From Acidobacteriota bacterium (GTDB lineage Bacteria > Acidobacteriota > UBA6911), in the NCBI GenBank assembly GCA_017860135.1, contig JAFNAG010000043.1, positions 1 through 38,003 on the forward strand: a stretch of 38,003 nucleotides of DNA, in the 5' to 3' direction. The position numbers and the translations under genes were made by a program. This document shows positions 1 to 38,003 of this stretch, piece after piece. The notes beneath the pieces are model-generated. The model was not told the DNA's origin, did not search any database, and saw nothing but the letters and a program-made list of their open reading frames with translations. Within the stretch, counting starts at the first letter, position 1, and every line of letters starts with the position of its first letter.

Positions 1-47
1 GCTCTTCGATCCCTGCTTCACCCAGGCCGAAGCTCAGCAAAAGCTGT

Positions 48-103
48 CACGAATTGCACGAAACAGGCACATGGGACGGTCGGAGAAATTCGTGAAATTC
101 GTG
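48..103. repeat. Short inverted repeat near window start
   Basis: CACGAATTGCACGAA at 48-62 is matched by TTCGTGAAATTCGTG at 89-103, which is its reverse complement with one mismatch in 15. The first 13 bases recur at 24143-24155. No gene is visible in 1-143. The arms lie just past the 3' end of the minus-strand gene ending at 144, so a hairpin in its transcript is possible, but there is no T tract to make it a convincing terminator. Confidence 0.5.
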
Positions 104-143
104 GCTGCTTTGTGGATTCCAGGTTGCGCAAGCAGCCTTAGTG

Positions 144-1040
144 TCAGCGCGGCGGTTTGGCTAGGTGGAGCTGGATGGTCATGCGAACGCCCATAATGGA
201 AACTGTTCCGTACTCCCCGGAAGAGTCCCGGAAGACAAGACGGCGATCGTTCCGGCTCTCGACTTTGAGATAACTGTCGAGATTGTCGAGGACGTGCTGA
301 AAGGTGCGCCGGGCGGCCTGCTCATCGGGATAATCAGCGAGAATCAGGGTATGTTTCCCGTTCGCGTCCCGGTAGTTCCCGGCAACCGCGGTGATCTGCC
401 TGCCCAACTGCAGGATATCTCCCTCGCCCAGAGTGAAAACGGACTGCAATGCATAGGGTCCGCGAATCAGCCGGACGGATGTTGTGTCCAAGCCCGCCTT
501 GGGCAGGATCTGATCGGCTTTCATAGCTTTCTCGCCGGGCAGTCTGGACGCGATGTGACGGGCAAACTCGATCACGTCAGGCTGGATGGTCTTGTCGCCG
601 TCCACATTGTTGATGATGACGTAATGCCGGTCCTTCTTGAAAAGGAGCTGGAATTCGTTCCGCGTGTGACGCTCCGGGAAGGCGGGGGCCGGCGTCTCCG
701 TACCGCAGTTCATGAGGTATATGCCCGTGGCGGCAACCGGGTCCTTCATCCGGTAGATCTCGACTTGAATTTCTCTCGCGGGAAGCCGCGTTGGCATCGA
801 GGGATTCGGCGAAGCGTACGGCTGGACGGTGAGCTGCTCGAAACCGAACTCCAGGAAAATCTCGGCGCCGCCGTCAATATATCCGTACAGGTCCGACGAA
901 GTGAAGATACGGGTTTTCTCCGATTTTCTCCAGATTTTCTGGAAGCCGTCGGGGGGAAGCAATGCCGGATCGTCCGCGTTCGCGGGGCGCCCGGCGGCCG
1001 GGGCAGAGACGAGGAGCGCGAAAAGGAGAAGGACTCTCAT
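144..1040 (-). CDS. Secreted DUF6599-like protein
   Basis: This 298-residue protein starts with a Sec-type signal peptide (MRVLLLFALLVSAPAAG, about residues 1-22), so it should act outside the cytoplasm. Near residues 50-67 it carries LYGYIDGGAEIFLEFGF, which I recognise as the hallmark of the DUF6599 family; the function of that family is unknown to me. The rest alternates beta-strand-like stretches and has no recognisable catalytic motif. Its ATG overlaps the stop codon of the upstream DUF362 gene by four bases, so the two are very probably one operon with coupled translation. The start is fixed by this overlap and by the signal peptide. A maturation or cofactor-related role beside the Tat-exported partner is only a guess. 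Confidence 0.8.
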   Translation of the reverse strand: MRVLLLFALLVSAPAAGRPANADDPALLPPDGFQKIWRKSEKTRIFTSSDLYGYIDGGAEIFLEFGFEQLTVQPYASPNPSMPTRLPAREIQVEIYRMKDPVAATGIYLMNCGTETPAPAFPERHTRNEFQLLFKKDRHYVIINNVDGDKTIQPDVIEFARHIASRLPGEKAMKADQILPKAGLDTTSVRLIRGPYALQSVFTLGEGDILQLGRQITAVAGNYRDANGKHTLILADYPDEQAARRTFQHVLDNLDSYLKVESRNDRRLVFRDSSGEYGTVSIMGVRMTIQLHLAKPPR

Positions 1041-2251
1041 GATTCGATCTGCCTGACTTTGATTCTCCCTGGATCGGCGACTCCGAGGCCGAGTTTTTCC
1101 GCATAGTAAAGGTATTCGGTGAAGCGCGGACTCTCGTTTACCGTGACTCCCTTTTCCTTGCGTTTTGCGACCAGTTCGCGGTGACAGACCATATCAAGCG
1201 CGAAGGGATCGGTGGCGAAGTACAGCGAGTGGTTTGCATACAGGAACTGGGCGTTCTTGTCGGGGCCGCCGTCGTATTGTCCGCGCAGGCCGTCGGTGAT
1301 ATTGAGCGCCAGCTTGTCCCTCAGAACCGGCGCCGCCAGGACCTCGGTGCAGACATTGAAGAACAGCGGGTCGTGCAGACGCCCGGTGTTGCAGATCGAA
1401 CCATAGCTCAGGTTTTTCGTGGCCATCGAAATGCCGCTCCCGGTGTTCTTGTAGGCGGGCAGATTGATGATTTTGGTGAGCTGCCGGGTCAGCAGCTTTC
1501 CGAAGTAGGAATATTCGCCGTTGAAGACGTGCTGGTTGAGGTAGAACTCGTCGTCCTTGTAACCGCGCACTCCCTTGCCGACAACGCCCTTGGCGTAGTA
1601 ATACGCATCGCGGTCAAAATTGTCGATGCTCAGGTGATTCCCGTTCTTGTCCCGCCAGTTGTTGCCACGCTCGTCCATCGTCTGCAGGCCTTCAATCCGG
1701 ACGCCCGGAAATCGTTGCGTGGTGTAGCCTGCGTCGGCGAGCATGTAGTCAAACCGGTCCCAGATCACGATGTTCTGTTTTGGCAGGCCGTTTCCCGCAA
1801 GCCATTCGATCACTGCATCCACGATTTCGTGCCGGGTGTTGATCAGGGGCGGGCCGACAGGGTTCACCTTCAACCCGACGACGTCCTCCCTCGCGAAGAA
1901 CATGCCGAAACTCTGCTTCATGTCTTTCCCGGTCAGGCCTGTGATGCCCTTTTCGACCATCCCCGTGATGACGGCGGCAGCGAATTTGTCTCCCTGGAGG
2001 GAACGCGGGTCCCTCACCTTGACCACTTCGCCGGGGAAAGGTCCGGGAAGAGAGTTCTTTGATTTCGGCACCTTCATGAAATCACCGATGTTTGTCTCGA
2101 CCTTTGCGGGCGGTTTCTTCTCCTGTCCGAAGATGGGAATCCCGAGGACAACGCCGCCGGCTGCGGCGGAGCAGGTACCAACGGTTCTGACAAAGTCGCG
2201 CCGGTTCATGCGCGCCGGGTCGGGATAGCTGACATATCCTGATTTGCTCAT
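1037..2251 (-). CDS. Tat-exported DUF362 domain protein
   Basis: The product is 404 residues. A twin-arginine motif, NRRDFVRTV, lies at about residues 16-24 and is followed by an alanine/glycine-rich hydrophobic stretch, so export in folded form by the Tat pathway is likely. The body contains the DUF362 pattern (VVGLKVNPVGPP followed by a predicted helix, then a D-R-F-rich strand). I see none of the ferredoxin cysteine motifs that some DUF362 proteins carry. I kept the ATG at 2251 because a GAGG element sits six bases upstream; the alternative ATG at 2209 lies closer to the RR motif but has no ribosome-binding site. It is first in a two-gene minus-strand operon with the DUF6599 gene. The biochemical role of this DUF362 branch is not known to me. 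Confidence 0.8.
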   Translation of the reverse strand: MSKSGYVSYPDPARMNRRDFVRTVGTCSAAAGGVVLGIPIFGQEKKPPAKVETNIGDFMKVPKSKNSLPGPFPGEVVKVRDPRSLQGDKFAAAVITGMVEKGITGLTGKDMKQSFGMFFAREDVVGLKVNPVGPPLINTRHEIVDAVIEWLAGNGLPKQNIVIWDRFDYMLADAGYTTQRFPGVRIEGLQTMDERGNNWRDKNGNHLSIDNFDRDAYYYAKGVVGKGVRGYKDDEFYLNQHVFNGEYSYFGKLLTRQLTKIINLPAYKNTGSGISMATKNLSYGSICNTGRLHDPLFFNVCTEVLAAPVLRDKLALNITDGLRGQYDGGPDKNAQFLYANHSLYFATDPFALDMVCHRELVAKRKEKGVTVNESPRFTEYLYYAEKLGLGVADPGRIKVRQIES

Positions 2252-2306
2252 GTGATGCCTCGTTTATGGTTTTCCACTTGACTTAGTGAGTGCGGACTTC
2301 CGCATC

Positions 2307-2487
2307 AGTGAGCACGGGCTTCAGCCCGTGCGCTTTAAAACGCCTTTGCCCTCCCGCCCGGCAGCATTTGCAGCGCCATCGCCGGGGATCGGTCCGGCAG
2401 TCCGAGGCGCCGACCTCGCTCCCACGGAATGTAGAGGCGCTTGGAATTATTCGGTTTAAAGCGCGCGGGCTAAAGCCCGCGCTCACT
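2307..2487. repeat. REP-like pair of palindromes in inverted orientation
   Basis: Arms of 36 bases at 2307-2342 and 2452-2487 are reverse complements with four mismatches. Each arm is itself a hairpin: GCACGGGCTTCAGCCCGTGC at 2312-2331 and GCGCGGGCTAAAGCCCGCGC at 2463-2482. The arrangement (two palindromic units facing each other across about 110 bases) resembles REP doublets or a small non-autonomous element. It fills the divergent intergenic region 2252-2697, where I see no gene. A related hairpin occurs at 24052-24071. No REP-associated transposase is in the window. Confidence 0.7.
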
Positions 2488-2530
2488 TGGCTAAAGCCCG
2501 CGCTCACTTGGCTAAAGCCTGCGCTTACTG
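2468..2530. repeat. 21-bp tandem repeat, three copies
   Basis: A 21-base unit beginning GGCTAAAGCCCGCGCTCAC starts at 2468, 2489 and 2510. The first two copies are identical; the third carries two C-to-T changes. The first copy is the right half of the palindrome at 2463-2482, so the array looks like local expansion of one REP arm. There are no spacers, so this is not a CRISPR. Confidence 0.8.
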
Positions 2531-2688
2531 CTCGGTGCCACGAAATCGTAGCACATCGAGGGATAAGCTGATAGGGTTAACCGGCGAGTTTTGTCCCATT
2601 TGTCTGTTACGTCATCGGACACGGGGAAGCGAAGCGACCCGCAAGCCGACCGACCTGCATTTGCACAAGGCGTCGCCGAATGAGCTGT

Positions 2689-2694
2689 GGAGGT
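2689..2694 (+). promoter_or_regulatory. Ribosome-binding site setting the methyltransferase start
   Basis: GGAGGT lies four bases before the ATG at 2698. The in-frame ATG at 2680 lies upstream of this site and has no such element, so 2698 is preferred. Confidence 0.6.
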
Positions 2695-2697
2695 GTA

Positions 2698-4212
2698 ATG
2701 GAGACTGAGAGCCATTCCGATGTAACTCCCTATGATGAAGTTGCATACCCATGCCGTGCGCACCAGCAAACTCATCCCGATCTGCTTGCAACCCTCGGGC
2801 GGTTGTTCGGCATGCAGCCGGCTCCTGTGGATCATTGCAGTGTCCTGGAAATCGGCTGCGGGGATGGCACGAACCTGATTCCCATGGCGTACAGCCTGCC
2901 GGGGAGCCGGTTCCTGGGGTTTGATCTCGCCGGGCTGCCGGTCGCGCAAGGCTGTTCCGTCGTCCAGAAGCTCGGGCTGGCTAACGTCACCTTGTCCAGG
3001 CAGGACCTGATGGGTTTTGCCCTGGACTCGGGCCCCTTCGATTACATAATCGCGCACGGGTTCTATTCCTGGGTGCCGCTGCAGTTGCGGGACCGGGTGC
3101 TCGAGGCCTGCCGGGCCACCCTCAGCCCGCACGGGATTGCCTACATCAGTTACAATTGTTACCCGGGTGGGTATTTGCGCAGGATGTTGCGCGAAATGAT
3201 GCGGTTTCACGTCCAGCGCGCACCGGATCCCGCGACGAAGATCGGACAGGCTAAAGCCCTGCTGGGGTTCCTCGCCGATGCCCCGGTCCGGACTGACGAG
3301 TACCATCAGATCCTGAAAAAGGAATGGGCTCAGATCCAGCAACGGGATGCCGGCGGTTTCTATCATGATGATCTTGCCGAGGTGAATCAGCCCGTTTATT
3401 TTCACCAGTTCGTTGAGCATGCCGGCCGGCATGGCCTGCAGTTTCTGGCGGAAGCAGAGTACTTCATGATGCAGGACCGCGATCTGACCCAGGAGGCTCG
3501 CCAGGCCCTCGAAGGGCTGGAGAGCGATCGGCTGCTCCGCGAACAGTACCTGGATTTCATCCGGTTCCGGCGGTTCCGTCAGACTCTGCTGTGCCGCGAG
3601 GAGGTCCCGCTGCGGAGTGGACCGGATCCGGCGGTGGTCCCGCATCTCAGGGCGGCATCGTCCGCGCGGGTTCAAGCAGCCGAGACGGGCGCCGATCCTG
3701 CTGCTCCGGTCAACTACTGCAATGAATCGGGCGGGGTCATGACCTGCGGCGATGCGGCGTCGAAAGCGGTCCTGAAGTCTCTCACCGAGGCGTGGCCGCA
3801 CTCCCTGGTTTTCCGGGACCTTGCAGAGCGGGTAGGCGAGGCGATCCCCGCGGCATCGCCGCAGGAGAGCGAGTCTTTGACCGTCAGAGTGCTGCTCAGC
3901 GGGTATGGCCTGGGCATGGTGGAATTGCGAACCTTCGAACCGCTTCTGGCATTCGACGCAGGATGCCGGCCGGTGTGCAGCCCGGTTGCGCGCCTGCAGC
4001 TGTCCACGAGGGACGTCGTGACCAATCTAAGGCATGCGTCCGTGGGCTTTCAGGGCGAGACGATGCGCCGGCTGGTGCCCTTGATGGACGGGACACTCGA
4101 CCGCGCAGAGCTTGCGGTGAGATTGCGGCAGATCAATCCCGACGCGGAGTCCATCGACCTGATTCTGGATGAGCTTATCCGGCTGGCGCTTCTGCTTCCA
4201 TCCGCAGGGTGA
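2698..4212 (+). CDS. SAM-dependent methyltransferase with regulatory domain (PKMT-like)
   Basis: The predicted protein has 504 residues. The N-terminal third is a class I methyltransferase fold with motif I VLEIGCGDGTNL near residues 50-61 and the following acidic strand FLGFDLAG. The middle part matches the methyltransferase regulatory domain type (PF10119): stretches such as YHDDLAEVNQPVYFHQFVEHA and the helical region around FRRFRQTLLCR are typical. The C-terminal region, rich in Leu and Arg, looks like the winged-helix tail found in such proteins. The same three-part layout occurs in rickettsial outer-membrane-protein lysine methyltransferases, so a protein substrate is plausible but not shown. 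The next gene, 48 bases downstream on the same strand, encodes an outer-membrane barrel protein, which is suggestive only. Confidence 0.8.
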   Translation: METESHSDVTPYDEVAYPCRAHQQTHPDLLATLGRLFGMQPAPVDHCSVLEIGCGDGTNLIPMAYSLPGSRFLGFDLAGLPVAQGCSVVQKLGLANVTLSRQDLMGFALDSGPFDYIIAHGFYSWVPLQLRDRVLEACRATLSPHGIAYISYNCYPGGYLRRMLREMMRFHVQRAPDPATKIGQAKALLGFLADAPVRTDEYHQILKKEWAQIQQRDAGGFYHDDLAEVNQPVYFHQFVEHAGRHGLQFLAEAEYFMMQDRDLTQEARQALEGLESDRLLREQYLDFIRFRRFRQTLLCREEVPLRSGPDPAVVPHLRAASSARVQAAETGADPAAPVNYCNESGGVMTCGDAASKAVLKSLTEAWPHSLVFRDLAERVGEAIPAASPQESESLTVRVLLSGYGLGMVELRTFEPLLAFDAGCRPVCSPVARLQLSTRDVVTNLRHASVGFQGETMRRLVPLMDGTLDRAELAVRLRQINPDAESIDLILDELIRLALLLPSAG

Positions 4213-4260
4213 ATTTCCGCCATCTCGTGGTATAGTGCCTCGTTTTTTTCGGAGAAGGCA

Positions 4261-6558
4261 GTGATCCGCTTGCTAGTTTTGTTTTTCCAGTTGTCGCAGG
4301 CCGCCGCCCCGGCCGTTGAACAGGACCGGCCTCACACCTTCGTCGCCCCGCGCATCGAAGCGGCTGCAGTCATCGACGGACGTCTCGACGAGGAGGCCTG
4401 GTCGCAGGCGGCCAGGCTGACGGATTTTTCCCAATATCAACCGGTGGATGGACGCCCGGCCGAAGAAAAGACCGAGGTGCTCGTGTGGTATGCGCCGTCG
4501 GCGCTCTACTTCGGCATTGTTGCCCACGATTCGGATCCCAAATCGATCCGGGCGACGATCGCCGACCGCGACAATCTTGGCAATGAGGATAGTGTCACCA
4601 TTTTTCTCGATACCTTCAACGACCGCCGCAGGGCCTTCTTTTTCACCGTCAACCCATTCGGCATCCAGGAGGACGGTGTCCAGTCCGAAGGTGGATTCAA
4701 CGCGGGCAGCTTCCGGGGAGGGGGGAACTTCCAGGGAGGGACGCTCGACAAGAACCCGGATTACATGTGGGAATCCAAAGGAATGGTTGGCGAAGGGGGA
4801 TATACGGTCGAGGTTCGCATTCCGATGAAGAGCCTGCGCTACCCCGGGAACGGGCCCCAGACGTGGGGCATCAACATCCAGCGAAAAGTGCAGCGCACCG
4901 GATACGTGGATACCTGGACGGACGTGCGCCGTGCCAGCAACAGCTTTCTCGGGCAGGCGGGCTCCATGGAAGGGCTGCAGGACCTGAAGCGGGGCGTCGT
5001 GACGGAAGTGCAGCCTTTCATAACGGCAAGCAAGAACGGAACCCGAACCGAATCCGGTGAATTCCGGAGGGAGGCGATCGAATGGAATCCCGGGGTCAAT
5101 GTGCGGTTCGGTTTCACGAACCTCTCCCTGGATGCCACAGTCAATCCCGATTTCAGCCAGGTGGAATCCGATGCCGGGCAAGTGACCGTCAATCAGAGAT
5201 TCGCCCTCTTTTATCCGGAAAAGCGTCCGTTTTTTCTTGAAGGGATCGAGCTGTTTTCCACTCCCAACCAGCTCGTATACACCCGGCAAATCGTGGATCC
5301 GATTGCCGGCGGAAAAGTGACCGGGAAGGTCGGTCGTTTCGGCATCGCTTATCTCAGCGCCGTCGACGATACCCCCGACGGTGGCCACGCCCTCTTTAAC
5401 ATCACCCGGCTGCGCACAGACCTCGGCGCCGACTCGCTGGCGGGGATCACCTACACCGATCGGGCAGAGACCGGGGACACGAACCGCGTGCTGGCGGCGG
5501 ACGCGCGGCTGACCTTCAAGAAAATGTACTATGTGCAGGGCCAGCTGGGGCACTCCTGGAGTGAACTCGCCGGAGTGAAAACCGGCGCACCGCTGTGGAG
5601 CGCGGAATTCGACCGCACCGGGAGGGCCTGGGGCTTCAATTACAAGCTCAACGGCATTGGAGATTCCTTTGAAGCGCGTTCCGGATTCGTTCCCCGCAAC
5701 GATATCGTGGAGGGTCGCGCTTTCAATCGGTTTACTCTGTACGGTGAACGTGCTGCGTCAGTGGAGAGTTTCACCACGCACTTCGGTCTTTCGCGGATCT
5801 GGAGCTACAGGGACTTCGGGAGTGAAAGGGCCATCGAAGGAGAGGAATCCGTCAGCCTGTCGGCGCAGATGCGCGGCGGCTGGACCCTGCGTGGCGAGGG
5901 TCAGCGGGCGTTTGTACACTTTGATCCGGAGATGTATGCGGGGTACCAGGTGCTGCGAAATGATGGGACCATCGATAGCTTCCAGGTTCCCGGAATGCTG
6001 AGCAACCTGTTCGGTGCAAGCGTCTCGGTGAGTACGCCCACTTTCCGAACTTTCTCTGGCCGGATTGAGGCGGGTTACGCGGAGAGCCCCTTATACCCGG
6101 AAGCCGCTGCCGGCCGCGAGACGGCTTTTTCGCTGACGGCAAGTCTGCGGCCCACCGACAGTGTGCGCGTGGAAGCGACCGCGGTGTTCTCGCAGTTGGT
6201 TCGTGTCCGCAACGGGAGCGAATTCGCACGCACCGTCATCCCGCGTCTGAAAATGGAGTACCAGCCCAGACGCTCTCTCTTTTTCCGCATCATCGGGGAG
6301 TACCGCTCGCAGCGCCAGGCGAGCCTCGAGGATCCACGCACGGGGGAGCTGTTGATCGTGGATGGAGACTACAGCACGCCGCAGAAAATCAACGGGCTGC
6401 GGGTCGACTTCCTCATCTCGTATGAACCTACGCCGGGGACGGTGGCCTTCTTCGGCTACGGCAGCTCCCTGGAAAGCGACCAATCTTTTGGCATAACCGA
6501 CCTGACGCGAACCAGCGACGGGTTTTTCCTGAAACTTGCCTACCAGTTCCGCCGCTGA
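4261..6558 (+). CDS. CBM9-like / DUF5916 outer-membrane beta-barrel protein
   Basis: A 765-residue secreted protein starting at GTG 4261, with GGAGAAGG just upstream. After a short signal peptide, residues about 25-220 form a carbohydrate-binding-module family 9-like domain (VIDGRLDEEAWSQA, then LYFGIVAHDSDP). The rest fits DUF5916: ATVNPDFSQVESD, RFALFYPEKRPFFLEG, then many alternating aromatic/polar strands ending in LAYQFRR, a typical outer-membrane barrel C-terminus with a late aromatic. The family is common in Acidobacteriota and Bacteroidota and its cargo is unknown. TATAGT at 4231-4236 could be a -10 box, but I see no good -35. The CBM9 part suggests binding of a ligand at the surface, possibly a glycan; this is inference. 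Confidence 0.85.
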   Translation: MIRLLVLFFQLSQAAAPAVEQDRPHTFVAPRIEAAAVIDGRLDEEAWSQAARLTDFSQYQPVDGRPAEEKTEVLVWYAPSALYFGIVAHDSDPKSIRATIADRDNLGNEDSVTIFLDTFNDRRRAFFFTVNPFGIQEDGVQSEGGFNAGSFRGGGNFQGGTLDKNPDYMWESKGMVGEGGYTVEVRIPMKSLRYPGNGPQTWGINIQRKVQRTGYVDTWTDVRRASNSFLGQAGSMEGLQDLKRGVVTEVQPFITASKNGTRTESGEFRREAIEWNPGVNVRFGFTNLSLDATVNPDFSQVESDAGQVTVNQRFALFYPEKRPFFLEGIELFSTPNQLVYTRQIVDPIAGGKVTGKVGRFGIAYLSAVDDTPDGGHALFNITRLRTDLGADSLAGITYTDRAETGDTNRVLAADARLTFKKMYYVQGQLGHSWSELAGVKTGAPLWSAEFDRTGRAWGFNYKLNGIGDSFEARSGFVPRNDIVEGRAFNRFTLYGERAASVESFTTHFGLSRIWSYRDFGSERAIEGEESVSLSAQMRGGWTLRGEGQRAFVHFDPEMYAGYQVLRNDGTIDSFQVPGMLSNLFGASVSVSTPTFRTFSGRIEAGYAESPLYPEAAAGRETAFSLTASLRPTDSVRVEATAVFSQLVRVRNGSEFARTVIPRLKMEYQPRRSLFFRIIGEYRSQRQASLEDPRTGELLIVDGDYSTPQKINGLRVDFLISYEPTPGTVAFFGYGSSLESDQSFGITDLTRTSDGFFLKLAYQFRR

Positions 6559-6601
6559 CCTTCCGACAGTATGCGGACGCTGATGCGGCGCCGCCGTTTC
6601 C

Positions 6602-6607
6602 GGGAGG
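6602..6607 (+). promoter_or_regulatory. Ribosome-binding site setting the agmatinase-family start
   Basis: GGGAGG sits five bases before ATG 6613. The in-frame ATG at 6571 would add an arginine-rich tail (MRTLMRRRRFRED) and lacks a comparable site, so 6613 is preferred. Confidence 0.6.
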
Positions 6608-6612
6608 ATATC

Positions 6613-7440
6613 ATGGATTCCGATCGAGGAGGTGACAGGGGAAAGGTAGCCATCACAGGCTTTCCATTGGACAGCAATTCGTCGTTCATGAAAGGCGCTG
6701 CCGAGGCTCCTCCCTTGATTCGGTCTGCGGTTTTCTCGGATGCCTCGAACCTCTGGAGCGAGAGCGGCATCAACCTCGGCGGCGAACTCGCTCTGCAGGA
6801 CGCGGGCGATCTGGCATTCGCCTCCGATATCGACGAGTTTGCTGCCATCGAATCGGCTGTCGAGGCACTCCTGGGGTGCGGCCTGCTCCCCATCGCGCTG
6901 GGGGGCGACCACTCGATTACCTATCCTGTCATTCGGGCGGTCTCAACCCGGCATTCCGGCCTGACCGTGCTCGACTTCGATGCGCATCCTGACCTGTACG
7001 ACGAGTTCCAGGGCAGCAGACGTTCGCACGCATGCCCCTTTGCAAGAATCATGGAGGAGGGGCTGGTGCGCCGGCTTGTGCAGGCGGGGGTGCGCACCCT
7101 CAACGATCACCAGCGACGGCAAGCGGAGAAGTTCGGAGTGGAGGTGATCGAAATGCGGGCCTGGAATGACTCCCTGCCGGACCTGCAATCGCCGCTGTAC
7201 ATCTCCTTTGACCTCGATGTCCTGGACCCGGCATTCGCTCCCGGCGTAGCCCTCCGCGAACCGGGAGGGCTTTCCGTGCGGCAGGTGCTGCATGCGATCC
7301 AGTCGCTGCGGGCGGAAGTGGTTGCCGCGGATATCGTCGAGTTCAATCCGCGCTGTGATCCCGCGCAGATTACCGCATGGGTCTGTGCCAAGCTGGTGAA
7401 GGAGATGGCCGCAAAAATGCTCGAAGGCAATCGCCGCTAG
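6613..7440 (+). CDS. Agmatinase/arginase-family ureohydrolase
   Basis: A 275-residue cytoplasmic enzyme of the ureohydrolase family, which hydrolyses guanidino groups of agmatine, arginine or related compounds with a binuclear manganese centre. The metal-binding motifs are all present: GGDHS (near residue 97), DFDAHPD (near 120) and SFDLDVLDPAFAPG (near 198), followed by EPGGLS. The length is a little short of typical agmatinases (about 300). The substrate-specificity loop around YDEFQGSRRSHACPF differs from textbook agmatinase, so I do not assign speB. It sits 54 bases after the DUF5916 gene. Its stop codon overlaps, on the opposite strand, the stop codon of the peptidase T remnant. Confidence 0.85.
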   Translation: MDSDRGGDRGKVAITGFPLDSNSSFMKGAAEAPPLIRSAVFSDASNLWSESGINLGGELALQDAGDLAFASDIDEFAAIESAVEALLGCGLLPIALGGDHSITYPVIRAVSTRHSGLTVLDFDAHPDLYDEFQGSRRSHACPFARIMEEGLVRRLVQAGVRTLNDHQRRQAEKFGVEVIEMRAWNDSLPDLQSPLYISFDLDVLDPAFAPGVALREPGGLSVRQVLHAIQSLRAEVVAADIVEFNPRCDPAQITAWVCAKLVKEMAAKMLEGNRR

Positions 7441-7703
7441 CCCGCGGCGGGGTTTTCTGCCCAGATCTGCGCAAGATGGACGACGGTTTCCATGGATTTT
7501 TCCATTGCGGCCACCGACAGCCACCCGGTGGGGCCGTGAAAGTCATGGCCGCCGGTGAGGAGATTGGGCGTGGGCCATCCCTTTTCCGTCAGGCGCGAAC
7601 CATCCGTGCCTCCGCGGATCGGCCGCCACTTCGGCTGAAGTCCTGCGCGCTTCGCTGCCTCCCACAAATAATCCGGCACGCGCGTGTCGTCCCCCGCTTC
7701 TAT
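7437..7703 (-). pseudogene. Peptidase T (PepT) C-terminal remnant
   Basis: The minus-strand frame encodes about 88 residues matching the C-terminus of tripeptidase PepT: KRAGLQPKWRPIRGGTDGSR, then PTPNLLTGGHDFHG and a final helix SVAAMEKSMETVVHLAQ. Full PepT is roughly 400 residues, so about four fifths is missing, including most metal ligands. Upstream the frame runs into TAG at 7704-7706, exactly where the tolC-like gene ends (stop at 7700-7702). No start codon with a ribosome site is visible; GTG 7677-7679 is in frame but falls inside the conserved domain. It is read here as a deletion remnant; a misjoined assembly at 7.70 kb is the alternative. Confidence 0.75.
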
Positions 7704-9412
7704 CTAAAAGCGGGAGTGCTTTTCCCGTCGGTTTTCGCCACCTCGAAGTCATTCGCCTCGAGCAGGGTGTACATGTTCTGCTGCAGGTTGATGATCGCCT
7801 TCCGGAACCCGATCAGGGCTTGCAGCTCCGATCCCTGGGCCGCGGCCAGATCCGTCTGGCGCTGCAGCACCAGGAAGTTCTGGCTCATGCCGGCCTGCAG
7901 GCGCTTGGTCTCGCCATCCAGTTGCTGCTCCGCGAGTTCTCTCGAGATCCTTGCCGTTTCCACAGCCTGCCGGGCGGTTTCCAGCAATTCCACCGCATTG
8001 CGGACCTGAACGATGATGTTCTGTTCCGTTTTGGTGCGGTTCATCAGAAGTTGCTGCCTGGCGATCTGGGTTTGCGCCAGTTGCGAATCGATGCTCCGGC
8101 TCTTGACGGGAATCTGAACGTTGAAAACAACGCTCCAGTTCGTCAGCCCCTCTGTAAACATGGTTTTGTAGGCAGTCAGGATGTTCCCGACGAACTGGGG
8201 CTGGATCTTCGGCAAGCCGTCGGCTGTATAGGACTGGGGCCCTGCAGTTCCGGTGGACCCGAACGTGCCCGTGACGTCGAACTGCCATTTTTTGGAATTC
8301 TGCTGCGACTGGTACGAGATGTTGTTTTGCTGCAGCTGGATCTCGTATTGCTCCAGCTCGGGCCGGTTCTTCATCGCCTCCTGGATGGCCTGATCCATGC
8401 CCACGTTGTACTCCAGGAAATCGGGCGCATCGGTCGGCACGATGATCTGGCGCCAGATGTCGGCATTGCGGTCCTTTGAGATCATGTTTCTCAGGCTGTT
8501 TTCTGTGGTGAGAATGTTCTGGCGCGATCGGATCAGATCGATCTCGCGGCTCGCCTGCGTCGCCATCGCTTCGGTGATATTGATTGCGGCAGCCGTGCCG
8601 ATCTGGACTTTCAGCTTGTTCTGGTCGACCTGGATTCTCGCCAATTCCACAGACTGGCGTTTGATATCATAGTCGCGAATCGCACCGACCAGGTCCCAGT
8701 ACAGGCTCTGGATGGAGGCAATGGTATTGGTGACGCTTTGCTTGAATTTGCTGTCATTCGTCTTCAGGTCGAGGTTGGTGAGCTGGATGTTGCTGCGCGT
8801 CTGGTCGATGCGGCGGTTCCGCCAGAGAGGCTGTGTGAACTGGATCGACGAGGCCACCGAATACTGCGGGGTAAACAGCGCAGCCAGCTGGTTCGTATCG
8901 CTGCGGCGGGAGTTGAAATTCACAGTGAAACCCCCGCCCGAGGTGACGTTTTGCTCATAGGAGAAGTTCCAGTCGGCGGCATCCCTTTGGTTGAAGCCGC
9001 TTGCCGAGACGTTTGTGATGTTGGTGTTGGCAGATTTGGTGCGTCCGGCATTCAGGTAGAGGCTGATGGTGGGATCGTAGTACCCGTAGGTCTGGGTAAT
9101 CCTCGATTGGTACAGGGCCTCGTTTGTGTCGGAAATCGCGATGTCCAGGTTATTCTGCAAGGCAAGCTTGGTAAGGTCTTTCAGTGAAATATGAAGGGCC
9201 GTGCCGTCCTTTTCTGCCTGCTCGATCGGACCGAGGGGCAGGTCGCGTACCTGCGGTGTCTGGACATCCTGAGCTGTGGTGGTCTGCCTTTCCTGTGCGA
9301 GCGCCGTCCAGGGGGGTGCAGAGGTTATCGCCAGACAGGCACAAACGATCGTTAGTAAAGTCAAAAGCTTAGCGCCCTTGCTCCAACGCGGGCGGGCGTC
9401 CATGGTTTTCAT
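7700..9412 (-). CDS. TolC-family outer-membrane efflux protein
   Basis: A 570-residue protein with a signal peptide (hydrophobic stretch about residues 19-38, ending ALAQE) and the long, heptad-rich, Gln/Asn/Arg-rich helices of TolC-type channels. Two related halves are visible: LTKLALQNNLDIAISD near the start and a second repeat from about residue 330 (MDQAIQEAMKNRPELEQYEI). Such trimers span the outer membrane and periplasm and serve as exit ducts for ABC or RND pumps. GAGGAG lies six bases before ATG 9412. The gene is 204 bases downstream of the ADOP permease gene on the same strand, so co-expression is plausible. No MacA-type adaptor is present in the window. The C-terminus abuts the peptidase T remnant, but the TolC domain itself appears complete. 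Confidence 0.88.
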   Translation of the reverse strand: MKTMDARPRWSKGAKLLTLLTIVCACLAITSAPPWTALAQERQTTTAQDVQTPQVRDLPLGPIEQAEKDGTALHISLKDLTKLALQNNLDIAISDTNEALYQSRITQTYGYYDPTISLYLNAGRTKSANTNITNVSASGFNQRDAADWNFSYEQNVTSGGGFTVNFNSRRSDTNQLAALFTPQYSVASSIQFTQPLWRNRRIDQTRSNIQLTNLDLKTNDSKFKQSVTNTIASIQSLYWDLVGAIRDYDIKRQSVELARIQVDQNKLKVQIGTAAAINITEAMATQASREIDLIRSRQNILTTENSLRNMISKDRNADIWRQIIVPTDAPDFLEYNVGMDQAIQEAMKNRPELEQYEIQLQQNNISYQSQQNSKKWQFDVTGTFGSTGTAGPQSYTADGLPKIQPQFVGNILTAYKTMFTEGLTNWSVVFNVQIPVKSRSIDSQLAQTQIARQQLLMNRTKTEQNIIVQVRNAVELLETARQAVETARISRELAEQQLDGETKRLQAGMSQNFLVLQRQTDLAAAQGSELQALIGFRKAIINLQQNMYTLLEANDFEVAKTDGKSTPAFR

Positions 9413-9616
9413 AGTTCACTCCTCATCGAATGCTGCTTACCCGGCCATATTCAAACATCAAGAGGGAATACGATAGGGCAGGCGAAATAGTTTCACCAGT
9501 GAAAAAAGCGGGGCGATCCCAACAGCGACCCGGATACCGATTCCTGCGCTGAGGGGAGAGCGGAATTGTCCCGAATTGCGGGGCATGCATAAGCCGTGCC
9601 CTGGGGGCGTGCTGGA

Positions 9617-12076
9617 TTATTCGCATCTCAGGGAGGCCATGGGGTCTATGCGTGCCGCGCGCCTGGCAGGGATATAGCATGCCGCCAGTGCTGACAGAAT
9701 CAGCATTGCGGGAACCAGGCCGAAGGTCAAGCGATCGGTCGGTGTGACTTCGAACAACAGCGAACGCATGAAACGGGTGAGGACGTAAGCTCCGGCCAAT
9801 CCGATGCCGGCGCCGGAAAGTGCGAGGACCATGCCCTCGCGGACCACCAGCCGCAGGATGCCTGCCTGGGTCGCTCCCATTGCCATGCGGATCCCGATTT
9901 CCCTGGCACCCTGGCTGACCAGATACGCCATGACTCCGTAAATGCCGAAGCAGGCCACCGTCAGGGCGAGGCCGGCGAACAGGGCAAGGAGGAGCATGGA
10001 GAATCGCCGGCGGGCCAGAGACTGCTCCACGTATCGCTGCATCGTTTGCACGCGGTATGCCGGCAGGTCCGGATCAATATCATGAACCACTTTTTTTACG
10101 GCCACTGCAAGGGCAGCGGGTTCGACCCGGGTCCGGATCGTGAGGGTCATGCCCCGTGTGGGGTATTGCGTCTGCGGCAGGTAGACAACGATGCGCGGAT
10201 CGGAGTCCAACGCGTCGTGTTTCACCTGTCCGACAACACCGACGATGGTGATCCAGGGTGCGTCGGAGTTGGTGCCGCCGTGTCGAATACGCTTTCCGAT
10301 CGGGTTCTGGTCCGGCCAGAACTCACGGGCCATTTTCCCGTCTACGATAGCGACAGGGATGCTGTTTTGGGTGTCCTTTTCATCAAAGGAACGCCCATGA
10401 AGCAGCGGAATCTCCATGGCCTCGAAATATCTGCCGCCGACGATTCTCTCGTCCGTGTTGATGAATCTTTCACCCGGCTGGGGCGTCCTGCCCTCAATGG
10501 AGATGGGAGTCCAGGCCAGCGTTTGACTTAGCGGCAGCGCCGTGGTCGCGCCCGCAACCACCACGCCCGGCAAACTCTCGATTTTTTCCCGGAGCTGGCG
10601 ATAGGTTGCGAGCACCATTTGCGGCTCGGCATATTTCTGGCCGCTCAGCCGCAACTCCAGCGTCAGGAGATTCCGGGATTCGAATCCGGGGTGCACGTCC
10701 TGCAGGATCGCGAAACTACGGATAAGCAACCCGGCCCCGATCAGCAGCACCACTGAAAGCGCCAACTCAGCCACGACGAGCAGCTTGCGCATGTTCCAAC
10801 CCCGGCCCCAAATCGCGTTGGCGCCGGAGGAATCCCGGCCTGCCTCCTTCAGAGTCGCGATCAAGTCCGGGCGTGAAACGCGCAGGGCGGGAGCGAGACC
10901 GAAGACGACTCCTGCGGACAAGGATATCAGAAGAGTGAATGCGAGCACCCGGGCGTCGACGCGGATGTCGGACAACCGCGGAATACTCCCGGGACCCAGG
11001 ATCCTGATCCCATCGAGACTCCAGGCCGAAACGAGCATCGCCGCCGTTCCCCCCAAGAGCGCGAGGATCAAGCTCTCCGTTAGCAACTGGCGGATGATGC
11101 GGATGCGGGTGGCCCCCAGCGCCGTGCGCACCGCGATTTCCTTTTGACGGGCGAGCGCGCGAGCCAGCGAGAGGTTGGCGGTGTTCGCACACACCACAAG
11201 CATGACGATTCCGACCGCGGCGAGCAGAATGTAGAGCGGACGGCGCACGTTTCCCACCACCTGTTCGAGAAGGGGGACAACACTGAATGTAAGTCCGCCG
11301 TTCGGCGGGTAGACATCCGGGTGGTCCCTGCGCAGTCCAGCGGTCAGGAGGTCCATTTCCGACTGGGCCCGGCGGATGGTAACGCCCCGCTTTAACTTGC
11401 CGACGATGTTGAAATCCTCCCGGTTTCTGGTTTGTTCGGCAGATGCCGCCAGGGGCAGCGGAAGAAATATCTCGGCCTCCGCAGAGCCGTAAAGGGTCGG
11501 AAGCACTTCCCGGGGCAGTGAAAAAGATTGCGGCAGAATGCCGACCACCTCGTAGGGAAGCCCGTTCAGGGTGATTTTTCTGCCTATCATTCCCGGATCG
11601 GCGCCATACCGGCGAGCCCACATGCCGTGGCTGAGCAGCACCGTCGCCGCACGGCCCGTGATGTCATCTTCCGGCAAAAACAGCCGGCCTGAAGCGGCGG
11701 AGGCACCCAACATGGGAAGGAGATTGGAGGATGCCTGGATATAAGCAACACGCTCCGGTTCGCCGTCTCCGGTGAGGTTCATGTTGCTGCCAAAGGCAAT
11801 CGCGAGCTCCTCAAACCCGCTGTGGCCGTTCCTGATGTCAAAATATTGGGCTGTGGAGAACCAATCTTCACTAATACCAAGACCCGGCGAGCGGTTCCAG
11901 AGAATGACCAGCCGGTCCTGGTCCCGATAGGCAAGCGGATTCAGCAACAGCGAGTTGAATACGCTGAAAAGCGATGCGTTGGCGCCGATGCCGATGGCAA
12001 GGGAAAGGACGGCGGTCGACGCAAACCCCGGGTGCCTTCGCAAGGAGCGGAACGTCTGGCGGATATCCTGAATCAC
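9617..12076 (-). CDS. ADOP-type duplicated MacB/FtsX ABC permease
   Basis: The 819-residue protein begins with QTFRSLRRHPGFASTAVLSL, typical of ADOP permeases. Order of parts: first membrane helix (about 18-40), MacB-like periplasmic domain (about 45-245), an FtsX block of three helices (about 280-400), a second helix plus periplasmic domain (about 430-650), and a second FtsX block (about 690-805). Both blocks carry the signature REIGIRMAMGATQ or KEIAVRTALGATR. The start is GTG 12076, with GGAG four bases upstream; an ATG two bases further upstream is out of frame and stops at once. These permeases usually have no adjacent ATPase, as here. They probably form mechanotransmission-type exporters with TolC-like channels; substrate unknown. 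Confidence 0.9.
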   Translation of the reverse strand: MIQDIRQTFRSLRRHPGFASTAVLSLAIGIGANASLFSVFNSLLLNPLAYRDQDRLVILWNRSPGLGISEDWFSTAQYFDIRNGHSGFEELAIAFGSNMNLTGDGEPERVAYIQASSNLLPMLGASAASGRLFLPEDDITGRAATVLLSHGMWARRYGADPGMIGRKITLNGLPYEVVGILPQSFSLPREVLPTLYGSAEAEIFLPLPLAASAEQTRNREDFNIVGKLKRGVTIRRAQSEMDLLTAGLRRDHPDVYPPNGGLTFSVVPLLEQVVGNVRRPLYILLAAVGIVMLVVCANTANLSLARALARQKEIAVRTALGATRIRIIRQLLTESLILALLGGTAAMLVSAWSLDGIRILGPGSIPRLSDIRVDARVLAFTLLISLSAGVVFGLAPALRVSRPDLIATLKEAGRDSSGANAIWGRGWNMRKLLVVAELALSVVLLIGAGLLIRSFAILQDVHPGFESRNLLTLELRLSGQKYAEPQMVLATYRQLREKIESLPGVVVAGATTALPLSQTLAWTPISIEGRTPQPGERFINTDERIVGGRYFEAMEIPLLHGRSFDEKDTQNSIPVAIVDGKMAREFWPDQNPIGKRIRHGGTNSDAPWITIVGVVGQVKHDALDSDPRIVVYLPQTQYPTRGMTLTIRTRVEPAALAVAVKKVVHDIDPDLPAYRVQTMQRYVEQSLARRRFSMLLLALFAGLALTVACFGIYGVMAYLVSQGAREIGIRMAMGATQAGILRLVVREGMVLALSGAGIGLAGAYVLTRFMRSLLFEVTPTDRLTFGLVPAMLILSALAACYIPARRAARIDPMASLRCE

Positions 12077-12101
12077 ATTGCTCCAGATTCGGACCTATAC
12101 G

Positions 12102-12459
12102 CAGCGTCATAAGTCCGCGACACGATTCGAGAGTCGGTTTACGTCTGGTGAAGTCAGGATCGATCGCATATTCACCACAGAGACCACTGAGATCACGGAG
12201 GGGGAATGCCGCTGTTCATGCCCGGGGGCCAACGCTTCGCGTTGCGCGATTCACGTCCGGGAGCGTCAGGAAAGCCGCTCCCGTTATGGGTTCCATACGC
12301 GTGCCTGATGGCTTTCCCGCCGCTCCCGGACGTTAATCGCGGCCGACGGCGCCCCGGGCAGGCCTGGGATATCTCCGTGATCTCAGTGCTCTCTGTGGTT
12401 CGTTTTTGTTTTTCCTAACCTCAATCCGGCCCGAAAACCTGTCGGGACTTATGACGCTG
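12102..12459. repeat. Nested palindromic element, about 358 bp, MITE-like
   Basis: Three concentric inverted repeats are visible. Outermost: CAGCGTCATAAGTCC at 12102-12116 with a perfect complement at 12445-12459, continuing with one indel. Middle: 27-base arms at 12174-12200 and 12373-12399, 26 of 27 paired, containing ACCACAGAGA and GAGATCACGGAG. Inner: 32-base arms at 12245-12276 and 12310-12341, 29 of 32 paired. GC-rich GCCCGGGG segments between the middle and inner arms also pair. There is no ORF or transposase inside, and I see no clear target duplication. It lies 26 bases before the ADOP permease start, so it would be part of that gene's leader or promoter region. The remainder of 12460-12647 shows no gene. 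Confidence 0.75.
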
Positions 12460-12647
12460 TGCATATATAAAGAACCGTCACTTTTATCCGACATTCCCCA
12501 TGATGCCTGTCCATGACGTTACCGGCGACGGGAGTCGGGTAACATTCCAGCCTCCCTTCAAGTCACAGGAGAAATCCGGCGGAACTCCGAGATTATAGCA
12601 CGCCGCAATCAGCAGCAGTCCGGGAGCGAATATGATAAATATGTTGC

Positions 12648-12908
12648 ATGCGGCGCGATCCCGACTTTTTCCACGACCAGGAGATGGTTCTCATTTATCT
12701 TGCCAGGCGGCTCAAGGAGGCAAAGGCGCTCGAGGCCGTGCTCGACGCCGGCGGCCTGGACTATGCTGTCGAGCCGGCTCCCTACGGGAGCGGCACCCTT
12801 TTTCGTTCCCAGCGTATCGGTGCGTTTTTTTATGTCCTGCCTCAATCCGTGGAGCGCGCTCGTGCCCTAATGTTCCGGGACGGTTACATCCCCTATTCCG
12901 AGACTTGA
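12648..12908 (+). CDS. Small DUF2007-like protein
   Basis: An 86-residue cytoplasmic protein without signal peptide or membrane helix. The pattern LIYLARRLKEAKALEAVLDAG, followed by LDYAVEP and later FYVLPQSVERARALM, resembles the small alpha/beta DUF2007-type fold (putative signal-transducing protein) that recurs in Acidobacteriota. No enzymatic motif is visible. The ATG at 12648 has only a weak ribosome site (GGGAG lies about 21 bases upstream), so the start rests on the resemblance of MRRDPDFF to what I recall of this family. It stands alone between the nested palindrome and the electron-transfer region. Confidence 0.6.
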   Translation: MRRDPDFFHDQEMVLIYLARRLKEAKALEAVLDAGGLDYAVEPAPYGSGTLFRSQRIGAFFYVLPQSVERARALMFRDGYIPYSET

Positions 12909-12932
12909 CCGGGAGGAAGGGCGGCTGTTCCT

Positions 12933-12996
12933 GCCGTTCCGGCGTTTCGTTACAGCGGCAAGACGTGCTCGATACAACGGAACAGGAATCGGCATC
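12933..12996. repeat. Dispersed repeat, copy 1
   Basis: GCCGTTCCGGCGTTT at 12933-12947 followed by GGAATCGGCATC at 12985-12996. The same two blocks, with similar sequence between, occur in the same order at 31074-31088 and 31146-31157. In the second copy the gap is 20 bases longer and runs into hexanucleotide repeats. It lies directly downstream of the DUF2007-like gene. Confidence 0.45.
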
Positions 12997-13086
12997 TGAC
13001 GCGGAGGTTGGCCCGCGCCAGGGTGTTTCCGTAGTTTGTGCGCGCCTGGGATTCGAATTGCAGGTACAATGCGGCGGCCGATTCGG

Positions 13087-13091
13087 GGAGG
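13087..13091 (+). promoter_or_regulatory. Ribosome-binding site of the cytochrome gene
   Basis: GGAGG lies five bases before ATG 13097. It supports initiation at the Tat signal peptide, in the frame opposite to the one holding the haem motifs. Confidence 0.6.
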
Positions 13092-13096
13092 AATTC

Positions 13097-13502
13097 ATGG
13101 GGAAGAGGATTTGGCGTCGCGAGTTTTTGGGTCTGGGTGCCGCGGCGGGCGGTTTTCTGGCCGGGTCAGGCGCCGATGGGCATTTTGTGGATGCGGATCG
13201 GGATGGCTCTTTGCCATTTCCGTGTCTCCATTACACGCTGGACCAATGCATCCGGGCGTGCTTCTTTTTCACAGGAACGAATCGAGCGGTGCGCCCGGCT
13301 CGTGGCGAATGTCGCAGGGTATGCAGCGGACGCATTGAACAAAGCGCAGGGCGAAAACTCCCCAAAGGTGCTGATCAACACGGCCGCCGAGGGATGCCTC
13401 CAGTGCCACGCCCAGGGCAAGCAGGCGCCCGATGAGCCGGAAGTGGTCGGCCGTATGACATGCACTACCTGCCACAACCCGCCCCATCAGCCGCGCAAGT
13501 AG
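13097..13502 (+). pseudogene. Tat-exported small diheme cytochrome c, frameshifted
   Basis: Two frames together make one sensible protein. The first starts at ATG 13097 with a twin-arginine-like signal (RREFLGLGAAAGGFLAG) and reads to YTLDQCIRACFF. The second, one base over, continues SQERIERCARLVANVAGY and ends with two c-type haem sites, CLQCH and CTTCH. Skipping one T in the TTTTT run at 13265-13269 joins them into about 134 residues. A one-base insertion, real or a sequencing error in the homopolymer, is the simplest explanation. If intact it would be a periplasmic electron carrier. It is 128 bases upstream of the first propeller gene of the electron-transfer operon and may belong with it. 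I cannot name the cytochrome family. Confidence 0.65.
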
Positions 13503-13630
13503 CCCCGGCGTACCACAGGGAATGCTTCCAGGAACTGCATTTCTACTTGAACCTCAATTTCATGAATGCAATTATTATCTATTGCGGCTCGGATACCGGA
13601 TTGTCTCTACGATTCGAGGGATTTCGTACC

Positions 13631-14905
13631 ATGTTCTGTCGCTTCTTTGCCGTTCTCCTTGTATGTATCTGCGCGATTCCCGCCCAGGGCGGGGATTGGC
13701 CTCAATTCCGCGGACCCGACCGGGATAACATCTCTAGAGAGACCGGGATGCTCCGGTCCTGGCCGGCAGGTGGACCCAAGATTCTCTGGAAGATACCCGT
13801 CAGCCAAGGGTATGCCGGCGCTGCGATCAAAGGCGGTCGGGTCTACGTCAACGATTACGACGAGACCAAAAAGGCGCATCTGGTCCGCTGCCTTTCGCTC
13901 GAGACCGGAAAGGATATCTGGCAATGGAGTTACCCTGTGGAAATCCGGCCCAATCATGGGATCACCAGGACCGTGCCTTCCGTCGGTCAGAATCTGGTAT
14001 TCTCGTTCGATCCCAAGTGCCGGTTCCATGCTCTTGATATCAAAACCGGCAAACCGGTGTGGCAAAAAGACCTGGTCAAGGAATACAAGGCCACCATTCC
14101 CGGCTGGTATGCCGGGCAGAACCCGCTCCTGGAAGGGAAACAGGTCCTGATCGCGACGGGCGGCGATGCGTTGGTGGTGGCATTCGATCAGGCGACCGGC
14201 AAGGAGATTTGGCGCTCGCCGAATCCAGCCAACGATTTGATGTCCCATGCCTCGCTGATGCCGGCAACGATCGCGGGGATCAGACAGTTCCTCTACCTGA
14301 CCATGAACAAGGTGGTCGGCGTCTCGGCGTCCGATGGCCGCATCCTCTGGACGAGCCCTTTCATCACCAAGATCGCGGCGGTCCCTTCCCCCATATCCGT
14401 GGGTGACGGGCGTGTGTTTGTCACGAGCGGATACGAGGCGGGGAGCGCGATGTATCAGGTGGAAAAGGGGGTTTCGGGATTCAGTGCGCGCAGGCTGTAC
14501 GAACTGACGAGCATGCAATTCAACTCCGAAGCGCACACGCCGATCCTCTACGAGAATCACCTCTTCGCCGTTGGCAGCAAGACACGAGGCAGGTTTACCT
14601 GCCTTGGCCTGGACGGGAAAGTCGTTTGGCAGAGCCCGGTCGATTCGTCGGCCCCTGGAGGGCCCCGGACTTTTGACCTGGGTGGATTCCTCCTCGCCGA
14701 CGGTTTGTTCTTCGCTTTGGACGGCAGGTCCGGCATCCTGCGGCTGTTCGAAGCCAGCACTCAGCAGTACAAGGAGCTCGCCAGTGCGCAGATTCTCGAA
14801 GGCGAAGAAATCTGGGGGCCGATGGCGCTCTCCGATGGGAAGCTGATCATTCGCGACTTGAACCATATGGTCTGTCTCCAGGTCGGGAGACCGGCAGGCA
14901 GGTAG
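13631..14905 (+). CDS. Secreted PQQ-like beta-propeller protein (propeller 1)
   Basis: A 424-residue protein starting at ATG 13631, where a signal peptide begins (MFCRFFAVLLVCICAIPAQG) and a GAGGG element lies ten bases upstream. The mature N-terminus carries the DWPQFRGPDRDN motif typical of PQQ_2/BamB-like propellers. Repeats of the form LSLETGKDIWQW, LDIKTGKPVWQKD and FDQATGKEIWRS mark successive blades. No quinoprotein dehydrogenase catalytic aspartate or vicinal disulfide is recognisable, so the name means fold, not cofactor. It is probably periplasmic and may be a scaffold or binding partner for the redox proteins that follow. The next gene begins 122 bases later. Confidence 0.82.
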   Translation: MFCRFFAVLLVCICAIPAQGGDWPQFRGPDRDNISRETGMLRSWPAGGPKILWKIPVSQGYAGAAIKGGRVYVNDYDETKKAHLVRCLSLETGKDIWQWSYPVEIRPNHGITRTVPSVGQNLVFSFDPKCRFHALDIKTGKPVWQKDLVKEYKATIPGWYAGQNPLLEGKQVLIATGGDALVVAFDQATGKEIWRSPNPANDLMSHASLMPATIAGIRQFLYLTMNKVVGVSASDGRILWTSPFITKIAAVPSPISVGDGRVFVTSGYEAGSAMYQVEKGVSGFSARRLYELTSMQFNSEAHTPILYENHLFAVGSKTRGRFTCLGLDGKVVWQSPVDSSAPGGPRTFDLGGFLLADGLFFALDGRSGILRLFEASTQQYKELASAQILEGEEIWGPMALSDGKLIIRDLNHMVCLQVGRPAGR

Positions 14906-14918
14906 AATCCGGATTCGG

Positions 14919-15015
14919 GATTTGGGATTTTGGATTTGAGGCTTGGGAAGGTTCATCGACTGTTGAAATAGCATGCACTTCCCAGTCCAAGATCCGCAAT
15001 CTGCAATCCCAAATC
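14919..15015. repeat. Imperfect inverted repeat in front of the NHL-like gene
   Basis: GATTTGGGATT at 14919-14929 pairs perfectly with AATCCCAAATC at 15005-15015. Inner segments around 14932-14951 and 14978-14996 (CTTGGGAAG against CTTCCCAG) pair imperfectly. The right arm ends a few bases before the GGAG ribosome site (15019-15022) of the next gene, so folding could affect its translation. The sequence resembles common dispersed intergenic repeats. Confidence 0.5.
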
Positions 15016-15027
15016 GATGGAGTAGTC

Positions 15028-16152
15028 ATGAAACCGCAGCAACCGGAGGCAGGTGAAGGCAATCTGCTGGATCGCCTTCGAAAATCGTGGTTTCCCGCCG
15101 CCGCGGTCGTAGGGGCGCTGGCTTCCTTCATCGCGGCTGCACTCCGGCTTCGACCGGAACCGGGTACAGTTCTGCAGACCACGGAAAAGCCGGCACCGCC
15201 CGTTCCTCCGCAGCAGGCGGGCCCGAATCTGCCGGCGGGAGGCTTCAAGAGGGAGTACCGGAAGTCAGGCAGTCTGGTTGGCGGTGCTGCGGCGCAGCAG
15301 TTTCGGAGTTCCCTGGCGGGTATTGCTGTTGGACCCGGCGACAGAGTTTACGCACTGGGCGATGGCGAAATCAGGACTTTCGAGCCCGGCGGGAGCCTGG
15401 TGGCGGTGTGGAAGGTGGTGCCAAACGCAAGCTGCCTGGCGGCAGGATCCGATGGGCACGTTTGCATCGGCGCGCCGGGCCGGGTGGAAATATATGATCC
15501 GGCGGGTCGTCACACGGGAGGTTTTGCTGCCGGCGAATCCGCCGGCCGGCCGGCCGGCATCACTGCGGTGAAGTGGTTCCGGGACGAGATTCTTGCGGCG
15601 GACGCCGATGCGCGCCTGATCCGGCGCTACGACCGGCATGGGAAGCAGCTCGGGCTGATCGGGACCAAAGCCAGGGCAGGCAGCTTCATTCTTCCGAACG
15701 GATGGCTGGATTTCGACGTGGACGCACAAGGGGTTATCCGCGCTACGGACACGGGACGCCACCAGGTCACCGCGTGGGCATTGGACGGCACGCCTCTGGG
15801 TTCCTTCGGGAAATTCGGCATGGGCAATCCGGAAGATTTCGTGGGTTGCTGCAATCCGGTGAATGTTGCCGTCACTCATGACGGGAAAATTGTTACCGGC
15901 GAAAAGATGGTAGCCCGCGTGAAGGTGTACGAGCCCGACGGAAGGCTCCTTGCCCTGATCGGTCCGGAAAACTTCGACCCCAAATGCATTCATCTCCACC
16001 TGGCGGTCGATTCCAAAGGATGGATTCTGGTCGCGGATCCGGTGCGGCGCGAGGTGTCCCGGTTCTTTCCCGTGGCCGAAGCCGCGGATAACGCGCCCCT
16101 CCGTGACAGGGAAACCGCCGGCGGAATTCGACAGGAGTATGCACGCATATGA
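15028..16152 (+). CDS. Membrane-anchored NHL-like beta-propeller protein
   Basis: A 374-residue protein with an N-terminal membrane anchor (WFPAAAVVGALASFIAAAL, about residues 18-38) after a charged cytoplasmic tail. A proline-rich linker (PAPPVPPQQAGPN) and a six-bladed NHL-type propeller follow; blades are marked by GIAVGPGDRVYAL, AGSDGHVCIGA, FDVDAQGVIRATD, VAVTHDGKIVTGE and LAVDSKGWILVAD. A cysteine pair, GCCNPVNVA, sits near residue 274. GGAG lies five bases before ATG 15028. The last four bases overlap the start of the ferredoxin gene (ATGA), indicating coupled translation and a shared role. The propeller should face the periplasm and could dock the ferredoxin or a substrate; this is inference. 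Confidence 0.82.
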   Translation: MKPQQPEAGEGNLLDRLRKSWFPAAAVVGALASFIAAALRLRPEPGTVLQTTEKPAPPVPPQQAGPNLPAGGFKREYRKSGSLVGGAAAQQFRSSLAGIAVGPGDRVYALGDGEIRTFEPGGSLVAVWKVVPNASCLAAGSDGHVCIGAPGRVEIYDPAGRHTGGFAAGESAGRPAGITAVKWFRDEILAADADARLIRRYDRHGKQLGLIGTKARAGSFILPNGWLDFDVDAQGVIRATDTGRHQVTAWALDGTPLGSFGKFGMGNPEDFVGCCNPVNVAVTHDGKIVTGEKMVARVKVYEPDGRLLALIGPENFDPKCIHLHLAVDSKGWILVADPVRREVSRFFPVAEAADNAPLRDRETAGGIRQEYARI

Positions 16153-16742
16153 GTGACAAGAGTTCGCGGCGTCAGTTCATCGACCGCTCCTTCCGCATCA
16201 TCGGTTTTCTGGGAATCGGCGGCGCGGCGGGCGTGCTTACAAAGAGGGCTTCCAGCTCCGCCGTGTATCAGATCGACCCGTTCAAGTGCACTTCCTGCGA
16301 TCTGTGCCGGACCTCCTGTGTCTTGAGCCTGTCGGCGGTGAAGGCGGTGAACGATTTCGAAAAATGCGGCTACTGCATGCTCTGCCCCGCGTATATGGAC
16401 GTGAACAGCCGGCCGGATGAAAAGGGGATCCCGACGGGAAAAGTCTGTCCCCAGGATGCGCTCAAAAGGCGCGTGGTCGGCCGCGTGGATCTGGAAGATC
16501 CCAACAACAACTATTACGAGTACGCAATCGATGAAACCCGATGCGACGGGTGCGGCAAGTGTGTGAAGGCCTGCCTGCCTCCTGCAGGAAATGGATCCCT
16601 TCGCCTCGAAATCCGCTACACGCGCTGTGTGGAATGCAATGAGTGCGCGATCCGGGTTGTATGTCCGGATGACGCAATCGTGCGCGTGCCGGTGCCCGGA
16701 ATGGCGCCCACGGCGGATTCTTCCGAAAGAGAGAAAGCCTAG
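16149..16742 (+). CDS. NapG-like multi-cluster 4Fe-4S ferredoxin with Tat-type signal
   Basis: A 197-residue protein. The N-terminus SRRQFIDRSFRIIGFLGIGG fits a twin-arginine signal, pointing to export after folding with its clusters. Cysteine sets: CTSCDLCRTSC (about residue 43), CGYCMLC (about 75) with a later CPQDA, CDGCGKCVKAC (about 133), and CVECNECAIRVVC (about 159) followed by PDDAI. That is enough for about four [4Fe-4S] clusters, as in NapG/MauM-type periplasmic ferredoxins. It overlaps the NHL-like gene by four bases, and the NapH-like membrane protein gene starts 13 bases after it. The NapG-NapH pairing is a known quinol-side electron-transfer unit, which supports this reading. 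Confidence 0.88.
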   Translation: MSDKSSRRQFIDRSFRIIGFLGIGGAAGVLTKRASSSAVYQIDPFKCTSCDLCRTSCVLSLSAVKAVNDFEKCGYCMLCPAYMDVNSRPDEKGIPTGKVCPQDALKRRVVGRVDLEDPNNNYYEYAIDETRCDGCGKCVKACLPPAGNGSLRLEIRYTRCVECNECAIRVVCPDDAIVRVPVPGMAPTADSSEREKA

Positions 16743-16755
16743 CTTGCAAGTCTGT

Positions 16756-17733
16756 ATGATCCGGTCACGCCGCTTCCGGCCGCTGATCCTGTTGCTCATG
16801 GTGCTGGCCTCGAGCGCGCTCTTCGCCCAGTACCAGCGGAAGCCCCCTGATTTCGGGGGAAGCTACAGCTTCCCGTCTCCCGAGCATCCGGAACCGCGTT
16901 CCGAGTGGGTCCGCCTGCTCGACGTCGGAATGCTGGTCGCGGGTCTGGCGCTGGGAACGTGGCTCATACTCAAGCGTCGCAGCCGCGGTGGCGTGATGTT
17001 GCTCAGCATTGGGGCGCTCGCGTATTTCGGTTTTTACCGGAAAGGGTGCATCTGCCCGATTGGGGCCATTCAGAACGTCACCCTCTCCCTGACGGATCCC
17101 TCCTATGTTGTCTCCTTGAGCATTGTAGTGTTCTTCTTTCTTCCGTTGGCAACGGCGCTCCTTTTCGGGCGCATCTTCTGCGGAGGCGTTTGCCCGATAG
17201 GAGCAATCCAGGACCTGGTCCTGCTGCGGCCGCGGAAGGTCCCGGAAAAGCTCGACAGGGCATTGCGCTGGCTTCCTTACCTCTACTTGGGGCTTGCGGT
17301 CCTGTTCGCCGGCTGGGGCCTGGGCTTCAAGATCGGCGCCTGGGAAGTGCAGGCTGCAAGGCGCTTCCTGATCTGCGAATATGATCCCTTCATCGGCCTG
17401 TTCCGGATCTCCGGGGCTTTCCACATGCTGGCGATCGGTGCGGGATTTATCCTGGCCGGCATGTTTTTCGGGCGGCCATATTGCCGCTGGCTATGCCCCT
17501 ACGGCGCGCTTCTGTCGATCCTGTCCCGGTTTTCCTGGAAAAACGTGCAGATCACTCCCGACAAGGAATTGGACTGCGGCCTGTGCGCCGACGCCTGCCC
17601 GTATGGCGCCATCCACAATTACCGTGCGGACCGGGCCTCCTGCCTCGCCTGCGCGCGCTGCTATGAGTATTGCCCGCGCGAACAGGTGCTGCGCGGAGCC
17701 GGCGACGAATTTGTGCAGGTAAAACTGCCATGA
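16756..17733 (+). CDS. NapH/NosR-like membrane polyferredoxin
   Basis: A 325-residue membrane protein. After an N-terminal hydrophobic helix (LILLLMVLASSALFA) come several helices, with cysteine motifs at their ends: GCICPIGAIQ, CGGVCPIGAIQ and CRWLCPYGALLS. A C-terminal pair of [4Fe-4S] sites (CGLCADACPYGAI and CLACARCYEYCPRE) follows. This is the layout of NapH and the NosR C-terminus, which pass electrons between the membrane quinol pool, cytoplasmic clusters and periplasmic partners. The start is uncertain: ATG 16756 lacks a clear ribosome site, and TTG 16744 directly after the previous stop is possible. Its stop overlaps the start of the NuoEF fusion gene (ATGA), so it is a likely direct partner. 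Confidence 0.87.
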   Translation: MIRSRRFRPLILLLMVLASSALFAQYQRKPPDFGGSYSFPSPEHPEPRSEWVRLLDVGMLVAGLALGTWLILKRRSRGGVMLLSIGALAYFGFYRKGCICPIGAIQNVTLSLTDPSYVVSLSIVVFFFLPLATALLFGRIFCGGVCPIGAIQDLVLLRPRKVPEKLDRALRWLPYLYLGLAVLFAGWGLGFKIGAWEVQAARRFLICEYDPFIGLFRISGAFHMLAIGAGFILAGMFFGRPYCRWLCPYGALLSILSRFSWKNVQITPDKELDCGLCADACPYGAIHNYRADRASCLACARCYEYCPREQVLRGAGDEFVQVKLP

Positions 17734-20576
17734 TACGTCGCTGGACATCCGTAATACGCAGTTGGGCTGGGATCGGCGCTGCCCTTGTCGCGTTGATTGC
17801 GGCGGCCTGGCTTTTTTCCGTGTACGTCCAGGCGCAGCGTGCCCTGCCGGTCGAGAAGGCCCTGGTCGACGATCTGAAAGCCAAAGCGAGAACGGATGCG
17901 GAGGTGCAAAAGATCCTGCAACCGGAATTGGATCGTCAGCATGAGACATTGGTGCGAAAAAGAAAAGTATACGACCGGGGCGGGATTGTTCTGCTCATCG
18001 CCGCTGGTGTTTTCCTGGCGTGGTTCAAATGGTTCCGCCCCGGTCCGGGGGAGTGGGCAGGTGTCCCCGCGGCACTCCTGAAGACGCTGGAATGTATCCC
18101 TCCGCGTTCTGCCGAGTCTGCCGCCGGAACGCACGCAGCCAAAATTCATGAAAAAGCCGGAATTCAGTCGCCTGTTCTCAGTCTGCCGCCGTCGGACTCG
18201 AACGCGGTTCCGGGCGCCGTCGATCTTGGCCCGATGCGTGAGATTCTGGAGCGGGAAGGACGGAGTCCGGAATCCATCATCCCGATCCTCCAGGCCATAC
18301 AGTCCAGGTACCGGTATTTGCCCGGCGCGGTGCTGCGCAAGGTGTGCGAAGAAACCGGGATATCGCCGGCGCAAATTGCCGGTGTGTCCACGTTTTATGG
18401 GCAATTCCGGCATGATCCTGTCGGGGAACACATCATCCGGGTGTGCGAAGGGACAGCTTGTCACGTTTCCGGCGCCACGGAGGTGGAGAATGAACTGCGC
18501 CGTTGTCTGGGAATGACCAACGGATCGGGCACTGATCCTTCCGGACGTTTCACGGTCGAGCGGGTGGCATGCATCGGCTCCTGCAGCCTTGCGCCGGTCA
18601 TGACGATCGACGAGAAGATCTACGGGCGGCTGAGCGCCTTCAGCGCCGGCAAGACGCTCCGGGATTTTGTCAGGTCCGACGGCGAACAGAAGAAAAACGG
18701 CAATGGGAAGCAGGGGGCCGCGGCGAGAACTTTTTCGCAGGCCGGGGAAAGCAGCGGCCGGAGTGGAGTGGAGGTCCGCGTCGGTTTCGGTTCCTGCGGC
18801 ATTGCCAGCGGTGCACCCGCGGTCATGGCTGCCATGCAGGAGGCGGCCAGGTCGATGGGAGGCGGTGTTGCCGTGAAGCCTGTCGGTTGCAGCGGCCTCT
18901 GCCACTCCGAACCGCTGATCGAGGTGATCGATCGGAACCGGAGCACGCTGTACGGAAATGTGAGCCCGCGGGACGTCCGCAGAGTCCTGCGCCGGCATGT
19001 CGCGCCTCGCGGCCTGGTCCGAAGAGCCCGTGAAGGAATCCGGGAGGCGCGCGAGCGGCTTTTAAAGGATGATGCGTGGGTTCCCGCGAGGGAGCGTGAG
19101 GTGGACGCGGCGCCGTACATCCGCAAGCAGGTCCGCGTTGTGCTCGAGAATTGCGGGAAAATCGATCCGCTGTCGTTCGACGAATATCGTGGGAGGGATG
19201 GATGGCAGGCGCTGGAATTGTGTCTGACCAGGCTGCCGCCGGAAGATGTAATTGAAAAGATCAGGGCCTCGGGGTTGCGAGGCCGCGGGGGCGCAGGCTT
19301 CCCCACCGGCGTCAAGTGGGAAATCGCGCGCCGCGGCGCCGATCCCGTCAAATACGTCATTTGCAACGGCGACGAAGGGGACCCGGGCGCCTTCATGGAC
19401 CGGGCGGTTCTGGAATCGGATCCCTTCCGGGTCATCGAAGGGCTGGCCATCGCCGCATATGCCATCGGTGCTGCAGAAGGATTCATCTATGTGCGTCGCG
19501 AATACCCCATCGCCTCGGAGCACATGCGCGAGGCGATCCGGCAGGCCGAAAGCCACGGCCTGCTCGGCGACCACATTCTGGGAAGCCCGTTCAGCTTCAA
19601 GCTCAGAGTGAGGGAGGGTGCCGGCGCGTTTGTCTGCGGGGAGGAGACGGCGCTCATCCAATCGATGGAGGGCAAACGCGGCATGCCTCGCCTGCGGCCG
19701 CCGTATCCGGCCCAGTCCGGGCTTTGGGGAAAACCGACACTCATCAACAACGTCGAGACGCTGGCCTGCGTCCCCTGGATCCTCCGAAAGGGACCCGAGG
19801 CATTTGCGGCCCTGGGAACGGATAAATCCAAAGGGACAAAAGTCTTTTCACTGGTCGGGAAGATCAACCGCGGCGGACTTATTGAAGTTCCCATGGGAAT
19901 TACAATTCGCGAGATCGTCGAGGAAATCGGCGGCGGCATCAAAGGCGGGAGGAAGTTCAAGGCCGTTCTGGCGGGCGGCCCTTCTGGAGGCTGCATTCCT
20001 GCAAGCCTGGCAGACACGCGCATCGATTATGAGGATCTGGCTTCCACGGGCTCGATCATGGGATCGGGAGGGCTGGTGGTTCTGGACGACCGCGACTGTG
20101 CGGTCGAGATCGCCAGATATTTCCTGCATTTCACCCAGAACGAGTCTTGCGGGAAGTGCACCTTCTGCCGCATAGGGACCAAACGCATGCTCGAGATCCT
20201 GGAGCGAATCTGCAAAGGGAAGGGGCGCGAAGGAGATCTGCGCGACCTGGAGGATCTCGGCAGGCACGTCCGGAAGGGCAGCCTGTGCGGGTTGGGACAG
20301 ACCGCTCCCAATCCGGTGTTGACCACGCTGCGTTATTTCCGGGAAGAGTATGAGGCGCATATCCACGAGAAACGCTGCCCGGCGGCACAGTGCAAGACCC
20401 TGATCCATTACCGGGTCCTCGACTGCTGCACCGGTTGCACTCTGTGTTCCCAGGCCTGCCCTGCAGGGGCAATCGAGGCGCGGCCTTACGAGCGCCATGT
20501 GGTCATGGACGACCGATGCACGAAGTGCGGCATGTGCGTGACCGCCTGTCCTGAAAACGCAATCGAGGTGGCTTGA
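17730..20576 (+). CDS. Membrane-anchored NuoE-NuoF-ferredoxin fusion (NADH dehydrogenase module)
   Basis: This 948-residue protein combines modules that are normally separate. Residues about 10-30 and 82-102 are two predicted membrane helices joined by a charged loop. Residues about 168-320 are NuoE-like, with a thioredoxin-fold [2Fe-2S] set (CEGTAC and CIGSC). Residues about 345-430 are a second thioredoxin-like domain as at the N-terminus of some NuoF/HydB proteins, with three cysteines visible (GSCG, VGCSGLC). Residues about 455-860 are NuoF: GRGGAGFPTG, CNGDEGDPGAF, GAGAFVCGEETA for FMN and NADH, and ESCGKCTFC with GSLCGLG for the N3 cluster. The end carries two ferredoxin motifs (CTGCTLCSQACP, CTKCGMCVTACP). 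All expected NADH-site residues that I can recognise are present. The membrane tether is unusual for NuoEF. Confidence 0.9.
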   Translation: MIRRWTSVIRSWAGIGAALVALIAAAWLFSVYVQAQRALPVEKALVDDLKAKARTDAEVQKILQPELDRQHETLVRKRKVYDRGGIVLLIAAGVFLAWFKWFRPGPGEWAGVPAALLKTLECIPPRSAESAAGTHAAKIHEKAGIQSPVLSLPPSDSNAVPGAVDLGPMREILEREGRSPESIIPILQAIQSRYRYLPGAVLRKVCEETGISPAQIAGVSTFYGQFRHDPVGEHIIRVCEGTACHVSGATEVENELRRCLGMTNGSGTDPSGRFTVERVACIGSCSLAPVMTIDEKIYGRLSAFSAGKTLRDFVRSDGEQKKNGNGKQGAAARTFSQAGESSGRSGVEVRVGFGSCGIASGAPAVMAAMQEAARSMGGGVAVKPVGCSGLCHSEPLIEVIDRNRSTLYGNVSPRDVRRVLRRHVAPRGLVRRAREGIREARERLLKDDAWVPAREREVDAAPYIRKQVRVVLENCGKIDPLSFDEYRGRDGWQALELCLTRLPPEDVIEKIRASGLRGRGGAGFPTGVKWEIARRGADPVKYVICNGDEGDPGAFMDRAVLESDPFRVIEGLAIAAYAIGAAEGFIYVRREYPIASEHMREAIRQAESHGLLGDHILGSPFSFKLRVREGAGAFVCGEETALIQSMEGKRGMPRLRPPYPAQSGLWGKPTLINNVETLACVPWILRKGPEAFAALGTDKSKGTKVFSLVGKINRGGLIEVPMGITIREIVEEIGGGIKGGRKFKAVLAGGPSGGCIPASLADTRIDYEDLASTGSIMGSGGLVVLDDRDCAVEIARYFLHFTQNESCGKCTFCRIGTKRMLEILERICKGKGREGDLRDLEDLGRHVRKGSLCGLGQTAPNPVLTTLRYFREEYEAHIHEKRCPAAQCKTLIHYRVLDCCTGCTLCSQACPAGAIEARPYERHVVMDDRCTKCGMCVTACPENAIEVA

Positions 20577-20611
20577 AATGCAGATGTGCGGATCATCATA
20601 GAGACACACGT

Positions 20612-22565
20612 ATGATACAACTGACGATTGACGGTCGGGAGACCTGGGTCGAAGAAGGGACGACGATCCTGGAAGCCGCGCGGCGGATGTCCATCCGGAT
20701 CCCAACGCTCTGCCACGTGGAGAACTTTCCTCCTTCCGCCTCGTGTTATCTCTGTGCGGTGCAGATCGAGGGAGTTTCTCACCTCTCCCCGTCGTGCGCG
20801 ATGCCGGCGGCAGACGGCATGGTGGTCTCGACCGACTCGGACGAGGTGCGCGCCTCGCGCAAGACGGCGCTCGAGCTTCTGCTCTCGGACCATGTGGGCG
20901 ATTGCATCGGCCCGTGCAGGTCGGGCTGTCCTGCGCGCCTGGACATTCCCGGTTTTGTCACGGGCATCGCCAGAGGGGATTTCCGGCGCCCGGCGGAAAT
21001 TGCCGCCGACGCTCTGACGCTGGCCGGCTCTCTGGGGCGTATCTGCCCGCGCTTGTGCGAGCAGCGCTGCCACCGATGCGAGACGGGAGAACCGCTGTCG
21101 GTGGGCAATCTGCATCGTTTGGCGGCTGACCGGGACATGGCGTCCGGGGCGCGCTTCATCCCGCGAAAGGAAAAGAGCACGGGGAAGAGGGCGGCCGTTG
21201 TCGGCGCCGGGCCTGCCGACCTGGCTGGCCCGTGAGATCGAAGTGATTCGCGCGCTGGGCGGGGAGTTCCGCATGGAGAGCCGGTTGGGCCGTGACTGCA
21301 GCCTCGAAGACTTGCGACGCGATTTCCACGCCGTCTTCCTGGCGATCGGGGCCCAGGGATCCCGCGGCCTGGACTGTCTGGGCGAGGAGCTGGCGATTCC
21401 GGCGATCGACTTTCTCGGTCAGGTTGCTGGCGGCGTGTCGCCCCGCACCGGCACCGAGGTCGTCGTCTTCGGCGGCGGCAACACCGCCATGGATGCGGCC
21501 CGTACCGCCATCCGGCTCGGGGCAGGATCGGTGCGGGTGCTGTACCGCAGGACGCGCCGCGAGATGCCCTGCCTCATGTCGGAGGTGGAATCGGCCGAGG
21601 CGGAAGGCGTCGTGCTCGAGACCTTGATTGCACCGGCCCGGCTGGCGCGCGCTGCAGGCGGCGGTTTCGAGATCACCTGTCTCCGCATGGACCTCGGGGC
21701 GCCGGATGAAAGCGGTCGGGCGCGCCCGGTCCCCGTGCCCGGCTCGGAGTTTTCCCTGCATGCGACCTGCGTGCTTGCCGCCATCGGTCAAACCGTGGAG
21801 GCGGGTGCACTCTGTGCCGGAGATCTCAAGCTGTCATCCAGGGGTATTGCCGTCAATCCGCTGACCCTGGCCACAAACCTCGAAGGCGTGTTTGCCGGTG
21901 GAGATGCGGTGAGCGGGGCGGACCTGGCAGTCCGGGCTGTGGCGGCCGGGAGACTTGCCGCGGTCTCCATGGATCAATTCCTGGCAGGAAGGCGTGTGCA
22001 CGGGGATCCGGAGATGGTCACCGTCCTGATGGGAAAGATGCAGGAGGAGGAGTTGGCCGAGTTCTTCCGCGGGATCGAGGCATCGCCCCGTGCATGCACG
22101 CCGGAACTTCCTGTGGAAGAGCGTGTCAAGAGTTTTGCCGAAGTGGATCTGGGGTTTTCCGACGAGTCCGCCCAGAGTGAAGCCGGGCGCTGTATGAACT
22201 GCGGCTGCTGGAAGGCCGGCGTCTGCAGCCTGCGGCAACTGGCCACGGAGTATGGCGCGGACCCCGCGCGCTTTGCGGGTGCGCGCAGGCGGTTCCATCG
22301 GGACTCCGCCCACCCGGAAATCGTATTTGAGTCCGGGAAGTGCATCCTCTGCGGTGCATGCGTGGCGGCCGCCGCCGGCGTGGGGGAAGGCCTGGGGCTG
22401 GCCATTGTGGGCAGGGGATTCGAGGCAACGGTAGCGGTCCCGCTGCGAGGAACCATGATCGAAGCGCTGCCTTCCGCCGCGCGGCTCGTGGCAGAGGTGT
22501 GTCCGACCGGTGCATTCTCAGTGAAGACCAATGGCAACGGAGGCTGCTCCCATGGAACATGCTGA
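20612..22565 (+). pseudogene. [2Fe-2S]/GltD-like flavoprotein gene with internal deletion and frameshift
   Basis: The first frame (from ATG 20612) encodes a NuoG-type [2Fe-2S] domain (C-x11-C-x2-C-x13-C near residues 33-61), a His/Cys stretch (HVGDCIGPC), a GltD-type cluster region (CPRLCEQRCHRC) and the opening of the FAD-binding fold, VVGAGPA, then stops at 21235. From about 21210 the next frame continues LAREIEVIRALGG, an NAD(P) site (FGGGNTAMDA), and C-terminal CMNCGC and CILCGAC ... CPTGA motifs. Roughly 40 residues normally between GAGPAG and REIE are missing, and the frame changes. CTGCCG fits both sides of the joint, suggesting a short-repeat deletion or an assembly artefact. Intact relatives are NADPH- or ferredoxin-linked (GltD, NfnB, SfrB). 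Only one C-terminal cubane cysteine set is visible. Confidence 0.75.
22539..22543 (+). promoter_or_regulatory. Ribosome-binding site setting the propeller 2 start
   Basis: GGAGG lies eight bases before ATG 22552, inside the end of the preceding gene. It favours 22552 over the in-frame ATG at 22531. Confidence 0.5.
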
Positions 22566-24051
22566 CCTGCGGATCCCGAATCCGCGCGGCGCCGGCGTTC
22601 GCGGAATACTGCAGACCATCTTATTCCGGGGCCTGCTCCTTCCCGCTTGCTTCGTCCTCTTCCTTTCGGCAACCACGCCTCCCTCTTCCCAGGACTGGCC
22701 GATGTGGGGCGGCACCGCCTGGCGGAACATGGCTTCACCGATGAAAAACCTGCCTGATTCCTGGGACGTCAAGACCAGACGGAACATCAGATGGAAGGCG
22801 GACCTGGGAGGGCAGTCTTACGGAAATCCCGTGGTCGCAGCCGGAAAGGTCTTTGTAGGGACCAATAACGAGAACCCTCGCGATCCCGGTATCACCGACG
22901 ACAAGGGCATTCTCCTCTGCCTGCGCGAGTCGGACGGCGAATTCCTCTGGCAGGCGGTCACCGACAAACTTGCCTCCGGAAGTGAAAACGACTGGCCGGC
23001 CGTGGGTATCTGCTCCTCGCCGGCGGTGGAAGGGAACCGGCTGTATTATGTTTCCAACCGGGGAGAACTGGTTTGCCTCGACACGGAAGGTTTTTCGGAT
23101 GGAGAGAACGATGGGGCTTTCCGGGAGGAGAAACACAGAGGCGCACGCGATGCCGACATCATCTGGAAACTGGACATGATGAAGGAACTCGGTGTGTACC
23201 AGCACAACATGGCCAATTCCTCGCCGGCAATCTGGGGGGACCTCCTCTTTGTGGAAACCTCCAACGGCAACGACGAGACCCACGAGCGCATTCCCGCACC
23301 GCAGGCTCCGAGTTTCCTGGCGGTTGACAAAAACAGCGGCAAGGTGGTGTGGCAGGACGATTCACCGGGGAATCGCATCCTTCATGGCCAGTGGTCTTCG
23401 CCTGCACTCGGAGAGGTGAACGGGATGATGCAGGTCTTTTTCCCCGGCGGCGACGGGTGGCTCTATGGTTTTAATGCCAGGACGGGGCAACAGATATGGA
23501 AGTTCGATCTGAATCCCAAGGGTGCCGTGTGGCCCAAGACGAAGAGCGATGCTATCGCCACACCCGTTTTCCACGACGGGAAGATCTATCTGGCGACAGG
23601 CCAGGATCCGGAGAACGGCGAAGGCATCGGACACCTGTACTGTATCGATCCCGGGAAGAGCGGTGATGTCACTGAGTCCGGGCGCATCTGGCACTTCGAC
23701 AAGATCCGGCGCAGCTTGTCCATGGCTGCGGTAACGGACGGACTGGTGTACATATCCGATTTCAGCGGGTTCCTGCACTGCCTGGACGCGCAGACAGGGA
23801 AGCTCTACTGGACTTATGACGCGCTTGCCGCAGTTTGGGGCTCTCCGCTGGTCGCAGACGGAAAAGTCTATCTGGGGGATGAGGACGGCGATGTTGTCAT
23901 TCTCCAGACCGGAAAGGAGCTCAAGAAGATCGCCGAGTGGAACATGGGGAATTCCGTCTACAGTACGCCCGTGCCGGCGAATGGAGTGCTGTACATCATG
24001 ACGCGCAGCGAACTGTACGCCATCGCCAATCCCACGGAAAAAAATAATTAA
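22552..24051 (+). CDS. Secreted PQQ-like beta-propeller protein (propeller 2)
   Basis: A 499-residue protein whose start overlaps the end of the GltD-like gene by 14 bases, placing it in the same operon. A long charged N-region precedes a hydrophobic signal or anchor (LLLPACFVLFLSA), then DWPMWGGTAWRNM, the usual entry motif of this propeller class. Blades are marked by LCLRESDGEFLWQ, AVDKNSGKVVWQDD, FNARTGQQIWKFD and LDAQTGKLYWTYD. It is longer than propeller 1 and has an insertion rich in acidic residues around SDGENDGAFREEKHRGA. I see no dehydrogenase active site. As with propeller 1, a periplasmic scaffold or docking role for the redox chain is plausible but unproven. Confidence 0.82.
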   Translation: MEHADLRIPNPRGAGVRGILQTILFRGLLLPACFVLFLSATTPPSSQDWPMWGGTAWRNMASPMKNLPDSWDVKTRRNIRWKADLGGQSYGNPVVAAGKVFVGTNNENPRDPGITDDKGILLCLRESDGEFLWQAVTDKLASGSENDWPAVGICSSPAVEGNRLYYVSNRGELVCLDTEGFSDGENDGAFREEKHRGARDADIIWKLDMMKELGVYQHNMANSSPAIWGDLLFVETSNGNDETHERIPAPQAPSFLAVDKNSGKVVWQDDSPGNRILHGQWSSPALGEVNGMMQVFFPGGDGWLYGFNARTGQQIWKFDLNPKGAVWPKTKSDAIATPVFHDGKIYLATGQDPENGEGIGHLYCIDPGKSGDVTESGRIWHFDKIRRSLSMAAVTDGLVYISDFSGFLHCLDAQTGKLYWTYDALAAVWGSPLVADGKVYLGDEDGDVVILQTGKELKKIAEWNMGNSVYSTPVPANGVLYIMTRSELYAIANPTEKNN

Positions 24052-24071
24052 GCGCGGGCATCGGCCCGCAC
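24052..24071 (+). terminator. GC-rich hairpin after the operon, possible terminator
   Basis: GCGGGC at 24054-24059 pairs with GCCCGC at 24064-24069 around a four-base loop, directly after the stop at 24049-24051. The following bases (ACGCTTTATCC) include only a weak T stretch. The sequence belongs to the same family as the palindromes at 2312-2331 and 2463-2482, so it may equally be a REP unit. Confidence 0.35.
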
Positions 24072-24242
24072 GCTTTATCCTTGTTTGAGTGGGACGAAAG
24101 TCTGAATTTGCGACTGTTGAAACAAGGGCCAGCTACGAATCCCACGAATTGCACGGACGAGCGGGCCGGGCTTCTCATGGGTGATATTCCCGGCGGTCTT
24201 TCGAGCGGATGCGCGAAAGTGGCGCAAGGATTCGTTCTGACG

Positions 24243-24347
24243 ATGGATGATAAGTTTCCATTCGTGATCCTGTTCGGCCTGATGCTTCCGGGAGCAATTC
24301 GCCAACCGGATGCCTGGCCGATGTTCCGCGGGAGTTCCGCCTTATGA
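24243..24347 (+). pseudogene. 5' stub of a PQQ-like propeller gene
   Basis: From ATG 24243 the frame reads a signal-peptide-like stretch (FPFVILFGLMLPG) and then DAWPMFRG, the entry motif of the secreted propellers in this window, but stops at 24345-24347 after 34 residues. The rest of the gene is absent, and the glycosyltransferase starts 26 bases later. I read it as the truncated beginning of a sixth PQQ-like propeller gene. The region 24072-24242 holds a CACGAATTGCACG repeat copy (24143-24155) and no gene. Confidence 0.5.
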
Positions 24348-24373
24348 AGCGTTTCGGAAGCTGAACCGCAGAC

Positions 24374-25678
24374 ATGAAGATCGCATACATCACAGCAGGG
24401 GCCGGGGGAATGTACTGCGGGAGCTGCCTGCGCGACAACACGCTTGCCCTGGCCTTGATGAAGGCCGGGCATGATGTGCTTTTGATACCCACCTACACGC
24501 CGACCCGGACGGATGAACGGAACGTCAGCCAGAACCGGGTTTTTCTCGGCGGGATCAACGTATTCCTGCAGCAGAATTTCGGCCTGTTCCGCAGGACACC
24601 TGCGTTTCTGGACCGGCTCTGGGATCTTTCGCCGGTCCTGCGTTTCACTACCCGGTGGGGGATCAGGGTGGATCCTGCTCACCTCGGGCGACTGACCGTG
24701 TCCATCCTTCGCGGCGCGGACGGCTTCCAGCGCAAGGAGATTCTGAAACTGACGCGGTTTCTGGCCGAACGCGTCATGCCGGATGTCATCAACCTGCCCA
24801 ATTCGCTTCTGATATCACTGGCGACTGCAATCAAGGCGGAAATGAACGTGCCGGTCTGCTGCACTCTGCAGGGGGAAGAAGTCTTTCTGGATGGTCTGGG
24901 GGAACCGTATCGCAGCGAATCCATGCGGCGGATTCGGGAACACGCGGACAGTGTGGACGCCTTCATCGCCGTCAGCGATTTCGGCGCCCGGAAAATGGCC
25001 CGATATCTGGGGATCGATCCGGATCGGATCCGTGTTGCGCCGCTCGGGATCCATTTCGACGGGTATGAGGAAAGAACCCCTGCGGATTCCCAACCATTCA
25101 CGATCGGTTACCTTGCGCGGATCACTCCGGAAAAAGGGCTGCATACCCTCTGCGACGCGTACCGTTCTCTGCGGGCCCGTGACGGCCTGCCGGCAAGCCG
25201 GCTCTGGGCGGCCGGCTACCTTGCCCCCGAGCACAAGCCGTATCTGGCCGGAATCAAGTCAAGCCTGGATTCCTGGGGGCTGTCGGGGCACTTCCAGTAT
25301 CACGGCGAATTGGACAGGCAGCAAAAGCTCGCTTTTCTGAAGAATCTGAGTGTGCTTTCGGTACCGGGTCCGTATGATGATCCCAAGGGCATCTTCCTGC
25401 TGGAAGCGATGGCCGCAGGAATTCCGGTCGTTCAGCCGCGGCGCGGCGCCTTCACGGAAATCGTGGAAACGACCGGAGGCGGCATCCTCGTGGAGCCGGA
25501 CAATCCGGAAGCGCTGGCGGAAGGGATGATGGAGATGTGGAGGAATCCCGAACGGAGAAGGGAATTGGGAATGAATGGATACCGGAATGTGCGGGTGCAT
25601 TACAGCGCAGCCCGCATGGCGGAAAAGGTCACGGAGGTCTACCGGGCGTTGCTGCGCGAACCGGCGGTCGGCCGCTGA
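24374..25678 (+). CDS. GT4-family (GT-B fold) glycosyltransferase
   Basis: A 434-residue cytoplasmic enzyme. The N-terminal domain opens MKIAYITAGAGGMYCGSC with a glycine-rich loop; the C-terminal domain has YLARITPEKGLHTLCDAY and the family's E-x7-E motif region (FLLEAMAAGIPVVQPRRG, then FTEIVE), which binds the nucleotide-sugar donor. A nearly identical opening is typical of glycosyltransferases found next to LolD/FtsX-type ABC genes in Acidobacteriota and Planctomycetota, as I recall. The ATPase gene starts 16 bases downstream, so the two are probably co-transcribed. Donor and acceptor are unknown. It lacks the BshA-type N-terminus, so I do not link it to the bacillithiol gene 10 kb away. 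Confidence 0.88.
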   Translation: MKIAYITAGAGGMYCGSCLRDNTLALALMKAGHDVLLIPTYTPTRTDERNVSQNRVFLGGINVFLQQNFGLFRRTPAFLDRLWDLSPVLRFTTRWGIRVDPAHLGRLTVSILRGADGFQRKEILKLTRFLAERVMPDVINLPNSLLISLATAIKAEMNVPVCCTLQGEEVFLDGLGEPYRSESMRRIREHADSVDAFIAVSDFGARKMARYLGIDPDRIRVAPLGIHFDGYEERTPADSQPFTIGYLARITPEKGLHTLCDAYRSLRARDGLPASRLWAAGYLAPEHKPYLAGIKSSLDSWGLSGHFQYHGELDRQQKLAFLKNLSVLSVPGPYDDPKGIFLLEAMAAGIPVVQPRRGAFTEIVETTGGGILVEPDNPEALAEGMMEMWRNPERRRELGMNGYRNVRVHYSAARMAEKVTEVYRALLREPAVGR

Positions 25679-25694
25679 TATCAGGAGATGAGAG

Positions 25695-26366
25695 GTGCTT
25701 GAAGTTCACAATCTGTCCAAAGAGTATCCGACCGTTTCCGGACCGCTTCGGGTTCTTTCGGAAATTGAGTTTTCGATGGATCCGGGGGATTCCGCCTCGA
25801 TTATCGGCCCTTCGGGCAGCGGCAAGTCCACGCTCCTTTATGTCCTGGGAGCACTGGAACCGCCCACTTCCGGAACTGTCTTACTGGACGGCAGAAACCC
25901 GTTCGCTCTCGCCGAAAAAAGCCTCGCTGCTTTCCGGAACGACAAAGTCGGTTTCGTCTTTCAGGACGCTCACCTGCTGCCGCAATGCTCGGTGCTGGAA
26001 AACGTCCTGATCCCGACCCTGGTTACAACCCGGCCTGAGGAGGCGACACGCCGAAAAGCTCTTGGACTGCTCGATCAGGTCGGACTCGGCCAGAGAGTGC
26101 ATCATCGTCCGCACGAGCTGTCCGGCGGGGAGAAACAACGGGTTGCCCTGGCGCGCGCCTTGATCGGCGACCCGCGCCTGGTTCTGTGTGACGAGCCGAC
26201 GGGGAATCTGGACCACGAGTCCGCGGAAGCCGTGACCTCACTGCTTCTGAAACTTCATCGAACCCGGCAAAACATCCTTATCGTGGTCACCCACAATTTG
26301 TGGCTTGCCTCGAAGTTCCGCCTGAATTTCCGGCTCATCGACACACACCTGCACGCCTATGACTGA
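25695..26366 (+). CDS. LolD/MacB-type ABC transporter ATPase
   Basis: A 223-residue nucleotide-binding subunit. Walker A GPSGSGKST (about residue 38), Q-loop region GFVFQDAHLLPQ (about 82), signature LSGGEKQRVALARAL (about 142), Walker B LVLCDEPTGNLD (about 160) and the switch histidine in VVTHN are all intact. It begins at GTG 25695 after AGGAGATGAGAG. This class drives FtsX-like permeases that move lipoproteins or other envelope substrates. The natural partner in the window is the 1123-residue permease 5 kb downstream on the same strand; three propeller genes lie between them. Confidence 0.92.
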   Translation: MLEVHNLSKEYPTVSGPLRVLSEIEFSMDPGDSASIIGPSGSGKSTLLYVLGALEPPTSGTVLLDGRNPFALAEKSLAAFRNDKVGFVFQDAHLLPQCSVLENVLIPTLVTTRPEEATRRKALGLLDQVGLGQRVHHRPHELSGGEKQRVALARALIGDPRLVLCDEPTGNLDHESAEAVTSLLLKLHRTRQNILIVVTHNLWLASKFRLNFRLIDTHLHAYD

Positions 26367-26769
26367 TCGCGATCAGCCGGATGCCGGTTTCATGGAGCTC
26401 TTTAACAGCGATACGGAGTTTGGGAACGAAATCGGCACGGATCTCGGCACCTCGCGCCTCCGCGCAGTTCGGCGCGGGAGACGTCATTGGTCGATTGTCA
26501 TTTGGGGGCTCGGCAGGTTGGCTCTGCGCTCGGGTACGTCACCCGCTCCGAACGCGATCAGGACCGCACGGGCCGAAGGCTTGCAGCGGCCAGATGACAA
26601 ATGACCATTGACCATTGATACATCCTTTTGTCGTTGATCGTTGCGCGACATAAATTTTGCGAGGATTGAGTCTCACTTCCGATTGCATTCATGCGGCGGA
26701 GCATTTGTTGGTTTCTTCGTGGAGGAATGGTAACACAGCCCGCTGGGCAGGATCAGGAGAATCACAATC
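26367..26769. other. Intergenic region without a supported gene
   Basis: About 400 bases between the ATPase and propeller 3 genes. An open frame of 81 codons from 26359 has no recognisable domain and no ribosome site. ATGACCATTGACCATTGAT-like direct repeats lie near 26600-26620. AGGAG at 26756-26760 is the ribosome site of the next gene. Nothing else is seen. Confidence 0.5.
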
Positions 26770-28134
26770 ATGCGCTTCTTTCGAAATGCCGTGCCGAAGC
26801 CTGTACTCATCATCTCGATATCTGCTTTGTTGGCGGCAGCGGAATCCGTTTCCGTCCACTGGCCGTCCTTCCGGGGTCCTCAGGGCGGGGGAGTGGCGGA
26901 TGGCCAGAATCTGCCGGACCAATGGAACGGGGAGACCGGTGTAAACATCCTTTGGAAGGTCAAAATACCCGGTCTGGCGCACTCGAGCCCCATCGTTTGG
27001 GGAGACCGCATGTATATCACCACCGCCATCAGCAGCCAGGCGGATGCCACTTTCAAGCACGGCCTCTTCGGCGAAGGGGACGCGTCGAAGGACTTTTCGG
27101 TCCACCAGTGGAAAGTCTATTGTCTCGACAAGCGCTTGGGGAAGATCCTGTGGGATCGCGTTGCCCATAATGGGGTCCCCAGGGAAAAGCGCCACGTCAA
27201 GTCAACCTATGCCAGCTCCACCCCGGTTACCGACGGGAACCATGTCGTTGCTTTTTTCGGTTCCCAGGGGCTCTACTGCTATGACAGCGACGGGAAGCTG
27301 CTCTGGAAACGGGATCTCGGCGTTCTCGATCTCGGTGCTTACGATGCCCCGGAGTATGAGTGGGGAACCGCGAGCTCGCCGATCATCTACAGAGACAAGG
27401 TGATCGTGCAGTGCGACACGCAGAAGGAGGATTTCCTCCTGGCGGTGGACATCCGCACAGGCGAGACCGTATGGAAGACCGAGAGAGACGAATTCCCCTC
27501 CTGGGGAACGCCGACCGTTTATCCCGGCTCCGGACGGGCCGAACTGATCACCAATGCTTCCAACTTCATCCGCGGGTACGATCCCGAGTCAGGGAAGGAA
27601 CTCTGGCGCCTGGGGGGCAGTTCAAAGATCACGACCCCTACACCGGTCTTTTTCGAAGATCTGATCGTAGTCGCCAGCGGCCGCAGGCCCGAGGCGCCCA
27701 TTTTTGTGATCCGTGCCGGCGCGCACGGAGACATCACTCTGAAATCCCCGGGCGCTTCCAGCGAGCAGATTGCCTGGAGCCGCCAGCAGAGGGGGCCCTA
27801 CATGCCGACGCCTCTGATCTATCGCGGAGACTTGTACGTACTTGCAAACCAGGGAATCCTCGACTGCTATGAGCTTCGCACCGGCAAAGAGACCTATCGA
27901 CAGCGCATCAGCCATCAGGGGGGAGGTTTCAGCGCCTCTCCCGTGGCCGCCGACGGCCGGATTTACCTGTCGAGCGAGGATGGCGACATTTTCGTGGTCA
28001 GAGCGGGGAAGGATTTCTCACTGCTCGCCACAAACCCCATGGGCGAGCGTCTGATGGCGACGCCCGCGTTGTCAGGAGGCAGGATGTACGTGCGGGGTGA
28101 GCACACCCTTTTCGCCGTTGGTCAGGCGCGGTAG
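26770..28134 (+). CDS. Secreted PQQ-like beta-propeller protein (propeller 3)
   Basis: A 454-residue protein with a signal peptide ([15 protein letters not shown]) and the [12 protein letters not shown] entry motif. Blade markers are [51 protein letters not shown] and [13 protein letters not shown]. The segment after the first blade is long and charged ([13 protein letters not shown]). AGGAG is ten bases before ATG 26770. It converges on propeller 4, with only one base between the two stop codons and no terminator between them. No enzymatic residues are recognised; the fold indicates a periplasmic binding or scaffold protein. Confidence 0.82.
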
Positions 28135-28135
28135 G

Positions 28136-29611
28136 CTATTTGCCGAAGCAGTAAAGCATGCTGCGGGTTCGGACGTAGATCCTGCCGTCCGCGATGGCGG
28201 GCGTCGCAAAAACCTCGTCGTCGAGTCTGTTGACCGCGAGGGTTTCCCATTCGCCTTTTGCAGCCACCACCGACACGGTGCCGTCCTGGCTGCACAGCCA
28301 GACCTTGCCGTCGGCGCCGACCGGCGAGGCGAAGTACTTATCGATCGCGCCCTGAAGCCTCCCCTGTTTGAGCACGTTGCCCGTCGCCGGATCGAAGGAG
28401 ATCAGGATGCCGCTGTCGTTGACCATATATAGGATGCCCTGATACAAAAGGGTCGAAGGCACCTGGGGCACAGGCCTCTGATACCGCCAGCGGACGGCGC
28501 TGTCGGTCACATCCCCCTGTCCCCCGAGCCTGATTGCCAATAGACCGTTTTCGGCGGCCATCATCGAACGGAAGACCTGCCACTCGTCCGCGTTCAACTT
28601 GCCGTTGCGATCGAGATCGAATGCGTCGAAACCATAATTCGGCCCGAGCATTTTGTCCATCGCGTCGGAACCGGAGATCTCCTCCTTCGCGACCAGCCCG
28701 TCGTTGTCCTTGTCGTAGCGCTTCCGCCCCTCCTCGAATGTGACTGTGGGGACGTGCCTGCCGGGCTGGTTTTGCGGGAAACCCCAGCCGTTGATGTACA
28801 GATATTCGTTGTCATAGCTTGCCACGGATTTCATCTCGCATGGCAGTCCGCGCACCCACCAGATCCTTTTACCGTCCTCCACCGAATACGCAGAGAGCTG
28901 GAAGGACTCGGGAATCATGACCTGCTTCGGGCCCGTCTTCGGCTGGTAGATGGTCGGAGTCGAATATCCCGAAATCACGCCGGGGCGGGCGACCTTCCAT
29001 TGTGTCTTGCCGGTGTTCTTGTCTATGGCGATGAGGTGGGAACCGAGGTCCTGATCCACCGGCAGTATCAGCTTTTCGTCGACGAGAATCGGGGAAGCAC
29101 CGAAGCCGTAGAATATGTTGAAAGGGCCCATCGGCAGACGCCACTTTTCATTCCCGTCGGCATCGAACGCCATCATGCCGAATTCCTGAAAAAATACGTA
29201 AGCGTTCGCTCCATCGGTGACCGGGCTGGGGGAAGCCGGGCCGTTCACGTTCTGCAACCGGCCCTCGTGCACGCGCGGGACCTCACGCTGCCAGAGCGTC
29301 TTTCCCGACCGGCGGTCCACGCACACAACGAGCAGTCTGTATTTCTCCTTGTCCTGTTCCTTGGTATGCGCCGTGAGGAAGATGCGCGTGGGAGTGAGCA
29401 CAGGGGAAGAATGGCCCGGCGGCAGTGGAGTCTTCCAGACGACGTTATTCCCGGGGCCGAATTCGACCGGCAGGTTGGCAGCGGTGGCCACCCCGGTGCC
29501 GTTCGGACCGCGAAAGCGGTTCCACTCCTGGCCGGCGCCTGCCGGGTGGAGTGCATCCGATTGGAAGCAGAAGGCGAAGACCAGCGCAAAGAAGAACACG
29601 CGACGATGCAT
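28136..29611 (-). CDS. Secreted PQQ-like beta-propeller with inserted EF-hand pair (propeller 4)
   Basis: A 491-residue protein with signal peptide (RRVFFFALVFAFCFQ) and the EWNRFRGPNGTG entry motif. Blade motifs include VDRRSGKTLWQRE, IDKNTGKTQWKVA and FDPATGNVLKQGR. Near residues 295-345 two canonical calcium-binding loops interrupt the propeller: DKDNDGLVAKEE and DLDRNGKLNADE, each with D/N at positions 1, 3 and 5, G at 6 and E at 12. Calcium binding outside the cell is therefore likely. AGGAG lies six bases before ATG 29611, and the stop of propeller 5 is ten bases upstream, so the two form an operon. Substrate or partner unknown. Confidence 0.85.
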   Translation of the reverse strand: MHRRVFFFALVFAFCFQSDALHPAGAGQEWNRFRGPNGTGVATAANLPVEFGPGNNVVWKTPLPPGHSSPVLTPTRIFLTAHTKEQDKEKYRLLVVCVDRRSGKTLWQREVPRVHEGRLQNVNGPASPSPVTDGANAYVFFQEFGMMAFDADGNEKWRLPMGPFNIFYGFGASPILVDEKLILPVDQDLGSHLIAIDKNTGKTQWKVARPGVISGYSTPTIYQPKTGPKQVMIPESFQLSAYSVEDGKRIWWVRGLPCEMKSVASYDNEYLYINGWGFPQNQPGRHVPTVTFEEGRKRYDKDNDGLVAKEEISGSDAMDKMLGPNYGFDAFDLDRNGKLNADEWQVFRSMMAAENGLLAIRLGGQGDVTDSAVRWRYQRPVPQVPSTLLYQGILYMVNDSGILISFDPATGNVLKQGRLQGAIDKYFASPVGADGKVWLCSQDGTVSVVAAKGEWETLAVNRLDDEVFATPAIADGRIYVRTRSMLYCFGK

Positions 29612-29621
29612 GAACTGCTCC

Positions 29622-30854
29622 TTATTGAATCAGCCACAATATCATCGAGTCCTGGTCCCGCACGAAGAAACGGTTCCCTGCGACTATGGGATGAGCGTAG
29701 GTCTGCGTGTCAGCCACCTTGATCGCGGCAATCTGCGTGAATGCCTGGCTGTTGGATTGGAACACGGTCAAGGTGCCGTCCTGTGTCAGGCCCATGAGGA
29801 CTGCGCCTGCATCCAGGATGGCTCCGAACTGCCCCCTCCGGGTCGTGTCGGTCCACGCGGTTTGCCCGGTTCCGGCGTTGATGCAGAAATAATACCCGCG
29901 GTCCGAGAGCCCGTACAGGAACCCGTCTTTGAGCACGGGAGTATTGAATTGCACCGCCAGGTCCGCGTTGGCCCACAGTTCCTTCGCCGCGAAGACCGCA
30001 CCCTGCTTCTCGATCCGCACCGCCCGGGTGCCGCGGCCCTGTCCCGTGACGATGACGGTCTGGCCGTCGACGATAGGGGTAGCGGCATTGTATGCTCTGC
30101 CAGTTATGGCGAATGGGATCTGCCACAGGAGTCTGCCGTCCGCCAGGGCCACGCCGACTACCATTTTGTCGGTCAGAGTCGCGATCTGCCGTGTACCCTC
30201 GACTGTCACGAGCACAGGCGATGCGTATGCGGGGCCATCGCCGGCCCACTTCCACTTCGGTTCGCCGTTGTTCACGTCATAGGCGACGATCGCGCCGTTG
30301 TCTGCTCCGCCGACGAAGGCGATCGCCATGCCGTCGATGATCAGAGGCGACATTCCCGTGTAAAACTGAGGATACGCGCCCGGGAAGTCGTCCTTGCGCC
30401 ACAAAAGCTTGCCCGTCGCAGCATCCAGACAGGAAACGATCCCCGTCACGCCGAGTGTGACGACCTTGCCGCTGGCTACTGCCGGCGAACTGCGGGGCCC
30501 CGGATGGATGGACGCGGAAGGCCCCGTTACTGCCGGGCAAGCGTACCTGTCCTTCCACAATTCCCTGCCTGTAGCGGCGTCCAGGCATATGGTTGTTTCC
30601 TCCTGACCCTGGCGGGCAAACAGATAGAGTCTGTCGCCGACCAGGGCGGCGGAGGAATCGACGCCGCTGCCGACGCTTACCTTCCATTTCTGAGTGAACT
30701 GCTGCGGCCACGTCGCAGGCGCGGAGAAACCGGTCACCTTGCCGTCCCGGTTTGGCCCGCGCCACTGCGGCCAATCCTGGGCCAGTACAAAACCGGCACC
30801 GAACAGCAATGCACCGCAAGCGATAAGGGAAACGCTCCGCCCTGGTTTTTTCAT
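29622..30854 (-). CDS. Secreted PQQ-like beta-propeller protein (propeller 5)
   Basis: I chose ATG 30854 (410 residues) over the upstream in-frame ATG 30899. AGGAG sits five bases before 30854, and the protein then starts directly with a clean signal peptide (KKPGRSVSLIACGALLFGAG). The mature protein opens DWPQWRGPNRDG and has blades LDAATGRELWKDR, LDAATGKLLWRKD, YDVNNGEPKWKWA and INAGTGQTAWTDT. It is first in a two-gene minus-strand operon with propeller 4. The upstream region 30855-31360 has no gene and carries repeats. As for its paralogues, a periplasmic location is likely and the function is unknown. Confidence 0.83.
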   Translation of the reverse strand: MKKPGRSVSLIACGALLFGAGFVLAQDWPQWRGPNRDGKVTGFSAPATWPQQFTQKWKVSVGSGVDSSAALVGDRLYLFARQGQEETTICLDAATGRELWKDRYACPAVTGPSASIHPGPRSSPAVASGKVVTLGVTGIVSCLDAATGKLLWRKDDFPGAYPQFYTGMSPLIIDGMAIAFVGGADNGAIVAYDVNNGEPKWKWAGDGPAYASPVLVTVEGTRQIATLTDKMVVGVALADGRLLWQIPFAITGRAYNAATPIVDGQTVIVTGQGRGTRAVRIEKQGAVFAAKELWANADLAVQFNTPVLKDGFLYGLSDRGYYFCINAGTGQTAWTDTTRRGQFGAILDAGAVLMGLTQDGTLTVFQSNSQAFTQIAAIKVADTQTYAHPIVAGNRFFVRDQDSMILWLIQ

Positions 30855-31073
30855 ATCGGCTCCTGCTTCCTTTCGGTCAGCCCGGAAGACAATCTCCATG
30901 CCTGAAATCTATGACAGAATCCTCGTGAAGTCAAAGGCCGCGGCAGAGCAACTGAAACGGCCCCCTTGCCTGGGTTTGTTGAGGATGGGCTCATTGCGGC
31001 TTCCGGTCTTTGCCTTGCCGCCTTATTGCAGGCTCAAACCGAGGCCTTTGGCCACGCGATCCGGAAAGGCCCC

Positions 31074-31157
31074 GCCGTTCCGGCGTTTTGTTGAAGTGGC
31101 GAAATGCGCTCAGCACGGCTGAACATCTCCCTCCGAATCGGTATCGGAATCGGCATC
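31074..31157. repeat. Dispersed repeat, copy 2
   Basis: GCCGTTCCGGCGTTT at 31074-31088 and GGAATCGGCATC at 31146-31157 match the copy at 12933-12996 in order and orientation. The intervening bases are partly conserved. Here the 3' block sits inside a run of degenerate ATCGGN hexamers. Confidence 0.45.
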
Positions 31158-31262
31158 GAATTCCAGGCAGATCTTGAAACCGCCGCATTGATCTCAGCTG
31201 CGACATGAAGTCGATGTCGACCGCGATAACGATTGCGACCCCGATACCGGTTCCGATACCGA
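31138..31262. repeat. Degenerate hexanucleotide inverted repeat, block A
   Basis: The left arm at 31138-31158 is a run of TCGGTA/TCGGAA/TCGGCA-type hexamers. The right arm at 31242-31262 is its reverse complement with two mismatches in 21; complementary-type hexamers (CGATAA, CGATTG) continue leftwards to about 31222. The spacer of about 80 bases has no ORF of note. The block ends about 100 bases before the large permease gene. A second block of the same type lies beyond the other end of that gene. Confidence 0.65.
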
Positions 31263-31360
31263 AGGCAGTGAGGGATTGCACTGCTTTCCAGACGTGGTAG
31301 TTTATCCAGCGAGAACCATCCTTTCGGGTTTTCTGATAGACTCTTACGTCGGAGAGAGGG

Positions 31361-34300
31361 ATGAAGCTGAGCCGGCTGATACTGCGCAACATGGCCTATT
31401 ACTGGCGCACGAACCTTGCCGTTGTCGCCGGCGTGGCGACGGCAGTGGCGGTGCTGTCGGGGGCCCTCCTCGTAGGCCGGTCGGTGCGGGACAGCCTGCG
31501 CGACATGGTGATCCTGAGGATCGGCGCCACCGGGACCGTCGTATCGGCCGACCACTTTTTCCGTGAGGAGCTCGCAACCGAGCTGATATCGTCCCACCAG
31601 AGAAGCGCACCTGTTTCCGGCTGTCCCATCATTTTCCTCCCGGGTGTGGTTGTTCACGAGGCCACCGGCGCGCGGGCGCTCGACGTCAATGTCTACGGCG
31701 TCGATGAGAGATTCTGGAAATTCCATGGCGTGGAACAGGTGCAGATGGAGGCCCGGACGGCGCTCATTGGCGAGCCTCTGGCCGGTGCAATCAGAGCGCG
31801 GGCCGGGGACAGCCTTCTTCTCCGGATCGAAACGCAGCAGGGCGTACCCAGGGAATCTCTGTTCGGGCGCCGCGAAACTGTCGGCAGAACCGTGCGGCTG
31901 GCCTGTGGCGATATTCTTTCCGCGGAGCGGCTCGGGGAGTTCGCCTTGAGACCCGCTCAAGGCAACATCCACTCCATTTTTGTACCTCTGCAGCGCCTGC
32001 AAAGGGAGCTCGCACAACCATCGCGCGCCAATGCGATCCTGCTTGCCTCCGATTCACAACCGGGTGATGCGGGGATGTACGACGACCTCCTGAAGCAGCA
32101 TTCCACCCTTGAGGATGCCGGAGTCAAGCTGCGTCCTCTCCCGACACTTAACGCCATTTCCGTCGAGAGCGTGCGCGTCCTGCTCGATGAACCCCTGGCA
32201 CAGGCTGCCTTCGCGGCTTCCGCGGAAGCAGGAATGCGCGCCTCCGGTGTTTTCACCTACCTGGCCAATTCCATCCGCGCCGGCGGCCACGAGATTCCTT
32301 ACTCACTCATCACGGCTGCGGACCTCCGGAAGGGGGCCATGACTGCCGTGAAAGACGCGAAAGGTCTTCCCCTGCCGGATCCTCGGCCGGCGGCAGACGA
32401 CAGCATCTGGCTGAATTCATGGGCATGGAAGGATCTTGGCGTCACGGCCGGAGACGTGGTGGAAGTGGATTACTTTGTCTGGCGTGATGAGGGACGGCTC
32501 GAGACGCGCACCGCACGCTTCCGTCTGGAGGGCATTGTTGCCATCGGGGGAGACATCGGTCCCGAACTGGCTCCGGACTTCCCGGGCATCGCGGAATCGG
32601 CAAACATGAGCAGTTGGGATCCTCCCTTTCCTCTCGATCTCCGGCGCATCCGCCCGCAGGACGAAGAATATTGGAAGCTGTACCGGACCACTCCCAAGGC
32701 CGTGATCCCGCTGGCCGGGGGAAGGCAGCTCTGGCAAAACCGTTTCGGCTCCCTCTCCTCCGTCCGCGTAAAGCTGCCGGAAGGCGCGGAGTTTGGATCA
32801 TCGCAGCGGAAACTCGCGGCAGCCATCCATAAAAGGATATCTCCCGGGCAGGCGGGCTTCTCCATTGCCAACGTGAGGGAACGCGCGCTGGACGCCTCGC
32901 GGGGATCCACCGATTTCGGAGCATATTTCCTTTACTTCAGTTTCTTCCTGATCGCCGCGGCCATTCTTCTCGCGGCACTGTTTTTCCGGCTCGGAGTCGA
33001 ACAGCGCGTGCGGGAGATCGGCACCTTACAGGCAGTGGGCTTCTCCCGCAGGGTGCTGCGGCGCATTTTTTTGCTGGAAGGTTTGCTCCTTTCTGTTACG
33101 GGCAGCATTTTAGGTCTGATGGGATCGGTTGCATTCGGCGGACTCCTGGTTGTTGGGTTGCGTACGTGGTGGATCGGCGCGGTGGGCACGCGCAGCATTT
33201 CCCTGCATATCTCCGGGTATGGTCTGTTTTGGGGCGCAGCTGCCGGCATTCTCGTCTTTCCGGCTGTGATCGCCTGGACGCTGCATGGCCTGACGCGAAA
33301 CCCGCCGCGCGCACTCCTGGCGGGAGTTCTGGAATCCATCAGGGCTCGGCGCCGGCATGGACGCAATCTCGGAATTCTTGCCGCGGCCGCGTTTCTTGCT
33401 GCCGTGACGATGCTTTTGGGTTCGCAACTCGGCAGGATGCCCGATGCCGCGGGCTTTTTCGGGGCAGGCTCTCTTCTGCTGGTTTCTTTGCTCAGCCTGA
33501 CGGCGGCTTATTTGCGCAGGGACCGGCCCGGGATAATTTCCGGGCGGGGCTGGCAGGCCTTTTTCCACCTCGGCACCAGGAACGCCACGCACCGGCCGGG
33601 GCGAAGCCTGCTCTGTGTCGCATTGATCGCATCCGCGACGTTTGTCATCGTTTCCGTGGAGGCGTTCCGCAGGGATCCGGGGGGCATTTCCCTCGAACCA
33701 TCGTCCGGCACGGGAGGATATGCTTTCGTTGCGCGATCCGCGCTTCCCATTCTCCATGATCTCAACAGCGTCGAAGGCCGCGAGGCCATGGGGATTAGGG
33801 ACATGCCTGTTCCGGTCCGGTTTGTGCCGTTTCGATACCGTTCCGGCGACGACGCGAGCTGTCTGAATCTCTACGCTCCCCGGGAACCCAGAATCCTCGG
33901 CGTCCGGCCCTCCTTTGTGGCGGATCCCCGCTTCTCGTTCCAGGACAGCATGGCATCCACTCCGGCTCAGAAACAGAATCCGTGGCTGCTTCTCGAGTCT
34001 GAAGCGGAGGACGGCGCCGTCCCGGCGATCGGCGATGCCAACACCATTAGATACATCCTGCACCGTTCCCTCGGTGAAGAGATCGCCGTACTCGGCTACA
34101 GCGATGTGCCGGTCCGTCTTCGCCTGGTCGCAGCGCTGCGGGATAGCCTGTTCCAAGGCGAGCTGTTGATTTCGGAGGCGAACTTCCTGCGGGCGTTCCC
34201 GGATCAGGAGGGCTTCCGGTTTTTCCTCCTCGACGTCCCGCCGGCCGGATCCGATCCAGCGGCTTCCGCCCTTGAAACCCAACTTGCCTCCTGGGGCTTC

Positions 34301-34732
34301 AGTATCGAATCATCCCGGGAACGGCTCGCAGCCTACCACCGGGTGGAAAACACCTACCTTTCGACTTTTCAATCGCTCGGAGCGCTCGGATTGGTCCTGG
34401 GAACCATGGGGCTTGCGACTGTGCTGCTGCGGAATGTGCTCGAGCGGCGGCAGGAACTGGCGCTGCTGCGGGCAGTGGGGTATCGCGGATCCGCCCTGTC
34501 GGGAATCATTGTGGCAGAGAACCTGGTCCTGCTGGTCTGGGGGCTTGCCTGCGGTACATTCTGCGCTCTGCTGTCGATTCTGCCGGCGCTTCGGGCCCGG
34601 GGAGTGCCGTTCCCAGCCGGGATGGTAGCTTTGACCCTGACGGCTGTCCTATTCGTCGGGCTGTCTTCATCCTTGATGGCGGTGCGGGCCGCTCTCCGGT
34701 CCCCCCTGCTCCGCGCCCTCCGCTCCGAATGA
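31361..34732 (+). CDS. Large FtsX-type ABC transporter permease
   Basis: A 1123-residue inner-membrane protein. A first helix near residues 15-36 (LAVVAGVATAVAVLSGALLVG) is followed by a long periplasmic MacB-like region to about residue 520. A first FtsX block of helices spans about 525-660 (signature REIGTLQAVGFSRR), with two more helices at about 675-720. A second periplasmic part follows to about 1000, and a final FtsX block covers about 1003-1110 (signature RQELALLRAVGYRG). It resembles LolC/E-type exporters but is more than twice their length, as in Acidobacteriota and Planctomycetota homologues that pair with a separate ATPase. GGAGAGAGGG precedes ATG 31361. The probable ATPase is encoded at 25695-26366. 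Substrate unknown; lipoprotein or envelope lipid export is possible. Confidence 0.88.
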   Translation: MKLSRLILRNMAYYWRTNLAVVAGVATAVAVLSGALLVGRSVRDSLRDMVILRIGATGTVVSADHFFREELATELISSHQRSAPVSGCPIIFLPGVVVHEATGARALDVNVYGVDERFWKFHGVEQVQMEARTALIGEPLAGAIRARAGDSLLLRIETQQGVPRESLFGRRETVGRTVRLACGDILSAERLGEFALRPAQGNIHSIFVPLQRLQRELAQPSRANAILLASDSQPGDAGMYDDLLKQHSTLEDAGVKLRPLPTLNAISVESVRVLLDEPLAQAAFAASAEAGMRASGVFTYLANSIRAGGHEIPYSLITAADLRKGAMTAVKDAKGLPLPDPRPAADDSIWLNSWAWKDLGVTAGDVVEVDYFVWRDEGRLETRTARFRLEGIVAIGGDIGPELAPDFPGIAESANMSSWDPPFPLDLRRIRPQDEEYWKLYRTTPKAVIPLAGGRQLWQNRFGSLSSVRVKLPEGAEFGSSQRKLAAAIHKRISPGQAGFSIANVRERALDASRGSTDFGAYFLYFSFFLIAAAILLAALFFRLGVEQRVREIGTLQAVGFSRRVLRRIFLLEGLLLSVTGSILGLMGSVAFGGLLVVGLRTWWIGAVGTRSISLHISGYGLFWGAAAGILVFPAVIAWTLHGLTRNPPRALLAGVLESIRARRRHGRNLGILAAAAFLAAVTMLLGSQLGRMPDAAGFFGAGSLLLVSLLSLTAAYLRRDRPGIISGRGWQAFFHLGTRNATHRPGRSLLCVALIASATFVIVSVEAFRRDPGGISLEPSSGTGGYAFVARSALPILHDLNSVEGREAMGIRDMPVPVRFVPFRYRSGDDASCLNLYAPREPRILGVRPSFVADPRFSFQDSMASTPAQKQNPWLLLESEAEDGAVPAIGDANTIRYILHRSLGEEIAVLGYSDVPVRLRLVAALRDSLFQGELLISEANFLRAFPDQEGFRFFLLDVPPAGSDPAASALETQLASWGFSIESSRERLAAYHRVENTYLSTFQSLGALGLVLGTMGLATVLLRNVLERRQELALLRAVGYRGSALSGIIVAENLVLLVWGLACGTFCALLSILPALRARGVPFPAGMVALTLTAVLFVGLSSSLMAVRAALRSPLLRALRSE

Positions 34733-35005
34733 GCCTGGCGCTGCAAGCTGATCCTGGACTGCTCGGGAATCCGGCACAGAGTATTCATAACCGCGTGGTT
34801 GCCGCAGAACCTGAGAATCTCCCCGAGGGGCAGCGGCTGCGGGACCGCCAGGTGCCGCGCTTCGTTGAAGGCGAGCTCCGATTGTTCTTGGAGTGCGGGA
34901 TACTGGCCTACGGTCTTGTTGAGGGTGCACTGTGCCGCTCACATGAGAATCCTTGCCAAAAAGGAAAGGATTTTTCAGCACCACGGAATGACGGTCGGGG
35001 TCGGT

Positions 35006-35138
35006 ATCGGCATCGGGATCGCAATCGCAGTCGCAATCGCTATCGAAAACAGTGCATGATCAGACGCCTCCGTGTTGATGCCGGCAGCGCAATGATGCCG
35101 ACGTCGATCCCGATAGCGATTGCGATCCCGATGCCGAT
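35006..35138. repeat. Degenerate hexanucleotide inverted repeat, block B
   Basis: The 23-base arm at 35006-35028 (ATCGGCATCGGGATCGC...) is perfectly complementary to 35116-35138. Further hexamers of the ATCGCN/GTCGCN type extend each arm (34991-35045 and 35102-35143). The spacer is about 87 bases. It lies in the 550-base gap 34733-35283, where I see no gene on either strand. The block mirrors block A on the other side of the permease gene. Confidence 0.75.
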
Positions 35139-35283
35139 TGCGCCATGCGTTCGTCCGCCGCGTAGGGCATGCCAAAGCCACGCTTTCCAGGAGTGGTCGC
35201 TGGCCTGGTTACGGCCATCGGCCGCCCTCTGATGTATGCGCCCGCTCTCCGGATTGCTTCTCCCTGAAGTCTGACTGCGACCT

Positions 35284-36945
35284 TCAATCATCCTCGAAAC
35301 AGAGGATGCGGTGCTTGAAAGCCTGCAAATCGATCGAGGCATACATGGCTGCCAGCAACGATGGTCCCAGGCGGGCGATCATGGGGTGCACACCGAGCTC
35401 CCGTTCCTGCAGGTTGTCGTTGGGAAAGCAGTTGCTTTGCAGATCCGAGAGATCCTTTCGCAACCGTTTGTCGTTTCGCACCCGGAACCCTTCGAATCCC
35501 CTCCGCAGGGAGTCGAGCCGGAATTCCAGCTTGCGACCGATGGTTTCCGTCGCGGGTCCAAGTGATGACTCGGCGGCGGCCAGGGCCGCTTTGAGTTCCG
35601 GCATGGTGCGTTCTATTCGCGTTTCGAGCTCCTCCAGCAGGATCCCGGATCTATCGGAGTGCGCACGCAGCATCCGGCGGATCAGGGTTCGCTCGCCACC
35701 GTAACAGTCTTCCGGCGCCAGGGAATGACGCTTCAGGATTTCGCACGTTTCCGGGCCAAGCACGGTGAAACTGCTTCTGGGCCACACGACCGGCATGGAC
35801 CGCCGGAAGTAGCGGTAAATGGGGCCGGCCTGTGCGAAATACGAGATCTCGGCCGGGCCTCCGACATAAGCGGCAGTGGGGAACAGGTGGTCCTGCAGGA
35901 CCGGGCGGAGCAGCGCGTTGGGGCTGAACCGTTCCGGAGCGCTTGCCGTAAGGCCGGACAACTGCTCGCTGGTAAAACGGCTGCGTGAATTCTTGAGGGC
36001 GAATTCCTGATCGCGAGCCAAGACGAGCTTCCGCTGACCTTCTTCCTCGTAGAAAACCAGGGTGGAGTGGGGAGGCACGGCGACCTGTTCCCGCAATCCC
36101 ATCGCATGAAGTGCCAGGATCTGGTCCGTGAGTTGCGCTCTGAGTTCGTGCGCAGAGAGCAGGGCCTTCCGGATCAAGGGCGCGGCAAGCCTCTTTGCTC
36201 CTTCGTGTCTCGGGTCAAACAGAATCAGCCCGTGGTCCCGGAAAAGTCGCGCCATGAGCCGCCCAAAGGCTTCAGTGAAAGTGGCGCCGGGCTGGTAGGC
36301 CGCTGCCAACTGCACCCTGATGGTGTCACTCTGTGCGGAACGGGCAAAGGAGCCGACATATGCCTCGACAAGCGCCCGGATGCTCTCCGGCAGCCGGAGG
36401 CATCCCACAGGACTGCCGGGCAATTCTGCCTGGCCGAACAGTGTCTCCCTGGCATCCAGGACACGGGGACCGTCCTCTGCTCCGGGCAGCACCAGTCGCG
36501 TGATCTCCGCAAGGTCGTGGTCGTCGGATGCGATCCAGAATATTGCCACGGCGTTATGGCCGCTGCGGCGCAGCTCTTCGCTCAGGCGAAGCGCTGTGAG
36601 TGCCTTGCAGATGGTGAGCATCGGACCGGTGAACAACCCTGCCTGCTGTCCTGTCACCACGGCGACGGAATCCGGTTTTGCCAGGTCCTCGATGCGCTGC
36701 CATACGGGCGCCGTACTCCCGAAGGTCTGATTCTGACCGCTTGCCACTTCGGCCATCTCGCGTCTCGGAAAGGACGTCCGGGCGATTGCATTGGCTTCCC
36801 GTGCGAGTGCTTCCAGTGTGGGAGGGTGCCGGTAGAACCGCATTACCTCTGCCGACCCTTCGAGGTATTTCAGGAATATCGCGGGCTGATGCGGGATTCG
36901 GGAAAACGGCAGCTCCCTGATCGAAGGCGAGCGGTGCATAGGCAT
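35284..36945 (-). CDS. bshC: Bacillithiol biosynthesis cysteine-adding enzyme BshC
   Basis: A 553-residue cytoplasmic protein with the BshC core: VAVVTGQQAGLFTGPMLTI near residues 92-110, KALTALRLSEELR, then FWIASDDHDLAEI. BshC attaches cysteine to glucosaminyl-malate in the last step of bacillithiol synthesis; its fold is a Rossmann-like core plus a C-terminal coiled coil, here the Leu/Glu/Arg-rich segment around ELKAALAAAESSLG. The length is typical (about 540). Neither bshA nor bshB is visible in the window. The ATG at 36945 has no strong ribosome site; a second in-frame ATG is six bases on. It follows the guanylyltransferase gene by 13 bases on the same strand, so co-transcription is likely, though no functional link is evident. 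Confidence 0.9.
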   Translation of the reverse strand: MPMHRSPSIRELPFSRIPHQPAIFLKYLEGSAEVMRFYRHPPTLEALAREANAIARTSFPRREMAEVASGQNQTFGSTAPVWQRIEDLAKPDSVAVVTGQQAGLFTGPMLTICKALTALRLSEELRRSGHNAVAIFWIASDDHDLAEITRLVLPGAEDGPRVLDARETLFGQAELPGSPVGCLRLPESIRALVEAYVGSFARSAQSDTIRVQLAAAYQPGATFTEAFGRLMARLFRDHGLILFDPRHEGAKRLAAPLIRKALLSAHELRAQLTDQILALHAMGLREQVAVPPHSTLVFYEEEGQRKLVLARDQEFALKNSRSRFTSEQLSGLTASAPERFSPNALLRPVLQDHLFPTAAYVGGPAEISYFAQAGPIYRYFRRSMPVVWPRSSFTVLGPETCEILKRHSLAPEDCYGGERTLIRRMLRAHSDRSGILLEELETRIERTMPELKAALAAAESSLGPATETIGRKLEFRLDSLRRGFEGFRVRNDKRLRKDLSDLQSNCFPNDNLQERELGVHPMIARLGPSLLAAMYASIDLQAFKHRILCFEDD

Positions 36946-36958
36946 TGAAATCAGGCGC

Positions 36959-38003
36959 TCAACTCGTGGGTTTCACACAGGCCAGTAATCGCTTAAGGTC
37001 AGCTGCCCGGCTTTTGTCGCACACCAGAACCTGTCCGTTGGCTTGAACGACGATGAGATTGCAGGCGCCGAAGGTCGTGATCGGGCCTGCGTCCGAATAA
37101 GTGATGCAGCCGCTCGATTCCACGGATGTGTGCTCGCCGCAGGCGACGTTTCCGTCCGTATCGGCAGGCAATGCGCGTTCCAATGCCCCCCAGTTCCCGA
37201 TGTCGTCCCATGCAAAGGCGGCCGGCACCAGCCGCAGGCCGGACGTCTTTTCCATGACGCCGAAATCGATGGAAATGCGCGGCAGCGCCGCGAAAGCGCC
37301 ATGCAATTCGGACTGCCGTCCTCTCTGTCCAAGAAAAGGGCGGAGGGCGGCGAGGCCGCGGTCCATCTCCGGCATATGCAGCCGGATCAACTCGAGCAGG
37401 GTGCGGTTTGCCCATAAAAAAATGCCGCTGTTCCAGAAGTAGTCTCCCGATGCCAGATACTGCGCAGCCCGGTCCGCGGAGGGCTTCTCGACGAATCGGA
37501 GCACAGGCAGGGCTTCGAGGCCCGGCACAGCGCCGGCCACCTGTATGTATCCGTAGCCAGTCTCCGGCCGGGTGGGATGTATGCCGAAAACAACGCCGGT
37601 GGCTCCCGGCAGGGCGACCAGACCTTTTTCCAATACGCTGCGATACGCGACCTCATCGCCGACAAAGTGATCAGCCGGGATCGCGAGCATGATTCCATCC
37701 GGCTCACGGCCCTCGATGTGGAGGGCGCAGTACCCCAGGCAGGCGGCGGTATCGCGCCCCACCGGCTCGATGATGAAGTTCCGCTCCGGAATCTGCGGCA
37801 GCTGCGTCGCCGCGATCTGGAGGTGGGCTTCCCCGATCGAAATGAGAATCCGTTCCGGGGGAATCAGCGGCAGAAGGCGCTCAACCGTCCGCTGGATCAG
37901 CGATTTCGGCCCGAGGAGCGGTATGAAAGGCTTGGGGATAAGCTCTGTGCTCAATGGCCAGAACCGTTCTCCCCGGCCGCCTGCCATGATGACTGCGTAC
38001 GCA
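36959..38003 (-). CDS. Mannose-1-phosphate guanylyltransferase, 5' end beyond window
   Basis: This enzyme makes GDP-mannose from mannose-1-phosphate and GTP for surface glycans. Visible motifs: MAGGRGERFWPLS, a nucleotidyltransferase loop followed by PKPFIPLLG, then IEPVGRDTAACLGY, IPADHFVGD, RFVEKPS, YFWNSGIFLW, IDFGVMEKT and AFAWDDIGNWGAL. The reading frame stays open to the window edge (A-Y-A-V-I before MAGG), and family members usually begin a few residues earlier, so the start is outside. The visible part is about 347 residues, near full length for the single-domain form without the isomerase domain. It is upstream of bshC in a minus-strand operon. ManC and related names are possible, but I give no symbol. 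Confidence 0.9.
   Translation of the reverse strand, partial: AYAVIMAGGRGERFWPLSTELIPKPFIPLLGPKSLIQRTVERLLPLIPPERILISIGEAHLQIAATQLPQIPERNFIIEPVGRDTAACLGYCALHIEGREPDGIMLAIPADHFVGDEVAYRSVLEKGLVALPGATGVVFGIHPTRPETGYGYIQVAGAVPGLEALPVLRFVEKPSADRAAQYLASGDYFWNSGIFLWANRTLLELIRLHMPEMDRGLAALRPFLGQRGRQSELHGAFAALPRISIDFGVMEKTSGLRLVPAAFAWDDIGNWGALERALPADTDGNVACGEHTSVESSGCITYSDAGPITTFGACNLIVVQANGQVLVCDKSRAADLKRLLACVKPTS

Follow-up and report, generated by a model that had tools for sequence, protein, structure and literature searches.

A nested palindromic element in front of an ADOP permease gene of an Acidobacteriota bacterium is probably a copy of a new composite MITE family

Bacterial MITEs are quoted at 70–300 bp (PMC3733652, in excerpt), and the closest described systems come from distant hosts. 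The Correia/NEMIS repeats of Neisseria are dispersed and non-coding, often lie upstream of genes and combine a TA-tipped terminal inverted repeat (TIR) of about 24 bp with a stable hairpin (PMC2229807 and PMC10969869, both in excerpt). Compared by description, the element reported here is alike in these respects and differs in being longer, in being nested and in having no promoter match. RUP of Streptococcus pneumoniae resembles it as a small non-autonomous intergenic element with a TA target, putative in the present case; RUP shares its TIR with IS630-Spn1 (excerpt of PMC2229807), whereas no TIR partner was found for the element here. The MITE of Candidatus Thiomargarita nelsonii, again compared by description, has TATA tips and a large hairpin, and is reported in the excerpted text of PMC4853749 to be spread genome-wide, also inside a group I intron, with no parental IS found. 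Among the matches listed by our literature search, from which most subscription papers lay out of reach, there was no description of the TIR end or of the element. TIR sequence strings gave no match, and strings of the CACAGAG repeat described below led to work that was unrelated by title.

The window, by which we mean the whole stretch of 38,003 nt that was analysed, is contig C545 (JAFNAG010000043.1) of a 6.05-Mb draft assembly (GCA_017860135.1) in 715 contigs, 92.8% complete and 7.6% contaminated. An earlier note had described three nested inverted repeats in front of the ADOP permease gene, and a repeat search of positions 11900–12700 bears this out with exactly three concentric pairs (Table 1). 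The arms are 90% identical in the outer pair (21 nt), 96% in the middle pair (27 nt) and 91% in the inner pair (32 nt). The best gapless inverted-repeat score was 23, whereas none of 60 shuffles scored above 11. Folding the RNA of positions 12095–12466, a check that the note had proposed, gave a highly stable structure of −203.5 kcal/mol, compared with −135.8 ± 6.4 kcal/mol in 100 dinucleotide shuffles, none of which was as low (z −10.7). The nested repeats are far beyond chance. Some of the dimensions first given have to be revised. The perfect 15-base terminal arms (12102–12116/12445–12459) are real and form merely the core of a 21-base pair, so that the palindrome, real as well, measures 370 bp at 12096–12465 instead of 358 bp. 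The statement that the arms cover almost the whole element went too far, as the three arm pairs account for 160 of the 370 bases, with the predicted fold pairing much more. Reading frames wholly inside the element encode just 70 and 41 aa.

Table 1. Coordinates of the nested element, its parts and the adjoining gene, in positions of the window
Feature	Position	Strand	Basis
Whole element (370 bp, counting the TA at either tip)	12096..12465	.	Copies and alignment of 11
Left terminal inverted repeat TATACGCAGCGTCATAAGTCC	12096..12116	+	17 left ends tabulated
Right terminal inverted repeat, minus-strand reading TATGCACAGCGTCATAAGTCC	12445..12465	-	17 right ends tabulated
Left middle arm, CACAGAG-type triple repeat ACCACAGAGA-CCACTGAGA-TCACGGAG	12174..12200	+	Motif also stand-alone in the genome
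Right middle arm, CACAGAG-type triple repeat in inverted orientation	12373..12399	-	Repeat search
G+C collar CCCGGGGGC, opening the inner module	12221..12229	+	By eye in many printed copies
Small hairpin CAACGCTTCGCGTTG within the inner module	12230..12244	+	Sequence; fold
Left arm of the inner hairpin	12245..12276	+	Repeat search, covariation analysis
Right arm of the inner hairpin	12310..12341	-	Repeat search, covariation analysis
Closing G+C collar CGCCCCGGGC	12350..12359	+	Sequence; printed copies
ADOP-family permease gene, start adjoining the element	9617..12076	-	TIGR03434

In the window's own genome, BLAST returned at least 56 matches at no fewer than 30 places on 30 contigs (E ≤ 1e-3; 40 of 52 candidates scored), and the TIR pattern revealed two further decayed copies (C417, C583). 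The earlier note had named a lack of other copies anywhere as the outcome that would speak against it; further copies are plentiful. Separate insertions may be slightly fewer than the places counted, since fragments at contig ends are included, and the unscored candidates may add to them. Copies on C607, C711, C528, C259, C329, C162 and C573 lie at contig ends or within 50 bp of them; the repeat has therefore probably caused breaks in the draft, which leaves the real number of copies uncertain. Identity in matches longer than 100 bp runs from about 69 to 97%, a spread from which we conclude that the family expanded over time. By eye, the flanks of the copies differ; their interiors are distinguished by large insertions and deletions, and the ends are kept. 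The 11 copies examined lie mostly outside long frames, with a long stop-to-stop frame entering or crossing the copy on C271, C225 and C247. Related genomes, comprising one of the same genus and 13 others of the same family, yielded no BLAST copy. Plasmids had no match to the element, to a 146-bp relative or to the one CACAGAG hairpin used as a query, phages none to the copy on C220, and viral contigs no exact TIR.

The ends of the element read TATACRCAGCGWCATAAGTYC, a terminus also written as TATACRYAGCGNCATAAGTYC, which has 31 matches in the genome at up to 3 mismatches, with none for the reversed control. The 15-mer CAGCGTCATAAGTCC, which the earlier note had put forward as a probe for further copies, is indeed present at either end of the element, and variants of it occur at ends of other copies. 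At two mismatches this 15-mer is unspecific (25 matches versus 12 for the reversed control), and the extra places that it marked on C489 and C549 held no element by eye. Among the 34 ends identified at up to 4 mismatches, 17 on each side, positions 1–19 are well conserved; 29 begin with TA and 20 with TATA. The two sides can be told apart at position 20, which is C in 16 of 17 right ends versus 1 of 17 left ends.

The middle arms are of the type CCACAGAGA-NCACNGAGA-NCACRGAGG, a triple repeat for which we counted 34 arms in the genome at up to 3 mismatches and none in the control. Element-matched places hold 26 of these arms. The other 8 lie elsewhere, as inverted pairs on C41, C265 and C344 and as single arms on C139, C276 and C462, which makes the middle layer a module in its own right. 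In the three inverted pairs, which include the stand-alone loci L115, L118 and L119, the arms are about 50–60 bp apart. A genome from the same class has similar arms (L031, L032), and the strict form was found in 78 stretches of viral-contig records. The inner layer, a G+C-rich hairpin, has all of its 25 matches at element places; it is absent or cut down in the copies on C254, C23, C431, C271, C5 and C169 and partly duplicated in that on C221. Another repeat, about 290 bp long, starts with ACTACTAACCTGAAAATCC and contains runs of GATTGCGATTGCGA (L057, L061, L062, L066, L068, L116, L120). By eye, it adjoins CTGT or a near form, mostly within the CACAGAG motif, as if inserting there.

We read the element as a copy of a non-autonomous TIR transposon that belongs to a new composite MITE family, with a probability of about 0.85; this figure refers to the MITE reading and not to insertion at TA. 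A 21-bp TIR closes both ends, where 15–30 bp is asked of a MITE, and the element lies at 30 dispersed places and has no reading frame of appreciable size. Its 370 bp exceed the 70–300 bp of the definition, and copies with both ends run from 183 to about 485 bp. An absent autonomous partner is not decisive for membership, as such partners can be lost (PMC4853749, in excerpt). The earlier note had offered a MITE, an extruding cruciform or an RNA hairpin as guesses; the 30 places and the shared ends speak for the first, and we found no direct evidence for a cruciform or a role as RNA. Under the MITE reading, a transposase supplied in trans would recognise the TATACRCAGCGWCATAAGTYC ends and insert the element at TA, and one copy would have inserted into the spacer upstream of the ADOP permease gene. 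The nested palindrome may have grown as palindromic modules were inserted, deleted and duplicated within the loop.

Because the consensus of the terminus itself starts with TATA, a TA duplication is unreadable from single sites. Comparison of empty sites, as suggested in the earlier note, was possible for one filled and empty pair, in another genome (G220), where L121 is a paralogue of the filled locus L103 and lacks the element. The empty site reads ...CTTATCGGGCGCTAAATCGTGG... and the filled one ...CTTATCGAGTACTA[element]TAGTACTCGTGG...; only TA is common to both, and the 3–6 bases beside it differ, so that duplication of TA is supported and not proven, and a clean duplication is not seen. 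L103 is also flanked by GAGTAC/GTACTC, which extends its terminal palindrome and is absent from the unfilled L121. At another site, genome G064 has both flanks of the copy L106 of G222 with about 151 bp between them, and so looks filled too.

The same terminus was found in distant bacteria. An exact TIR scan of GTDB contigs gave 11 loci, against about one expected by chance on our own estimate, in records labelled Desulfobulbaceae, Desulfofustis, Deltaproteobacteria, Proteobacteria, Chitinivibrionales and ‘bacterium’. Ten of these loci have a second, inverted end 139–162 bp away at up to 4 mismatches, and in the eleventh (L080) the second end is diverged, as judged by eye. The TIR occurs at up to one mismatch (control 0) in 12 of the 257 genomes of the class to which the Desulfobulbaceae MAG belongs, 5 of the 12 having been chosen for holding it. 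The 25 paired elements listed measure 139–162 bp, apart from one of 97 bp, and are thus less than half as long as the element here; they have the same 21-base terminus and an unrelated interior. By eye, 24 of the 25 share one interior, and the Chitinivibrionales copy, single in its genome by TIR search, has another. When two copies from the window's genome were compared with the 25 foreign elements, 114 of 120 BLAST matches were terminal, and the other 6, in the interior, had E values of 0.9–4.2. The asymmetry at position 20 recurs in the 24 elements that share one interior, with C in 21 of 24 B ends versus 1 of 24 opposite ends. Beside the copy L106, the flank at about 2870–3001 contains a stretch of 80–130 bp that recurs in many of at least 117 of the 257 genomes, often twice in each (L126–L132); seven of its loci held no TIR, and five had no Rfam match.

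One end that closes unrelated elements in distant bacteria points to a shared mobilising enzyme. No autonomous partner with the TIR was found, either in the TIR listing of the window's own genome or in 20 stretches around apparently single ends; the partner search covered, among the places listed, the own genome, the GTDB contigs, 7 genomes and the 257 genomes of the Desulfobulbaceae class. Short paired elements turned up in 14 of the 20 stretches, and in the remaining 6 the second end had diverged or been lost at a contig end, as judged by eye. No reading frame between two TIR ends was found in the stretches searched. Among transposase families, IS630 was the only one tested.

A MITE of the IS630/Tc1 type, whose IS630 partner has since been lost or is absent from the draft assembly, is a tentative reading to which we would give rather less than even odds. 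It agrees with the TA tips of 29 of the 34 ends, with the TA at the unfilled site and with the precedent of RUP (PMC2229807, in excerpt). In one TIR-bearing genome, moreover, each end of the IS630 locus L111 carries TA-N10-CATAAAT, which matches the layout of TA-N10-CATAAGT here (one case, picked by eye). The transposase domain itself occurs in 5 of 15 TIR-bearing genomes, and within the Desulfobulbaceae class it shows no enrichment (4 of 12 TIR-bearing genomes against 92 of 257 in the class). Three IS630 loci in the window's own genome are without the TIR. In all, none of 39 examined loci, which include 30 of the many from the class survey, shows the TIR pair, and 15 of the 39 have no recognisable TIR pair of any kind. 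IS630 as mobiliser is not supported.

A broader hypothesis, which we regard as doubtful, is that one unrecognised transposase type other than IS630 serves the conserved 21–23-base terminus across at least three phyla, with the lineages having built passengers of their own. Here, the passenger would consist of nested palindromes produced by module insertion into loops, starting from the widespread CACAGAG hairpin, and its arms would have been matched by copy-correction.

The position of the element invites a regulatory explanation, in which the permease transcript folds as a nested hairpin that, as a regulatory RNA or attenuator in the leader, governs expression or serves as a substrate of RNase III; we consider this unlikely. 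The adjoining gene encodes a genuine ADOP protein (TIGR03434, 953.6 bits; cut-off 622.3), a family that would itself suggest Acidobacteriota. Its GTG start at 12076 on the minus strand has the element 19 bp upstream, and the very stable fold described above would suit such a role, as would the report that RNase III cuts Correia-containing transcripts (PMC10969869, in excerpt). The unrelated flanks of the copies stand against it. A consensus promoter or terminator was considered as the identity of the element and rejected, no sigma-70-like promoter or terminator-like site being present at 11950–12800. A known RNA family was likewise rejected, with no Rfam match above the gathering score in the window and 11 loci.

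Covariation across the 11 aligned copies, where the inner helix rests on at most 6 sequences related by descent, bears on the leader RNA in both directions. Changes on both sides of a pair affect 6 of 32 pairs of the inner hairpin, in which 95% of cells pair, and only 2 of 27 pairs of the middle arms and 0 of 21 of the outer arms. The covariation score of the whole structure exceeded all 500 shuffles, which ignore relatedness, and the measure of further pair types was unremarkable, 91 of the 500 shuffles being as high. RNAalifold gave no strong consensus fold (−1.35 kcal/mol, on a gappy alignment of the copies). Moreover, copy-correction of palindrome arms would yield identical paired changes, so we read these as either copy-correction or weak selection, and they fall short of demonstrating that the RNA has a function. 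That the element regulates the permease directly is an unsupported possibility, and improbable in our judgement; if the permease is affected at all, this would be incidental to the presence of a strong hairpin in its leader or close by.

We give the lowest odds to an array of REP/BIME-like palindromes that is mobilised by a tyrosine transposase (RAYT/TIRYT) and not by a DDE enzyme. The nested palindromes speak for it, as do the TIR-flanked tyrosine transposases described in Acidobacteria (PMC3733652, in excerpt). Against it stand the defined 21-base inverted ends on both sides, unlike REPs, which are GTAG-tagged palindromes of 20–40 bp that go with a RAYT gene.

As a MITE, the element would be ordinary in kind and represent a new family with a diagnostic end. 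Its interest lies in the terminus, which is common to several phyla, and in the nested build. The stand-alone CACAGAG hairpin is a separate repeat worth a study of its own, and ideas on how bacterial genomes come to build large palindromes could be tested on the nested layout.
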